Source: an uncultured bacterium (lineage in GTDB: Bacteria > Verrucomicrobiota > Kiritimatiellia > CAIKKV01 > CAITUY01). Taken from it: a DNA stretch of 57,169 nt. A program made the translations under genes and the position numbers. The notes beneath the pieces were generated by a model. It saw only the letters and a program-made list of their open reading frames with translations. It ran no database searches and was not told where the DNA came from. Shown piece after piece: positions 1 to 57,169 of the stretch. The stretch lies in the NCBI GenBank assembly GCA_903958395.1, contig CAJBSZ010000429.1, forward strand, positions 1-57,169, read 5' to 3'. Each line of letters begins with the position of its first letter. Position 1 is the first letter of the stretch.

Positions 1-2690
1 GCCTCGACCTTGAGTCCCTCCATTCGCAACAGGTCGAGATGGCAGCAGGCCTGTCTGAGCCGAAGGAGTGTCTTGAGAACTTCCATCCGGGATTTGTCGA
101 AGCCCTGCTTCGCGACCAGGTTGGTGAGCTTGTTCCTGGAATTTTCGATGAGCTGTTTATAAACCGCCTTCTGATCCGGACTGAGGGTGCAGGCGGCAAT
201 ACGCTCAATGCGCGGCGGTAGATCCCGGGCCACTTCTGTTTTCAGGCGCCGCATGAGGAACGGTTGGAGTTTCCGGCGCAGCCGGGCTTGAGCGACTTCG
301 CCCTCCGGTCCGCCCTGGGCAATGGGAATCTCCGAATTATGACGGAAGCTGTCGTGGGAGCCCAGATAGTGCGGCATCAGGAAGTCCATGATTGACCAGA
401 GATCCGACACGCTGTTCTCAATGGGCGTTCCCGTGAGAACCACCTTGTGGAACGCTTTCATTTCCTTCGCGACAATGGCGTTCTGCGTGGACCGGTTCTT
501 GATGTGCTGTGCCTCGTCGAGCACCAGAACCCCGAACTCATGACTGCGATAATGTTCCGCATCGCGACGGAGCAGGGCATACGAGGTAATGACCAGGTTG
601 GCGTTGGGCAATTCCGCCCACTTGGCGTGCCGGTCAACCCCGGAAAGTGTCAGCACCTTGAGCGAGGGCGTGAACCGATGGGCTTCCTCCGCCCAGTTGA
701 ATACCAGACTGGTGGGACAGACGATCAGGCAGGGCTTGCCGCGGACGGCAGGATGGTAACGTTCCATCTCCAGCCAGCTCAGGGTCTGCAGGGTTTTCCC
801 CAAGCCCATTTCGTCGGCCAGGATCCCTCCGAATGTATTGGCCTCCAGGAAGCGCAGCCAGTTGACGCCTTCCTTCTGGTAGGGGCGGAGTGTGGCCTCC
901 AGAGAGGCTGGCAGGGTGACGGGCTCGATGGACAACCCCTTCGACTGGCGATCCGCGGCGGTGCGCCAGGCTTGCGGAGCCTCGACATCCACCCCGTCCA
1001 GGGCGTCGAGTGAGGCCTTGACGTACGATGCATAGACGGAAGGCATCCGGAAAACACCGGGCTGGGTGCTTTCGCCGCTGGAGCAATCGCGAAAGACCTC
1101 GATCATGGCATCAATGGCTTCGGCATCCAGGAGAATCGTCCGCCCCCCGCTCTCAACATAGGAATCACCCTTGCGCAAGGCCCGCTGAATTTCGGCGGAG
1201 GTCAGGCGGTTTCCGTTACCGTCCTCGAAATCAAATCCCACCTCGAACCAGCCCGCCGACTCGTTCTGGGTCGTGATGCGGACAACCGGGGTGGCGAACT
1301 CGGCGCCTTCCATAAAGCCTTCAACCCGTCCTTCCATTTCCACGCGCCAGCCTTTCCGGCGCAGGGCGGGGACATGGCTTCCGAGGAAATTCAGCACTTC
1401 GCGGCAGCCCACGACGGGGGTCAGGACATCGCCGGTTTCCCCTGAAAATCCGTATTTGGCAAGCTGCTCGATGCCTTTTTTCTCAGCCTCAATATTTCTG
1501 ACCATGTAGCGGAGGAAGTCCGTTGGATCGGGAATAGCGAAATGGCCCTTGGGGTCATTCTTGCCCGCTATGAGGCTGAAGCCGTTGTATTCGGCGTGGA
1601 GTGTTCCCGCCAGGGAGGCCGGACTGCCCCGTACCACCAGCCTGTATTTCGGTTGGCCCGGGTCAATCGTGAAGAGATCGGGTGAAAGGTCGCTCTCCAC
1701 CCGCATGAAGCCCGACAGGATGGGGAGTTCTGCTTTCATGAAACGGGGAACCGATCCGCGGGGAATGATCACCGGCTCGCTGTAGATGGACCGGATGGGG
1801 TCCGGGAGGATCTGTTCCAGCGGCCAGAAATGGTTGGCTCCAAAAACCCAGCCGTGTCGGCCGGAGACAATGTAGAGGGGGATTTCGGCGGCATTACGGA
1901 AGGGAATTTCGGTATGAACCATCAGGATCAGTTCGCCATTATCCCGATCGAGATCCAAGTGCAGGTAGGACGTCAGGCGCGTCGCAGTCACCGTGAGGGG
2001 ATCGGAATTGCCTTCCTCCAGAATTTGCAGTCCCTGAAGCAATTGCAGGAGCGAGACGAAATCCTGAGGGCGCAGTTCCATCTCGCTTCGGGCCGGCCCC
2101 TCGCAAATATCCTCGAGCACGAACAGGATGGATTCGTCCTTCTGGTTAAGCCCGAGTATGACCGCAGGTGGAATTTGATCCAGCAGGATTTCCCGGCCGC
2201 CGATCAGGGCCGAGCACCGGACGGGGATGCGCTGGTTGACGACACCCTGCCGCCAGCCGGGTTTCAAGGTCAGCCGGATTTGGGCTTCGGTGCTGCCCGG
2301 CGTTCCGGTTCGGGCCCGCTTGACATAGGCGGCCTCGTTGAATTTGGCAATGCGCTCGGCCCGCTTCAATTCCTCCAGGCGCTTGGCCTCGATTTCAGGA
2401 TTGTTGGAGCGCCGGATCAGTTCGATGCACAGGGCGATGACGTGGGCGCAGATGATGCCGCGCTCCTTGCTGTCGCGGCAGGGGCAATGGTTCTGCGCGG
2501 AGCCATCCTGGAGAATCTTAACGGACGTTTTGAGCGGGCGGTTGCTCCAGAGGATGGTGCCGGTCACGAACGGCGCTTCATACGCCACCTCCTGGACCAG
2601 GCCGCGTTCGACCTGTATCTTCGCATCCTGGAAGACCCGCTGGCCGGCCCAGTTGATCAGGATCTGGTGGGTAATGGGCGGGCGGCTCAT
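1..2690 (-). CDS. SWIM zinc-finger / SNF2-family DEAD-like helicase (3' end beyond window)
   Basis: ATP-dependent double-stranded DNA translocase of the bacterial SNF2 group, expected to remodel protein-DNA complexes such as stalled RNA polymerase. The frame is open from the ATG at 2690 to the left edge (about 896 codons), so the C-terminal helicase lobe is missing. An N-terminal SWIM zinc finger is visible (C69-P-C71 with C81-A-H83), then a long bacterial SNF2-associated region, then the ATPase core with Walker A DEMGLGKT (K632) and the DEAQ box (D725), followed by LTGTPIEN (motif III). The ATG overlaps the prmA stop codon (ATGA), so it is translationally coupled as the last visible gene of topA-rnhC-prmA-SNF2. 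Family assignment is firm; the cellular role is inferred. Confidence 0.93.
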   Translation of the reverse strand, partial: MSRPPITHQILINWAGQRVFQDAKIQVERGLVQEVAYEAPFVTGTILWSNRPLKTSVKILQDGSAQNHCPCRDSKERGIICAHVIALCIELIRRSNNPEIEAKRLEELKRAERIAKFNEAAYVKRARTGTPGSTEAQIRLTLKPGWRQGVVNQRIPVRCSALIGGREILLDQIPPAVILGLNQKDESILFVLEDICEGPARSEMELRPQDFVSLLQLLQGLQILEEGNSDPLTVTATRLTSYLHLDLDRDNGELILMVHTEIPFRNAAEIPLYIVSGRHGWVFGANHFWPLEQILPDPIRSIYSEPVIIPRGSVPRFMKAELPILSGFMRVESDLSPDLFTIDPGQPKYRLVVRGSPASLAGTLHAEYNGFSLIAGKNDPKGHFAIPDPTDFLRYMVRNIEAEKKGIEQLAKYGFSGETGDVLTPVVGCREVLNFLGSHVPALRRKGWRVEMEGRVEGFMEGAEFATPVVRITTQNESAGWFEVGFDFEDGNGNRLTSAEIQRALRKGDSYVESGGRTILLDAEAIDAMIEVFRDCSSGESTQPGVFRMPSVYASYVKASLDALDGVDVEAPQAWRTAADRQSKGLSIEPVTLPASLEATLRPYQKEGVNWLRFLEANTFGGILADEMGLGKTLQTLSWLEMERYHPAVRGKPCLIVCPTSLVFNWAEEAHRFTPSLKVLTLSGVDRHAKWAELPNANLVITSYALLRRDAEHYRSHEFGVLVLDEAQHIKNRSTQNAIVAKEMKAFHKVVLTGTPIENSVSDLWSIMDFLMPHYLGSHDSFRHNSEIPIAQGGPEGEVAQARLRRKLQPFLMRRLKTEVARDLPPRIERIAACTLSPDQKAVYKQLIENSRNKLTNLVAKQGFDKSRMEVLKTLLRLRQACCHLDLLRMEGLKVE

Positions 2691-3580
2691 GGGGCGGGCT
2701 TCAGGCAGAGGGTTGTCCACTCGCCGAGTTGGAGGGATTCGACCAGAATCATGCCGTAGGCTTCATAAGCGGCCTGAACATCGGCGGCCTGGGGATTCAG
2801 GATTCCGGAGAGGATCAGGCGGGCGGCGGGGGAGCGGGAAAGGTATCCCATTAGGACGCCCGCATTGGCGATCAGGACATTCGCGAGGATATTCGCTACC
2901 ACAACATCGTGGGAGTGGTCGAGTCCGGCGGCGGAACAATCGCCGGTCACAAACCGGATCTGATGGGCAACACCGTTCAAGTCCGCATTTTCAGTGGCGA
3001 TTCGCACGGCATCGGGATCGTTGTCGAGGGCGATCAGGTCGCGATATCCGAGTTTGGCCGCCGCAATGGCCAGGATTCCCGAGCCACAGCCGATATCGGC
3101 CAGTTTGAGCCCCGGTGCAGTCGCGAGACGGTCGATCAGCTGCAGGCAACCCCGTGTTGTACCATGTTGACCGGTGCCGAAGCTCATGCCCGGATCCAGT
3201 TCGACAATGATTTCGCCAGCAGCCGGAGTGCAGGGTTCCCAGGTAGGTTTGATCCAGACCCGGGTGGAGACTTTTTCGACATGGAAAAACTTCTTCCAGC
3301 TTTCCGCCCAGTCCTCTGCCGGCAAGTCCCGTACGGTTCCCGTCAGGGGTTCCTGATCGCGCCGGGTTTCAAAAAACGACATCATGGCCGTCAGCCGGTG
3401 TTCCGCCTCGGCGCGGGTGCTGCAGTAATACTCTATGATGGCGAGGTCGCGGTCGGCATCGAACCAGGAGGTGCACGCGTCATCCCCGCCCTCGACGCAA
3501 GCGTCATCATACAGTTCCGCAAGGCGGCTGGTTGTTTCCAGACGCGCGGCGTAGAGCAAGGGCAGGGAGGACGTCTTCAT
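2687..3580 (-). CDS. prmA: ribosomal protein L11 methyltransferase
   Basis: SAM-dependent enzyme that trimethylates ribosomal protein L11. At 297 residues it has the usual PrmA length. The N-terminal L11-recognition half is followed by the class I methyltransferase core: motif I DIGCGSGIL, acidic motif LDNDPDA, and the PrmA-typical post-motif VVVANILANVL. The phrase DPGMSFGTGQHGTT before motif I is also diagnostic of PrmA. It overlaps rnhC by 4 bases upstream and the SNF2 gene by 4 bases downstream, so all three are translationally coupled. Highly confident from motif order. Confidence 0.95.
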   Translation of the reverse strand: MKTSSLPLLYAARLETTSRLAELYDDACVEGGDDACTSWFDADRDLAIIEYYCSTRAEAEHRLTAMMSFFETRRDQEPLTGTVRDLPAEDWAESWKKFFHVEKVSTRVWIKPTWEPCTPAAGEIIVELDPGMSFGTGQHGTTRGCLQLIDRLATAPGLKLADIGCGSGILAIAAAKLGYRDLIALDNDPDAVRIATENADLNGVAHQIRFVTGDCSAAGLDHSHDVVVANILANVLIANAGVLMGYLSRSPAARLILSGILNPQAADVQAAYEAYGMILVESLQLGEWTTLCLKPAP

Positions 3581-4590
3581 TCTGGATTCTTCTTTTTCCC
3601 TCCGCTGAATTTCGAGCGGTCATAGGGGGCTGATACGGCGGCGCCTGCAGGGCCGAGGACGGTGCGGGTCTGTTGAACGCGGGCGAGAACCGAATCGGTG
3701 GTACGGAAATGGCATTTGGCGGTTTCCAGAAGCACGCCGGGGGAGTGTTTCTTAATGAGTTCCACAGCGGCAATCTGGACAAGATCCGAGGCGCCCTTGG
3801 GCAGTTTGACGCCGTGCTGGTCGCCCAATTTTTTCAGGCCCAGCACAAAGGCCTCCCGGGCGAGGATGGAGGCTGCGGCCACGGCGAGATCCGATTCCGC
3901 CTTGTGCATCTGGACCAGTTCGACCTTTCGCCCTTTGTGCATCAGCGCGCGCTGAACCTGTTCCTTGCTGCCGAACTGGTCGGAGATGGCGCGGGGGCAG
4001 GTGGGGATGATGTCCAGCATGTTCTCGATGGCACGGGCGTGGCCCCAGGCGAGCATGGCGTTGACGCTTCTCATTTTGGAGTACAGCTGGTTGTATTTCC
4101 CGGGACTGATCTGGATCAGGGTGAATCGGTTGCCGAGAATTTTCCGGATTTCCCGCGCGATTTCCAGGATACGCTTGTCGGTGCTGATTTTTTTACTGTC
4201 TCGCACCCCGATTTCCCTGAACTTTTCGACGATGGCCTGATCGGTGTAGGCGCTGGCGATGACCATGGGGCCGAAGAAATCGCCTTTTCCGCTTTCGTCC
4301 ACGCCGATATGCGGGGCGAGCGCTTCGGGGTGCAGGATATCCTCGTAGCCGACCTGGGCAGACATCAGAACGAGGGGTTCGAGGGTGAAGGTCACGAAAT
4401 CCTGGGCGCCCTTTCCCTGCACCACGCATTTGCCCGACTGGTAGAGCACGACCCGGCAATGGTCGGCGTCCACGGCAATAATGGAATACGGCACGGTGGC
4501 GGCCTTGAAGTTCCCTCCCTCCAGGATCATGATCAGGGCAGCCTGCTGGGTTTCCGACAACTCAAAAGTGAACGAATTGCGTGTTTCCAT
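3577..4590 (-). CDS. rnhC: ribonuclease HIII
   Basis: Degrades the RNA strand of RNA-DNA hybrids. The start at 4590 gives 337 residues; a longer open frame to 4818 exists but overlaps topA and adds a Pro/Arg-rich stretch unlike the family. The N-terminal TBP-like substrate-binding domain (about residues 1-90) is followed by the type 2 RNase H core with DESGKGDFFGP (D98, E99) and the later SDLAVAAASILAR segment carrying the acidic/His-proximal motif. The combination of an N-terminal extension with the GKG loop marks HIII rather than HII. RNase HIII has a patchy distribution (Firmicutes, Aquificae, Chlamydiae and other PVC bacteria), which supports the PVC assignment. It lies 46 bases after topA and overlaps prmA by 4. 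Confidence 0.94.
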   Translation of the reverse strand: METRNSFTFELSETQQAALIMILEGGNFKAATVPYSIIAVDADHCRVVLYQSGKCVVQGKGAQDFVTFTLEPLVLMSAQVGYEDILHPEALAPHIGVDESGKGDFFGPMVIASAYTDQAIVEKFREIGVRDSKKISTDKRILEIAREIRKILGNRFTLIQISPGKYNQLYSKMRSVNAMLAWGHARAIENMLDIIPTCPRAISDQFGSKEQVQRALMHKGRKVELVQMHKAESDLAVAAASILAREAFVLGLKKLGDQHGVKLPKGASDLVQIAAVELIKKHSPGVLLETAKCHFRTTDSVLARVQQTRTVLGPAGAAVSAPYDRSKFSGGKKKNPE

Positions 4591-4636
4591 AAACGCCCAC
4601 TTATACCAAATCGGCTTGCCGCCGCAAAAGAAATAT

Positions 4637-6466
4637 TCAGGTGCCCTGCGGTTTCGGCGGAGCCCCCACCCGCTCTGCGATCCAGGCGGAAAGGGCCTTT
4701 CCGTTATTGATGGTTTCAGGGGGGATCGTGACCTGATCCCGGGTGGCAAGATGGGTTGCGTATTTGAGTTGGGCCTCACTGGGGCCCCCGTTGATGCCAC
4801 GGACTGGCGGGGAGGCATAACCCATCTTGTTGTGAACCGCCTTGCAGAACCGTTGCCAGGTTTCCTTGTTTTCGACCACCTGGTCCAGGATGGCTTCCAT
4901 TTTGCTGGTCAATTCATAATCAATCACCCAGGCATGCTGTTCCCTCAGGTAATCAATCAGGGTTTCGCCCCGGGGCAGGGGAACGACTTTGCCTTTTTCC
5001 TCTCCCACATAGCCGCGGTCGCTGATATTTTTGGTGATGGAGGCGTATGTGGAGGGGCGTCCGATGCCCAGTCGTTCCAATTCCTTCACCAGTGATCCCA
5101 GGGTGAACCGGCCTGGTGGCTTGGTTTTCTTCTCGTCGAGGGTTTCCTTATCCTTGGGGACCCGTTCTCCCATGATGATGGGAGGAAGCGTCTGCACTTT
5201 TTCGTCTTCCCCTTTGTCAGCCTTGCGCTCTTTTTCCTCGTCGACCTCGGCGTACACCTTGAGAAAGCCGTCGAATTTCAACACGCGGCCGTTGGCCTTG
5301 AACTTTTCCCCGGCCACATCAAAGAGAAGAAGGGTTGAGTCGTAGCGGGCGGGCGCCATCTGGCTTGCCACGGCCCGGCGGTAGATCAACTCATAGAGAC
5401 GGGCATGGTCGGGGGAGAGTTGTTCCTTTTCAATCAGGGCGGCCAGTTCGCTCGCCGGATGCATATGGGTGGGGCGGATGCCTTCATGGGCTTCGGCCTG
5501 GGAATTCTTTGACTTGAACGTGTTGGGCTTGGGGGGGACATACTCGACCCCGAAGGTGGTTCCGGCATAGTCCCGGATCCGGGTTACAAAAGCCTCGTCC
5601 ATCCGGACGGAGTCGGTCCGGTGATAGGTGGTCAATCCATGATCGAACAGCGCCTGAGCCAGCTTCATGGTCTGTTCGGGACTGAATTTAAGGCGTGCCG
5701 CCGCGGCAGCCTGCAGATCCACCGTTGTGAAGGGAGGCTTTGGGGACTGCCGTGTCTCTTTCTGGTCGACTTTCTCGGTCACGGCATGGGTTTCCGCCTG
5801 GATCGCATTCACGATGGCCTGGGCGTCGGGTTGTTTGTCGAACTTCCCTTTGATGTGGGTCGCCAGAAAGGTTGTCCCGTCCTTGTTGAGATGAATGTTC
5901 AGGATCCAGTACAGTGAATTTTTGAATCCGCGGATTTCGCGTTCCCGATCCACAATCAGGCGAACGGCCGGGGATTGCACTCGCCCAACGCTGAAAATGT
6001 TGTGGAGACGTCGACTCGCCAGGGGGGAGAGGATGTAGCCCACCAACCGATCTCCGACCCTGCGCCCGAGGAACGCCTGGTAGAGACCTTCGTTTGTTTT
6101 TTCAAAAGGAACCGCCTTGGCCAGGGATTCCTTGAGCCCTTTTTCCGTGACCTCGTAGATTTCCATGCGGAGGCATTCCTTGGCGACGGACTTGACCTCG
6201 TCATAGATATGGCGGCTGATGGCGTAGCCTTCCCGGTCCGGGTCACCCGCCAGCATGACGGTTTCGTCCTTTGCCGCCGCCCGCAACTGATCCGGCAGGA
6301 GTGTCTTTTTTTCATGCACGACGAAGGTGGGCTCGTAGGTTTCGAGGTCCACTCCGATAACAGAATTAGGCAGATCCTTGAAGTGTCCAATCGTGGACAT
6401 GGTTTTCACGCGGAGGATCGACTGGATCTTTTTTGCCTTGGTCGGTGATTCAACGATAATAAGCAT
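4637..6466 (-). CDS. topA: DNA topoisomerase I (type IA), compact form without zinc ribbons
   Basis: Relaxes negative supercoils by single-strand passage. The ATG at 6466 gives MLIIVESPTKAKK, the canonical TopA N-terminus; upstream codons in frame are not TopA-like. The protein is 609 residues against about 700-900 for usual bacterial TopA. TOPRIM residues are E6, D75, D77 and E79 (DPDREG), but the Glu usually two residues after E79 is Tyr81. The active-site tyrosine is Y281 in TTYHRTDS. There is no Cys4 zinc ribbon at the C-terminus; instead it ends in a helical SEAQLKYATHLA...SAWIAERV module of a kind seen at the ends of some other type IA enzymes. First gene of the topA-rnhC-prmA-SNF2 operon. 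Confidence 0.93.
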   Translation of the reverse strand: MLIIVESPTKAKKIQSILRVKTMSTIGHFKDLPNSVIGVDLETYEPTFVVHEKKTLLPDQLRAAAKDETVMLAGDPDREGYAISRHIYDEVKSVAKECLRMEIYEVTEKGLKESLAKAVPFEKTNEGLYQAFLGRRVGDRLVGYILSPLASRRLHNIFSVGRVQSPAVRLIVDREREIRGFKNSLYWILNIHLNKDGTTFLATHIKGKFDKQPDAQAIVNAIQAETHAVTEKVDQKETRQSPKPPFTTVDLQAAAAARLKFSPEQTMKLAQALFDHGLTTYHRTDSVRMDEAFVTRIRDYAGTTFGVEYVPPKPNTFKSKNSQAEAHEGIRPTHMHPASELAALIEKEQLSPDHARLYELIYRRAVASQMAPARYDSTLLLFDVAGEKFKANGRVLKFDGFLKVYAEVDEEKERKADKGEDEKVQTLPPIIMGERVPKDKETLDEKKTKPPGRFTLGSLVKELERLGIGRPSTYASITKNISDRGYVGEEKGKVVPLPRGETLIDYLREQHAWVIDYELTSKMEAILDQVVENKETWQRFCKAVHNKMGYASPPVRGINGGPSEAQLKYATHLATRDQVTIPPETINNGKALSAWIAERVGAPPKPQGT

Positions 6467-6546
6467 GAATAGGGATGCCTTTGTATTTATCCAACGGCCA
6501 CAGGTTCCACACTGTGGGCACACAAGACAAGTCCAAAACAAGAGGT

Positions 6547-6575
6547 GTGTTGTATTTTTAAGAGTTTGGTACAAT
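6547..6575 (+). promoter_or_regulatory. weak candidate sigma-70 promoter before the Gly/Tyr-rich secreted protein
   Basis: A TACAAT -10-like hexamer at 6570-6575 lies 17 bases after GTGTTG, which is a poor -35 match. The site sits in the 160-base divergent region between topA and the gene at 6627. No other structured element is evident in this gap apart from T-rich runs. Confidence 0.3.
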
Positions 6576-6626
6576 AGTGGGGTGGTAGAGGATATTTATT
6601 AGCCTTCTCTGAAAACGAGGTGAAAA

Positions 6627-7187
6627 ATGAATATGACAATGAAAGCCTGTGGAGTGATGGTGTCGGTTGTGCTGGCCGGGTCTGTTGCGCTGGCGGAACC
6701 CTATCGGGGCGATTATCATGGTGACCGGCATAGCGGGCATGATCGTGGCGGGCGTAGTTATCACGGTTATAATGGTGGGCGTAGTTATCACGGTTATAAT
6801 GATGGGGGCAGGCATTACGGGTATTCCCGGGACAGCCGGGGAAACTTGATTTTCGGACTGGTGGGAATAGGTCTGGCCGCGGCCATTGTATCAACCATTG
6901 AACGCCCCACGGTGTATGTGCAGCCCGCTCCCGTGGTGTATGAAACGCCCCGGGTGGTTTATGTTCAGCCGCAACCCCGGGTGGTTCAGCAAATTACGGT
7001 CGTTGAACAGCCGGTTCAGGTTGCGCCGCCTCAGCCGATCATCGTTACCATTAACATCCAGAATTCGAATGGCTCGTTTACTCCTGTGACCCTGCGTCAG
7101 GTCGGGGCTCAGTGGGTTGGTCCCAGGGGTGAGTATTATAACGGGGTTCCCTCAGTCGGCCAGTTACGTCCCATGTACGGATTTTAA
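6627..7187 (+). CDS. small exported Gly/Tyr/His-rich protein with one membrane segment
   Basis: 186 residues, not recognised as a named family. A signal peptide (about residues 1-23, ending ALA-E) is followed by a Gly/Tyr/His/Arg-rich low-complexity segment with two copies of GRSYHGYN, a hydrophobic helix around residues 74-90 (LIFGLVGIGLAAAIVSTI), a Pro/Val/Gln-rich stretch with repeated VYVQP motifs, and a C-terminal DUF6515-like or SH3-like tail (VTLRQVGAQWVGPRGEYY). The GAGGTG ribosome site lies just before the ATG. Architecture resembles small envelope proteins of Gram-negative bacteria; function unknown. Confidence 0.8.
   Translation: MNMTMKACGVMVSVVLAGSVALAEPYRGDYHGDRHSGHDRGGRSYHGYNGGRSYHGYNDGGRHYGYSRDSRGNLIFGLVGIGLAAAIVSTIERPTVYVQPAPVVYETPRVVYVQPQPRVVQQITVVEQPVQVAPPQPIIVTINIQNSNGSFTPVTLRQVGAQWVGPRGEYYNGVPSVGQLRPMYGF
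6751..6803 (+). repeat. two-copy 27-bp in-frame tandem repeat
   Basis: The 27-base unit beginning GGCGTAGTTATCACGG occurs at 6751 and again at 6778, nearly identical over its length. It encodes the duplicated GRSYHGYN-type nonapeptide of the exported Gly/Tyr-rich protein. Its length is a multiple of three, so copy-number change would keep the reading frame. Confidence 0.85.
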
Positions 7188-7202
7188 GGATGGGTGATCA
7201 AC

Positions 7203-8381
7203 ATGGGCGAATTTCAGGCTGGCCTGGAGGAGCTTTTATGCAGCCTGGAAAAGGGACTGACGCAGAGAACGGTGATCCGGATTATTTTGGGAAAGTATCG
7301 GGGCTCGGATCCTGAGCTTCAAAAAATCCTGATCCGGCCGGTCATCATCCGTGACCAGGAATGCCTCTCGTTCGTCACCCGGTACTCAACCCGCGATGTG
7401 ACCCGGAATGTTTCCGTGCCGGCGGGGATTGTGGAGATCCGGGGCCTGTTGGGCGGGGCGTTTAAAAGTGCCCACTTGTTTTCCACGACGGAAACTGTCC
7501 AGGCGGAAATAACGCGGAAGGGGACTTGCCGGGTGAGCGTCAGCAAGGCGACGACTGAAACGACCCCCGACCCGGCCCATGATCACGCCAAAGAGCGGCT
7601 GATCGATCCGGCACGTCCTTTTCTGGTCGAGTTAGGCATTACCCATGGGAATGCCCAGGTGCTGCCCTCGATGTCACGGAAATGGAAGCAGATTAACGTG
7701 TTTATCAGCCTGTTTCAGGGGGCGCTGATGGCCTCCCGGATTGACCGGACCAAGCCGGTTTCCGTGGTGGATTTCGGGGCAGGAAAAGGATACCTGACCT
7801 TTGCCTTGTATGATTATCTCACGGCGACTCTGGGGCTTGAGGCACAGGTAACGGGAGTGGAGCGACGGGATGATCTGGTTACATTTTGCCGCGGGGTGGC
7901 CCGGAAACTCGGGATGGACGGAATGGCGTTTCACCCCGGGGATGTGACGAATTATGAGGCAGAGCCCTTTCAGGTCATGATCGTGCTGCATGCCTGCGAC
8001 ACCGCCACGGATCTGGCCCTTGCCATGGGCGTCCGGGGCGGGGCGGAGATCATGCTGTGCGCCCCATGCTGCCACAAGGAGATCCGCCCCCAGATGATGA
8101 GTCCCGCCGTTCTTAAGCCCGTGCTTCAGTCGGGTATTCATCTCGGGCAGGAGGCGGAGATGGTGACCGATACGCTGCGGATGCTCTGGTTGGAAGCATC
8201 CGGGTATGAGGCTCAGGTGTTCGAGTTCATCTCCCTTGAACACACCAGTAAGAACAAGATGATTCTCGCCGTCAAGCGCCCTCAGCCTGTGGACTCCGCG
8301 CCCATTCTGGAAAAGATTCAGGCGCTGAAGGCCTTTTACGGCATCACGACCCACACCCTCGAAAAACTCCTGGCCGGATAA
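7203..8381 (+). CDS. class I SAM-dependent methyltransferase (METTL25/RRNAD1-like)
   Basis: About 392 residues. The ATG at 7203 has GGTGA five bases upstream and is preferred to the in-frame GTG at 7194. An N-terminal region of about 175 residues precedes the methyltransferase core: motif I VVDFGAGKGYLTFALYDYL, acidic loop GVERRDDL, then MIVLHACDTATDLAL and LCAPCCHKE. The HACDTATD and PCCH signatures are those of the Methyltransf_32 group, which includes METTL25/RRNAD1-like and GSTCD-like proteins. The substrate is not known from sequence; rRNA, tRNA or protein are all possible. It stands alone, between the small exported protein and a convergent PHP phosphatase. Confidence 0.85.
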   Translation: MGEFQAGLEELLCSLEKGLTQRTVIRIILGKYRGSDPELQKILIRPVIIRDQECLSFVTRYSTRDVTRNVSVPAGIVEIRGLLGGAFKSAHLFSTTETVQAEITRKGTCRVSVSKATTETTPDPAHDHAKERLIDPARPFLVELGITHGNAQVLPSMSRKWKQINVFISLFQGALMASRIDRTKPVSVVDFGAGKGYLTFALYDYLTATLGLEAQVTGVERRDDLVTFCRGVARKLGMDGMAFHPGDVTNYEAEPFQVMIVLHACDTATDLALAMGVRGGAEIMLCAPCCHKEIRPQMMSPAVLKPVLQSGIHLGQEAEMVTDTLRMLWLEASGYEAQVFEFISLEHTSKNKMILAVKRPQPVDSAPILEKIQALKAFYGITTHTLEKLLAG

Positions 8382-8384
8382 GGG

Positions 8385-9206
8385 CTAGGGGAGCGGGATG
8401 CGGGTGCCTGTCCGGGCGCGGAATTGAAGGGAATCCCGGTACCCCGCCTCTTTTGCAAGCTGAAGCGCCTTCCCGAAGTCGCAGCCGACTTCCTTCGGGG
8501 CATGGGCATCTGATCCGAAGGTGATCGGAATGGCCCGTTCGCAGGCCAGACTCAGGATAAGCGGAGAAGGATAGGCTTCGCCCACTTCCCTGCGCCAGCC
8601 TGAGGTGTTGATTTCAATACCCATACCGCTTTTCGAAACATGATCCAGAACCGGTTGGACCAGCTCCTTCATGGCCGCGTCGCGCAGACGGTGGCCGAAT
8701 TTTTTCGGAAGGTCGAAATGTCCGATGACATCAAACAGGCGGGTGTCGACCAGGGCCTTCAATAAATTGAAATACTCTTTCCAGACCCCCTTGAGATCCA
8801 CGGATTCCCAGGTTTTCCGGTAATCCGGGTTGTCGAATCCCCAGTCCTTGATGTAGTGCACCGAGCCCAGTACGAGGTCAAACGGTTGAGCCGGCAGGAA
8901 GGGGCCTAGAAAGGACTCGCAACCCGGAAAAAAATCAGCCTCAATGCCGAGAAAGATGGCTGGCTGGGCTTCATCCTGCAGGGAGCGGACAAGATCATAG
9001 TACGCGGGAATTTCATCCAGCGACATGCGGTGCTTGGAGTCATACCCGGACGGTTCGGGGCAGTGGTCGGTGAAGCACATTTCCCGGATTCCGTGCTTGA
9101 GGGCGGCTTGCTTAAACTCCTGCGGAGTTCCCTCGGCGTGCTTGCAGAGGGTGGTATGCATGTGGTAGTCGGCGGGAAGCCTGAGGGGTAGAGTGTCGTT
9201 ATTCAT
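8385..9206 (-). CDS. PHP-domain phosphatase, histidinol-phosphatase (HisK/HisJ) type
   Basis: 273 residues from the ATG at 9206, which has AGGA seven bases upstream. The PHP metal-binding motifs are present: DYHMHTTLCKH near the N-terminus, TDHCPEP, the Glu in GIEADF, LGSVHYI, IGHFDLP and GSDAHAP. This order and length fit the monofunctional histidinol-phosphatase family that catalyses the penultimate step of histidine synthesis. No other his gene is nearby, so a different phosphoester substrate cannot be excluded. It is convergent with the methyltransferase gene, with three bases between stops. Confidence 0.87.
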   Translation of the reverse strand: MNNDTLPLRLPADYHMHTTLCKHAEGTPQEFKQAALKHGIREMCFTDHCPEPSGYDSKHRMSLDEIPAYYDLVRSLQDEAQPAIFLGIEADFFPGCESFLGPFLPAQPFDLVLGSVHYIKDWGFDNPDYRKTWESVDLKGVWKEYFNLLKALVDTRLFDVIGHFDLPKKFGHRLRDAAMKELVQPVLDHVSKSGMGIEINTSGWRREVGEAYPSPLILSLACERAIPITFGSDAHAPKEVGCDFGKALQLAKEAGYRDSLQFRARTGTRIPLP

Positions 9207-9290
9207 GGTAATGTCCTGCTTTGAAAGGTAAGCACCATACAAAAGACCTGGAAAGTCCACAAGGCAAGACCTTGATTCCCGCGCTCCAGA

Positions 9291-10613
9291 ATGTTAATGG
9301 TCACTCCGAAAACCATGAAAGACCTTACCCATTCCCTCGAACGGCTGTATGCCTTGCGAACCTTCGGGATCAAGCCGGGGCTTGAGACTACCCTGGCGTT
9401 GCTCGAGCGGTTGGGTAATCCCCAGCACACGTTTGCCGCGATCCATGTGGCAGGTACCAATGGCAAGGGATCCGTATGCGCCCTATTGGACTCCGTGCTG
9501 CGAAAAACAGGGCTCCGGGTCGGACTTTATACCTCGCCCCATCTCATTCGTTTCAATGAACGGATTCGCGTAAACGGGATCGAAATTGACGATGAGGCCC
9601 TGGCGGCCTTGTTTGAGGATATGGAGCCCCATGCCGCCGCTGTGGCCGCCACCGGCCGCGAGGCAACATTCTTCGAGTTTACCACGGCCCTGGCGTTCGA
9701 ATATTTCCGCCGCCAGAAGGTTCAGGTGGCGGTGGTGGAAACCGGACTGGGTGGCCGGCTCGATTCCACGAACGTGCTTACGCCCCTGATTTCGGTGATT
9801 ACCCGGATCGGGTTGGAACATACCGTCTATCTGGGCGATACCCTGGCGGCAATCGCCGGCGAAAAGGCCGGAATCATCAAGCCTGGTCGCCCTGTTGTGT
9901 GCGGGGCGACGCCCGATGAGGCGCTTGAAGTTATTCGAAAAACGGCGGAAGCCCGGCGCGCCCCGTTTATCCATGTTCCGGATGCAATTGCCGTGCGACG
10001 TATTGCCCAGGATCTGGCCGGCCAGAAGGTTTCTATTTCCGGGGGCGAGGCTCACTACGGCCCCGTCACCCTGAATCTTCTCGGGAAGCATCAGCTCGAG
10101 AATTGCGCCACCGCCGTGGCGGCACTGGAGTCGCTGGCCACCTGCAGTCCGCTGATCATTTCCCCCGACATGATCCGGGCGGGACTCTCCGAAGCGGTAT
10201 GGCCCGGACGGCTGGATCTGCTTTCTCATGACCCGCCGGTGATCCTCGATGGCGCCCACAACCCGGACGGCGCGCGAACCCTCGCCCTCGCCCTGCATGA
10301 ATTATTCAGGAAGAAGAAAGTCGCACTGGTCTGGGGAATGTGCGACGACAAGGATGCCCTCGGGTTCGCCAAAGCACTCGGGGCCACGGTGAAACGCTGC
10401 TGGACCGTTCCCATCGACTCAGAACGCAGTTTGGCTCCTGAAAAACTTCTTCAGATCGCCCGGACAGAAGGATGGCAGGCGGTGAGCGCCACCCTTCCCG
10501 AGGCAATGGAACAAGCCAAGGCCTGGGCTCGTGAAAACACGGGTGCCGTGTGTATTGCCGGGTCCTTGTTTCTCGCTGGAGAAGTGTTGAAGAATGTGAA
10601 ACGTGAAGAGTAA
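9291..10613 (+). CDS. folC: folylpolyglutamate / dihydrofolate synthase
   Basis: ATP-dependent ligase adding glutamate to folates (and to dihydropteroate when bifunctional). About 440 residues, the family's normal size. Visible motifs are the P-loop HVAGTNGKGSVCALL, TSPHLIRFNERIRVNG, the ETGLGGRLDSTN segment and the ligase C-domain motif ILDGAHNPDGA. In-frame ATGs at 9291, 9297 and 9315 are all possible; the last begins MKDLTHSLERLYAL, which best matches family starts, and none has a strong Shine-Dalgarno. The C-terminal codons (NVKREE) and the stop lie inside a heptamer tandem array. Confidence 0.94.
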   Translation: MLMVTPKTMKDLTHSLERLYALRTFGIKPGLETTLALLERLGNPQHTFAAIHVAGTNGKGSVCALLDSVLRKTGLRVGLYTSPHLIRFNERIRVNGIEIDDEALAALFEDMEPHAAAVAATGREATFFEFTTALAFEYFRRQKVQVAVVETGLGGRLDSTNVLTPLISVITRIGLEHTVYLGDTLAAIAGEKAGIIKPGRPVVCGATPDEALEVIRKTAEARRAPFIHVPDAIAVRRIAQDLAGQKVSISGGEAHYGPVTLNLLGKHQLENCATAVAALESLATCSPLIISPDMIRAGLSEAVWPGRLDLLSHDPPVILDGAHNPDGARTLALALHELFRKKKVALVWGMCDDKDALGFAKALGATVKRCWTVPIDSERSLAPEKLLQIARTEGWQAVSATLPEAMEQAKAWARENTGAVCIAGSLFLAGEVLKNVKREE

Positions 10614-10642
10614 GACGTGAAACGTGAGATGTGAGATGTGAA
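10594..10642 (+). repeat. heptamer tandem array at the folC / Nudix junction
   Basis: Seven consecutive 7-base units of the form RYGTGAR: ATGTGAA, ACGTGAA, a diverged GAGTAAG, ACGTGAA, ACGTGAG, ATGTGAG and ATGTGAA. The array contains the last six codons and the TAA of folC and also supplies the GTG start of the Nudix gene at 10638. Each intact unit carries GTGA, a stop/start overlap. Confidence 0.85.
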
Positions 10643-11117
10643 GAAAAACGAAAATACAATTGAGATTCTGGTGCGGGGTGTGTGTGTCCAGAATGGGAAA
10701 CTTCTGGTCTGCCAGAGCAAGGATGCCGCGAACACTTATCTGCCGGGTGGCCACGTTGAGTGGCGGGAAAAAGCCGCAGAAGGACTTCGGCGCGAGATCG
10801 AGGAGGAACTTGGGGTCCGGGCGGTGATCCGGGAGTTTCTCGGTGCGGTGGAGCATACCTTCATCCAGAAGGGCAAACGCCACTGCGAGATCAATCTCAT
10901 GTTTCGGATGGAAATCCAGACTTTGTCTCCGAAGAGGAAGCCCGAGGCCTGCGAGCACTGGATTTCCTTCAAATGGATTCCGCTGTCCGACCTTGGCCGG
11001 AATCATCTCGAACCCCAACCCCTGCGGAAACTGGTTCCAGCATGGGTAAAGAATCAGTCAGGCCTCTTGCGGTGGGGCAGTACGATGGATCAGGGGCGTG
11101 AAACGGATATTCTATAA
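10638..11117 (+). CDS. Nudix hydrolase
   Basis: Pyrophosphohydrolase cleaving a nucleoside diphosphate linked to another moiety. A perfect Nudix box spans G38-V60 (G-x5-E-x7-REIEEELGV). Length is 159 residues. The likely start is the GTG at 10638 inside the heptamer array, with no clear Shine-Dalgarno, so coupling to folC translation is possible. Next to folC, one candidate role is dihydroneopterin triphosphate pyrophosphatase, but this is only suggested by position. The 3' end overlaps the convergent subtilase gene by 28 bases. Confidence 0.9.
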   Translation: MKKNENTIEILVRGVCVQNGKLLVCQSKDAANTYLPGGHVEWREKAAEGLRREIEEELGVRAVIREFLGAVEHTFIQKGKRHCEINLMFRMEIQTLSPKRKPEACEHWISFKWIPLSDLGRNHLEPQPLRKLVPAWVKNQSGLLRWGSTMDQGRETDIL

Positions 11118-14100
11118 AACCGCAACGGCGCGGAGGTCGGGTCGGTGAAGGACATGACGCCGTTGGTTCCAGGGAGATTGACGCATCCGGATAGGGGTAT
11201 CCAGGTCGATCCGGAAGTCAGTTGATCATTGTACGAAACCGAGTAGTGGCGGTTCGAGAGGCCAGCCCACTGGATCACAAAACCGTTTTCATTTCCAATT
11301 GTATTGCCCGTGACGCCCAGGCGGAAAAAGCTGGAAGCTCGGGAGGCGTCGGTTCCCGCAATATCCTCGCCGTCATTCGAGACGCCGTCATGATCCCAGT
11401 CGCCCTCCGGCGACAAGGCCAGGAAGGAAACTTTGGTCGCCTGGCCGATCCAGTCCTTCCAATCCTTGGCCCAGACATAAACGGTATTAGTCTGGTTCAT
11501 GGATAGGGTGCCGAACACGCCGGTTGTTGTTGATTGCCAGACGCCGTTTGTCGTTCCGCCTCCATCCTGAAGCGACAGATAATAGCCTTTAATCCCGGTT
11601 CCACTGTCAGTGAATCCGCTCCATGAACCGGTGACTGAGCTGACTCCGATGCAATAATTTCCGTAGGGACTCAGGTTCAGGGATAGTGAAGCGCCGGCGG
11701 CAGAGGGAGGATTGGCGTCAATCCAGTAAGGTCCCTTGTATGCCGCTTGACTGAGGTTCCCAAAGTTGTCCTGCGCCCGGACCCAGGCCCAGATGTTGGT
11801 GCCATCACCCGGGGAGGGGATGGTGGCCTTGCGGTTAGTGGTGGTGCCCGAAGGATCAAACGACAGAACATTGGTTCCCGCGCCATACAGGTAGTCTTTC
11901 AAGCCAATGCCGCTTCCGTCGGTGACATGATTCCAAGATGAAAGGATCGATGGGCTTTTATTCCACCCCGCGATGGCGTGGGTGTTGATGGTGAAATTGG
12001 TGGGTGTGGGCGGCGCCTCGTTATCCACCATGAACGGTTGGCTGGTGACCCAACTGCTCCAGAAGAGACCATCCCAGGTACGGCCACGAACCAGTGTGTT
12101 CGAGGCGGCAAGCCACCCGCATCCGGAGGTCTGGGAATTCCATATCGCGCTGACGGCATTGGTGATAAGGCCCGAAGCAAGGCGTGTTATGAGATTTGAA
12201 ATTGAGGCCGATTGGGCGTTGTCAAACCTGGCGGTGCCTGCATCAGCCTGGACAGCGGTGAGCCAGAGATTGCTCCAGGGGCTACCCACAGAGGTGCTCC
12301 ATTCACAAGCCATCTGACAGGTGTCGCCATCGGCATCATGAATCTGATTATCGAGCGTTACCAGTCCGGTGCCATTGGTGGAAGTCTGGGAAGCGGTCAG
12401 CCAGGTGAGCGTCGCCGGTGAACGGACGGTCATCCGGACCGGAATGATGGCGTACGGTTTCACGGGGTCATTTCCGGAAATAAAAAGCGTGGATTGGCGT
12501 TCGCCGGTGGGAATGCCCGCACTGTCCAGGGTGACAACCGGGGCCACGCTGCTGCTGTTTGCAGGAAGCGTGAGTTGGTTGGTCGCGAGTGATAGCCAGG
12601 ATTGGGTCGGAACAACCGGTGAAATCACAATATCATCAAGATACCAGCCTTCCTCCTCGGTGTTATCGTCGGATCCAAAATGGAACCGGATAATCGCGAC
12701 CGAGCCGGTAAAGGCGGAGAGATTGAATATCGCCTGGCTCCAGGAACCGGTTCCCGCGAAGCAGGGCGTAAGATCCGGCCAAGGTGATGCGGCGTAGCCC
12801 GAGATGAGGTTCGGGTAGCCGCCGACGGGGGTAATTTGCTGGAAGGTGACCCCCAGATTGGTTGAAATTTCCACGATACCCCCGTCCCAGCAATCGTTGT
12901 AATTCCAGCCTATCCGCCAAAATTGCCCATCCAGTTCACTTTGGATCCAGTGGCGGAAGGAAAGTTGTGCCCCGGCAGGCAGAATGATGGGGGGCGAATC
13001 CAGTTTGGCGTGCATGCTGCTGCCATACGTTCGGGTGGCGGGATCCCCGCAATACCAGGCGGTGGATCCGGAGATGCTCCGGTTTGTGGAAAGAGTCCAC
13101 AGATCAACCATCCCGGAGTGGCTCCAGCCTGCGGTTCCATTCTCCACGGTATTGCTGTGTCCGCCCCACAGGATGGATAAATCGGCGCGATACTCAGCAC
13201 CCCCGCTATTGGTGGCCGACAGCGCCAGCGTGCGGGTGGTCTCGGGGAGAAGAATTGCATCCAGGCTGGTTGGCGCCAGCGTGACAAGGGGATATAGAAC
13301 CGCAAAGGTGTTGGGGCCGTTCGTGGAACTTCCTTGCAGGTCGGATGCGATGATCGAATAGACGAAGGTGTCCCCGTTGCTTCCCGGTGCAGGAAAGGCG
13401 AAACTGAAATCATTGGCGGTGCCGGGAGTCATGGCGTTGAAAGTGGTACTCCCTCCGTTACGGTTCCACATAACAATGGCGGAGGCAACGGTGTAGTTGT
13501 CGGTGATGGTGGCCGTAATGGTGAACGGAGCCGGACGGGATTGGGGATCGATCAGGGCGGAATGGTGAATAACAGGGGGGCTGGGAAATGACAAGGGATC
13601 CCGCGGGTCGGTTCGATCCCGGAATTCATCGCGGTTCACGAAGCCATCACCATCAGTATCTTCCAGGAGACTGACATTCGTGGTTCCGAAATAAAAGCAT
13701 TCCCACCAGTCGGCCAGTCCGTCGTTATTGGCATCCCGGGTTGAGGGTAGATAAAGCGCCTCTGCAAGACGGGGGACGGTCATGATAATGCCGGTAACGG
13801 GATTGACTGCAGTCTGGGTGGAGCCGGGCTGGCGTAGCCCGTCGACAGTCCATCCAATGAAGTTGTAGTTGGTCCCCGACAGTGTGGCGGTTGCCGTTGC
13901 TGTTTGGGTCGTGGTTGCGGTGCCGTCGGCATACCAGAATGTTTTATTCAGGATTGTGGAGACTTTTGAGGACTGAACAAGGGCGACCTCATGACGCCAT
14001 TGCCAGGAAAGAATTGAACTGTTTGTGAGCGTGAAGATGACGCGATTTGTGGAGCCGGTTTCAGGAATACTGCCGGTACCCGTCCAGCCGGTGCAACGCC

Positions 14101-16183
14101 ACCGCATGCCATTGGTGGGCGCGGTGGCGACGGGAGCGGACGCCTGAAACACCTTGCCTGATGGATAATTGCAGATTCCATAGGACGGGGTGACGGTGTC
14201 CATGGCAGAGGGATTTCCGGTAACGGTGAGACTGATAGGGGACACTACGGAGAAGTGGTAGGAAGCGAGGGGCGCATTGGACGGGACTTTCACCGTCTGG
14301 TTGGATCGCGAGACGGCTTGGAGCCAGTACTGGATTGTGGTGCCTTCGGGCTGCGCGGGGATGGCGGCCTCGAAACAGGTATTGCTGATGTTGTTGAGGG
14401 CGATGGCTGTAAAATTGGTGGAGCCATCCGCGTTCCAGAACAAGGTTGCCTGGTTGGTGTCATTGAGGATTGCCGGGCCGATCAGGGTGCTGACGGGATA
14501 GTCGGACCAGATGTTGAAGGTGTCTTCAAGGGGCGTATGCACGATGCGGAAGAGTGTCTTTAATGCCTTATAGGCATTGAGCCGGCCGCCGGTAACGGTT
14601 TTTTCCGACAGAGCAGGAATAGGATCGGTTCCCCGCAGGATGGCGTCCTGGATATCCTGAAGGCGGGCCTCGGGCCAGGCATTCCAGAGAAGCGTGGCGA
14701 CGCCGGCAACATGGGGGGTCGCCATGGAGGTGCCGCTCTTCATTGCATATTTGGAGCCGGGAACGGTGCTCAGGATGTCATAGCCCGGCGCACCAAGATC
14801 AACCGAGGTGGCGCCATATTGAGAAAAGGAAGCCAGTCCGTCGCTTGAAGTGGTTGCCGCTACGGCGATGACGTTCGATTCAGTATAACTGGCGGGATAG
14901 AAGGGGGTGATATCGTTATTGATTCCTGAATTGCCGGCAGCGGCCATGAAAAAAATTCCCAGTGAAGCGTTTTCCCGGATGGCATCCCGGAGGGTGGTTG
15001 TGTAATCTCCGCCGCCCCAGCTGTTGCTGGTGAGCCGGATGTTGACCCCGCGCCGCTTGAGATCGGCGACATAATGAAGCGCATCGGCGGCGTCGGAATC
15101 CGTGCCGCTTCCGCTGTCGTCCAGGAACTTGAGCGCCATGATCTTGCAGCGCCAGTTGATGCCCGCGACCCCGATGTCGTTATTGCCGATGGCGCCGATG
15201 GTGCCGGCGCAATGGGTGCCATGACTATTGCCGTCCATCGGGTTATTGTTGTCCGCTGCAAAGTTCCAGCCGCGCACATCATTTGTATAACCATTCCCGT
15301 CGTTATCCAGGCCGTTTGCGGATTCAGCGGTATTGCTCCAGATATTGCCGGCGAGGTCGGGGTGGGTGTAGTCGATGCCCGTGTCAATCACGGCGACGAC
15401 AACCTGGGTGTCGCCGGTCGCAAAATCCCATGCCTGGGGGGCAGAGATATCGGAGCCGGGGCGGTCGGCATTGTAAAGCCCCCAGAGCGAGCCGAACTGC
15501 GGGTCATTGGGAACGGTTTGTTGTGAGCGGACAATATAGTCTGGCTCGGCATAGCGGATGAGGTCTTTGTTTTCATTCAGCATGGCCAGCAGGCGGGGTA
15601 GGGCGTCCGTGGATACATCGGCGATGCTGACCAGATAACACCCGGGCATCTTCATGTTTTTCCGGATGGTTAGTCCAAGGGAGTCGACGAGGGTTTGGAG
15701 TTTCTTCATGTCGGCAACGTCCGTCAGGCGGATCATGGCATGGTCGGCAATCATGATATTTCGGGAGATGACGGCATCAGGTTGACCGGAGGGGAATTGA
15801 CGCACGACCTCCTCCACGCGCCAGAGTGGGTATTTAAAGTTTGATTTGACGATGCGGATCCGCCGGATCAGTCCCGGTGTGGCGGGGTCTGCGATTTCCT
15901 GTGACGCCAGCACCGGCATGGAGACGGTTGGGTCATCGTTTTGCGCCGACATCAGCGGGGGGGGCGTTCGGGAGGGGGAGAGAGCACCTGCCGGAATGAC
16001 GGTGGCCGGAAGGGGAGGGATGTTGGTGGGGGTCGCCGGGATCGGGATAATGGCCGGGATGACAAGGGGGGGTGAATCAGGCGTATGGGATCGGTCGGAA
16101 CGACCCATCCACCATACCCCTCCCACGAGTACGCCAACAGCCATGATGGCGCACACACCCGACAGCCGGTATCGTGTTCTCAT
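11090..16183 (-). CDS. very large secreted subtilisin-like (S8) protease with multidomain C-terminus
   Basis: 1697 residues. The N-terminal hydrophobic segment (about residues 9-26) is an export signal or anchor, followed by a Pro-rich linker, an inhibitor-like prodomain ending YAEPDYIVRSQ, and the S8 catalytic domain with D267 (VIDTGID), H321 (SHGTHC) and S486 (GTSMATPH). The long C-terminal half holds several Ser/Thr-rich beta-sandwich stretches, a TSP3-like calcium-binding segment (DANNDGLADWWE, then DTDGDGFVNRDE), jelly-roll/CUB-like and Ig-like repeats, and a last GDWDHDGVSNDGE calcium motif before a beta-rich tail typical of secreted Kiritimatiellota/Verrucomicrobia proteins. GGGGG lies just before the ATG. 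Probably digests extracellular protein; the specific substrate is unknown. Confidence 0.92.
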   Translation of the reverse strand: MRTRYRLSGVCAIMAVGVLVGGVWWMGRSDRSHTPDSPPLVIPAIIPIPATPTNIPPLPATVIPAGALSPSRTPPPLMSAQNDDPTVSMPVLASQEIADPATPGLIRRIRIVKSNFKYPLWRVEEVVRQFPSGQPDAVISRNIMIADHAMIRLTDVADMKKLQTLVDSLGLTIRKNMKMPGCYLVSIADVSTDALPRLLAMLNENKDLIRYAEPDYIVRSQQTVPNDPQFGSLWGLYNADRPGSDISAPQAWDFATGDTQVVVAVIDTGIDYTHPDLAGNIWSNTAESANGLDNDGNGYTNDVRGWNFAADNNNPMDGNSHGTHCAGTIGAIGNNDIGVAGINWRCKIMALKFLDDSGSGTDSDAADALHYVADLKRRGVNIRLTSNSWGGGDYTTTLRDAIRENASLGIFFMAAAGNSGINNDITPFYPASYTESNVIAVAATTSSDGLASFSQYGATSVDLGAPGYDILSTVPGSKYAMKSGTSMATPHVAGVATLLWNAWPEARLQDIQDAILRGTDPIPALSEKTVTGGRLNAYKALKTLFRIVHTPLEDTFNIWSDYPVSTLIGPAILNDTNQATLFWNADGSTNFTAIALNNISNTCFEAAIPAQPEGTTIQYWLQAVSRSNQTVKVPSNAPLASYHFSVVSPISLTVTGNPSAMDTVTPSYGICNYPSGKVFQASAPVATAPTNGMRWRCTGWTGTGSIPETGSTNRVIFTLTNSSILSWQWRHEVALVQSSKVSTILNKTFWYADGTATTTQTATATATLSGTNYNFIGWTVDGLRQPGSTQTAVNPVTGIIMTVPRLAEALYLPSTRDANNDGLADWWECFYFGTTNVSLLEDTDGDGFVNRDEFRDRTDPRDPLSFPSPPVIHHSALIDPQSRPAPFTITATITDNYTVASAIVMWNRNGGSTTFNAMTPGTANDFSFAFPAPGSNGDTFVYSIIASDLQGSSTNGPNTFAVLYPLVTLAPTSLDAILLPETTRTLALSATNSGGAEYRADLSILWGGHSNTVENGTAGWSHSGMVDLWTLSTNRSISGSTAWYCGDPATRTYGSSMHAKLDSPPIILPAGAQLSFRHWIQSELDGQFWRIGWNYNDCWDGGIVEISTNLGVTFQQITPVGGYPNLISGYAASPWPDLTPCFAGTGSWSQAIFNLSAFTGSVAIIRFHFGSDDNTEEEGWYLDDIVISPVVPTQSWLSLATNQLTLPANSSSVAPVVTLDSAGIPTGERQSTLFISGNDPVKPYAIIPVRMTVRSPATLTWLTASQTSTNGTGLVTLDNQIHDADGDTCQMACEWSTSVGSPWSNLWLTAVQADAGTARFDNAQSASISNLITRLASGLITNAVSAIWNSQTSGCGWLAASNTLVRGRTWDGLFWSSWVTSQPFMVDNEAPPTPTNFTINTHAIAGWNKSPSILSSWNHVTDGSGIGLKDYLYGAGTNVLSFDPSGTTTNRKATIPSPGDGTNIWAWVRAQDNFGNLSQAAYKGPYWIDANPPSAAGASLSLNLSPYGNYCIGVSSVTGSWSGFTDSGTGIKGYYLSLQDGGGTTNGVWQSTTTGVFGTLSMNQTNTVYVWAKDWKDWIGQATKVSFLALSPEGDWDHDGVSNDGEDIAGTDASRASSFFRLGVTGNTIGNENGFVIQWAGLSNRHYSVSYNDQLTSGSTWIPLSGCVNLPGTNGVMSFTDPTSAPLRFYRISVSRP

Positions 16184-16250
16184 TGAACCCCCATTGTATA
16201 CGATTCTGGGGGCTTATAGCAATGAGCCGATTGACGGAGCCGATTGACGG

Positions 16251-16754
16251 CTACTTCAGCCCGCGTTTGACCATCAGGACCATGTCTTCCTTGAGGTTCT
16301 GGAGGTCTTCCTCGTGCATCACCTCATCTTGGAGGATCTGGAGGACCATGTTGTAGGTGACGGGGTCGCGGTCCCGGCTGAACTTCAGCAGTTCGTTGTA
16401 GTGCTTGATCGCGCACTGTTCGCCGCTGATGTTCTGGTCGAGGATGACCTTGACGTAGGGATCCTTGGGGGCGTCGTAGCCGCAATTGGTCAGCTTCAGC
16501 CAGACATCGGGGCCGAGGGCCGGGGTGCCGCCCAACTGGATGATCCGGTCGGCATCCATTCCCGCATGGCGGAGTTCATCCGCAGCGTGCTGGGTCAGTT
16601 CCGCCATGACGGAGTCTTTCATGGGGCCCTTCACCAATTTGGCTCCCAGCCAGTACTGGTAGTAAGCAAGCCACTCGTCACAGTACAGCTTGTTCAGCAT
16701 GGCGATGATCTTATCTGCATCCTTGCCCACGATCTGTCTTCCTGCAGTACCCAT
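16251..16754 (-). CDS. ferritin-like diiron protein (Dps/bacterioferritin-like)
   Basis: 167 residues forming a four-helix ferritin-like fold. The expected diiron ligands are visible: E27, E60 with H63 (ELRH), E112, and E144 with H147 (EVMHE). There is no axial Met pattern that clearly proves haem binding, so DpsL-like or bacterioferritin-like iron storage or peroxide detoxification are both possible. It starts 15 bases after the stop of the interrupted SPFH gene and is the last gene of a three-gene operon with two SPFH proteins, an association that suggests a shared stress or membrane role. No oligomerisation state can be read from sequence. Confidence 0.88.
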   Translation of the reverse strand: MGTAGRQIVGKDADKIIAMLNKLYCDEWLAYYQYWLGAKLVKGPMKDSVMAELTQHAADELRHAGMDADRIIQLGGTPALGPDVWLKLTNCGYDAPKDPYVKVILDQNISGEQCAIKHYNELLKFSRDRDPVTYNMVLQILQDEVMHEEDLQNLKEDMVLMVKRGLK

Positions 16755-16769
16755 AACGACCTCCTTATG

Positions 16770-18446
16770 TTATTTCTTTTGTTTCATCAAAGTGGCGCCA
16801 CCGAGTTCGCCGAGGGTGGCCTTCTCGAGGTCGGTCCAGAGAGTGCCCTCGCCGGCATGGAGGATATTGATCCGGAGATCGGAGCGGAGGGATCCGGCGA
16901 ATTCCCACATGCTGAAGGCGATGGGGTCACCGAAGGCCAGGGTTTTCATCTGGGCGCCGCGGGCGCGTTCGTTCTCCACCAGTTTCATTGAATCGGCGGC
17001 CGCTTTTCCCAGGGTACGCGTCTTGTCGGCCCGGACTTCAGCGGAGTTTTTGTCGATCAGCGCAATTTGCTTGATCGTTCCCGCCTGGATTTCCGCCACC
17101 TGTTTTTCCTGGTCGGCTTTGATTTCCGCCTTCAACTTCTGGGTTTCCTGGGCAACCTGGGCGCGGCGCTGATCAATCAGGGACATGCCGGTGTTGAGGT
17201 CGGCCTGTTTCCGGGCCGTGTTCTGGCGCTCAATGTTGGTCAGGTCCTGCTCTGTGGCAATGCTGGCTTTCTGAATGGGATCCAGGATTTGCAGGGGGAC
17301 ATCCACATGCCGGATGAGCGCATTGTGGGTGATGATCTTTTTCTCAGCCATGGTTTTCGATAGCGCCTCAGTCATATCGGTCTGGAATTTCTCGCGGCCC
17401 TCGCCGACGATGAAATCCTTCGCGCGGTATTCCGAGCCCTTATTGCGGGTGATGGATAGAATCTGCGGCATGATGATCTTGTCCACCACGGCGGGGAGAT
17501 CCCCGTAGCTGCGGTATAGCCAGGCGATGTTCTCGGGGAGCAGTTCGAACTAGACCGTCATGTCGAGACTGATCAGGAATCCGTCACGGGACGGGAAGGT
17601 GACGTACTCGTTCAGCACATGGACGCTGTCGCTGGAGCGTTGGGGAGCGACGGGTTTTTTTGCCGCCGGCATGGCGGTTGCCCGTTGCGCCATTTCCATG
17701 TCCGCCTGTTCGTAATAATCCCGGCGCTTGGCCTGCTGTTGCTTCAGCATATTGTCCTGCAGAGCATCCATGGCCACGTTTTGGACGGCGATCTGTCCCT
17801 TGGTGATCACGGCACTGCCCTCGCGTCCGAGCAGGGAAACCTGGTTGAGGCCGATCTCCAGGACATTGATCTGGAATTCCTTCGGGTTCACATAATACAG
17901 GCCGGGCTGGAGAATATCCTCACGCACTCCTTTTTCGCCGGGCTTGGCGAAGGCGCCTTCCGGTGCCTGTCTTCCTGAGAGCGAGGTGATGAGTCCGACA
18001 TACCCGATGGGGATCACGACGGCGTCCTCGACCTTGACCTCATAGCCGACGGGGTTCAGTCGGTATTTTCCGGGGCCGAGCACACGCCGGGCGATACCCT
18101 TCTGCCCTTCGTTGGCCAAAAATTCACCCTGGGGCAGATCGGCACCCACCTTGGCGGTCACCACCCCGATTTTTCCGGGAGGGATGTTGATGACGGGCAT
18201 GATCTGGATGTTGTACTCATAGGGATTCCGGAAATGCCGGCCTTCCCCCAGGACCTGTTCCTGGATTCCCATCTGTCCCTCCTGGGCGAGGATCTGGCCG
18301 GGTTTCAAGGCGGCTCCGGTTTTGGCGGTAATCACGGCCATCTGGTCGGGATAGACATAAAACCGGCAGAAGCCCCATTCCCAGACGAAGATACTGAAAA
18401 GGACAAATGCGATGGCGGCAGCAATGATGGATTTAAGCGAAGTCAT
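16770..18446 (-). pseudogene. SPFH/band-7 protein with three N-terminal repeats, interrupted by an in-frame TAG
   Basis: The reading frame is continuous from the ATG at 18446 to the stop at 16770 (558 sense codons) except for one TAG at 17550-17552. Before the stop: an N-terminal membrane helix, three ~57-residue repeats (G-V-I/V-TA-x-G ... KGI ... L-x-PG-x-Y-x-NP) and the beginning of the SPFH domain ending DGFLISLDMTV. After the stop the frame resumes with FELLPENIAWLYRSYG, the rest of SPFH, a long Gln/Lys/Ala-rich coiled coil and a conserved tail. The paralogue upstream has Glu at the matching place (GTIEFALQGE), so a single GAG-to-TAG change explains it. A GTG at 17489 could start the second half but lacks a ribosome site. 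Nonsense mutation, sequencing error or suppression are all possible. Confidence 0.85.
17550..17552 (-). other. in-frame amber codon inside the SPFH gene
   Basis: TAG between codons for Val (GTC) and Phe (TTC), followed by T. Frame, similarity and coiled-coil features are preserved on both sides. Several other genes here (ispD, hydE, the subtilase at 33761) end naturally in TAG, so genome-wide amber reassignment is unlikely. Confidence 0.9.
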
Positions 18447-19981
18447 TATTTCACCTCCTTGCGGGTCTGGGGAAGATAGGGAAGAAAAAGAGTGCCGAGC
18501 CCGTCGCCTTGATCGGAGCTCATGATGGACTCGATGCGCGGCCCCACTTTCTTATAGAAGGTGTATCGGGCGTAATTCAGTCCGTTGCTGAAGGCTTGAA
18601 CCTGACTGGAAAGTACAGCGGCTTCGGCGAGGTTTTGCATGGTGACCACGTCGGCTTCGGCCTGAGCCTTGAACATGACGGACTTGGCCTGGGCGATGGC
18701 GGCTTCATTCTCAATTCGGGCCACTTCCAGTTCGCGGTTGGCCTGGACCACCCGCACGGCCTGTTCCTGCTGGGCGGCAATGACCGCCTGGATGCGGATG
18801 GTATCGGCTTCCACCTTCTCGCCGCTCTGACGGGCCAGCATCTCCTGCTTGACCAGTTCGGCCTTGGACTTGGCCTGTCCGATTTCCATGTCGTATTTCT
18901 TGCTTTCCTGAACGGCGACTTCGCGGTCACGGATGATGCTGGAGATTTCCTCGGGCGGACTGATGTTGCGGATCAGAACGGATCGGATGGAAACGCCCCA
19001 TTTTTCACAGGTGCTCCGCAGGTGGAGTTCGAGGTCTTTTTGAAACTTCTGGCGGGTTTCTCCCACAATGAAGGTGGTGGCGGGGTGTTTGCTTCCCTCA
19101 ATGCGGCTGAAGCCGCGGGCACGTGGCAGGATGACCTTCTTGATGATGTCATTCATATCGCCCACGCGGTGGGTGAGGAGGGCGGCTTGTTCGCCCTGCA
19201 ACGCAAACTCAATGGTGCCCTCGACCATGACGCTGAATCCGTCCATGGTGAGGAAGTTGATCGCATCCAGCCCGCTCATCTCAAACCGCTGGCTCTGGAG
19301 GTTGACTTCCGCGACGCTGACCAGGTAGGGGTTGAGGTAATAGGTGCCTGAATCCAGAACGGTTGGCAGCACGCCCTTCATGGAGCTTCCCACTAGGAAC
19401 CCGTTCGGCTTGTTAGAGGTGATTCCACTGAGCACATCAGCCCCCGTTAGCGAGGTCACGACGCCCACAAAGCCGGGGCGGATGGTGATGGCGTCATACA
19501 AATCCACCCGGAAGGCGTAGGGGTTGATGCGGATTTTTCCCGGACTGAGAACATCGGCCAGGATTCCTTTCTGGCCGGGACCGGCGATGATCTGGTTGGG
19601 GGGGAGATCCTGTCCGTACAGGCGGGTGAGAACGCCCAGTTTGCCGGCCGGGATATCGGTGATTTTATCCATTCGCCAATCCCAGAAAAAGGGATTCCGG
19701 AAATAGCGTCCTTCCGCCAGGACTTCCAGTTGGATGCCCTTTTGATCAGGGGTCTCGGCGATCAACTGACCTGAAGGAAGATCTTTTCCGGTTTTGGCGA
19801 TCAGGATGGCAATATGACCGCTGTCGGGCTCGATCCGGCAGAAGAACCAGATGAAGAGGGGAATGAAGAGCAGGATTCCCATTCCGAAGAGCGGCCAGAA
19901 CGCTGCCCGGAGCATGGAGAACGGGCGGGGAACCGGGGGCGGAGACCCAAAGGCGTTGTCAACACGGGTAATTCGATTCAT
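18446..19981 (-). CDS. SPFH/band-7 (flotillin-like) protein with three N-terminal beta repeats
   Basis: 511 residues. A single membrane helix near residues 28-48 follows a short Pro-rich N-terminus. Three tandem ~57-residue repeats come next (for example KLGVLTRLYG then GQKGILADVLSPG then INPYAF), then an SPFH domain, then an Ala/Glu/Gln-rich coiled coil (about residues 360-460) and a tail. SPFH proteins oligomerise into membrane-attached scaffolds. The start at 19981 has GAGGT six bases upstream, and the stop overlaps the next ATG (TAATG) with GGAGGTGA just before it, so the paralogue is translationally coupled. Specific function unknown; the operon with a ferritin-like gene suggests envelope or redox stress. 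Confidence 0.88.
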   Translation of the reverse strand: MNRITRVDNAFGSPPPVPRPFSMLRAAFWPLFGMGILLFIPLFIWFFCRIEPDSGHIAILIAKTGKDLPSGQLIAETPDQKGIQLEVLAEGRYFRNPFFWDWRMDKITDIPAGKLGVLTRLYGQDLPPNQIIAGPGQKGILADVLSPGKIRINPYAFRVDLYDAITIRPGFVGVVTSLTGADVLSGITSNKPNGFLVGSSMKGVLPTVLDSGTYYLNPYLVSVAEVNLQSQRFEMSGLDAINFLTMDGFSVMVEGTIEFALQGEQAALLTHRVGDMNDIIKKVILPRARGFSRIEGSKHPATTFIVGETRQKFQKDLELHLRSTCEKWGVSIRSVLIRNISPPEEISSIIRDREVAVQESKKYDMEIGQAKSKAELVKQEMLARQSGEKVEADTIRIQAVIAAQQEQAVRVVQANRELEVARIENEAAIAQAKSVMFKAQAEADVVTMQNLAEAAVLSSQVQAFSNGLNYARYTFYKKVGPRIESIMSSDQGDGLGTLFLPYLPQTRKEVK

Positions 19982-20013
19982 CTGCAGACCTCGTTTCTTG
20001 GTTAATGTCCGGG

Positions 20014-20042
20014 ACTTTAATGTGCTTTTTAAACTGAGTCAA
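20014..20042 (-). promoter_or_regulatory. sigma-70 promoter for the SPFH-ferritin operon
   Basis: Reading leftward: TTGACT at 20042-20037, a 17-base spacer, then TAAAGT at 20019-20014. Transcription would start near 20007, about 26 bases before the SPFH ATG. The -35 is a 5/6 match and the -10 a 4/6 match. Confidence 0.55.
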
Positions 20043-20113
20043 CCGTTGCGTGAACGGGACGAGGCTGACTTATCCGCTGGACAAACCGGGACTGTCGAAG
20101 CAGATTACGCCGG

Positions 20114-21292
20114 ATGCAAATGGCGGAAACTTGGATAACGGATGAACTGGCAACCCTTCGCGAAGCCGGATTGGAGCGCGCTCTAACGCCGTATGACCGG
20201 ACCGGAGTCGAGGTGGCGTCAGAAGGCCAATCCCTGCTGAATTTTTCCAGCAACGATTATCTCGGCCTGGCCCGCCATTCCCGTGTTCAGGCCGCCGCTA
20301 TCGGGGCGATCAACCGGTTCGGGGCCGGCGCGACGGCCTCGAGGCTGGTGACGGGAACCCTGACTTGTCACCAGGCTCTGGAGAGCCGGATTGCTGCCCT
20401 GAAGGGCTACCCCGCCGCCCTTGTGTTTGGAAGCGGTTATGCCGCGAATGTCGGGATCATCAGCGCCCTGGTCGGGCGAGGCGATCATGTTTTCATCGAC
20501 CGGCTTGCCCATGCCAGCCTGGTGGATGCCGCCGTCCTGAGTCGGGCTTCTGTTCATCGCTTCCATCATAATGATACCGCTCATGTGAGTCGTTTATGCC
20601 GGGGGTGTTCCGGTTCTGGGAAGCGCCTGATCGTGACGGAATCGGTTTTCAGCATGGATGGCGATCTCGCGCCGGTTCCGGCGCTGGCGGTCGTGGCGGA
20701 AGCCGAAGGCGCGATGATGCTGGTCGATGAGGCTCATGCGACCGGGGTCTTCGGGCCTGGTGGCGCCGGACTCATCCGGTCGGCCGGGGTGGAGTCGAAG
20801 GTGAATCTTTCGATGGGCACATTGAGCAAGGCGCTGGGCGGATCAGGCGGATTTGTGGCGTGTTCGGGTGAGATGAGGACCTGGTTTATTCACAAGGCGC
20901 GTTCGTTCATCTACTCTACGGCGTTGCCGCCCGCCATGGCCGGAGCGGCGCTGGGTGCCTTGGATGTCTTGCGCGATAACCCCGGCATGGGCGCGGAACT
21001 GCTGGCACGGGCTGCCCATTTCAGAAGCCGGTTACGGGATTTGGGATTAAACACCGGACCCTCGGAAAGCCAGATCATTCCCATCATGGTGGGCGACAAT
21101 ACGCGCGCGGTCCGGCTGCACCGGCGGTTAAGAGAGCAGGGGATCCTGGCAATTGCCATCCGCCCACCCACTGTTCCGCGCGGCACGGCGCGGTTGCGTC
21201 TTTCGGTTCGTCTGGATCATCCGGTGGCGATGTTGAATGAGGTGGCCGACCGGATTGCCGCGGCCGCACGGGCCGAGGGAGTGATTTCGTGA
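20114..21292 (+). CDS. bioF: 8-amino-7-oxononanoate synthase
   Basis: PLP enzyme joining pimeloyl-ACP and alanine, the first ring-forming step of biotin synthesis. 392 residues, normal length. Landmarks: NFSSNDYLGLA, GSGYAANVG, the PLP-contacting VDEAHATGVFG, and the Schiff-base lysine K239 in LSKALGGSGG. The start may be the ATG at 20114 or the one at 20120; ribosome-site evidence does not decide. The stop overlaps the GTG of bioC by 4 bases. Related alpha-oxoamine synthases (KBL, SPT) share the fold, but coupling with bioC makes BioF by far the best call. Confidence 0.95.
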   Translation: MQMAETWITDELATLREAGLERALTPYDRTGVEVASEGQSLLNFSSNDYLGLARHSRVQAAAIGAINRFGAGATASRLVTGTLTCHQALESRIAALKGYPAALVFGSGYAANVGIISALVGRGDHVFIDRLAHASLVDAAVLSRASVHRFHHNDTAHVSRLCRGCSGSGKRLIVTESVFSMDGDLAPVPALAVVAEAEGAMMLVDEAHATGVFGPGGAGLIRSAGVESKVNLSMGTLSKALGGSGGFVACSGEMRTWFIHKARSFIYSTALPPAMAGAALGALDVLRDNPGMGAELLARAAHFRSRLRDLGLNTGPSESQIIPIMVGDNTRAVRLHRRLREQGILAIAIRPPTVPRGTARLRLSVRLDHPVAMLNEVADRIAAAARAEGVIS

Positions 21293-22071
21293 ATTCGGTT
21301 GCCCGCCGTTTTTCCCGTGCCGCCCTAACCTATGATCAGGGTGCCGGCCTGCATCGCCATGTCGGGGCCAGGCTTCTCGAAATCCTGCCCGACCCGGAAG
21401 AGGTGGGGCGGGGCCGGATTCTCGAAGTGGGTTGCGGGACCGGGGTGCTGACCGGGTTGATTCGCCAGCGCTATTCGGACGCCTCGCTCTGTGTCATGGA
21501 TGTGGCGGAAGGCATGGTGTCATGCGTCCGGGAACGATGGGGCCATGATCTGGCGATGGACTATGTGGTTTCGGATGTGCGTGATTTCAAGACGGCCCGC
21601 CCGTTTGATCTTATTGTCAGCAGCTCGGCACTGCATTGGGCTGAGCCGCTCGGGAAAACCATGGCGACGTTACAGGCGGCCCTGGTGCCGGGAGGCGGAT
21701 TGTACGCGGCACTGATGGTCGACGGAACCCTGGCAGAACTCCATGGACTGCGCCGTCAAATTGCCCCCGGGAAAACGCCGGTTGGTCGGCTACCCACCCG
21801 TGATGAAGTGATCTCGGCTGTGGAGCAGGCCGGGTTCTGCCTTGTCTCACGGAAGGCGGAGACGATCCAGGCGCGGTATCACTCGGCGGATGATTTCTTT
21901 GATACGATCCATGCCCAGGGGCTAACCGCCGGCCCCGTATCGCGCGCGGCGAGTCCTCTATCCCGCACGGAATTGACTCAGCTTCGCAAGGCTTATGAGG
22001 AAACCTGCCGGGATCCTTCCGGCGGCGTCAAGGCCACCTTCGAAGTCCTCTACTTCGCCGCTAGATCTTGA
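21289..22071 (+). CDS. bioC: malonyl-ACP O-methyltransferase
   Basis: Methylates malonyl-ACP to disguise it for fatty-acid elongation, the entry to pimeloyl-ACP. 260 residues. The BioC-type N-terminus VARRFSRAALTYDQGAGLHRHVG precedes SAM motif I LEVGCGTGVLTGLIR, the MDVAEGM acidic motif and SSSALHWAEPL, a hallmark of the BioC group. GTG start coupled to bioF by a 4-base overlap. The 3' end overlaps the convergent PP-loop gene by 11 bases. BioH/BioA/BioD/BioB partners are not in this window. Confidence 0.93.
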   Translation: MNSVARRFSRAALTYDQGAGLHRHVGARLLEILPDPEEVGRGRILEVGCGTGVLTGLIRQRYSDASLCVMDVAEGMVSCVRERWGHDLAMDYVVSDVRDFKTARPFDLIVSSSALHWAEPLGKTMATLQAALVPGGGLYAALMVDGTLAELHGLRRQIAPGKTPVGRLPTRDEVISAVEQAGFCLVSRKAETIQARYHSADDFFDTIHAQGLTAGPVSRAASPLSRTELTQLRKAYEETCRDPSGGVKATFEVLYFAARS

Positions 22072-23053
22072 GGCGGTCGATGTCCAGGTCGGTGGCGGGA
22101 GCTACGATGAGGGTGCGGTTGACGACGAATCCTGTGGCGATGATCTCCACGTGGGGGTCGGTTCGCACATCGCTGTAGCGGGCGCAAAGTTGGGCGGCCG
22201 TGAGGAGTTCCTTTTCGTTGGCGGGCCCGGTAACCAGGACGGTGGGGCCGGGGATGGCGGGAGCGGTGTTGAGTAGCGTGTCGCCGGCTTCCGTGTTGGA
22301 TGTCAGAGCGCTGTTCTCAGCGGAATCCCGTCCGACAATGGCCTTTACCTTCGACGAGAGCCTGAAATGGCGGCCGATACGAAGAAGGGTAATAGCGTGA
22401 CGATCCTTAAGTTGCCCGTTCCGGCGCAAATCCCACAACTTTTCGGCGTAATGGGGTTCGGTTAATTTACAACCACCGGCAGAGGGTGGAACATGGGTCA
22501 GGTTGAAATCCTCGGCGATTTTTTGCTGGGGTTTACGGCCCCGGCCATTCAGCTCCAGAAGCCGTGCGCGATCCACCCAGCCGAGTCGTTCAGGTTCGGT
22601 TTCCGGCAGGAGCTTGGCGCTGAGGGGACGCAGCAGCCGGTCCTTAAGCCCGGATTCCTCCGCCACAACATCCAGATTCTTTCGGGTTTGCGACATCGGG
22701 CGCTGGTTGAGCACTTCCCCTGTGGCAACGAAGTGAAACCCGTCGCGCTGCAGGATAAGGCCCGCTCGGCGGATCATTCCGGCATGGCAGTCAATACAGG
22801 GATTGATGTTGGCGCCAAACCCATGTTTCGGATGCTCGACCAGGGCGATCAGGTCGTCGGAGAAATCCTCCACAATCAGTGGAATGCCGATATGCGCAGC
22901 GGCGATACGGGCTTTCTCGGCACTGAAGAACGGCGATTCAAAACAGAGGCCGGTCACATGGATTCCCTGCGCCTTGAGAACGCAGGCCGCCAGCATGCTG
23001 TCCAGTCCGCCGGACATCATGACAAGCGCTTTGATTGGGGTGTCTGTTTTCAT
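22061..23053 (-). CDS. PP-loop ATPase, tRNA-thiolation-like (MnmA/ThiI-related)
   Basis: 330 residues. An N-type ATP pyrophosphatase motif SGGLDSMLA (about residues 14-22) opens a PP-loop domain, followed by NPCIDCH (CxxC) and ATGEVLNQRPMSQ, both resembling thiouridylases. The C-terminal third carries a Cys-poor domain rich in beta strands (TVLVTGPANEKELLTAAQL). Such stand-alone proteins are often annotated as tRNA methylaminomethyl-2-thiouridylate methyltransferase-like, but whether this is a tRNA sulfur-insertion enzyme is not proven. The two cysteines fit a catalytic or metal role. It is divergent from the phosphodiesterase gene, with a hexamer array between them. Confidence 0.8.
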   Translation of the reverse strand: MKTDTPIKALVMMSGGLDSMLAACVLKAQGIHVTGLCFESPFFSAEKARIAAAHIGIPLIVEDFSDDLIALVEHPKHGFGANINPCIDCHAGMIRRAGLILQRDGFHFVATGEVLNQRPMSQTRKNLDVVAEESGLKDRLLRPLSAKLLPETEPERLGWVDRARLLELNGRGRKPQQKIAEDFNLTHVPPSAGGCKLTEPHYAEKLWDLRRNGQLKDRHAITLLRIGRHFRLSSKVKAIVGRDSAENSALTSNTEAGDTLLNTAPAIPGPTVLVTGPANEKELLTAAQLCARYSDVRTDPHVEIIATGFVVNRTLIVAPATDLDIDRLKI

Positions 23054-23064
23054 ATCGGCCGGTT

Positions 23065-23100
23065 TTTATCATAATCTTAATCGTAATCATAATCTTAATC
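23065..23100 (+). repeat. hexamer tandem array between divergent genes
   Basis: Six consecutive 6-base units of the form NTWATC/NTAATC: TTTATC, ATAATC, TTAATC, GTAATC, ATAATC, TTAATC. The array fills most of the 54-base gap between the PP-loop ATPase start (minus) and the phosphodiesterase start (plus), where promoter elements would be expected. Confidence 0.85.
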
Positions 23101-23107
23101 CCCTACG

Positions 23108-24118
23108 ATGCCACGCATGAGAATTACCCTTATAGTTGCTTTCTGGGTTTATGGCTGCCTTATCGCCAGAGGTGCGGAGTATGTCATCGCCGTGAGTGTT
23201 GACGGCCTGGGCTCGACGTATCTGCAAACGCTGGTCGACGCCGGGCGGCTTCCTCATTTCAAGCAATTGGAAGTGGAATCTGCGGGGACAACCAATGCCC
23301 GAGCCGATTTCAACATCACCGTTACGCTTCCGAATCATACCAGCATGATTACCAGCCGCCGGATCACGGAGCCCGAGGGTCATAACTGGTCCAGTAATAC
23401 AGATCCAGCCAAGGGGGTGACGATTCATTCCAACAAGGGAGTTTATGTTCCCAGTGTTTTTGATGTCGTTCATGATCACGGCCTGCGCACCGGAGTGTGG
23501 GCCACCAAAACCAAGTTTGCTTTGTTTAAGGTTTCCTATGACGACCTTCACGGTGCACCGGACAAGACCGGCCCCGATAACGGTCGCAATAAAGTGGATT
23601 ACTTTGTGTGTGCGAAATCCCCCGTGCTGACGGACAGTGTGATCAGCATGATGACGACCCAGCCCTGCCACTTCGCCTTCGTGCATTTTGGCGATGGGGA
23701 TGCCGCAGGTCACACCCATGGATGGGGGAGCGAACCGTACAACGCGGCTCTGATCACGATAGACGGCTATCTTGGCCGTATTATGGATCTGATCGCCACC
23801 AACCCCGTCTTGAAGGGAAGAACCGACTTGATTGTCACGGCTGATCATGGTGGGGCGGGGAAGGATCACTCGGATGCCACCAAGCCCATTGATTACACGA
23901 TCCCTTTCTATGTGTGGGGCACAGGTATTACCCGGGGCGACCTGTATGCGCTGAATACTGGCACCCGAAAAGAACCCGGAACAGGCCGGCCTGATTATTC
24001 GGAGCTGAACCCGCCTATACGGAATGGCGATGTCGGCAATCTGGCGCTTTCCCTTCTCGGGCTCCCTTCGATTCCGGGGTCCACGATTGACGTCAAACAG
24101 GATCTCAAGGTGAAGTGA
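23108..24118 (+). CDS. secreted type I phosphodiesterase / nucleotide pyrophosphatase (alkaline-phosphatase fold)
   Basis: 336 residues with an N-terminal signal peptide (about residues 4-22, cut after RGA). The alkaline-phosphatase superfamily metal sites are visible: VSVDGLG near residue 30, the nucleophile region TLPNHTSM, HFGDGDAAGHTHGW, and TADHGGAGKDH. The order matches NPP/autotaxin-type phosphodiesterases that cleave phosphodiester or phosphate esters outside the cell. Possible starts are 23108 and 23117. It is monocistronic and convergent with the ABC transporter genes. Confidence 0.88.
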   Translation: MPRMRITLIVAFWVYGCLIARGAEYVIAVSVDGLGSTYLQTLVDAGRLPHFKQLEVESAGTTNARADFNITVTLPNHTSMITSRRITEPEGHNWSSNTDPAKGVTIHSNKGVYVPSVFDVVHDHGLRTGVWATKTKFALFKVSYDDLHGAPDKTGPDNGRNKVDYFVCAKSPVLTDSVISMMTTQPCHFAFVHFGDGDAAGHTHGWGSEPYNAALITIDGYLGRIMDLIATNPVLKGRTDLIVTADHGGAGKDHSDATKPIDYTIPFYVWGTGITRGDLYALNTGTRKEPGTGRPDYSELNPPIRNGDVGNLALSLLGLPSIPGSTIDVKQDLKVK

Positions 24119-24135
24119 ATTTATTGAAAAGCCCA

Positions 24136-24155
24136 TTGCAAAAGCGTTTTTGCAA
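24136..24155. terminator. bidirectional hairpin between convergent genes
   Basis: TTGCAAAA and TTTTGCAA form a perfect 8-base-pair stem with a GCGT loop. It lies 18 bases after the phosphodiesterase stop and 5 bases after the oppF stop. The stem is AT-rich with A/T flanks, so termination strength may be low. Confidence 0.45.
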
Positions 24156-24159
24156 AGGT

Positions 24160-25143
24160 TTATCTGGCTAAAATTTCATCCTTCCGGATGCAGGCAACCT
24201 GGCGTGCTGAGCCGAGGGTAACCGGCTCCAGAACTGGAACCCGGGCGGCGCATTCGGGGAGGGCGAGGGGGCAGCGGGACCGGAAGCGGCAGCCGGATGG
24301 TGGATTAGAAGAAGAGGGGACATCGCCTTTCAGGATTGTCCGTTTCCGGCTCTCGCCGAAGGGGACGGGCACAGCGGAAATCAGGGCGCGGGAATAGGGG
24401 TGCGCTGGCGAATCCAGAACCTCTGATGACGATCCAGTCTCGACCACGACGCCCAGATACATCACCACCACCCGGCTGGCAATATGACGAATGACCCCGA
24501 GGTCATGGGAAATAAACAGGTACGCCAGGTTGTGGGAGGCGCGCAGGTCGATGAGCAGGTTTAATACCTGGGCTCGTACCGATACATCCAGAGCGCTGAC
24601 CGCCTCGTCGCAGATAACCAGCTCCGGCCGGACGGCGATGGCGCGGGCGATGCTGATCCGCTGGCGCTGGCCGCCTGAGAATTCGTGGGGGTACCGGTGG
24701 AGGACGCTCGGTTCCATGCCCACTTCCTGAAGCAGGCGGGCCGCCGCATCAGCCCGCTCGCGGGGCCGGATCAGACGTTGTTGAAGCAATCCCTCAGTCA
24801 CAATCTCCTGAATCGTCATGCGGGGATTGAGCGAGGAGTAGGGATCCTGGAAAACCATCTGAACCCGGCGCCGCAAGGGCAGGGTTTGTTGGTGGCGGGT
24901 TGGCCACAGTGGGGTGCCCCCGAGCAGAATCTCGCCGGATTTCCGGGGTTCGAGGCCCAGCACGGTTCGGCCGAGCGTTGTCTTGCCGCATCCGGATTCT
25001 CCGACTAATCCAACGGTCTCGCCCGGCGCGATGTCAAACGAGACGCCATCCACCGCACGTACATGGCCAATGGTTCGGGAGAAGATCCCGCGCGTAATGG
25101 GGAACCAGGTCTTGATGTCGCGTATTTGAAGGAGAGGGGGCAT
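24160..25143 (-). CDS. oppF: peptide ABC transporter ATP-binding protein (OppF/DppF type)
   Basis: 327 residues. ABC nucleotide-binding domain: Walker [16 protein letters not shown]-loop VFQDPYSSLNPRMT, signature FSGGQRQRISIARA, Walker B LVICDEAVSALD and the H-loop FISHDLGVI. The C-terminal oligopeptide-binding ABC domain has the clustered cysteines typical of OppF (GCRFRSRCPLALPEC), which may bind an Fe-S cluster. Energises peptide import with OppD and the YejE-like permease upstream. No Shine-Dalgarno is evident; a heptamer array occupies the upstream position. Confidence 0.93.
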   Translation of the reverse strand: MPPLLQIRDIKTWFPITRGIFSRTIGHVRAVDGVSFDIAPGETVGLVGESGCGKTTLGRTVLGLEPRKSGEILLGGTPLWPTRHQQTLPLRRRVQMVFQDPYSSLNPRMTIQEIVTEGLLQQRLIRPRERADAAARLLQEVGMEPSVLHRYPHEFSGGQRQRISIARAIAVRPELVICDEAVSALDVSVRAQVLNLLIDLRASHNLAYLFISHDLGVIRHIASRVVVMYLGVVVETGSSSEVLDSPAHPYSRALISAVPVPFGESRKRTILKGDVPSSSNPPSGCRFRSRCPLALPECAARVPVLEPVTLGSARQVACIRKDEILAR

Positions 25144-25150
25144 AAGAGTA

Positions 25151-25192
25151 ATTATGAAGTATGAAGTATGAAGTATGAATTATGAAGGTTGA
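25151..25192 (+). repeat. heptamer tandem array at the oppD / oppF junction
   Basis: Six 7-base units on the plus strand: ATTATGA, AGTATGA three times, ATTATGA and AGGTTGA. The array covers the stop and last codons of oppD and the space where the oppF ribosome-binding site should be. On the coding (minus) strand the unit is TCATACT. Confidence 0.88.
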
Positions 25193-26166
25193 GCTATGGG
25201 ATTTTTGTCGCAGAGGAAGCAGGCGGAGTGACGGTCTGTTGAAAAAGTATAGAGAGGGGGCTGTTCCTGGCGGCAGCGGGCGAAGGCGTGTGGACAGCGG
25301 GGGGCAAACCGGCAACCAGCAGGATAGGCGAGCGGGGAGGGGACTTGTCCTTCAATGGTGGAAAGCCGGGCAGCGCGCCCGGTCAGACTGAGCACCGAGT
25401 CGAGCAGGGCGCGGGTATAGGGATGGGCGGGGTTTTCAAACAATTCCCGGCGCGGGCCTTCCTCGACCACGCGGGAGGCGTACATCACGACGACACGGTC
25501 GCAAAGTTCCCAGACCACGCCGAGATCATGGGTGATCAGCAACAGCGAGGTGTCTTTGCTTTTCATCTCCCGGAGAAGTTCCAGAACCTGCGCCTGAATG
25601 GTCACGTCCAAGGCGGTGGTCGGCTCGTCGGCAATGATGAGCGCCGGTTCCAACATGAGGGCCATGGCAATCATGACCCGTTGCAACATGCCGCCGGATA
25701 ACTGGTAGGGATACGCCCGCATCTGCGCCACGGGATCGGGAAGGCCAACCCGTTTGAGCCAGTCCGCACTGGTATTCCAGGCGGTGTGTTTGTCGATGGG
25801 GAGATGCAATTGCAACGTTTCCACCAGTTGTGCGCCGACGCGATGGAGCGGGGAGAGGGCTGACATGGGTTCCTGGAAGATGACACTGATGCGCCGGCCG
25901 CGGATGGATCGTAATTCATCAGTTGGCAGGCGGAGTAAATCGCGTCCTTCAAAGATCACCTCGCCTGACGTCAGGCGGCCGGGTGGCATGGGAATCAGCC
26001 GGAGCAGGCCCAGGGCGGTTACTGATTTCCCGCATCCGGATTCGCCGACCAGCCCGACCACCTCGCCCTGACGGATAGAGAACGACACATTGTCCACCGC
26101 TTTGAGGGGCCCCTCATCGGTGTCGAATGTGATGCCCAGGTTTCGAATGTCTAATAAAGTGTTCAT
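25180..26166 (-). CDS. oppD: peptide ABC transporter ATP-binding protein (OppD/DppD type)
   Basis: 328 residues. Walker [18 protein letters not shown]-loop [14 protein letters not shown], signature [15 protein letters not shown], Walker [13 protein letters not shown] and H-loop LITHDLGVV. The C-terminal oligopeptide ABC extension carries [15 protein letters not shown]. The ATG overlaps the permease stop by one base (TAATG). The last few residues (AQPS) are encoded by the heptamer array. In E. coli YejF the two ATPases are fused; here they are separate genes. Confidence 0.93.
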
Positions 26167-27770
26167 TATTCAAATTTTGTCCGGGGACGTGGATCATACG
26201 CGTTCCGGATGCCTTCCCCGACAAATACGCCGAGCAGCATAACCACGAATAGAGCGAGTGCGGGGTAGAGGATTAGCCACCAGGCCCAGCGGAATTGCTG
26301 GGCCTGCGCTAGCAGCTCGCCCCAGCTCGGTGTGGGCGGGGGGAGGCCGAAGCCGAGGTAATCCAATGCGGCCAGCGAACCGATGGCCCCCACCAGATAG
26401 AAGGGAAAGAAGGTGATCAGGGGGACAAGGGCGTTGGGCAGGATGTGGCGGAAGATGATGGTGCGGTGCGGAAGCCCGAGTGCGCGGGCGGATTCCACAA
26501 AGGGGAGATGGCGAAGACGGAGGAACTCGGCCCGTATATAGTAGGAGATGCCGATCCAGTTGAAGAGGCCATAACAGAGGAGCAGCATCAGAAACCCGCG
26601 GCCATAGACGGCTCCGAGCAGGATCATGACGTATAGAAAGGGAACGGCGCTCCAGATTTCGGTGAAGCGCTGCCCGATGATGTCTACATTTTTTCCGAAG
26701 TAGCCCTGGAGAGCGCCCAGTAGCGTGCCGAGGGCCATTGCCATCGCCACCAGTAGGAATCCAAAGGTCATCGAGGTGCGCAGCCCATAGAGGATCCGGG
26801 CCAGTACGTCCCGCCCCGCACTGTCGGTTCCCATCCAGTGGCCGGAGCCGGGTTTATACGGCCAGCTGACTTCTGAACGGGAGGCGGCAACGGTGTAGGG
26901 TGTGTGATTCAGGGTGATGGAGCGGTCTTCGGTCGGGCCGGCGAGGCGGGCTTGTGCGAGGGCAATCAGGGCGGTTCGGGTTTCAGGGGAAAGAGAGTCC
27001 CACAAGGGGAAAGTTGAAGAAACCACCTCGAGGTGCTCATTCAGGGCCACTTTTCCCCGTGCCGCGCCGGGGAGCCCGTTCCGTTCCCGCAAGGTGACGC
27101 GCACCGTGGAGGGGGGACTGCTGCGCGGAGTGAATTCAGAAAGAGTGAGTTCAGCCTCGCGCGGGACGGGTTGGGATGAAGAAACCACAAGACTGAAGGA
27201 GGGGGCCGCCTCGTTTCTCCAGCGGGAGTCCAGGGCGTTCCGCAGTTGCGGGGGTAGGGGCCAGGTTCTTGAGAAAGACTGCCCCAGCAGGGTTTCCGGC
27301 GGGGCTCCAAAGAAAAATTCGGTATCGACGGCCTTCATGATGATGCCGTCACGGGAGAGGTTGACGGTAGCCAGGCGGGGTTCGGGTTTAAACGTCAGGA
27401 TGACGGCATCAGGAAGCGTAATTGAGGACGGATCGGTTGTTTCAAGGGGGCCGAAGGGGATGGGCGGGAATACCATGAAATTCTTCGGGTTTGAGGTGAA
27501 AGCCGGGGTTTGTGCGATTTTCTTGTAATCGGGCCGGGTATGCCGGCCTGACTTCAGGAAAGTATCCTCCGGATGGAATCGCAGGATGGGGAAGTAAGCC
27601 TGTCCCTCAAAACGAACCCAAAGCGGGGTGTTATTGCACAGCAGTTCCGATCCCAGGCTGACGGCATAGAGGGCAATTAAGATCCAGAGCGACCACCAGG
27701 CACGTCTCATGTGGCGGAACAGCCGCCATCGTTTAACCGTCACCGGATTCCAATTCCATCCCCATTGCAT
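26166..27770 (-). CDS. yejE: YejE-like peptide ABC transporter permease with a ~190-residue periplasmic insertion
   Basis: 534 residues against about 340 for E. coli YejE. The N-terminus (RWRLFRHMRRAWWSLWIL, then LVRYDG-like WVRFEGQAYFPIL) and the permease core (MGTDSAGRDVLARILYGLR, six membrane helices, EAA loop ESARALGLPHRTIIFRHILPN) are YejE-like. Residues about 112-303 have no counterpart in YejE and sit in the large periplasmic loop; they contain two weakly similar halves, around PPQLRNALDSRW and SPETRTALIALAQ. First gene of the permease-oppD-oppF operon. The usual partner permease YejB and binding protein YejA are absent here. Confidence 0.9.
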   Translation of the reverse strand: MQWGWNWNPVTVKRWRLFRHMRRAWWSLWILIALYAVSLGSELLCNNTPLWVRFEGQAYFPILRFHPEDTFLKSGRHTRPDYKKIAQTPAFTSNPKNFMVFPPIPFGPLETTDPSSITLPDAVILTFKPEPRLATVNLSRDGIIMKAVDTEFFFGAPPETLLGQSFSRTWPLPPQLRNALDSRWRNEAAPSFSLVVSSSQPVPREAELTLSEFTPRSSPPSTVRVTLRERNGLPGAARGKVALNEHLEVVSSTFPLWDSLSPETRTALIALAQARLAGPTEDRSITLNHTPYTVAASRSEVSWPYKPGSGHWMGTDSAGRDVLARILYGLRTSMTFGFLLVAMAMALGTLLGALQGYFGKNVDIIGQRFTEIWSAVPFLYVMILLGAVYGRGFLMLLLCYGLFNWIGISYYIRAEFLRLRHLPFVESARALGLPHRTIIFRHILPNALVPLITFFPFYLVGAIGSLAALDYLGFGLPPPTPSWGELLAQAQQFRWAWWLILYPALALFVVMLLGVFVGEGIRNAYDPRPRTKFE

Positions 27771-27872
27771 GCCGGCGTATTGTAGCGGCCGCCGTCACAA
27801 AAGAAAGCGCAGAGAGAAATATCGATGGATGGGGTAAGGATTAGGGTTGACTTGATGGGGGCAAGTCGGCAA

Positions 27873-27895
27873 AACTCTATCTCACATTTAGAGTT
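27873..27895. promoter_or_regulatory. inverted repeat in the divergent yejE / outer-membrane-barrel intergenic region
   Basis: AACTCTA and TAGAGTT form a 7-base dyad with a 9-base spacer, about 46 bases before the barrel gene ATG. It could be a regulator binding site or an RNA hairpin. A TTGACT hexamer lies just upstream at about 27847 but has no convincing -10 at the right distance. Nothing else is evident in this 171-base gap. Confidence 0.3.
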
Positions 27896-27941
27896 GTGGT
27901 GTGGGTTTGTTGTTTTACCGGTATAACTGGAGGATAACGAT

Positions 27942-29147
27942 ATGAAAACATGGACGAAGGTGATGTGGGCGGTGTTGGCGTTTCCCCTTGTGATGAGTGC
28001 GAATGTCTTCGGGCAGGACGCAGAGCAGGGGCCCGAAGGACCCTGGCTGTTCTCGGTGCGGTCGGGTGGTGTATGGACCGACAATCGGGATGGTCTGAAG
28101 AGCAATAAGGAAAGCAATCTGGATCTATTCATTGAGCCGCGCGTGGATTATCGTTTACGCAACGGCGACCGAACGATGCTTGACCTGTCTGTTCTTCCCA
28201 TGCTGAAGTGGCATAGCAATCCCCGCACGAACGCGGAGGGCGGCGCCCAGAATGATACCGAGCTTTTCGGGACGGCGGCGATGGAATTGATGCATCAGCT
28301 CTCTCCCCGTGTCTCCCTGAACCTGGGCGATGCGATCACCTACAATGATGACCCCCAGATAAACAACGGTGGTGCCAATGTCCGGTCCAGCTATAGTCAC
28401 ATCTGGAACACCGCTCATGGGGGCGTGGATGCCGACCTGAGCGAGACTCTGGCGACCGGTGTGAAGGCCTCGTATGCCCTCAAGCGGTATACGGAATCCC
28501 TGGTGGCGGCGGATGAGGATGAGGATATTCTCACCGGCGAAGCCTATTTGAAGTACAAGATGGGTTCCGGCTATAATCTGCTGGGCCTTGTGGGCGCCTC
28601 TGATTTCAAGAACAAATCCACAGAGCGCAAGCGCGGTTCGCAGGTGATTTCAGCCGGAGTCGGCGTTGACAAGGTTTTCAATCCCGACTATATCGGCAAG
28701 ATCCGGGGCGGCTACCAGCATGGTGAGTATGACAATGCTGACTTGGACTCCATCGATACCCCGAACGGGTCGGCGGAATTGACCCTCCGTGCGGCTTCCG
28801 CGACGCGGTTCCGTGTCGGCGCCAGCTATGGCTTGTATGCCCCGTATGTGCGGCCTTACTCAATTCAGACCCTCACGGCCTTTTCGGGAGCGGTTGACCA
28901 CGATGTCCTTCCCAATCGTCTGACCCTGACCCTGGACGCCCAGTACGGGAGCGGTGATTATAAGGAAGAGGGCGCCACCTTGCCGGGCGGAACTGATGAT
29001 ATGGTGATGGTGGGCGTCAGCGCCACCTATCGCGTGAACCGGACCTGGTCGCTTTCGGGTGGATATGATTACGAAAACTGGGATTCCGATGTGCGTGAAT
29101 CGTTCGATCGCCATATCGTTAGTTTCAGCGTAAAAGCCGAGATGTAA
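27942..29147 (+). CDS. outer-membrane beta-barrel protein of the exopolysaccharide cluster
   Basis: 401 residues with a signal peptide (residues 1-24, cut near VFG-Q). The mature part is a series of amphipathic beta strands with alternating hydrophobic residues and frequent Tyr/Trp at strand ends (for example RVDYRLRNGDRTMLDLSVLP, MELMHQLSPRVSLNLGD), ending in a strand SFSVKAEM. This is the pattern of outer-membrane barrels found near Wzc/Wza genes in exosortase- or EPS-type loci. Ribosome site GGAGG lies 8 bases before the ATG. A terminator follows before the kinase gene. Exact role (secretion pore, adhesin) unknown. Confidence 0.85.
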   Translation: MKTWTKVMWAVLAFPLVMSANVFGQDAEQGPEGPWLFSVRSGGVWTDNRDGLKSNKESNLDLFIEPRVDYRLRNGDRTMLDLSVLPMLKWHSNPRTNAEGGAQNDTELFGTAAMELMHQLSPRVSLNLGDAITYNDDPQINNGGANVRSSYSHIWNTAHGGVDADLSETLATGVKASYALKRYTESLVAADEDEDILTGEAYLKYKMGSGYNLLGLVGASDFKNKSTERKRGSQVISAGVGVDKVFNPDYIGKIRGGYQHGEYDNADLDSIDTPNGSAELTLRAASATRFRVGASYGLYAPYVRPYSIQTLTAFSGAVDHDVLPNRLTLTLDAQYGSGDYKEEGATLPGGTDDMVMVGVSATYRVNRTWSLSGGYDYENWDSDVRESFDRHIVSFSVKAEM

Positions 29148-29203
29148 TCAGACAAGCGAACCCTCGGGATTCGGCAGCAAGGGCTGGCCTGATGGGATGG
29201 GTG

Positions 29204-29209
29204 TATAAT
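29204..29209 (+). promoter_or_regulatory. perfect -10 hexamer overlapping the terminator before the Wzc-like gene
   Basis: TATAAT at 29204-29209 with no good -35 at 16-18 bases. A start near 29216 would fall inside the left arm of the adjacent terminator hairpin, so transcripts from it could not form the full hairpin. This would let the kinase gene be expressed while read-through from the barrel gene is stopped. Confidence 0.45.
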
Positions 29210-29210
29210 T

Positions 29211-29241
29211 GGTGAGGCTCCCTGAGCCTCACCCATTTTTT
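29211..29241 (+). terminator. strong intrinsic terminator between barrel and Wzc-like genes
   Basis: GGTGAGGCTC and GAGCCTCACC form a perfect 10-base-pair GC-rich stem with a three-base loop (CCT), followed by CA and six T residues. It lies 63 bases after the barrel stop and only 16 bases before the kinase ATG. Confidence 0.85.
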
Positions 29242-29257
29242 GGGAGCAGGACAGACA

Positions 29258-31465
29258 ATGGCTGAAAATCCTCAGGAAGCTGCGCATTTCATGGATTACT
29301 GGCGGATGGTCAAGTCCCGCATTGAGGTGGTCATCGCCGTCTTCCTCCTGGTCGTCACCGCTGGTATTGTCATTACCCTCACCCTCCCCAAAGTCTACAT
29401 GGCTTCCACCCGGATCAAGGTCCGGCAGGATACGCCGAATATCACACCTTTCTACACCGCCTCCCAGCAGCAGCAGGTCATGACGGTGTACGACATGTAT
29501 TTCCTGCGAACCGAATTCGAGGTCATCCAGTCCCGTCCGATTCTCTACGAAGTCATCCGGAACCTACGCTTGCAGGAGGAGTTCGGGCGGATGCATTCGG
29601 ATGACGGCGCGCCGCTGACCCTGCCGGAAGCCTACCGGATGCTGGTTGACAGCATGAAGGTTCAGCAGTACCGCGACACCAATCTGATTGAAGTCCGGAT
29701 TCTTCGCAGTACCCGTCGGAGCAACAAGGAAACGGCGCGTCGCGATGCCGCCCGTATCGCCAATGAAATCGCCTCGGTGTACCGTGATTCCCGGATGAAG
29801 CAGACCCGTGATGTGTCGGAGCAGGGGGTTGCGGCGCTCAAGGAGGCTTACAAGGCCCAGCAACGGAAGGTCGAGGAAGCCGAACAGAATCTTGAGTCGA
29901 TCCGCAAGGATCTCAAGGTCAGCGTCTTCAGTGGTGCACAGAGCGGCAGTTCCGTGGCGTCACTCGATAATGCCAAGTTGGAGCGACTGGAGATCAACCG
30001 GATCACGGCCCGCAAGGAGATGCTGGACCGGGAAACACGCCTGAAGCAGTTAAAAAATCTAACCGGCAGTGACCTGCTTTATTCCTCTTCCTATGTTATT
30101 CAGGATCCCACGTTGATCACACTGCGCCAGCAGTTGACGGAGGCGGAGACCATTCTTAAGCGCAAACAGGAAATGTTCGGCGAACGGCATCCCGATGTGA
30201 CCGGCGCAGCGGCGGTGGTCTTGGACTTGAAGAAGAAGATTGAGGATACGCTTAAGGGGCAGATTCTCGGGCTTAATACCAGTTTTGAGATCGCCAAGCG
30301 TGATTTCGAGGAGACGGAAAAGGATCTTGAGGAGGCTAAGAAGAGCGAGATTACAGCCCGCGGGGAACGGTATCTGCCCTTTGCCAAAGCGGAGAGCGAG
30401 GTCGTCCGGCAGCGCCAGATGCGCGACACACTGGAAACCCGCCTGTTGCAGGAGAATATCGGCATTGATCTGCCCCGGACGCCCGTGGAAGTGGTGGACC
30501 CGGCCGAAGTGCCTTCTGAAAATGATCCCGTCAGCCCGAAGATTCTCCTGAATGTCATCCTGAGCATTGTCATGGGGTTGGCCTGCGGAATCGGGCTGGT
30601 GTTCTTTATCGAGTATGTGGATACCTCGGTCAAGACGGTCGAGGATATCGAAAAATTCATTGGCTCAACCATCATTGGCATTATCCCTCAAAAAGTGAGG
30701 CCATTGCCGGATGAGGGGGCCGAGAGTCCCCATGCCGAGGCCTATCGGGTGCTCCGCATGAACATTGAATTGTCAAAGAAGCTGGGTGGTGGCAATACCA
30801 TGTGCATGACCAGCGGTGGCGCGGGGGAAGGGAAGTCGCTGACCCTTTTCAACCTGGCGTACATCTGCGCGCAGTCCGGGAAAAAGGTCCTGGTGATCGA
30901 CTCCGACATGCGCCGGCCGACCCAGCACAAGATGTTCAAGGTTCCCAATCGCATCGGCCTGGCCGACGTACTTCTGGACAAGGTTCAGATTGGCGAGGCG
31001 ATCATGCCCTCGGTGGTGTCCACCATCGACTTTATGCCGAGCGGAAAATTGCCGTCCGTGGCGCACGGGGCCCTGAATTCCCAGCGGTTGCGCTCCCTGA
31101 TCGACCATGTGAAAACGCGGTATGATTATGTCTTTTTCGATTCCCCGCCGATCATGGGGGTGAGTGATGCGGCCATTTTGTGCAGCGAGGTGGACGGAGT
31201 GTTGCTGGTGATTCAGCACCGCACCTATCCGCGCGCCGTGTCCGGCCGAGCCAAGACCATGGTGGATAACGCCGGCGGAAATCTGATCGGGGTGGTTCTC
31301 AATAACTTGAATGTGACCCGCGATTATTACTATTACTACAACTCGTATTACAATTATTCCTACGGAAATACCAAGGGCCGGCGGCAGGAAAAAGAGATTC
31401 CGGCGGCGGTCCCCGTGGCGGATGGCAAGGTTAACACCAAGCAGGGGACAGGCGCTACCGTATGA
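29258..31465 (+). CDS. Wzc-like polysaccharide co-polymerase / BY-kinase
   Basis: 735 residues from the ATG at 29258 (AGGA seven bases upstream); an earlier TTG at 29240 lies in the terminator. Controls export and chain length of exopolysaccharide. Order: first membrane helix (about residues 20-45), Wzz periplasmic domain with long coiled coil (ETARRDAARIANE..., LRQQLTEAETILKRKQE), second helix near 430-450, then the cytoplasmic kinase with Walker A SGGAGEGKSLTL (about 518-527), A' motif LVIDSDMRRP and Walker B VFFDSPP. A Tyr-rich tail (DYYYYYNSYYNYSYG) provides the autophosphorylation cluster. Overlaps the exporter gene by 4 bases. Confidence 0.95.
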   Translation: MAENPQEAAHFMDYWRMVKSRIEVVIAVFLLVVTAGIVITLTLPKVYMASTRIKVRQDTPNITPFYTASQQQQVMTVYDMYFLRTEFEVIQSRPILYEVIRNLRLQEEFGRMHSDDGAPLTLPEAYRMLVDSMKVQQYRDTNLIEVRILRSTRRSNKETARRDAARIANEIASVYRDSRMKQTRDVSEQGVAALKEAYKAQQRKVEEAEQNLESIRKDLKVSVFSGAQSGSSVASLDNAKLERLEINRITARKEMLDRETRLKQLKNLTGSDLLYSSSYVIQDPTLITLRQQLTEAETILKRKQEMFGERHPDVTGAAAVVLDLKKKIEDTLKGQILGLNTSFEIAKRDFEETEKDLEEAKKSEITARGERYLPFAKAESEVVRQRQMRDTLETRLLQENIGIDLPRTPVEVVDPAEVPSENDPVSPKILLNVILSIVMGLACGIGLVFFIEYVDTSVKTVEDIEKFIGSTIIGIIPQKVRPLPDEGAESPHAEAYRVLRMNIELSKKLGGGNTMCMTSGGAGEGKSLTLFNLAYICAQSGKKVLVIDSDMRRPTQHKMFKVPNRIGLADVLLDKVQIGEAIMPSVVSTIDFMPSGKLPSVAHGALNSQRLRSLIDHVKTRYDYVFFDSPPIMGVSDAAILCSEVDGVLLVIQHRTYPRAVSGRAKTMVDNAGGNLIGVVLNNLNVTRDYYYYYNSYYNYSYGNTKGRRQEKEIPAAVPVADGKVNTKQGTGATV

Positions 31466-32199
31466 GGAAATTGTGTGTGATCATGACGGTTCTGGCCGCC
31501 GCAGGTGTGGCCGTGACGGGATGCGTTTCCGGGCCCCGTGCCCCGGTTTCGGTCAATCCTTATCGGCCGGTGCTGGAACGTATGACGGCACTAGCGCCAG
31601 TCAAGAAGTCAGAAGTGCCCATGATGCCATCACGGGTGAAGGTGGAAAGCCGTGCTGCGGCTCCCAGCGTCCCGGCTGGACTGATTATGACCAATCGGGT
31701 GGCTGAGGTGGTAATGGAGACGACGGAACGGATGCTTCGCAAGGGGGATCGTGTCCAGGTAGCCATTTATGCCCCGCCCGAACCGTTTTCCTGCCCGAAT
31801 GTGGTGGATGAGGACGGACGGATCAATTTCCCGCTGATCGGGCCGATGGTTGTCGCTGGAAAATCCTGCGGGGAAGCCCAGCGGTTTGTCGAAAAGGCGT
31901 ACATTGACCAAAAAATCTATAAAAATGTTACAGTCATCATTGTGCCGCCGGAAGGCGAATATGCCGTGGCCGGTGAAGTGATCCGGCCGGGGCCCTATCC
32001 CCTGACGCGCGATCAGACCTTGCTTCAGGCTCTGGCACGAGCCGGGCGGTACACCGAGTATGCCGATAAGACTAAAATATTCCTGACCCGCAGCAATGAC
32101 CGGGTCGAAATCAAGTTGGATGACATCCGGCAGGGGCGGCGGCGTGATATTGTGATCATCCCCGGCGATGTGATTGAAGTGCCCCGTTCCGCCTGGTGA
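31462..32199 (+). CDS. polysaccharide export lipoprotein (Wza-like)
   Basis: 245 residues. A lipoprotein signal ends VTGC with lipidated C21. The polysaccharide-export domain (KGDRVQVAIYAPPEPF then DEDGRINFPLIGPMVVAGKS) is followed by one SLBB beta-grasp domain (EYAVAGEVIRPGPYPL, LLQALARAG). Forms the outer-membrane export channel for polysaccharide with the Wzc-like kinase, to which it is translationally coupled (ATGA). Shorter than E. coli Wza (about 380) and lacking the second SLBB and the C-terminal helix, as in many Gram-negative export proteins outside Enterobacteria. Confidence 0.93.
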   Translation: MRKLCVIMTVLAAAGVAVTGCVSGPRAPVSVNPYRPVLERMTALAPVKKSEVPMMPSRVKVESRAAAPSVPAGLIMTNRVAEVVMETTERMLRKGDRVQVAIYAPPEPFSCPNVVDEDGRINFPLIGPMVVAGKSCGEAQRFVEKAYIDQKIYKNVTVIIVPPEGEYAVAGEVIRPGPYPLTRDQTLLQALARAGRYTEYADKTKIFLTRSNDRVEIKLDDIRQGRRRDIVIIPGDVIEVPRSAW

Positions 32200-32306
32200 T
32201 AATTCACAACCGAAAGACTTGACGGCGTTCAGGGGTTGATGGATACTTTTGATAGTTTTTTCAGATGGTTCGAAGTGGTCAAGGTTTCTAAACAGGAGGC
32301 ATGAGC

Positions 32307-32891
32307 ATGAGAAAATTGATGACGGCAATGATATTGGCGGGTTTGGTTCTGATTCCGGTGGTGGGCATGACGGCTGGAGCAACGTCGACTCCTGCGGAAA
32401 TCGCTTCCGCAGCAGTGGCACGTACTGAAGCCGCGGTGCAGAGTGGACTGGAGACTTTGGCCAAAGCCCAGAAGGGTTCCGATGAGGCGGTGGCTAATCT
32501 CGACAAGGCCAAGGCAGACCTGAGACTGGCGGAGGCGTCCGGCGACAAGGAGAAAATTAAAGCGGCGACCACTGCCTTGCAGAATGCAAAATGGCTGGCC
32601 AATCAGGCCGCTCGCAGGGTCACCCAGGTCACCGATATGGTGGCTCGCCTGAAAGTGATTCTTGAAAAGGCCAAAGAGGCGGCTCAAAAGGTAGCCCAGG
32701 CCAAGACCCCTGAAGAGGCGAAGGCGGCTGCGGCCATGGCCGAAATTCAGGCGGCAAAGTCGGGCCGGATCCTCAAGGCCATCGATGAGATTATGAAGCC
32801 CCGTCCGCGCCTTGAAATCACCGGGTTGACGATTCCCACAACCACAACCAGCACCACGAAACCGTCGCCCACCCCTCCCGGGCTCCGGTAA
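32307..32891 (+). CDS. secreted Ala/Lys-rich coiled-coil protein
   Basis: 194 residues from the ATG at 32307, which has AGGAGG seven bases upstream; an ATG six bases earlier is too close to that site. A signal peptide (about residues 1-24) is followed by one long Ala/Lys/Glu helical coiled coil (residues 35-150, for example LDKAKADLRLAEASGDKEKI) and a Thr/Pro-rich C-terminus. No family recognised. Located between the exporter and a membrane/TPR gene and followed by a strong terminator, so it may belong to the envelope cluster. Confidence 0.8.
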   Translation: MRKLMTAMILAGLVLIPVVGMTAGATSTPAEIASAAVARTEAAVQSGLETLAKAQKGSDEAVANLDKAKADLRLAEASGDKEKIKAATTALQNAKWLANQAARRVTQVTDMVARLKVILEKAKEAAQKVAQAKTPEEAKAAAAMAEIQAAKSGRILKAIDEIMKPRPRLEITGLTIPTTTTSTTKPSPTPPGLR

Positions 32892-32912
32892 GTCGTCAGG
32901 TTGATTGAAGGC

Positions 32913-32946
32913 AAAGCCCCTTTCACGTGGAAGGGGCTTTTTTTTT
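32913..32946 (+). terminator. strong intrinsic terminator
   Basis: AAAGCCCCTT and AAGGGGCTTT form a 10-base-pair stem around TCACGTGG, followed by a run of nine T residues. It ends the envelope cluster transcript just after the coiled-coil gene; the next gene begins six bases later. Confidence 0.9.
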
Positions 32947-32951
32947 GATTT

Positions 32952-33581
32952 ATGAAGGCCTACGACCGTATCAGTGTCGATCAATGGTTTCTCGCCGCGT
33001 TGGGAGCCCTGGTATTCACGCTCGCGGCGGCCGGCATGGTTCATTCCGCACGAGCTTCTCTCGCCGCACGTCTTGCCTGCAAAGCCCAGTACGGTCAGCC
33101 TGCGGCGTCAGTCGAGCAGGTCCTGGACGCCTGCCGGAAAGCCTCTTCACTGTACCCCTGGAATTACTACTTCACGACCTTTACGGCAGAGATGGCTTAC
33201 TACCGTGCCGCTGACGTTACAGGTGAGGCGCGGGCGGAACGGCTCAGACAGGCCCGCTTCTGGTGTGATCGGGGACTTTATCAGAATGGATACAAAAGCC
33301 AGTTGCGCCGGTTGAAAACCCGGTTCCTGTGGGAGGATTCCCCTCTGAAGGCGATCGACTATTGGAAGGCCTATACCGACTGGCAGTTCTGGGAGCCCGG
33401 CAACCATGCGACCCTCGCGGAACTGTATGCGCGGGCAGGTGAGTTTGATCTGGCGGAGCAATCCCTGAAATGGGTGGAGATCGATCCCGTTTCCCATCAG
33501 GATGCGCGCCGGGTCGTGGATCGCGAAAAGAAGATCTGGGAAGAGAGCTTGGACGGAAAATCCGGAGAATGGGGCGAATGA
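32952..33581 (+). CDS. membrane-anchored TPR-like protein
   Basis: 209 residues. One N-terminal membrane helix (about residues 12-33) followed by helical TPR-like repeats (for example ACRKASSLYPWNYYFTTFTA and ATLAELYARAGEFDLAEQSL). The arrangement resembles the C-terminal part of O-antigen ligase-type proteins (last helix plus TPR), but no ligase domain is present, so this may be an orphan fragment or an independent adapter. It starts directly after the terminator; no clear Shine-Dalgarno is seen. Its last bases overlap, on the opposite strand, the acceptor of the degenerate tRNA-His. Confidence 0.72.
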   Translation: MKAYDRISVDQWFLAALGALVFTLAAAGMVHSARASLAARLACKAQYGQPAASVEQVLDACRKASSLYPWNYYFTTFTAEMAYYRAADVTGEARAERLRQARFWCDRGLYQNGYKSQLRRLKTRFLWEDSPLKAIDYWKAYTDWQFWEPGNHATLAELYARAGEFDLAEQSLKWVEIDPVSHQDARRVVDREKKIWEESLDGKSGEWGE

Positions 33582-33657
33582 CGGGACTCGAACCCGCGAC
33601 ATTCAGAATCACAATTTGAGCTCCACTTTGATAGTGGCGTATCTCTTCCCACCCACC
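33570..33657 (-). tRNA. degenerate or partial tRNA-His (GTG)
   Basis: Reading leftward, the 3' half is a good tRNA-His: anticodon loop TTGTGAT (33614-33608), variable ATGTC, T arm with loop TTCGAGT (33597-33581), acceptor strand CATTCGC, discriminator C and an encoded CCA ending at 33570. The 5' half is abnormal. The anticodon stem has an A-C mismatch, the D region is about 30 instead of 18-20 bases and holds an extra CCACT/AGTGG hairpin, and the only 5' acceptor candidate is GTGGGTG, which pairs through three G-U wobbles. It may be a divergent gene, a pseudogene, or a tRNA-derived attachment-site scar. Confidence 0.45.
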
Positions 33658-33760
33658 CACCTACCCTGATTCCGGTTGCCGGGCGGGGATGACTTATTTT
33701 TGCGTGACATCGCCCTTGTCGGGTGGCACCCTATTCTCATCAAGATAAAGGAGTATGACT

Positions 33761-35284
33761 ATGAACAGGAACTTGATGTGCGTGGTGCTGGTTGTCTTGC
33801 TTGTGGAGGTTGGTCCCCTGGCGTGTTGGGCGGCGAAGACGGAAAACGGGATGCCCAAAGGCCGGCGCCCCGGTGTGGTGTTGTACAAGTGGAAGGCGGA
33901 TATGTCTCCCGAGCAGCGGACCGCCCTGGCGGCGCTCCTGTCGGCCTACGACATGCGGCTCGACAGGAAACTGGTGGATGGCACGGTACTGCGTGTGAAA
34001 GCCAACCGCCCTGCGGGCCGTGACGAGGAAGCCATGGCGGCCGACTTGGAACTCAGCGGCGCCGTGGAGTGGGCTGAGCCCGACTATGTGGAGCAGGCCG
34101 TCGCCACGCCCAACGATCCTTATTATGCGAACCAGTGGCAGCATGTGAATATCCGCTCCGCCGGAGCCTGGGATATCACGACGGGCAGTACCCAGGTCAT
34201 CGTCGCCGTTTGCGACACCGGAGTGGACCTCGGGCATCCTGACCTGGCATCGCGCCTGGTCCTGCCCGGTTGGAACACCTATCTGAACAACACGAACTGC
34301 ATGGATACACACGGGCACGGGACCATGGTGGCCGGGTTTGCGGCCGCCGCGGGGAATAATGGCATCGGCGTCGCCGGCGTGGCCTGGAACGTGCGCATCC
34401 TGCCCATCCGCATAACCTTCGCCGACGGCGGCGGATCGGCCTATGTCAGCGATATCGGCGAGGCGATCACCTATGGCGCCGACCACGGAGCCAAGGTCGT
34501 CAATGTGAGCTTCTCCGGCTACTCCAGCTCGACCATCATCTCGGCGGCCGACTACGCCCAGGGGAAGGGCACGCTGGTGGTAATCGCCGCGGCGAATGAC
34601 GGGGTTGATCTGACCGGCTCGCCGGATCCCGCCAGTATCGTCCTGGTTGGCGCGACAACAACTGCGGATACGCGCGCCAGTTTCTCGAATTACGGCACAC
34701 CCATTGATGTTGTGGCGCCCGGCGTGAACGTCTGGTCAACCATAATGGGCGGTGGGTATGGCTACGGGAGCGGCACCTCGTTCTCATCGCCCATCACGGC
34801 AGGACTGGCGGCGCTGATCTTTTCCGTCAATCCCTCGCTGACGCCCCAGGCCGTTGAGGGCTGCATCGAATCCACCTGCAAGGATCTCGGTTCTGTCGGC
34901 GAGGATGGCGTCTTCGGGTTTGGCCTTATCCAGGCCGATGCCGCCGTGGCAAAGGCCTATGGCACCACCAAGTCCCCGCCCCCGCCCCCGCCCCCGCTCA
35001 ACGCCCCTTCAGGCCTGACGGCCTCTGTTTCCGGCCGAACCGTCACGTTGAAGTGGACGGACAACTCCAGCGCGGAAACCGGTTTCATCATCCAGCGAGG
35101 CGTGAAAACCAAGGCCACCATCACCTACACGCAGGTGGGCACGGCGCCCGCTGACGCAAAAACCTGTAGCGATGCGGTGGTGTCCGCAAACACCTACAAC
35201 TACCGCGTACAGGCCTATCAGAACGGGAGCAATGGCATAACGCTTTCGCCCTTCTCCAATGTCGTCTCGATCAGGGTCCGGTAG
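33761..35284 (+). CDS. secreted subtilisin-like (S8) protease with fibronectin-III domain
   Basis: 507 residues from the ATG at 33761, seven bases after AAAGGAG; the ATG at 33755 is too close. A signal peptide (about 1-24) precedes an inhibitor-like prodomain ending VEWAEPDY, then the S8 catalytic domain with D152 (VCDTGVD), H184 (THGHGT) and S340 (GTSFSSP), then a seven-proline linker and one fibronectin type III domain (GLTASVSGRTVTLKWTDNSS). The prodomain end resembles that of the 1697-residue subtilase. Probably secreted to degrade extracellular protein. Stands alone, with a probable terminator after it. Confidence 0.93.
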   Translation: MNRNLMCVVLVVLLVEVGPLACWAAKTENGMPKGRRPGVVLYKWKADMSPEQRTALAALLSAYDMRLDRKLVDGTVLRVKANRPAGRDEEAMAADLELSGAVEWAEPDYVEQAVATPNDPYYANQWQHVNIRSAGAWDITTGSTQVIVAVCDTGVDLGHPDLASRLVLPGWNTYLNNTNCMDTHGHGTMVAGFAAAAGNNGIGVAGVAWNVRILPIRITFADGGGSAYVSDIGEAITYGADHGAKVVNVSFSGYSSSTIISAADYAQGKGTLVVIAAANDGVDLTGSPDPASIVLVGATTTADTRASFSNYGTPIDVVAPGVNVWSTIMGGGYGYGSGTSFSSPITAGLAALIFSVNPSLTPQAVEGCIESTCKDLGSVGEDGVFGFGLIQADAAVAKAYGTTKSPPPPPPPLNAPSGLTASVSGRTVTLKWTDNSSAETGFIIQRGVKTKATITYTQVGTAPADAKTCSDAVVSANTYNYRVQAYQNGSNGITLSPFSNVVSIRVR

Positions 35285-35308
35285 GGCGCAAATGGCAGCC
35301 TCTGCCTC

Positions 35309-35349
35309 GTCCGGGCTGCTCTCAATTTCGAGAAGCCTCCGGGTTTTTC
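35309..35349 (+). terminator. probable imperfect intrinsic terminator
   Basis: A GC-rich imperfect hairpin (CCGGGCT...TCTC on the left arm, GAGA-AGCC-TCCGG on the right, with small bulges) is followed by five T residues, after the subtilase stop. The 171-base gap to the next gene holds nothing else obvious apart from the ribosome site. Confidence 0.45.
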
Positions 35350-35455
35350 GGTTTGCAATACCTTCGTGTTTCCGGTGATTTGAGGGATCAGGCACGGAGT
35401 ATGCTTTGTTATTTCATGACGATCTTAAGCATGGAAATCTGAAAAGGAGTATCTC

Positions 35456-36238
35456 ATGAAGACGCTGGCGATGGTGGCACTGGTAACGGGATTGGCAATG
35501 AGGCTTTTGGCGGAACCGCTCTTGACGGATATCACCACCTATGAGGCCGTGGTGATTGACGAGGCCTCCAGCCAGCTGCTGGCGACCGGCGGGCCATGGG
35601 TGTGGGAGGACCTGGCCTCCCAGTCAATGAGCGGGATGATGGCAGGTACCGGGCGGATCATTGCAGTCAAGTGCCGGAACGCCGCGGGACAAACCATCTT
35701 CGGAGGCATGATCACCCATGCGGATCTCACGGTTCCTTTTTCACCCTTTTTTCCGCCTGATCCTTCCGGGCAGGTCAGTCTCGATTTCTTTTCCGAGAAC
35801 TACACCCTTGCCGTGTTTCTGAATGGAACGTATTACGTGGGCGAAATGCTGTTGCTGCCTGCGGAGGATGATCCGGATGTGCCCCCTGTCAAAACGGTTG
35901 ACGTGGATATCAAGCCGGGGTCGGTGAAGAATCCGTTCAACGTCAAGTCCGAGGGGATCCTACCGGTCGCCATTTCCGGGTCGGTGGATCTACAGGTCTC
36001 CAAGATTGTTTCATCCTCGGTCAAGCTGGCTGGCATTGTCCCGGTCCGGTACGCGATTGCCGACATCCAGGGCGATGGATATCCTGACCTCGTGTTCCAT
36101 TTTCGGGATCAGGATATTGCAAGCGTCCTGGCGGGCAAGGCCAATGGAGAAGTGGTGCCGCTGGAGCTTGCCGGCAAGCTTCTGGATGACACCGCGATCA
36201 AGGGGGCCGACTCGGTAACGGTCATCCGGAAGAAATAG
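35456..36238 (+). CDS. secreted protein with C-terminal KPGS domain
   Basis: 260 residues, signal peptide 1-19 (ending LLA-E). The middle (residues 25-140) is beta-rich and not recognised. The C-terminal domain (about 148-258) begins VDVDIKPGSVKNPFNVKSEG and continues with ILPVAISG, DIQGDGYPDLVFHF and IKGADSVTVI; this is a small beta-sandwich repeat often found at the ends of secreted proteins in Planctomycetes, Verrucomicrobia and relatives. Strong AAAGGAG ribosome site. Function unknown; likely a binding or surface module. Confidence 0.8.
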   Translation: MKTLAMVALVTGLAMRLLAEPLLTDITTYEAVVIDEASSQLLATGGPWVWEDLASQSMSGMMAGTGRIIAVKCRNAAGQTIFGGMITHADLTVPFSPFFPPDPSGQVSLDFFSENYTLAVFLNGTYYVGEMLLLPAEDDPDVPPVKTVDVDIKPGSVKNPFNVKSEGILPVAISGSVDLQVSKIVSSSVKLAGIVPVRYAIADIQGDGYPDLVFHFRDQDIASVLAGKANGEVVPLELAGKLLDDTAIKGADSVTVIRKK

Positions 36239-36314
36239 TACGTCCGTCAGGGTGGATGCATCCCGACAACCCATTTAGCATTGGTTTTTGCTACAACCGA
36301 CCTTCACGGCACCA

Positions 36315-36941
36315 CTATTCAGGACTCGTCAGACGGTCACGGATCATTCGGACAATAACGAATGATTCCCGTTCGCGCTCTTCCAGAGTGGAGGCGATGA
36401 AGGTGATCGTTTGGCGGGTGTTGGGGATGAGGATCTTGCTGAGGGCGTTGCAGCGCCGCTGGGTTCTCCGGAGTTCGATCGCCAGACGCAGAATGGCCGT
36501 CTCCAGTTCCGCCAGTTCCGCCAGAAGTGGGAGCAACTCTCCAAACCGCTTCATAGCCATATCGGTGTTGGCCGAGGTCCCCCCCACGCCGAATGGCAGG
36601 CCGGGCGGCATGATCTTTGCCGTCACGCGGGGTAGGCGCAGTCCCATGAGGTGAACGGATCCGATGGTTACCTCGTGATTCAGGTCGGCCGCCAGTGCCG
36701 CCCGGTCGAGCGCGGCTGCGCCTGTGTCCATCGTTGCTTCTTTCAGCGACGCGAAGGCGGGGGAAAGTATCCGGCCAACTTGCCGTTCCACAATCCGGGC
36801 TTGTTTGAGCCGCTTCATCAGCTCAAACACCAGGATCTGACGTTTTTGTTCAAGCAGGTCGTACCCTTCCTCGGCAACAGCGAGCTGCCGCTTCAACGTG
36901 AGTAGTCCTGATTTCGTCGGTGCTATGTTCAGAATGGCCAT
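36315..36941 (-). CDS. atpD: V/A-type ATP synthase subunit D (central stalk)
   Basis: 208 residues. Rotor stalk subunit of the V1 sector, an antiparallel coiled coil. N-terminal APTKSGLLTLKRQLAVAEEGYDLLEQKRQIL is diagnostic, and the C-terminal coil contains RRTQRRCNALSKILIPN. Last gene of the H-C-I-K-F-E-A-B-D operon, six bases after subunit B. The 76 bases between its stop and the KPGS gene contain no evident hairpin terminator. Confidence 0.95.
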   Translation of the reverse strand: MAILNIAPTKSGLLTLKRQLAVAEEGYDLLEQKRQILVFELMKRLKQARIVERQVGRILSPAFASLKEATMDTGAAALDRAALAADLNHEVTIGSVHLMGLRLPRVTAKIMPPGLPFGVGGTSANTDMAMKRFGELLPLLAELAELETAILRLAIELRRTQRRCNALSKILIPNTRQTITFIASTLEERERESFVIVRMIRDRLTSPE

Positions 36942-36947
36942 GGTCTC

Positions 36948-38357
36948 TCATTTGCCTGTTTGATAATGCTGCGAAAGAAGTTCGGCGCTGACGCGGTGCA
37001 GTTCTTCCCGCGGGAGTGTGGAGAGGATTTCCCACCCCAGGTCGAGTGTGGTGGCGATGGGACGGTTTTCAGTCTCGCCTTGTGCCAGGAAGCGGTGCTC
37101 GAAGGTTTCGCCGAATTTCAGGACCTGCCGGTCAAGTGGCCCCAGGGCCTCCTCGCCAATCACATCCGCCAGGGCGCGGATCCGTTTGACCCGGGCATAG
37201 CAGGCGAACAACTGGCTTGCTAAAGCAGGATGATCCTCACGGGTATAGCCTTTCCCGATGCCGTCCTTCATGAGACGCGACAGGCTCGGCAGTCCCGCGA
37301 TAGGCGGATAGATGCCGCGCTGGAAGAGGTCGCGGTCGAGGACGATCTGGCCTTCGGTGATGTAGCCGGTCAGGTCCGGGACGGGGTGGCTGATGTCGTC
37401 GGAGGGCATGGTCAGAATGGCCATCTGGGTGATCGAGCCCGGCGAGCCCTCGATCCGGCCGGCCCTTTCATATAGGCTGGCCAGGTCGGAATACAGGTAG
37501 CCGGGATAGCCCTTGCGGCCGGGGATTTCGCCCCGGATGGTTCCCACTTCCCGCAGGCTCTCGCAATAGTTAGTCATGTCGGTCAGTAAAACGAGGACAT
37601 GCTGTCCGCAATCAAAGGCCAGGTGTTCGGCGAGCGTCAGGGCGAGGCGCGGCGTGAGCAGGCGTTCCACGCTCGGCGCATCGGCCAGAGAAAGAAAGGC
37701 GGCGACGCGGGACAACGCGCCCGATTCCTCGCAGTTGCGGATGAAGAACTCGGCGACGTCGTGCTTGACCCCCATGGCCGCGAACACGATGGAAAACTCC
37801 TCGCCGCCCTCAAGCAGTCGCGCCTGCCGGATGATCTGGGCGCAGACCCGGTCATGCGGCAGGCCATTGCCGGAGAAGATGGGCAGTTTCTGTCCGCGCA
37901 CCAGGGAATTCATTCCGTCAATTGCCGACAGACCGGTTTGGATGAATTCCCGCGGATACTCACGGGCGTGGGGGTTGATGGGCAGTCCATTCACGTCGCG
38001 GAGGTCTGAGGAGAGTGGCGGTGGATTGCCGTCGAGCGGACGCCCGAGTCCGTCGAAGGTGCGGCCCAGCATGTGGCGTGAAACAGGAAGCCGGAAGCTT
38101 TCGCCCAGGAAGCGGGCGCGCAGGGTTTCATGCGACAGCCCGCTGGTTCCCTCCAGAATCTGCACGATGGCCCGCGTCTCGGATATGTCCAGGACACGGC
38201 CAAGCCGCGGGCGGCCGGATGGGTCTGTGATTTCCACCATTTCGTCGTAACCCGCGTCCCGGACACGTTCTACCACCACCAGCGGCCCTTCAATCCGGGC
38301 GGCCCCGACGTAAGCGAGTCCTTTGTCAGGTATGGAGATTCGGGGACTGGCATTCAT
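36948..38357 (-). CDS. atpB: V/A-type ATP synthase subunit B
   Basis: 469 residues. Non-catalytic nucleotide-binding subunit of the V1 head. The P-loop is replaced by [15 protein letters not shown] (no GKT), as in all B subunits. [15 protein letters not shown] and [35 protein letters not shown] are hallmark motifs. Overlaps subunit A's stop by 4 bases, so they are translationally coupled. Confidence 0.97.
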
Positions 38358-40135
38358 GGGGCGCCTCTTTCCGCCACCAGCCCGTCCAACTCCGCCTGAA
38401 TTTGCTGTGACAAGGCGGTGATCTGTGCAATCTCCTCATTGCCGTATATCGTTTTGACGTGGATGAGCCTCCGCAGAGCGGGTAATTCGCGGATTCGTCC
38501 GAGCGCCACACCCGCTTCGATCAGGCTCCGGCTTTTCCGGTATACTTGGCTGATGACTTGGAGAAGTGCCGCCTGCCGGGCGGGGGAACAAAACTGGTCC
38601 TTTTCGTCAAAAGCGTTCTGGGCGAGAAAGCCGTCCTTCAGCAGTTCGGCGATAAACAGGATCAACTGTTGCGCGTCGGGCAGGGCATCCGCCCCGATCA
38701 ACTTGACGATTTGCTGGAGCCGGTCCTCGCGCTGGAGCAGGGTAAGCGCTTCGGTTCGCAGTTCAGTCCAGTCGGGATTCTGTTTTTTCCACCAACCGCT
38801 GATCGCGCCGACATAATCGGAATAAGAGCGGATCCAATGGATTGAGGGATAGTGACGGGCATTAGCCAACTCGGTGTCGAGCGCCCAGAAGCAACGGATG
38901 AACCGCTGGGTATGTTGGGTGACGGGCTCTGAAAAATCACCGCCGGGCGGGCTGACGGCGCCCACAATGCTGATGGAGCCAGGTTCCCCGGCCAGGGTGG
39001 TGACCGCGCCGCCGCGCTCATAGAACTGGGCGAGGCGGGTGGGGAGGGTGGCCGGGAAGCCTTCCTCGGCGGGCATTTCCTCCAATCGCGCTGCCAGTTC
39101 CCGGAGCGCTTCGGCCCAGCGGCTGGTGGAGTCGGCGAAGACCGCCACATCCAGTCCCATGTCGCGATAGTATTCGGCCAGGGCGATGCCGGTGTAGATT
39201 GAGGCCTCACGGGCGGCAACGGGCATGTTGGAGGTATTGGCAATCAGAATCGTACGTTCCATCAGGGGGCGTCCTGAACGGGGATCCAGAATTTTAGGGA
39301 ATTCGCGCAACACCTCGGTCATCTCATTTCCGCGTTCCCCGCAGCCGATGAAGACAATGATATCGGCATCGGACCACTTGGCCAGTTGATGTTGGGTGAT
39401 CGTTTTCCCCGTGCCGAACCCACCGGGGATTGCGGCACAGCCACCCTTGCCGATCGGAAAGAATGTATCAATGATCCGCTGCCCGGTCAGTAGCGGTTGG
39501 GAGACCGGTCGCCGTTCCCTGATGGGGCGCGGGACCCGCACAGGCCATTTCTGGACCAGGGTAATTTCCCGCGGGCCGGTAGCGGTGTCGAGAATGGCCA
39601 CGGTCTCGGTGAGTCCGTGCAGGCCCTTTCCGGCGATCCGGCGCACGGCCGCCGCCGGGATGTCCGGGGGAACCATGATCTTATGCCGGACCAGGGGAGT
39701 TTCGGTGACAAGACCGAGTGTCTGGCCGGGCGAGACCGTTTCGCCGGCGGTGACGACGGGCTCGAACGTCCAGCGGCTTGCGGGATCCAAAGGATCAATT
39801 TTCTCGCCACGCCCGAGCCAGGATCCATGCAGGGCCTTGATGGCCGGGAGGGGCCGCTGGATGCCGTCATAGATGTTTCCGATGAGCCCCGGTCCCAGCC
39901 ACACCGAAAGCGGGGCGCCTGTGCAGCGGACCGGTGCGCCGGGCTTGAGCATGGTCGTGTTTTCGTAGACCTGGATCGTGGCCTGGTCGCCGTTCAAGCG
40001 GACAATTTCGCCGACCAGTCCCAGTTCGCCGACATGGACGACTTCGTACATGCGGGCACCGGCGAGGCCAGTGGCTGTTACGACAGGCCCGTTGATGCGG
40101 GTGACCGATGCCTTGCGACCGGGAGGAGGGTTCAT
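38354..40135 (-). CDS. atpA: V/A-type ATP synthase catalytic subunit A
   Basis: 593 residues from the ATG at 40135, which overlaps the subunit E stop as ATGA; a longer in-frame start at 40180 would add a Pro/Arg-rich tail and overlap E. Catalytic subunit of the V1 head: P-loop GGFGTGKT (238-245), the bulge domain (about 110-190) unique to V/A types, the [11 protein letters not shown] catalytic Glu motif, and [19 protein letters not shown] replaces the usual FGSGKT, a conservative difference. Sixth from the bottom, between E and B. Confidence 0.97.
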
Positions 40136-40758
40136 CCGGGGCCGCCTTTCTCCGCCAATCTCAGGCGCAAGGCCGGCCACATTCGCTCGAGGCGGACGGT
40201 CAGGCGGTTATCCCACTCCTGCCGGCCTTCCCCATCGCGGATCATGATGTCGCCTGTTTGCAGGGTGGGATTCTCCGCAACCGTGATCTGCAGATCGGGG
40301 TTCTTCGTGCGGCGGCTGATTTCACCGGCGATGGCGGATCCCAAGGCAACGTGGTCGGCGGGGGCTACTGTAACGATGAAAGTGTTTCCGGACATGCGGT
40401 TGATGGCGTAGGCGGCTGAGGCCATCAGGGTTTCGCCGGGATCAAAGCCCTCCCCGGCCCGGAGGCGTCGTTGCACTTCGTCATGGATTGACTGGAGCAG
40501 GGCCTCCATACGGGTCGCCTCAAGCCGCTGGGATTCAACGGGAAGGGTGGCCAGGATCCGCTCCTTGTGATGACAGGCCTCCCGATTCGCCTTTTCCAGG
40601 TTTTGCTTCCGGGTCGCTTCTTCCTCAGCCGTGGTGGTGGCCAGGAGCCTTCCGGCATCGTCACGGGCTTTCCGGATGAGGCGTTCTGCCTCGGTGCGGG
40701 CATTCGCGAGGATTTCTCTACACAGGCTTTCGCCTTCATTCTGGCTGGCGCGGTTCAC
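40132..40758 (-). CDS. atpE: V/A-type ATP synthase subunit E (peripheral stalk)
   Basis: 208 residues. Ala/Glu/Arg-rich N-terminal helix (residues 10-100, for example LANARTEAERLIRKARDDAG) that pairs with subunit H in the peripheral stalk, then a C-terminal globular domain (HVALGSAIAGEI, DGEGRQEWDNRLTVRLERMW). Overlaps F upstream by 4 bases and A downstream by 4. Confidence 0.9.
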   Translation of the reverse strand: MNRASQNEGESLCREILANARTEAERLIRKARDDAGRLLATTTAEEEATRKQNLEKANREACHHKERILATLPVESQRLEATRMEALLQSIHDEVQRRLRAGEGFDPGETLMASAAYAINRMSGNTFIVTVAPADHVALGSAIAGEISRRTKNPDLQITVAENPTLQTGDIMIRDGEGRQEWDNRLTVRLERMWPALRLRLAEKGGPG

Positions 40759-41084
40759 TCGGGTCCCTCTTCTTTTAAATCAAAGTGGATACCGATGGCC
40801 TCTTCGACTGACTGGCGGAGGCTTTTGAGCCCGGGCATGGCGCCGGCCGGCCCGGGGATTTCCACGATCATGGGGAAATCCTTTCCGAGCCTGATGCTTT
40901 CGATCTCCGTGCGGATACCGGCCGCAACCGGCTTGGTGAGAATGATGAGCCCGATGTCGGGCTGGGCAAGGGCTTGGTTCAGGGCCTCCGCAGCCTCGCC
41001 GGGGGAGGCCGCCTTGTGTCCGGCGATGCCGGCCAGACTGAAGCCCCGCACCGTATCCTCATCGGCGATACAGGTGACTTTCAT
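40755..41084 (-). CDS. atpF: V/A-type ATP synthase subunit F
   Basis: 109 residues, Rossmann-like subunit of the central stalk that regulates ATP hydrolysis. N-terminal VTCIADEDTVRGFSLAG and IGLIILTKPVA fit the family. Thirteen bases after the K subunit and coupled to E by a 4-base overlap. Confidence 0.9.
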   Translation of the reverse strand: MKVTCIADEDTVRGFSLAGIAGHKAASPGEAAEALNQALAQPDIGLIILTKPVAAGIRTEIESIRLGKDFPMIVEIPGPAGAMPGLKSLRQSVEEAIGIHFDLKEEGPE

Positions 41085-41097
41085 GGGATGACTCCCG

Positions 41098-41430
41098 TTA
41101 GATTTTCTGGATCAGCATCATGGAAATCGCGAAGCCCAGGACCGCCAATCCTTCCGCCAGGGCCACGAAGAGGATGCTCCGGGTCAGTAGCTCGGGTTTT
41201 TCGGCCGCCGCGCCCATAGCCGCCGATCCGATCCGGCCTACGGCGTAAGACGCTCCGATGACGCTCAGGCCCATGGTGAGGGCGGCGGAGAGGCCCAATC
41301 CGATCGACCGGTAGGCGGAACCATCACCCGTCCCCGCGGAGACCTGGGTGTCTTGTGCGGTTGCCATAACCGCCATCAATCCCACGCCCGCGATCAAGGT
41401 TTCCAGCACAAAACGGTTTCGCGTTGTCAT
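41098..41430 (-). CDS. atpK: V/A-type ATP synthase proteolipid subunit K (c ring)
   Basis: 110 residues. An N-terminal hydrophobic leader (about 8-26, probably cleaved or membrane-inserted) is followed by a single helical hairpin: GLGLSAALTMGLSVIGASYAVG and LFVALAEGLAVLGFAISMML, with the ion-binding carboxylate E93 in the second helix. This is the two-helix form rather than the duplicated ~160-residue NtpK. The Gln of the Na+-binding motif of F-type c rings is Ala here, and E93 is followed by Gly instead of Ser/Thr, which favours proton coupling (inference from the F-type Na+ signature). Overlaps subunit I by 4 bases. Confidence 0.88.
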   Translation of the reverse strand: MTTRNRFVLETLIAGVGLMAVMATAQDTQVSAGTGDGSAYRSIGLGLSAALTMGLSVIGASYAVGRIGSAAMGAAAEKPELLTRSILFVALAEGLAVLGFAISMMLIQKI

Positions 41431-43448
41431 GAAACCATCCTCCTCTCGAGGCTGTTGTTACGCACCTTCTGATGGTGATCGTACTGCAACCTTTCGACAA
41501 AACAAGCATCATTTGATGTGAGGTTGAACGGGGAAAAAGGGAGGCCGGCGCCGGAAAGAAATTTGCCGAAAAACTCGTAGTATTCGAGGCGCAGGGCTTG
41601 GACGGCGGCGATGATGCCTTCCAAAACAATGGCGATGCCATTCCCGAGGATGATCACCAGCAAGGCCCAGGCGCCGCCGCCATGGGGGATGATCAGCCTG
41701 ACTTGATCCGCCACCGTGAACACAGCCATCAGCAGGGCGGCGTGGCTCATCGCATACGCCGCCAAACGGACAAAACTGGTGGTGTTGGCCAGATAGGCCG
41801 TAACCCCCTCCAGTATTCCGATAAAGGATTCTGCCAGTATCACGGTCATCCCGGACTCTGCCGGTTTTCCCGCCCGCCGCCGCCATGCGGCTTGTACCGG
41901 CTCCTTCAGCATCCAGCCGAGCAGGGGTAAGGCCAGGAACAGGATGGCTGCCGTACCCGCGAGACCCTGCGATTGGAGGACGGTGAATTTGGCCAGAAGG
42001 GCCAGACTTCCCCAGTAGAAAAGCACGCCCATGATCCCAAACCGCCCGAGCCAGCCCTCGGCCATTTCTTTACGTCTAAACCGGTTTAGAATGTTTAATA
42101 TCAGCCCGATGCTGATCAGCGCGATGCCCATTCCGATGGCAGTCAGCATCAGGGCGAGGGGGTCTCCCTCCAGCGGATCGCGCCAAAGTGCATAGGCTTT
42201 GAGTCGTGGAATGCCGAAATAACTTCCGTACACAAGGCCGAAGCCGATGCTCGACAGGCCACCCAACAGCAGGACGTGTCCGGCGTCCCTCATCATCGGC
42301 TTCCGACCGGAACGTAAGGCGATCCAGCCGGCGAGGGCCAGGATGGCGCCCTGTCCGGCATCGCCGAACATCATCCCAAACATCAACACATAACTGACCG
42401 CCACAAAGAATGTCGGTTCCAAATCCTGATAGAAGGGGAGTCCGTACGCCGTCACCATCCGCTGAAAAGGATGGAGCCAGCCGGAATGCCGTAGCGCCAC
42501 GGGAACCGCAACGCCGTCGGAGACCCGGGGTTCGGTGACGTCGATCACACACTTGCCGCGGGTGACGGACGTGATGTGGTCCCGGAGGGAGGGAGCCTGT
42601 TCCGCCGGCACCCAGCCGGACAGAAGCAGGGCGGTTTCCGTACGTGGAAAATTCTGTCGTGCTTCGATGAGGCGCTGCTCCATGACCACCCGCTCCCGGA
42701 TGGCTGCGGCGGCCTGCGCCGCTTCCACGGCGAACGATTGCAGCCGCTCGTCCGCCTGCCGGAGCGCCCCAGCCAGTTTGGCTTGTTCCCCATTCTTTGC
42801 TTCCAGAAGGGCGGTCGGCGTCAGTCCCTCCATCGCCGGTAGTTCCGTGTACTGGAATTCGACCTGCTGTAACCGGTCTTCCGTCCGTTGCCGGTCTTTC
42901 GGGGTGATCATGATCAGGACGGGATTCCGTCCCCCGCGCAAGGGAAGCGGAAGGATGACGGCATTGCCGCCCAGGGTTTCGGAGAGAGTTTCGAGGCGTT
43001 CCTCCGGTACGCTGCCGAGGATGAAGTGGAGGAAGGAAAACCGGTCGAGCTGTTCCAGCGGGATGCCCAGTTCACGGCAATCCGACACCCGGCTGCACAG
43101 GGAGTCCAATTCCTGTTTTTGTGACAGCAGGCGTTGGCGTTCCGCGAGGAGCGTGGTGGAGTTCTCTTCAAGTTGGCGTAGGGAGGCGTCGATTTCGTCG
43201 AGGGATAGTTCATGCGGGACGGGCGGTCCGTGTTCGGCAGGCATCAGTTTATTGCATCGGTCCAGAAGCGCACCACACCGGTCGAGTTCAAGCGTACCGC
43301 CATACGGTTGAAGCGGGGCGGTATCCGGTCCCGCGGGTGTTCGGGTCAAATGCACAACGCCCTGCCGGCCCAGACTCAACAGCACGGCCCGTTCGTCCTC
43401 CTCGAGCAGGATGGCGCGCATGTGCAGCATCGACACGGGCTTAAACAT
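41427..43448 (-). CDS. atpI: V/A-type ATP synthase subunit I (membrane stator, a-like)
   Basis: 673 residues. The N-terminal half is cytoplasmic and coiled-coil rich (TRTPAGPDTAPLQPYG..., LEENSTTLLAERQRLLSQKQ), linking the peripheral stalks to the membrane. The C-terminal half has about eight membrane helices, including FFVAVSYVLMFGMMFGDAGQG and NTTSFVRLAAYAMSHAALLM, where the conserved Arg (TSFVRLAAYA) faces the c-ring Glu to move ions. Size and motif order are normal for NtpI/subunit I. Confidence 0.95.
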   Translation of the reverse strand: MFKPVSMLHMRAILLEEDERAVLLSLGRQGVVHLTRTPAGPDTAPLQPYGGTLELDRCGALLDRCNKLMPAEHGPPVPHELSLDEIDASLRQLEENSTTLLAERQRLLSQKQELDSLCSRVSDCRELGIPLEQLDRFSFLHFILGSVPEERLETLSETLGGNAVILPLPLRGGRNPVLIMITPKDRQRTEDRLQQVEFQYTELPAMEGLTPTALLEAKNGEQAKLAGALRQADERLQSFAVEAAQAAAAIRERVVMEQRLIEARQNFPRTETALLLSGWVPAEQAPSLRDHITSVTRGKCVIDVTEPRVSDGVAVPVALRHSGWLHPFQRMVTAYGLPFYQDLEPTFFVAVSYVLMFGMMFGDAGQGAILALAGWIALRSGRKPMMRDAGHVLLLGGLSSIGFGLVYGSYFGIPRLKAYALWRDPLEGDPLALMLTAIGMGIALISIGLILNILNRFRRKEMAEGWLGRFGIMGVLFYWGSLALLAKFTVLQSQGLAGTAAILFLALPLLGWMLKEPVQAAWRRRAGKPAESGMTVILAESFIGILEGVTAYLANTTSFVRLAAYAMSHAALLMAVFTVADQVRLIIPHGGGAWALLVIILGNGIAIVLEGIIAAVQALRLEYYEFFGKFLSGAGLPFSPFNLTSNDACFVERLQYDHHQKVRNNSLERRMVS

Positions 43449-44343
43449 GGGGCGCCTCCGGGGGAAGTGGGGAAATCATGCGCCGCTGGATGGAGTCATC
43501 CGTCATCTGGAGCCTGATGCCCTCCGAGAGGGTGATGATGTTGGCGGTTTCCATCCGGCGCAGTCCGATATATCCGGTGATGGTTCCAAAGGGGGTTAAA
43601 CTCCGACGGAAGGCGCGGTTGGCGAGTCTGAGATAGTGTTGCCAGGCGAGCCGCTCAAGGGCGGCGGCATCGGGTGAGTCCCCCTCGAGCTTCCCCCTGC
43701 GGGTGAGCATCAGGTGAAAGATTTTGGATTCCTGTGAGACAAGGGCGGTGATGAGTTCGCGGTCGGTCGAGGGCAGGGCTTTGGCCCGGGCAAGGCCTTC
43801 GGCGAAATACGATTCGTCCAGCGCCGTTTCGATGAAGAAGGGTTCTGTTCTGTCCGGAAAGACGGCGCGTGCCTCGCTCAACATCCGCCTGAGGGATTCG
43901 TCGGGTATCAGTCTGGCAAGGGCATCCATGGACTTCGCCGATTTCGCCCGGGTTGCCCAGTCAAGCGGCCGTTTATCGGGGAACGTAATGAGATGGCGTT
44001 CAAGAGTCGCGGGCGGGATTTTTGCGAGGATTCCCCGGAGCAGGGTCTTGAGATTCTCGACGTGGAAACGCAGGATAAACCATTCCATCAGGCGGGCCTC
44101 GGTTCCTGTCAGGTGATGAAGGATGCCGTCCATTTCCAGGGCCAGGTCACGGACCATCCGGCGTTGCAGGTCTGAGGGGGTTTCGAACATTATTTTCGGG
44201 AAGAGCAGGTTGGCGAGATCGGGAACCGATTTCAGGCTTGAAAAGGATTGCAACCGGTCACCATCAGCCAGTCGGCTTCGCCGTCCATGGAGGCGGGCGG
44301 CAAGGTAATCCAGATCCTTGGACAGTGTTATTCCGGATTGCAT
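43441..44343 (-). CDS. atpC: V/A-type ATP synthase subunit C (d-like)
   Basis: 300 residues, predicted mostly helical in three bundles (YLAARLHGRRSRL; MEWFILRFHVENLKTLLRGI), matching the funnel-shaped subunit that caps the c ring and connects it to the central stalk. Overlaps subunit I by 8 bases and subunit H by 16 bases. Homology is weaker at sequence level than for A/B, but position and helical pattern make the call safe. Confidence 0.88.
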   Translation of the reverse strand: MQSGITLSKDLDYLAARLHGRRSRLADGDRLQSFSSLKSVPDLANLLFPKIMFETPSDLQRRMVRDLALEMDGILHHLTGTEARLMEWFILRFHVENLKTLLRGILAKIPPATLERHLITFPDKRPLDWATRAKSAKSMDALARLIPDESLRRMLSEARAVFPDRTEPFFIETALDESYFAEGLARAKALPSTDRELITALVSQESKIFHLMLTRRGKLEGDSPDAAALERLAWQHYLRLANRAFRRSLTPFGTITGYIGLRRMETANIITLSEGIRLQMTDDSIQRRMISPLPPEAPHV

Positions 44344-44642
44344 ACGATCTCCAGTGCGGCGGTGACGGCCTGTTGTTGGGTCGCTGGACCCAGGGGGAGG
44401 CGGGTTTCAAGTTCGGCGGCGTATTGGGCGAGCCGTGCCTGCTTGTCCTGTTGGGACGCCCGCACGCTGTCCTCCACGATTCGTTCCGTCTCGGCCCGGG
44501 TATCGTGTCGGATCCGGGTGGAGAGTTCCCGGGCGTCATCCCGGGCGGTGGAGAGGATGTGATCCGCCTCTGCCCTGGCGGCCTCCACGATCCGTCTGGC
44601 CCCGGTTTCGGCCTCCACGACCCTGGCAATAACCTCATGCAT
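44328..44642 (-). CDS. atpH: V/A-type ATP synthase subunit H (peripheral stalk)
   Basis: 104 residues from the ATG at 44642, which has a perfect AGGAGGT upstream; a frame extending to 44732 adds a spurious hydrophobic leader and would cross the promoter. Almost entirely one Ala/Glu/Arg coiled coil (ARVVEAETGARRIVEAARAEAD), pairing with E as a stator stalk. First gene of the operon. Confidence 0.87.
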   Translation of the reverse strand: MHEVIARVVEAETGARRIVEAARAEADHILSTARDDARELSTRIRHDTRAETERIVEDSVRASQQDKQARLAQYAAELETRLPLGPATQQQAVTAALEIVCNPE

Positions 44643-44664
44643 AGCAACACCTCCTGACAGAGCC

Positions 44665-44693
44665 ACTATAAGACTTCCGGAAAGGGTCGGCAA
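44665..44693 (-). promoter_or_regulatory. sigma-70 promoter of the V/A-ATPase operon
   Basis: Reading leftward: TTGCCG at 44693-44688, exactly 17 bases, then TATAGT at 44670-44665. Predicted start near 44658, about 16 bases before the subunit H ATG, with the AGGAGGT site between. Back-to-back with the tRNA-Leu promoter. Confidence 0.65.
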
Positions 44694-44713
44694 GAAAATC
44701 AGAAGTAATGTGC

Positions 44714-44742
44714 TTGCCATCTGAAACTGCACCCGCTAGATT
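44714..44742 (+). promoter_or_regulatory. sigma-70 promoter of tRNA-Leu
   Basis: TTGCCA at 44714-44719, a 17-base spacer and TAGATT at 44737-44742. Predicted start about 44749, seven bases before the tRNA. The -35 is a 5/6 match; the -10 is 4/6. Confidence 0.6.
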
Positions 44743-44755
44743 TCCACAGTTTTTT

Positions 44756-44838
44756 GCTCGGGTGGTGAAATGGCAGACACACCAGTTTGAGGGGCTGGTG
44801 ACCGCAAGGTCGTGGGGGTTCAAGTCCCCCCCCGAGCA
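44756..44838 (+). tRNA. tRNA-Leu (GAG)
   Basis: 83 bases, class II. Acceptor GCTCGGG pairs with CCCGAGC (44831-44837), anticodon loop TTGAGGG with GAG at the centre, a long variable arm around ACCGCAAGGT, and T arm GGGGG-TTCAAGT-CCCCC. No CCA is encoded (the sequence continues ATA). Reads the CUC/CUU leucine codons. It is followed closely by rdgB. Confidence 0.93.
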
Positions 44839-44856
44839 TATCCCTTTAAAATTTCC

Positions 44857-45468
44857 ATGAACCTCCTCATCGCCACCGGTAATCGTCATAAATTCAGGGA
44901 GATTTCAGCCATCCTGAAATCGACCCGCCTGGTTATGATCAGTTTGAAGGAGTGGGGCGACGTGCCCGAGGTTGTGGAGGATGGCGCTACTTTTGAGGCC
45001 AATGCCATCAAGAAGGCTGTCACGCTGGCCCGGTTCAGCGGGCTCTGGACACTGGCGGATGATTCGGGGCTTGAAGTGGATGCCCTGGGTGGTGAGCCGG
45101 GAGTCTGGTCCGCGCGATATGCGGGAGAGCCCTCGAATGATGCGGCCAACAATGACAAGCTTCTCCGGAAGATGATGGGTGTGGTTGATCGCAGAGCCCG
45201 GTTCCGATGTGTGATCGCGGTGTCGGATCCGAACGGGGTTGCCCGAACGGTGTCGGGCACGTGTGAAGGCACCTTGCGGAATCAGCTTCGGGGCGAAGGA
45301 GGCTTCGGGTATGATCCCCTTTTTGTGCCCTGCGGGCATGATTTGACCTTTGCTGAAATTCCCGCTGACATCAAGAATGGCCTATCTCATCGTGCCGTGG
45401 CCCTTGCGCGGGCGGTTCAGGAGTGGGGGGGCCTCCTCGCGAGCGGGCCGGGACGTTGGCCTGAGTGA
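44857..45468 (+). CDS. rdgB: non-canonical purine NTP pyrophosphatase (RdgB/HAM1)
   Basis: 203 residues from the ATG at 44857; an in-frame extension to 44812 runs into the tRNA and is rejected. Removes dITP, XTP and ITP from the nucleotide pool to avoid mutagenesis. Motifs: IATGNRHKFREI, LADDSGLEVDALGG, PGVWSARYAG, GEGGFGYDPLFVP and the terminal LSHRAVALARA, all diagnostic. Separated by 18 bases from tRNA-Leu. Confidence 0.96.
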   Translation: MNLLIATGNRHKFREISAILKSTRLVMISLKEWGDVPEVVEDGATFEANAIKKAVTLARFSGLWTLADDSGLEVDALGGEPGVWSARYAGEPSNDAANNDKLLRKMMGVVDRRARFRCVIAVSDPNGVARTVSGTCEGTLRNQLRGEGGFGYDPLFVPCGHDLTFAEIPADIKNGLSHRAVALARAVQEWGGLLASGPGRWPE

Positions 45469-45548
45469 CTTTTTTTGATTTTATCGTTGTTGATATTTGA
45501 CTTCATTTCCTTTAACATCCCGCCGCAATTCGGTTGATGGCGATGTAA

Positions 45549-45554
45549 TATAAT
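45549..45554 (+). promoter_or_regulatory. -10-like hexamer before the DRE-TIM synthase
   Basis: A perfect TATAAT sits 27 bases before the ATG at 45582, but no good -35 is found at 16-18 bases, so promoter assignment is tentative. GGTGGGGGT gives the ribosome site. Confidence 0.35.
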
Positions 45555-45581
45555 ATCCGTAACAATGGATGAGGTGGGGGT

Positions 45582-46973
45582 ATGTTCCAGTTGAAATATA
45601 ATCCGGGGTACAACACATTTGATTCGGACTCCTATACGGTTCACCTGGAGAATCCGAAGGAGCCTGAGTTGTTTCGTCACACCTTCCCTTATGATGAGGT
45701 TCCCCGGCTTGGGTTTAACCACCGGCTGGTGCCGATGCGGATGCCGAAGGATATCTGGGTGACGGATACCACATTCCGGGATGGTCAGCAGGCGATGCCG
45801 CCTTATACCGTCAAGCAGGTTCTGGATATCTACAAATTGATGCACCGGCTTGGAGGTCCCAAGGGATTGATCCGTCAGTGCGAGTTTTTTCTTTATACCA
45901 AGAAAGACCGGCAGGCGGTCGAGGAGATCCAATCGCTGGGTTACAAGTATCCGGAAGTAACAGGGTGGGTCCGGGCGCGGAAAAAAGATCTTGAGCTGGC
46001 CAAGAAGATGGGACTCAAGGAAACCGGCATCCTGACCTCGTGTTCGGATTACCACATTTATCTCAAGCTGAAGATGACCCGCCGACAGGCGCTGCGTGAG
46101 TATCTGAAGATCGTGCATGAAGCCATCGATGTCGGCATTATTCCGCGCTGTCATTTTGAGGATGTGACCCGTGCCGACTATTATGGGTTTGTGGTGCCGT
46201 TTGCCCATGAACTGATGAAAATTTCAGAGGAAACCAAGAAGGTCATCAAGATCCGGATTTGTGACACCATGGGGCTTGGCGTGCCGTATCCCGGTGTGGC
46301 GATGCCTCGTTCGGTGGCGGGTCTGATCTATGGTCTCCAATATTATGCCGGATTCCCGAGCGAATGGCTGGAATGGCACGGGCACAATGATCTGTATATG
46401 GTTACCGCCAATGCGGTTGCCGCCTGGCTGTATGGCTGTTCCGCCGCGAATGGAACCTTGCTGGGGATTGGGGAACGTACCGGGAACCCCCCTGTGGAAG
46501 GGTTGGTGATGAATTACCTGCAATTGCGCGGAAACGACTGCAATGTGGATACCACCATCATTACCGAGATTGCCGAGTATTTTGAGCATGAGCTCAAGGT
46601 GCAGATTCCCGTAAATCAGCCGTTGATAGGAAAGAGTTTCAATGTGACGCGTGCCGGAATCCATGCGGACGGATTGCTGAAGAATGAGGAGATCTACAAC
46701 GTCTTCAATACCGAAAAGTTGTTGAACCGGCCGGTGGAGCTGGCGGTTACCGACAAGAGCGGGCAGGCCGGGATTGCCCTGTGGATCAAGAAGTACTTCA
46801 AGAAGGCCAAGGAGCCGGTCAGTAAAAATGATCCCGGTGTCCTGAAAATTCTTGAGTGGATGATGACCCAGTATGATGCCGGGCGAACCACGGCGATTGC
46901 CGATGAGGAGTTGCTGGAGCAGACCAAGCTCCATCTTGCGGGCTGGCTGAAAGACAACGGATATGAGCTTTGA
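45582..46973 (+). CDS. DRE-TIM acyltransferase, (Re)-citrate synthase-like
   Basis: 463 residues. An HMGL-like/2-isopropylmalate synthase superfamily enzyme: metal site TDTTFRDGQQ, then the characteristic IRQCEFFLYTKKDRQAVEE, CHFEDVTRADYYGF, EWHGHNDLY, SAANGTLLGIGERTGNPPVEGL and NVTRAGIHADGLLKNEEIYN. By recall these phrases match the clade of anaerobes that includes (Re)-citrate synthase of Clostridium kluyveri more closely than LeuA, citramalate synthase or homocitrate synthase, and the C-terminal regulatory domain of LeuA is absent. There is an N-terminal extension of about 55 residues before the TIM barrel. Condenses acetyl-CoA with an oxo acid; oxaloacetate is the best guess, others cannot be excluded. 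Overlaps def by 11 bases. Confidence 0.85.
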   Translation: MFQLKYNPGYNTFDSDSYTVHLENPKEPELFRHTFPYDEVPRLGFNHRLVPMRMPKDIWVTDTTFRDGQQAMPPYTVKQVLDIYKLMHRLGGPKGLIRQCEFFLYTKKDRQAVEEIQSLGYKYPEVTGWVRARKKDLELAKKMGLKETGILTSCSDYHIYLKLKMTRRQALREYLKIVHEAIDVGIIPRCHFEDVTRADYYGFVVPFAHELMKISEETKKVIKIRICDTMGLGVPYPGVAMPRSVAGLIYGLQYYAGFPSEWLEWHGHNDLYMVTANAVAAWLYGCSAANGTLLGIGERTGNPPVEGLVMNYLQLRGNDCNVDTTIITEIAEYFEHELKVQIPVNQPLIGKSFNVTRAGIHADGLLKNEEIYNVFNTEKLLNRPVELAVTDKSGQAGIALWIKKYFKKAKEPVSKNDPGVLKILEWMMTQYDAGRTTAIADEELLEQTKLHLAGWLKDNGYEL

Positions 46974-47559
46974 GATCGTCACTTTTGGCGATCCCATCCT
47001 GCGTGCAAGGGCGAAGCCGGTTGTCCGGGTAACCCCCGAATATAAACACTTGGTGGATGGCATGATGGAGGCGATGCATGCCGCCGAGGGAATCGGGTTG
47101 GCTGCCCAGCAGGTGGCGCGAACGGTGTCGGTGTGTGTCATTGATATCCCCGCCGAACTTGATGTTGAGGAGGAAGGCGGCCTTCCGCTGAATCCCGGCA
47201 TTCCGATGCCTCTGGTGATGTTCAATCCAAAAATCCTATCGAAGGGTGGGGCGATGACGCGCCGCGACGAGGGATGCCTCAGCTTTCCCGGCATTCACAG
47301 TGCCGTGCAACGGGCGGTTGAGGTTGAGGTGGCTTTTGTGGACTGGAAAGGCGAGCTCAAGACCCTTCGTTGCCGCGGATTACTGGCCCGTGCGGTTCAG
47401 CATGAGTTGGATCATCTGGATGGGGTTTTGCTGGTGGACCGGATGTCGCCGGTGAAGAAAATCAGCATGGCGGGAAAGCTCAAACGACTGCGGGAGGAGA
47501 CGGAGGAACGGATTCAGGAGAAGAAGACGGTGCCGGCTCAGCGGGTGCAGCAACTGTAG
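46963..47559 (+). CDS. def: peptide deformylase
   Basis: 198 residues. Removes the formyl group from N-terminal fMet. Three metal-site motifs are intact: GIGLAAQQ, EGCLSFPG and HELDHLDG (motif order correct). An unusual loop (LDVEEEGGLPLNPGIPMP) follows the first motif. Translationally coupled to the synthase upstream (11-base overlap). Its 3' end overlaps the convergent parA gene by 80 bases. Confidence 0.95.
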   Translation: MSFEIVTFGDPILRARAKPVVRVTPEYKHLVDGMMEAMHAAEGIGLAAQQVARTVSVCVIDIPAELDVEEEGGLPLNPGIPMPLVMFNPKILSKGGAMTRRDEGCLSFPGIHSAVQRAVEVEVAFVDWKGELKTLRCRGLLARAVQHELDHLDGVLLVDRMSPVKKISMAGKLKRLREETEERIQEKKTVPAQRVQQL

Positions 47560-48346
47560 CCTGGAGCCCTTCGGATTTTCGCCGTTTGATGAATTCCTTT
47601 GCCAGAAGACGGTAGGCTTCGGCCCCTGTCGATTTGTCATCGTAGAGGATGACGGGCAACCCATGGCTGGGGGCCTCGCTGATCCTGATATTCCGGGGAA
47701 TCACCGTGCGGTAAACCTTGTCTCCAAAATGGGTCATGACTTCATTCATGACCTGTTGCGCAAGATTGGTCCGTCCGTCAAACATCGTCAGGACGATTCC
47801 CTCGAGTTGAAGACCGGGGTTGGCGCCTGAGTCCCGGATTTGGCTGATTAGCCGTGTAATCACGCTCAGCCCTTCGAGCGCATAGTATTCGCACTGGAGC
47901 GGGATCAGCACAGAATCCACGGCCGTCAAGGCATTCATGGTGAGGATGCCAAGGGACGGGGGACAATCCACCAGGATGATGTCATAGCGTTCATCGTGGA
48001 TGAGGGGTTCCAGCGCCTCCTTGAACCGGTGCAGGTAACGTTCCATCCGGGCGATATCAATTTCGGCACCCGCCAGGTCAACTTCAGAGGGAATCATGGA
48101 GAGGCCGGGCATCCGGGTATCCTGGATTTTTCCGGCGATGGACTGGTGCCCCAGCAGAACTTCATAAATGCTGCAGCCGGGCTGAGGTTGAAGCCCGAGT
48201 CCGCTGGTGGAATTGGCCTGGGGATCGAGGTCAATCAGCAAGACCCGGTGCTTGCGTTCAGCCAGGCAGGCGGCCAGGTTGATGGCGGTGGTGGTTTTTC
48301 CGACCCCGCCCTTCTGGTTCGCGAGTGCTATGACATGAGCGGGCAT
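47480..48346 (-). CDS. parA: ParA/Soj-family chromosome-partitioning ATPase
   Basis: 288 residues. Deviant Walker A KGGVGKTTTAINLA (12-19), A' DLDPQANSTSGL and Walker B DIILVDCPPSLG. No N-terminal HTH, so Soj-like chromosomal type. The Ala/Pro/Ser-rich C-terminal tail (about residues 265-288) is encoded by the region antisense to def. No parB follows; it is usually adjacent, so the partner must be elsewhere. Last gene of the unknown-leuC-leuD-parA transcript, two bases after leuD. Confidence 0.93.
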   Translation of the reverse strand: MPAHVIALANQKGGVGKTTTAINLAACLAERKHRVLLIDLDPQANSTSGLGLQPQPGCSIYEVLLGHQSIAGKIQDTRMPGLSMIPSEVDLAGAEIDIARMERYLHRFKEALEPLIHDERYDIILVDCPPSLGILTMNALTAVDSVLIPLQCEYYALEGLSVITRLISQIRDSGANPGLQLEGIVLTMFDGRTNLAQQVMNEVMTHFGDKVYRTVIPRNIRISEAPSHGLPVILYDDKSTGAEAYRLLAKEFIKRRKSEGLQATVAAPAEPAPSSSPESVPPSPPAVV

Positions 48347-48348
48347 GA

Positions 48349-48885
48349 TTACTTGATGATGCCGGATTTCCGGGCGTAGGCGAAAATACCGCCTGCCTCG
48401 ACAACCGGTGCCACGGCACCCAGTTCCTTGATGGAATAGGTCTTTCCGGTGGTGCAGTTCGTCAGGTGTGCGCCCCCGACATCGATCTCCGCCCTGTCAC
48501 CGGTTTTGAACACTTCGCAGAGCCGGATGGGGGTTTCAAAGGGATAGAGTTCGCCGGTGGATACGCAATTGCGGAAAAAAATCCGTGCGTAGGATTCGGC
48601 CACGACCGCCTTGACGCCTGCAGCGCCCAGGCAGACGGGCGCATGTTCCCGCGATGATCCGCAACCGAAATTCCGTCCCGCAATGAGAATCGGGTAGTCG
48701 GCCGTTGACGCGCCCGGCTTCACGAATGGGGGATACCCGTCCGGGAGTCCACAGAGCGCGTAGGAGCCCAACTTGGCGTATTCCTCCGGGATGGTAGGAA
48801 CCAGGTTGAGATATTGGGCGGGAATGATCTGATCGGTATCAATATCGTCCCTGACCACGTAAACAGTGCCTTGAATTGTTTTCAT
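48349..48885 (-). CDS. leuD: 3-isopropylmalate dehydratase / aconitase-family small subunit
   Basis: 178 residues from the ATG at 48885 (GGAG upstream); an earlier in-frame ATG at 48912 overlaps leuC. Swivelling domain carrying the substrate-specificity loop: DDIDTDQIIPAQYL, GRNFGCGSSREHAPV, and the ARIFFRNCVSTGELYP segment. The loop between strands has YLNLVPTIPEEYAKLG, of a type shared by LeuD and HacB, so leucine, lysine or 2-methyl-type substrates are all possible. Paired with the large subunit upstream. Confidence 0.92.
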   Translation of the reverse strand: MKTIQGTVYVVRDDIDTDQIIPAQYLNLVPTIPEEYAKLGSYALCGLPDGYPPFVKPGASTADYPILIAGRNFGCGSSREHAPVCLGAAGVKAVVAESYARIFFRNCVSTGELYPFETPIRLCEVFKTGDRAEIDVGGAHLTNCTTGKTYSIKELGAVAPVVEAGGIFAYARKSGIIK

Positions 48886-48898
48886 CGTTCTCCGGGTG

Positions 48899-50197
48899 TT
48901 ACATGAATTCACGGGGGTCGGTAATACGGCCCCGGATTGCCGAGGCGGCCGCCGTCAAGGGCGATGCCAGATAGATGCGGGACTGTTTTGAGCCCATCCG
49001 GCCCGGGAAATTCCGGTTGGTGGTGCTGATCACCGTCTCGGTTCCGGAGGTGCGCCCGAAGGTATCTTCGGGGCCGCCGAGACAGGCGGCGCACGAGGGA
49101 GGCGCGATATCTTCGCAGCCCGCCTCGGCAAAGATTTCGATGAGCGATTTTCCATCAATCTCCGACTTGATGATGTCCTCGGCGACTTCCACGGTGGCTG
49201 GCACCAGGAAAGTCGGGATGGCGACCTTGTGACCCTTAAGGATGCGTGCGGCGGCCAGGAAATCCGTGATTTTGCCGCCTGTGCAGGATCCAATATAGGA
49301 TCGGTCCAGTTTGACATCATTCCGTTCCCGTGCCAGGGCATAGTTGCTGGGCACATGCGGTTCGGCCACGCAGGGCTCCAGGGTGGAGGCATCATAGGTG
49401 CGTTCGCTGTCAACCGGGGCATCGGCATCCCCATAAACCGCCTCGAAAGGCTTGTTGGTGTGGGCTTTGACATACTCGAATGTTTTTTCATCAGGCTCGA
49501 TGATGCCGTTTTTTGCACCCGCCTCGATGGCCATGTTGCAGATCGTCATCCGCTCCTCGATGGAGAGCTGGCGGATTGCGGTGCCGTTAAATTCCATGGC
49601 GCAATAACTGGCGCCATCGAACCCGATGTCCCCGATGATCTTCAGGATGATGTCCTTACCCATGAGGTAGGGAGGAACCGTTCCGTTCACGGTGAACCGC
49701 ATGGTTTTCGGGACCTTGATCAGAAGCTTGCCGGCGCCCATGATGAAGCCAGCATCGGTATTGCCGATACCGGTGGCGAAGGCGCCCAGCGCCCCGTGGG
49801 TGCAGGTGTGTGAATCGGTTCCGAAAATCACCTCGCCGGGCCGGACATGGCCGGTTTGGGGCAGGGCGACATGGCAGACTCCCTTGTAGGTTGGGGTGCC
49901 CGGATCGTAGAAGTAGGCCAGTTTTTGATACTGGGCGAAATCCCTGAGCGTATCCACATTGCGATGGGCCTTTTCATCCGCCGTGAAGATGTAATGATCA
50001 GGGATAATGACGACTTTGGAGGGATCCCAGACTTTCGCCATGTTCCCGAATTCCCGCTGAAACACACCGATCGTGCCCGGGCCGCAGACATCGTGGGTGA
50101 GCAGGATATCCACCTCGACCCAGACATTGTCGCCCGGGCCCACGACACGCTTGCCTGCGGCGCGTGCCAGAATTTTTTCAGTCAGAGTCATTGCCAT
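48899..50197 (-). CDS. leuC: 3-isopropylmalate dehydratase / homoaconitase-family large subunit
   Basis: 432 residues from the ATG at 50197, seven bases after AAGGA; the ATG at 50203 is too close to that site. [4Fe-4S] hydro-lyase: GTDSHTCTHGALG and the cluster cysteines in GSCTGGK and PSCAACLGGPEDT, plus RNFPGRMG near the end. The length and start (MTLTEKILARAAGK) are those of the short, archaeal-type LeuC/HacA rather than the ~465-residue proteobacterial LeuC. With LeuD it isomerises isopropylmalate, homocitrate or citrate-like acids; the substrate is not fixed by sequence. Confidence 0.92.
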   Translation of the reverse strand: MAMTLTEKILARAAGKRVVGPGDNVWVEVDILLTHDVCGPGTIGVFQREFGNMAKVWDPSKVVIIPDHYIFTADEKAHRNVDTLRDFAQYQKLAYFYDPGTPTYKGVCHVALPQTGHVRPGEVIFGTDSHTCTHGALGAFATGIGNTDAGFIMGAGKLLIKVPKTMRFTVNGTVPPYLMGKDIILKIIGDIGFDGASYCAMEFNGTAIRQLSIEERMTICNMAIEAGAKNGIIEPDEKTFEYVKAHTNKPFEAVYGDADAPVDSERTYDASTLEPCVAEPHVPSNYALARERNDVKLDRSYIGSCTGGKITDFLAAARILKGHKVAIPTFLVPATVEVAEDIIKSEIDGKSLIEIFAEAGCEDIAPPSCAACLGGPEDTFGRTSGTETVISTTNRNFPGRMGSKQSRIYLASPLTAAASAIRGRITDPREFM

Positions 50198-50199
50198 GG

Positions 50200-50907
50200 T
50201 CATGTCCTTTTTGACGATCGCTTTTGCCCGGATTGCACCAGCGCAAAGAACCGGTCTTCATAGTCCGAAAAAACACCCGCCTTTTGCAACTTTTTCCCCA
50301 AATCGTTGATTCGCTCCGGGTGGCGTCCGGCCAACTGGAAGTCCGTTTCGATTTCCTGCCGGATTCCGGCATTTGGAGTAAACATGCGGTGTCGCTCCAT
50401 TTCGTGGACGTTGCTGAGGTAGGAGTTGTTGGTCACTTCCACCATCATTTTCAGGAGCGAGACTTCCCAGGGTGAATCCACGCCGACCACGACGGCGGCG
50501 AGAGGGTCTTCCTTGCTACGCACCGCCTTGCTGACACGTTCCACGACTGCGTCAAGGGTGTCCGTGACCGTTTCATCGCGGATTTCCTGTTTTCGGATGA
50601 CAAAGCCGTATTGCAGGATGCGCAGATCCCGTGAATGTTCCCGGAGCCAGTCGACATAGTGTTGCGCCTCCTCGCCGAACCCCTCGAGGAGTTTTTCATC
50701 GATGGAGGTCGGGGTGATGATGGTGGGGCGGTGAGCCTGGATGCGGCCCTCCCGAATCCGGATTTTATCCGCGGAATCCATCAGTTCACTTATCAGATGG
50801 TAATGGATAATGGTGGCGCCAAAGGTTTCAAGGCGTTGGGTGGGTGCCAGCGCAACGCGGGTGTTGTTGATGGCATACCAAAAATCAAATGGACTGGGTG
50901 CATTCAT
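50200..50907 (-). CDS. conserved protein of unknown function in the leuCD-parA operon
   Basis: 235 residues, soluble, no signal peptide or membrane helix. Notable conserved-looking blocks are FWYAINNTRVALAPTQRLETFG, YHLISELMDSADKIRIREG, GFGEEAQHYVDWLREH and VVVGVDSPWEVSLLKMMVEV. I recall similar proteins only in PVC genomes and cannot name a domain. It starts the minus-strand operon and ends next to the leuC start. Translation and codon use look like its neighbours, so it is a genuine gene. Confidence 0.82.
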   Translation of the reverse strand: MNAPSPFDFWYAINNTRVALAPTQRLETFGATIIHYHLISELMDSADKIRIREGRIQAHRPTIITPTSIDEKLLEGFGEEAQHYVDWLREHSRDLRILQYGFVIRKQEIRDETVTDTLDAVVERVSKAVRSKEDPLAAVVVGVDSPWEVSLLKMMVEVTNNSYLSNVHEMERHRMFTPNAGIRQEIETDFQLAGRHPERINDLGKKLQKAGVFSDYEDRFFALVQSGQKRSSKRT

Positions 50908-50972
50908 GAAGCGGCGGATGATATCAATTTTGGAGGGGTAGACAACTCTGAATAATTACACATTATCAGGCT

Positions 50973-51001
50973 TTGACATCAACTTCAGCGGAGAGTATTA
51001 T
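50973..51001 (+). promoter_or_regulatory. near-consensus sigma-70 promoter of the ispD operon
   Basis: A perfect TTGACA at 50973-50978, a 17-base spacer and TATTAT at 50996-51001. Expected start near 51008, 21 bases before the ispD ATG. The best promoter in the window. Confidence 0.82.
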
Positions 51002-51028
51002 GCGGTATTCCTGAAAGGCTGGTAACTT

Positions 51029-51706
51029 ATGATTTTCGGCATCATTGTCGCAGCGGGTAAGAGCGAACGGATGGGGGCTGATGTTGACAAGGCGTTCCTG
51101 TCGCTGGGGACGCGGCCGGTTCTGGCGTATTCACTGCTCGCCTTTGAGCAGTGCCCGATGATTGACGGGGTTATTCTGGTGGTGCGCAAGGATCGTGTGG
51201 ACTCGGCCCGGGGGCTGGTTCAGATGTTCGGGTGTTCCAAGGTCCGGGCGGTTGTCGCCGGGGGGGCCACACGTCAGAGTTCCGTGATGAATGGCCTTGA
51301 AAAGCTGGGGGATGACGTCAAGATTGTGGCGGTTCATGACGGGGCGAGGCCCTGTGTGACGCCCACGCTCATTGAGGAAACGATCAAATTCGCCAAACGG
51401 CATGGTTCCGGGGTGGCGGCGGTCAAGGTCACCGATACCATCAAGGAAGTGGATCGCGGAACATTGGTCAGCCGGACCGTGGATCGAAGCAAGTTGTGGG
51501 CAGTGCAGACTCCCCAGACGTTTCGTGTCGATTGGTTGAAAAAAGCACTTGCGCAGGCTGGGAAGAAAAGAATGCTTGTAACGGATGAAGCGGCGGCGGT
51601 CGAGGCCAGCGGGGAAGCTGTTCATCTGGTGCCTGCCCCGGTGCTGAACATGAAAATTACAACACCGGCGGACCTGGCTCTTGCCGCGATGATTTTGAAG
51701 GCGTAG
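51029..51706 (+). CDS. ispD: 2-C-methyl-D-erythritol 4-phosphate cytidylyltransferase
   Basis: 225 residues. Third enzyme of the MEP pathway to isoprenoids, transferring CMP to methylerythritol phosphate. Motifs: IVAAGKSERMGADVDKAFLSL at the N-terminus, GGATRQSSVMNGLE, VHDGARPCVTPTLIEE, VKVTDTIKEV, and WAVQTPQTF, then the NMKITTPADLALA C-terminus. Followed seven bases later by the metallophosphoesterase. Ends in TAG. Confidence 0.96.
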   Translation: MIFGIIVAAGKSERMGADVDKAFLSLGTRPVLAYSLLAFEQCPMIDGVILVVRKDRVDSARGLVQMFGCSKVRAVVAGGATRQSSVMNGLEKLGDDVKIVAVHDGARPCVTPTLIEETIKFAKRHGSGVAAVKVTDTIKEVDRGTLVSRTVDRSKLWAVQTPQTFRVDWLKKALAQAGKKRMLVTDEAAAVEASGEAVHLVPAPVLNMKITTPADLALAAMILKA

Positions 51707-51713
51707 GGGTGGT

Positions 51714-52448
51714 ATGGCGAATGTCCGATATGCCGTAATGGGTGATATTCACGGGAATTGGGAGGCCTTGTCGGCGGTTCTCGAGGATGCCCAGGCCCAG
51801 GGTGTCACGAACTATACCTGTGTGGGGGACATGGTCGGGTACAATGCGAATCCCGGGGAATGTCTGCGCAAGATCCGGGAATTGAATGCGATCTGTGTCA
51901 GGGGAAATCACGACCATTATTGTTCCCATGACGAATGTATCCGTGATTTTCATCCCCTGGCGGCCAATGTCGTGGATTGGACCCGGAACCAGTTGACGGA
52001 TGAGGAACTGGCCTACCTGAAGCATCTCAAACTGGTTCGAGTGGTCAGCAGTTTCACGCTGGTTCACAGCACCCTGGATATGCCTGAAAAATGGGGCTAT
52101 GTGTTCGACGAACTGGAAGCCGAGTCCAATTTCAATTACCAGTCCACCACCGTGTGTTTCTATGGCCACACCCATCAGCCTGTGGTGTTTGAGAAATCGG
52201 GGTATGTCCGGCGGATCAACGGGGGCGGGAAAATCCCCATTACGCTGGGAAAGAAGTATTTCGTGAATGTGGGCAGTGTCGGGCAGCCCCGTGACGGCGA
52301 TAAACGGGCCTCGTATGGGATCTACGACACCACGGCTCGATTGATTGAGTTGCGTCGGGTGGATTACGATATTGAGGCTGCTCAGAAAAAGATTATTGAC
52401 GCAAAATTGCCCGAACGCCTGGCCGTCCGGTTGCAGTTGGGGGTTTGA
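51714..52448 (+). CDS. calcineurin-like metallophosphoesterase (YfcE/DNA-dNTP type)
   Basis: 244 residues. Two-metal phosphoesterase: GDIHGNWEAL, GDMVGYN, GNHDHY, and GHTHQPV. This is the single-domain family containing phosphodiesterase YfcE and diadenosine polyphosphate hydrolase-like enzymes; the substrate is not fixed. It lies between ispD and hydF and probably shares their transcript. Confidence 0.9.
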   Translation: MANVRYAVMGDIHGNWEALSAVLEDAQAQGVTNYTCVGDMVGYNANPGECLRKIRELNAICVRGNHDHYCSHDECIRDFHPLAANVVDWTRNQLTDEELAYLKHLKLVRVVSSFTLVHSTLDMPEKWGYVFDELEAESNFNYQSTTVCFYGHTHQPVVFEKSGYVRRINGGGKIPITLGKKYFVNVGSVGQPRDGDKRASYGIYDTTARLIELRRVDYDIEAAQKKIIDAKLPERLAVRLQLGV

Positions 52449-52497
52449 CGGCTTGTGTCTTTTCTTCCTCCCTTCCTTGAATCCCTGGAGATGATAA

Positions 52498-53760
52498 ATG
52501 TTGGGAACTCCTAAAGGATTACGATTGCAGATCGGGATATTCGGACGGCGGAATGTCGGAAAATCCTCGCTTCTGAATGCCGTGACGCGCCAGGCGGTTT
52601 CCATTGTGTCTGAGACGGCAGGAACCACGACGGATCCGGTTGAAAAAGCCATGGAGTTGCAGCCGCTTGGTCCGGTTCTTTTTGTGGATACGGCCGGTGT
52701 GGATGATGTGGGGGCGTTGGGTGAATTGCGCGTGGCGAAAACCATGAAAGTGGTTGAGCGGACGGATCTTGCGATTTTGGTGACGGATGACTGGCAGGAC
52801 TATGAGTCCCGCCTTCTGGAGCTTTTCGCCGGGCGAAAGACGCCGGTGATTGTGGCGGCTAACAAGAGCGACGCCCGGGTGCCCGGGTCGGTTGAGGCGA
52901 AGGCCCGGTTGGCCGGTGCGAACCGGGTGGTGGGCGTTAGCGCCCTGACACGAGCCGGGTTGGATGACCTCCGGCAGGGAATCATTGCCGCGGCGCCCGA
53001 TGAGTATCTGAATGCTCCCAGCCTGATGGGCGACCTCATCGCCGCCGGGGAGATGGCAATCCTGGTGGTTCCCATTGATATCGAGGCGCCCAAAGGGCGG
53101 TTGATCCTGCCCCAGGTTCAGACGTTGCGGAATATTCTGGATCAAAATGCCTATGCCATGGTGGTCAAGGAGCGTGAACTGGCCGATGCGCTTTCCCGGT
53201 TGAGTCGTCCGCCCGCCCTTGTGATTACCGATAGTCAGGAATTCATGAAAGTGGTGGCGGAAGTGCCCGCGTCCATTCCGGTTACCGGTTTTTCCATCCT
53301 GTTTGCGCGGTTCAAGGGAGATCTTGGGGAATTGGTTCGCGGGGCAGCGGCCATTGACCGGTTGCGCCCCGGGGATCGGGTTCTGGTGGCGGAAGCGTGT
53401 GCGCACCACCCGACCGGGGAGGATATCGGGCGGGTCAAGATTCCCCGTTGGCTGGAACAGTTTGTCGGCGGGAAGCTGGATGTAGTCGTGAAAGCGGGAT
53501 GTGATTATCCGGACGATATTGCCGGCTTTAAGCTGATCGTGCATTGCGGGGCCTGTGTCTGGAACCGGCGGCAGATGCTGTCCCGGATTGAGCAGGCCCG
53601 TGCCAGTGGTGTGGCGATTACCAATTATGGCCTGACCATTGCGCACAGTCTCGGAATTTTGGAACGGGCCTTGAGCCCATTCCCGTATGCGCGGGAAATG
53701 TATAGGGAGGAAGTAGATAGAAGTCCGAAGGCCGAAGTCCGAAGGCTGGGCGGGGAATGA
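52498..53760 (+). CDS. hydF: [FeFe]-hydrogenase H-cluster maturation GTPase
   Basis: 420 residues. Scaffold that assembles the di-iron subcluster. Era-like GTPase domain: P-loop GRRNVGKSSLLNA, G3-type DTAG, and NKSD. A central dimerisation domain follows, then the Fe-S domain with C301-x-H303 and C350-x-x-C353, the CxHx46CxxC pattern of HydF. The last codons (RSPKAEVRRLGGE) come from a heptamer array. Coupled to hydE by ATGA. Neither hydG nor a hydrogenase gene is in the window. Confidence 0.96.
   Translation: MLGTPKGLRLQIGIFGRRNVGKSSLLNAVTRQAVSIVSETAGTTTDPVEKAMELQPLGPVLFVDTAGVDDVGALGELRVAKTMKVVERTDLAILVTDDWQDYESRLLELFAGRKTPVIVAANKSDARVPGSVEAKARLAGANRVVGVSALTRAGLDDLRQGIIAAAPDEYLNAPSLMGDLIAAGEMAILVVPIDIEAPKGRLILPQVQTLRNILDQNAYAMVVKERELADALSRLSRPPALVITDSQEFMKVVAEVPASIPVTGFSILFARFKGDLGELVRGAAAIDRLRPGDRVLVAEACAHHPTGEDIGRVKIPRWLEQFVGGKLDVVVKAGCDYPDDIAGFKLIVHCGACVWNRRQMLSRIEQARASGVAITNYGLTIAHSLGILERALSPFPYAREMYREEVDRSPKAEVRRLGGE
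53720..53747 (+). repeat. heptamer tandem array at the end of hydF
   Basis: Four 7-base units GAAGTCC, GAAGGCC, GAAGTCC, GAAGGCT in the hydF coding strand, preceded by a related GAAGTAG ATA stretch. The array supplies the C-terminal residues of HydF. The same GAAG core appears on the plus strand at the oppD/oppF junction. Confidence 0.78.
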
Positions 53761-54815
53761 AGGCGGATCTGATCAGGCGAATTGCCGATGATGGCGAGGC
53801 CACGGAGAGGGAGGTTGAGGAGTTGTTGCGGTGCGGCGGGGATGACCTCAAGGCACTGTATGCGGCAGCCGACCGGGTTCGACATGAGCAGGTTGGTGAT
53901 GAAATCTATCTGCGTGGAATCATCGAGTTTTCGAACTATTGCAGGAAAAGTTGTGATTACTGCGGGATTCGGGGGCCTAACCGCACGGTGACGCGATATC
54001 GTATGGGGATTGATGAGATCGTGGAAATTGCGGGTGAAGCGGAACGGCTTGGGAATACGACCGTGGTGCTTCAGTCCGGTGAGGATGATTGGTTTACGGG
54101 GGATCGCATTTGCGAGGTGATTCAGGGGATCAGGCGGAAGACCGGTGTGGCGATTACCCTGTCCATCGGGGAGCGCCCTTATGATGAACTGGTGCGATTC
54201 AAGGCGGCTGGATGTGATCGCTACCTGCTTCGGTTTGAAACATCGGATCGCGACTTGTTTGGACGGATTCATCCGGACGATAATTTTGACGAGCGGGTGC
54301 AGTGTCTTCATGACCTGAAGCGGGCCGGAATCCAGGTGGGAAGCGGGTTTATGATCGGATTGCCGGGCGGGACGGTGGGAACGATTTCGCGCGACATTCT
54401 TTTCGCAACCGCACTGGAACTCGACATGATCGGGTGCGGGCCGTACCTCTCCCATCCCGAGACGCCTTTGGCGCAGGGGCCGCTCCTGGAGGATCGGGAG
54501 ATGTATTTCAAGACCCTTGCGATTCTCCGGTTGCTCAATCCCCGTGCGCATATTCCGGCGACGACGGCCTTTGATGCCTTGTTTGAGGGCGGACGCGATC
54601 TGGTTCTGACCCGTGGCGCCAATGTCTTCATGCCGAATGTGACGCCCCGGAAATACAGGGCACTCTACCAGTTATATCCGAACAAGCCCTGTGTGGATGA
54701 GGACAGCGGGCAATGTTCGGTTTGTGTGATGGGGCGGGTAGCGCGCCTGGGGCGAACCATCGGGAAGGGGCCCGGGCACAGTCGTCTTGAAAAGGATAAA
54801 AATAACTCGCAATAG
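53757..54815 (+). CDS. hydE: [FeFe]-hydrogenase maturation radical SAM enzyme
   Basis: 352 residues. Synthesises or processes a precursor of the H-cluster dithiolate bridge. The radical SAM motif is C62-x3-C66-x2-C69 (NYCRKSCDYCG). RGIIEFSNYCRKSCDYCGIR and ERPYDELVRFKAAGCDRYLLRFETSD are HydE-specific, and the C-terminal second-cluster cysteines are visible (SGQCSVCVMG). BioB-like TIM barrel. Coupled to hydF. Confidence 0.96.
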   Translation: MKADLIRRIADDGEATEREVEELLRCGGDDLKALYAAADRVRHEQVGDEIYLRGIIEFSNYCRKSCDYCGIRGPNRTVTRYRMGIDEIVEIAGEAERLGNTTVVLQSGEDDWFTGDRICEVIQGIRRKTGVAITLSIGERPYDELVRFKAAGCDRYLLRFETSDRDLFGRIHPDDNFDERVQCLHDLKRAGIQVGSGFMIGLPGGTVGTISRDILFATALELDMIGCGPYLSHPETPLAQGPLLEDREMYFKTLAILRLLNPRAHIPATTAFDALFEGGRDLVLTRGANVFMPNVTPRKYRALYQLYPNKPCVDEDSGQCSVCVMGRVARLGRTIGKGPGHSRLEKDKNNSQ

Positions 54816-54863
54816 ACCCGCGATGTGATACTTATTGCGACCAGTTTTTTAGGGGATTTCGGT

Positions 54864-55310
54864 ATGAATTTGAAGAAACTGCTGTCGGAAGATACCATCA
54901 TTTTCAACCTCAAGGGCACGACCAAGGAGGAGATCATTCAGGAGATGATTGATCTCCTTGTTGCGCGCGGACGGATCAAGGATCGTGATGCGGCACTGAA
55001 AGCGGTTCTGGATCGTGAGCAGAAAATGTCAACCGGCATGCAGCATGGGATTGCGATTCCGCATGGTAAGACTGATTCCGTTGATAAGTTGGTGACGGCT
55101 ATGGGGTTGAAAAAAGAGGGCGTGGACTTCGGGTCCATGGATGGTAAGCCCTCAACGATTTTTATTATGACGATTTCATCCATCAGTCGTACGGGGCCAC
55201 ATATTCAGTTTCTGTCGGAAATCAGTCAGGTTTTAAATGACCCCGAAAAACGGGAACGCATTCTGCAATCCCAAAGCGCCTCTGAAATCCTGGACGTCCT
55301 GACGGTATAA
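54864..55310 (+). CDS. ptsN: PTS EIIA component, fructose/nitrogen type (EIIA-Ntr)
   Basis: 148 residues from the ATG at 54864 (AGGGGA site); an in-frame start at 54825 is not supported. Phosphorelay protein whose phospho-acceptor His is H67 in GIAIPHGKT. The fold motif TTKEEIIQEMIDLLV and DREQKMSTGMQ fit the EIIA-Fru/Ntr family. No membrane EIIB/C follows; single-domain, so more likely the regulatory EIIA-Ntr that modulates potassium and nitrogen control than a sugar carrier. The next gene is a sigma-54 activator. Confidence 0.9.
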   Translation: MNLKKLLSEDTIIFNLKGTTKEEIIQEMIDLLVARGRIKDRDAALKAVLDREQKMSTGMQHGIAIPHGKTDSVDKLVTAMGLKKEGVDFGSMDGKPSTIFIMTISSISRTGPHIQFLSEISQVLNDPEKRERILQSQSASEILDVLTV

Positions 55311-55311
55311 C

Positions 55312-55333
55312 CATTTTCAAAAATAAGAAAATG
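55312..55333 (+). terminator. weak AT-rich hairpin after ptsN
   Basis: CATTTTC and GAAAATG form a 7-base-pair stem with an AAAAATAA loop, followed by a T/G-rich TGTTGTTTTT. Termination is likely weak. Confidence 0.35.
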
Positions 55334-55335
55334 TG

Positions 55336-55363
55336 TTGTTTTTGGTCGGTTCCCTCCTATACT
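55336..55363 (+). promoter_or_regulatory. candidate promoter of the sigma-54 activator gene
   Basis: TATACT at 55358-55363 preceded, at 16 bases, by TTGTTT. Start would be near 55370, about 40 bases before the ATG. Confidence 0.4.
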
Positions 55364-55410
55364 CATACTTGCGAATTGAGTTTATTGGTTCGGGGGAGGA
55401 TGTCTAATCT

Positions 55411-56802
55411 ATGCCGCAAATACTTCTGATTGATGATGAACCGAGGATGCTGAGCCTTCTCAATACCATTCTCAAGGGGGAAGGATATGGGGTTACCTCG
55501 ATTCAGGACGGCACGAAAGTGTTGGATTTGCTGAACACCGAGACCTATGACCTGATGATCACGGACATTCGGATGACTCCGATCAACGGGTTGGAGCTGC
55601 TGAAAATAGCGCGTCAGGTTCGGCCTGCCATGCCTGTCATCATCCTGACCGCCTTTGGTTCTGTAGAGACTGCCATTGAAGCCATGAAATTGGGGTCATT
55701 TGACTATGTCACCAAGCCCTTCAAGATGGACGAGTTGTTGATCACGATCCAGCGGGCGCTGGAGTACAGTCGGGCTCTTTCGGAAAATGTGGAGCTCAAG
55801 GAAGAACTGGTTGGCCGGTACAAGTTTGAAAATATTGTGGCCGAGAGCCCGGCGATGCGGAATGTGTGCGAGATGATCAAGCGCGTTGCGCCGGCGGATA
55901 CAACGGTCCTGATCACCGGCGAAAGCGGTACGGGCAAGGAGTTGGTAGCCAAGGCGATACACTTGCACAGCAAGCGGAAGGACAAGCGATTCCTGGCGGT
56001 CAATTGTGCCGCGTTGCCGGAGGCGCTGTTGGAGTCCGAAATGTTCGGCCATGTCAAAGGCGCCTTTACGGGAGCCTCCTGTAATAAAGACGGGCTTTTT
56101 GAGAGTGCCAGCGGGGGGACCTTGTTTTTGGATGAAATTTCATCCATGCCGTTGAGTATTCAGGGAAAACTCCTGCGGGTACTGCAGGAACGGGAAATCA
56201 GGCGGGTGGGGGGGAATGATACGATTCCGGTGGATGTGAGGGTTATTGCCGCTACGAATACCAGTCTTGAGGCCATGATCAAGCTGGGGACCTTTCGCGA
56301 GGATCTTTATTACCGGCTGAGCGTCATTCCGATTGAAGTCAAGCCGTTGCGAGATCGTCAGGAAGATATCCTCCCGCTGGTGTATCATGTGCTTCGCCGC
56401 GAAATCGGGGAAGGGCGCGATCTTCCTAAGATCACCCCGGAAATCAAGGAGATGTTCGAGCGTTATACCTGGCCGGGGAACGTTCGGGAGCTTGAGAATG
56501 CCGTTAAACATGCCATCACCTTTGCCCAGGATAACAAGATCACTCCCGATGTGCTTCCGCCCCGGATCCTGAACCAAGTCAAGGTTACGGAGCCACACCC
56601 GCATTCAGGGCAAGAGGGCTCTGATGATCTCCGGAATAAATCGCTTAAGGCCTTTCTTCGGGAGCGGGAAAAGGAATATTTGGAACAGGTGTTGTCATTG
56701 ACCAAAGGCGATAAGGAAAAGGCTGCAAAGTCTCTGAAAATCAGTTTGGCCACTCTGTACCGGAAATTACCCGAAGAATCCGGTCCAATCGGTTCGAAAT
56801 GA
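55411..56802 (+). CDS. NtrC-family sigma-54-dependent response regulator (PilR-like candidate)
   Basis: 463 residues. Receiver domain with acidic pair and phosphorylation site D52 (MITDIRM), then an AAA+ sigma-54 interaction domain with Walker A GESGTGKE (near 170), the sigma-54 contact loop GAFTGA (from residue 217), Walker B GGTLFLDEI and the R-finger region, then a C-terminal Fis-type HTH (KAAKSLKISLATLYRKLPE). All residues needed for activator function are present. No histidine kinase gene adjoins it here. The sigma-54-type promoter immediately downstream suggests direct control of the pilin gene. Confidence 0.95.
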   Translation: MPQILLIDDEPRMLSLLNTILKGEGYGVTSIQDGTKVLDLLNTETYDLMITDIRMTPINGLELLKIARQVRPAMPVIILTAFGSVETAIEAMKLGSFDYVTKPFKMDELLITIQRALEYSRALSENVELKEELVGRYKFENIVAESPAMRNVCEMIKRVAPADTTVLITGESGTGKELVAKAIHLHSKRKDKRFLAVNCAALPEALLESEMFGHVKGAFTGASCNKDGLFESASGGTLFLDEISSMPLSIQGKLLRVLQEREIRRVGGNDTIPVDVRVIAATNTSLEAMIKLGTFREDLYYRLSVIPIEVKPLRDRQEDILPLVYHVLRREIGEGRDLPKITPEIKEMFERYTWPGNVRELENAVKHAITFAQDNKITPDVLPPRILNQVKVTEPHPHSGQEGSDDLRNKSLKAFLREREKEYLEQVLSLTKGDKEKAAKSLKISLATLYRKLPEESGPIGSK

Positions 56803-56820
56803 CGTTTTCCAATTTAGGCA

Positions 56821-56900
56821 TGTCAGAAATGAGAATTATTAAAGAAAAATAGACTCACAATGGGGATAGGTTTAATAAATTGCGCTGAAAGTCAGAAAAT
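56821..56900 (+). promoter_or_regulatory. possible enhancer region for the activator
   Basis: Two near-identical direct repeats, TGTCAGAAAT at 56821-56830 and GTCAGAAAAT at 56891-56900 (shared GTCAGAAA), lie upstream of the sigma-54 promoter. The spacing is about 69 bases, roughly a whole number of helical turns. The TGTC core resembles that described for PilR sites. Weak evidence. Confidence 0.3.
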
Positions 56901-56917
56901 CGGCGTAAATTACTAGT

Positions 56918-56933
56918 TGGCACAAACGTTGCT
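56918..56933 (+). promoter_or_regulatory. sigma-54 (-24/-12) promoter of the pilin gene
   Basis: TTGGCAC then AAACG then TTGCT fits the -24/-12 consensus (TGGCAC-N5-TTGCW) with the invariant GG and GC in place. A start near 56944 leaves a 47-base leader with AAGGAG before the pilin ATG. Confidence 0.85.
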
Positions 56934-56990
56934 TATTCAAGTGCCATGCGAGAAACAAGTGTGAAAGTGATTCTCATAAGGAGCAGCAAA

Positions 56991-57169
56991 ATGAAAACGG
57001 GTCAGCAAGGATTTACACTGGTAGAGATCATGATCGTAGTCGCGATCATTGGATTGTTGGCCTCTATTGCCATTCCCTCGTTTATGAAGGCGAGAACACA
57101 GTCCCAGCAGAATGCCTGCATCAACAACCTGCGTCAGATCGAGTCATCCAAGGAGCAGTGGGCGTTGGA
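56991..57169 (+). CDS. type IV pilin / type II secretion pseudopilin (3' end beyond window)
   Basis: 59 codons are visible. A class III (prepilin) signal MKTGQQG is cut before F8 in GFTLVEIMIVVAIIGLLA, with E5 of the mature protein present. Following residues AIPSFMKARTQSQQNACINNLRQIESSKEQWAL give the Cys-x-x-Asn-Leu-Arg-Gln-Ile pattern common in Verrucomicrobia/Kiritimatiellota/Lentisphaerota pseudopilins. AAGGAG lies nine bases before the ATG. The preceding sigma-54 promoter and NtrC-type gene suggest controlled expression of a main pilin rather than a minor pseudopilin. Confidence 0.92.
   Translation, partial: MKTGQQGFTLVEIMIVVAIIGLLASIAIPSFMKARTQSQQNACINNLRQIESSKEQWAL

What the first reader, a model, noticed from the sequence alone, without database searches (positions are those of the whole stretch)
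17550..17552. One in-frame TAG splits the second SPFH gene
Frame and homology are intact on both sides; the paralogue has Glu at this place, so a single GAG-to-TAG change explains it. The rest of the gene (coiled coil, tail) looks uneroded. Other genes end in TAG, so global recoding is unlikely. It could be a recent nonsense mutation, an assembly or sequencing error, or a regulated read-through yielding a short triple-repeat protein and a long SPFH form.
Basis: seen in the sequence. Interest (0 to 1): 0.6.

Follow-up and report, generated by a model that had tools for sequence, protein, structure and literature searches.

The report
One-base nonsense change in SPFH gene
A well-conserved bacterial membrane-scaffold (SPFH) gene is cut in two by one stop codon that none of 31 compared relatives has, so it is most likely a very recent mutation or a single wrong base in the assembly, not a new kind of gene expression.

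Summary
Window 17552-17550 on the minus strand reads TAG, codon 299 of an otherwise open 558-codon frame (16770-18446) for the second of two tandem SPFH proteins. All 31 distinct orthologues compared codon by codon have Glu (GAG or GAA) there and no stop. The two nearest species (97-98% amino-acid identity) have GAG. The frame after the TAG evolves under the same strong constraint as the frame before it. TAG is an ordinary stop here: RF1 is present, 6 of 33 window genes end in TAG, and 88 domain matches elsewhere in the genome contain no internal stop. None of 41 tRNAs has a CUA anticodon, though the tRNA set is incomplete. There is no conserved or structured sequence at the site and no ribosome-binding site for a restart. 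The cut falls inside a predicted beta-strand of the SPFH domain. The genome holds no second copy and no other SPFH gene. Best reading: one G-to-T change unique to this genome, either a very recent nonsense mutation or a consensus-base error. Only the reads can separate these. Programmed read-through is unlikely. A side lead is that this SPFH family, with three N-terminal repeats, weakly resembles major vault protein in fold.

The parts
17550..17552 (-). In-frame TAG, codon 299 of the second SPFH gene
   Evidence: Glu codon in all 31 distinct orthologues
17553..18446 (-). 5' part of SPFH2 (298 codons): transmembrane helix, three repeats, linker helix, first strands of the SPFH domain
   Evidence: predicted structure of an intact orthologue
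18369..18437 (-). Predicted N-terminal transmembrane helix, residues 4-26
17847..18362 (-). Three tandem repeats of about 55 residues (residues 29-200), not covered by a Pfam or NCBIfam model of their own
16770..17549 (-). 3' part of SPFH2 (259 codons + TAA): rest of the SPFH domain, coiled coil, tail; under purifying selection
   Evidence: Pfam Band_7 36.5 bits; dN/dS about 0.04-0.05 against the two closest species
18446..19981 (-). Intact paralogue SPFH1 (511 aa), overlapping the SPFH2 start by one base (TAATG)
16251..16754 (-). Ferritin/Dps-like gene downstream; ends in TAG, and its orthologues in both close relatives also end in TAG

Best explanation
A real, very recent nonsense mutation. 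One base changed (Glu codon GAG to TAG) in the lineage or population sampled by this metagenome-assembled genome. TAG is read as stop, so translation of the second SPFH protein ends at residue 298, inside the SPFH domain. The fragment loses the rest of the domain and the coiled coil that SPFH proteins use to form rings, and is probably non-functional. The sequence after the stop still looks intact because too little time has passed for decay. Shown: the TAG, its absence from all relatives, intact constraint, TAG used as stop elsewhere. Inferred: that the base is real, and that the product is non-functional.
For: Glu in all 31 distinct orthologues, GAG in the two closest; one-step change. Nonsynonymous/synonymous changes on the window branch are 2/16 before and 3/14 after the site (Fisher p = 0.66), with dN/dS about 0.04-0.05 on both sides. 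If decay after the stop were neutral, the stop would have to be younger than roughly a quarter of the branch since the split from the two closest species (P = 0.003 at one quarter). RF1 present; 6 of 33 genes end in TAG; no CUA tRNA found. No usable restart: the first GTG/ATG codons after the stop lack a Shine-Dalgarno sequence, whereas SPFH2 and the ferritin-like gene both have AGGAGGT.
Against: The two SPFH genes are the only Band 7 genes found in the genome, so loss would leave no backup; all five other genomes of the genus keep the gene intact (one copy is cut by a contig end). It is the only broken gene found among those checked, which fits an isolated wrong base equally well. Reads were not available.
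Confidence: 0.55

Rival explanations
1. Consensus-base or sequencing error: the organism has an ordinary Glu codon and makes the full SPFH2 protein; the TAG exists only in the assembly.
For: The assembly is a draft of 559 contigs. Everything but one base is intact and under constraint, the gene is the only partner of SPFH1 in the genome and is never broken among the listed relatives. A lone substitution with nothing else wrong is what an isolated error would look like.
Against: No other broken gene was found in about 12,000 codons of the window or in 88 domain matches elsewhere, so the assembly is not error-rich. The site is not in a homopolymer.
Confidence: 0.37
2. Programmed read-through or suppression: the TAG is a regulated switch between a short triple-repeat protein and the full SPFH protein.
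For: The frame is open and constrained on both sides, and the three repeats end before the stop.
Against: No relative has the stop. No suppressor tRNA among 41, RF1 present. No RNA structure around the stop (z 0.2 and 0.3) and no synonymous constraint there. The cut lies inside predicted strand 291-302 of the SPFH domain; the fragment folded alone is predicted with lower confidence (mean pLDDT 50, and about 26 over residues 271-298 against 75-79 in the intact protein).
Confidence: 0.03
3. Gene split into two working genes: a short N-terminal protein and a separately started C-terminal SPFH/coiled-coil protein.
For: The downstream part alone still matches Band_7 and has an open frame from GTG 17489 (239 aa).
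Against: No Shine-Dalgarno sequence before any of the first three start-like codons after the stop. The downstream piece starts inside the SPFH fold and would lack the membrane anchor. No relative is split at this site.
Confidence: 0.03
4. Genome-wide or partial recoding of TAG as a sense codon (including pyrrolysine).
For: Only that the frame continues.
Against: RF1 present, ordinary TAG stops in 6 of 33 window genes including the neighbouring ferritin-like gene, no CUA tRNA found, no internal TAG in 88 domain matches.
Confidence: 0.01

Closest known systems
Recent nonsense (point-mutation) pseudogenes in bacterial genomes
   Same: One in-frame stop in a gene that is intact in all relatives
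   Different: No decay yet, and an assembly error cannot be excluded
SPFH / Band 7 superfamily (HflK/HflC, QmcA, prohibitin, flotillin)
   Same: N-terminal membrane helix, SPFH domain, coiled coil; a tandem pair of genes as for HflK/HflC; Band_7 match and fold matches to prohibitin, HflK/C, QmcA
   Different: Three extra N-terminal repeats of about 55 residues; HflK equivalog model far below its cut-off for SPFH1 and absent for SPFH2
Major vault protein (eukaryotic vault particle)
   Same: Order of parts: N-terminal beta repeats, SPFH-like shoulder, long helix; best Foldseek matches to an intact orthologue's model are vault chains, E 5e-10
   Different: Three repeats, a membrane anchor, no vault-repeat match by sequence; low TM scores (0.22/0.17) on a medium-confidence model (mean pLDDT 61)

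Membership tests
SPFH / Band 7 family (PF01145) | Pfam Band_7 match above gathering score | tested here: met
   36.5 bits for the part after the TAG alone, 85.5 for SPFH1 (cut-off 23.6); all 10 orthologues in A1 match
HflK/HflC | NCBIfam HflK equivalog above cut-off | tested here: not met
   SPFH1 21.8 bits against 159.4; SPFH2 and its orthologue no match
Major vault protein | Vault repeats recognised by sequence | tested here: not met
   No vault family among Pfam matches up to E = 5 in ten orthologues
Major vault protein | Overall fold: repeats + shoulder + cap helix | tested here: inconclusive
   Top Foldseek matches are vault chains (E 5e-10) but TM scores are low and model confidence is moderate
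Programmed stop-codon read-through gene | Stop conserved in orthologues with coding constraint after it | tested here: not met
   Constraint yes, stop conserved in 0 of 31 distinct orthologues
Programmed stop-codon read-through gene | Stimulatory RNA structure or constrained nucleotides after the stop | tested here: not met
   Fold z-scores 0.17 and 0.33; 7 of 20 codons vary among three close species at the site
Programmed stop-codon read-through gene | Suppressor tRNA for TAG | tested here: inconclusive
   None among 41 tRNAs, but the tRNA set is incomplete (for example no tRNA-Phe or tRNA-Ile seen)
Nonsense pseudogene | Internal stop absent from orthologues | tested here: met
Nonsense pseudogene | Relaxed selection after the disabling change | tested here: not met
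   dN/dS about 0.04-0.05 after the stop; expected if very recent or an error
Nonsense pseudogene | Base confirmed by reads | not testable with these tools
   No read data held

The most novel reading that the evidence does not exclude
The TAG is real and partly read through in this one species, giving a short membrane-anchored triple-repeat form and a little full-length SPFH2 that caps or regulates SPFH rings; such a switch would have to have arisen since the split from its closest relatives.
Probability: 0.03. Interest if true: 0.4.

Novelty: already known. Interest (0 to 1): 0.12.

Why it matters
As a finding it matters little: a lone nonsense change or base error in one draft genome. It is a caution that a single assembly can show an apparent gene split, and it shows that relatives settle most of the question quickly. 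The SPFH family itself (tandem pair, three N-terminal repeats, weak vault-like fold, found in 129 of 346 genomes of the class searched) would be the more useful target.

Tried and rejected
Read-through signals: RNA folding, synonymous constraint, suppressor tRNAs: nothing. Recoding: RF1 search, TAG stops in the window, internal stops in 88 domain matches: rejected. Restart of the downstream half: no ribosome-binding site. Second allele or backup SPFH gene in the bin: none. Profile search of solved structures by sequence gave no relevant match. The model of the short form was too poor to search with. Literature searches gave SPFH background only.

Full report
What is there. On the minus strand the frame 18446-16770 encodes a 558-residue SPFH protein (here SPFH2) interrupted once, at codon 299, by TAG at 17552-17550. 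It lies directly after the intact paralogue SPFH1 (18446-19981), overlapping by one base, and before a ferritin/Dps-like gene (16251-16754). The window is one whole contig of a draft genome of 5.2 Mb in 559 contigs, 93% complete. Named relatives are MAGs labelled Kiritimatiellales, Kiritimatiellaeota, Verrucomicrobia, Lentisphaerae and PVC group, so the organism is probably a Kiritimatiellia-type member of that group (inference).

Orthologues. Thirty-one distinct orthologues from the same class and slightly beyond were aligned codon by codon. All have GAG or GAA at position 299, and none has a stop there or anywhere inside the gene. Glu299 is invariant in a separate alignment of ten. The two nearest species, with 97 and 98% amino-acid and 93-94% nucleotide identity, have GAG. 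A wider search found the gene in 129 of 346 genomes of the class; among the matches listed (the list was truncated) only the window's has an internal stop. The TAG is therefore private to this genome.

Constraint. Using the two closest species to polarise changes, the window branch carries 2 nonsynonymous and 16 synonymous changes before the TAG and 3 and 14 after it. Pairwise dN/dS on either side is about 0.04-0.05, like that between the two intact relatives. If the downstream part had been free to decay, the stop would have to be younger than roughly a quarter of that branch.

Is TAG a stop here? RF1 is present above its curated cut-off. Six of 33 window genes end in TAG, among them the next gene, whose orthologues in both close relatives also end in TAG. 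Of 45 sulfatase and 43 ABC-domain matches in the genome, none has an internal stop. All 41 tRNAs found were typed; none has a CUA anticodon, although the set is not complete. Recoding is rejected, and a suppressor is not supported.

Read-through or restart? The RNA around the stop folds no better than shuffles (z 0.17 and 0.33). Codons around the site vary among the three close species as they do elsewhere in the gene. The first start-like codons after the stop have no Shine-Dalgarno sequence, while SPFH2 and the ferritin-like gene both have AGGAGGT. In the model of an intact orthologue, residue 299 is in a beta-strand (291-302) of the SPFH domain; the truncated half folded alone is predicted with lower confidence. 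The stop is not at a domain boundary, so a purposeful short form is unlikely. Both models are of limited quality (mean pLDDT 61 and 50), so this last point is weak.

Error or real mutation? The assembly shows no other broken gene in the roughly 12,000 codons of the window compared with close relatives, so it is not error-rich; but a single wrong base cannot be excluded without reads. SPFH1 and SPFH2 are the only Band 7 genes found in the genome and no second copy of the locus is present, which makes a fixed loss somewhat surprising. I put a real, very recent nonsense mutation at 0.55 and an error at 0.37; this split is judgement. One caveat: gene coordinates were chosen from the ORF list by eye, one of the 33 (23087-24136, minus) is probably the wrong strand, and stops seen in relatives of two genes (29240 and 44812) concern the region around the start codon (seen directly only for 44812).

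Side lead. SPFH2 and SPFH1 carry N-terminal repeats of about 55 residues (three in SPFH2) that no Pfam or NCBIfam model covers on its own. Foldseek's best matches to the intact orthologue's model are major vault protein chains, followed by prohibitin, erlin, HflK/C and flotillin. The TM scores are low and no vault repeat is found by sequence, so this is resemblance, not membership. PMC12624060 describes the vault and HflK/C as SPFH cages; PMC2636767 classifies prokaryotic SPFH proteins into 12 subfamilies by sequence and operon; I did not place this pair in that scheme.

Verdict.

Noticed in passing
window 17847-18362 (-) and the matching part of SPFH1, 18446-19981 (-): SPFH proteins with N-terminal repeats of about 55 residues before the SPFH domain; the model of an intact orthologue matches major vault protein best. 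A tandem pair found across the class; possibly a membrane-anchored vault-like cage.
   Followed up: partly
window 16251-16754 (-): A ferritin/Dps-like gene follows the SPFH pair in the window and the two closest species, but not in eight more distant loci read; in other genomes of the genus its matches lie on other contigs.
   Followed up: partly
window 23068-23104: Short AT-rich intergenic element (TAATCATAATCTTAATC-like) with many scattered matches in both orientations in all five other genomes of the genus.
   Followed up: no
genome G000 (whole): The genome is 5.2 Mb, while the two nearest species would be about 2.4 and 3.2 Mb after correction for completeness; a large difference between close relatives, or a difference in binning.
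   Followed up: no
window 11090-16183 (-): A large (1697 aa) gene with subtilisin-like protease motifs directly after the ferritin-like gene, conserved in both close relatives at 81-88% identity, lower than its neighbours at 97-100%.
   Followed up: no
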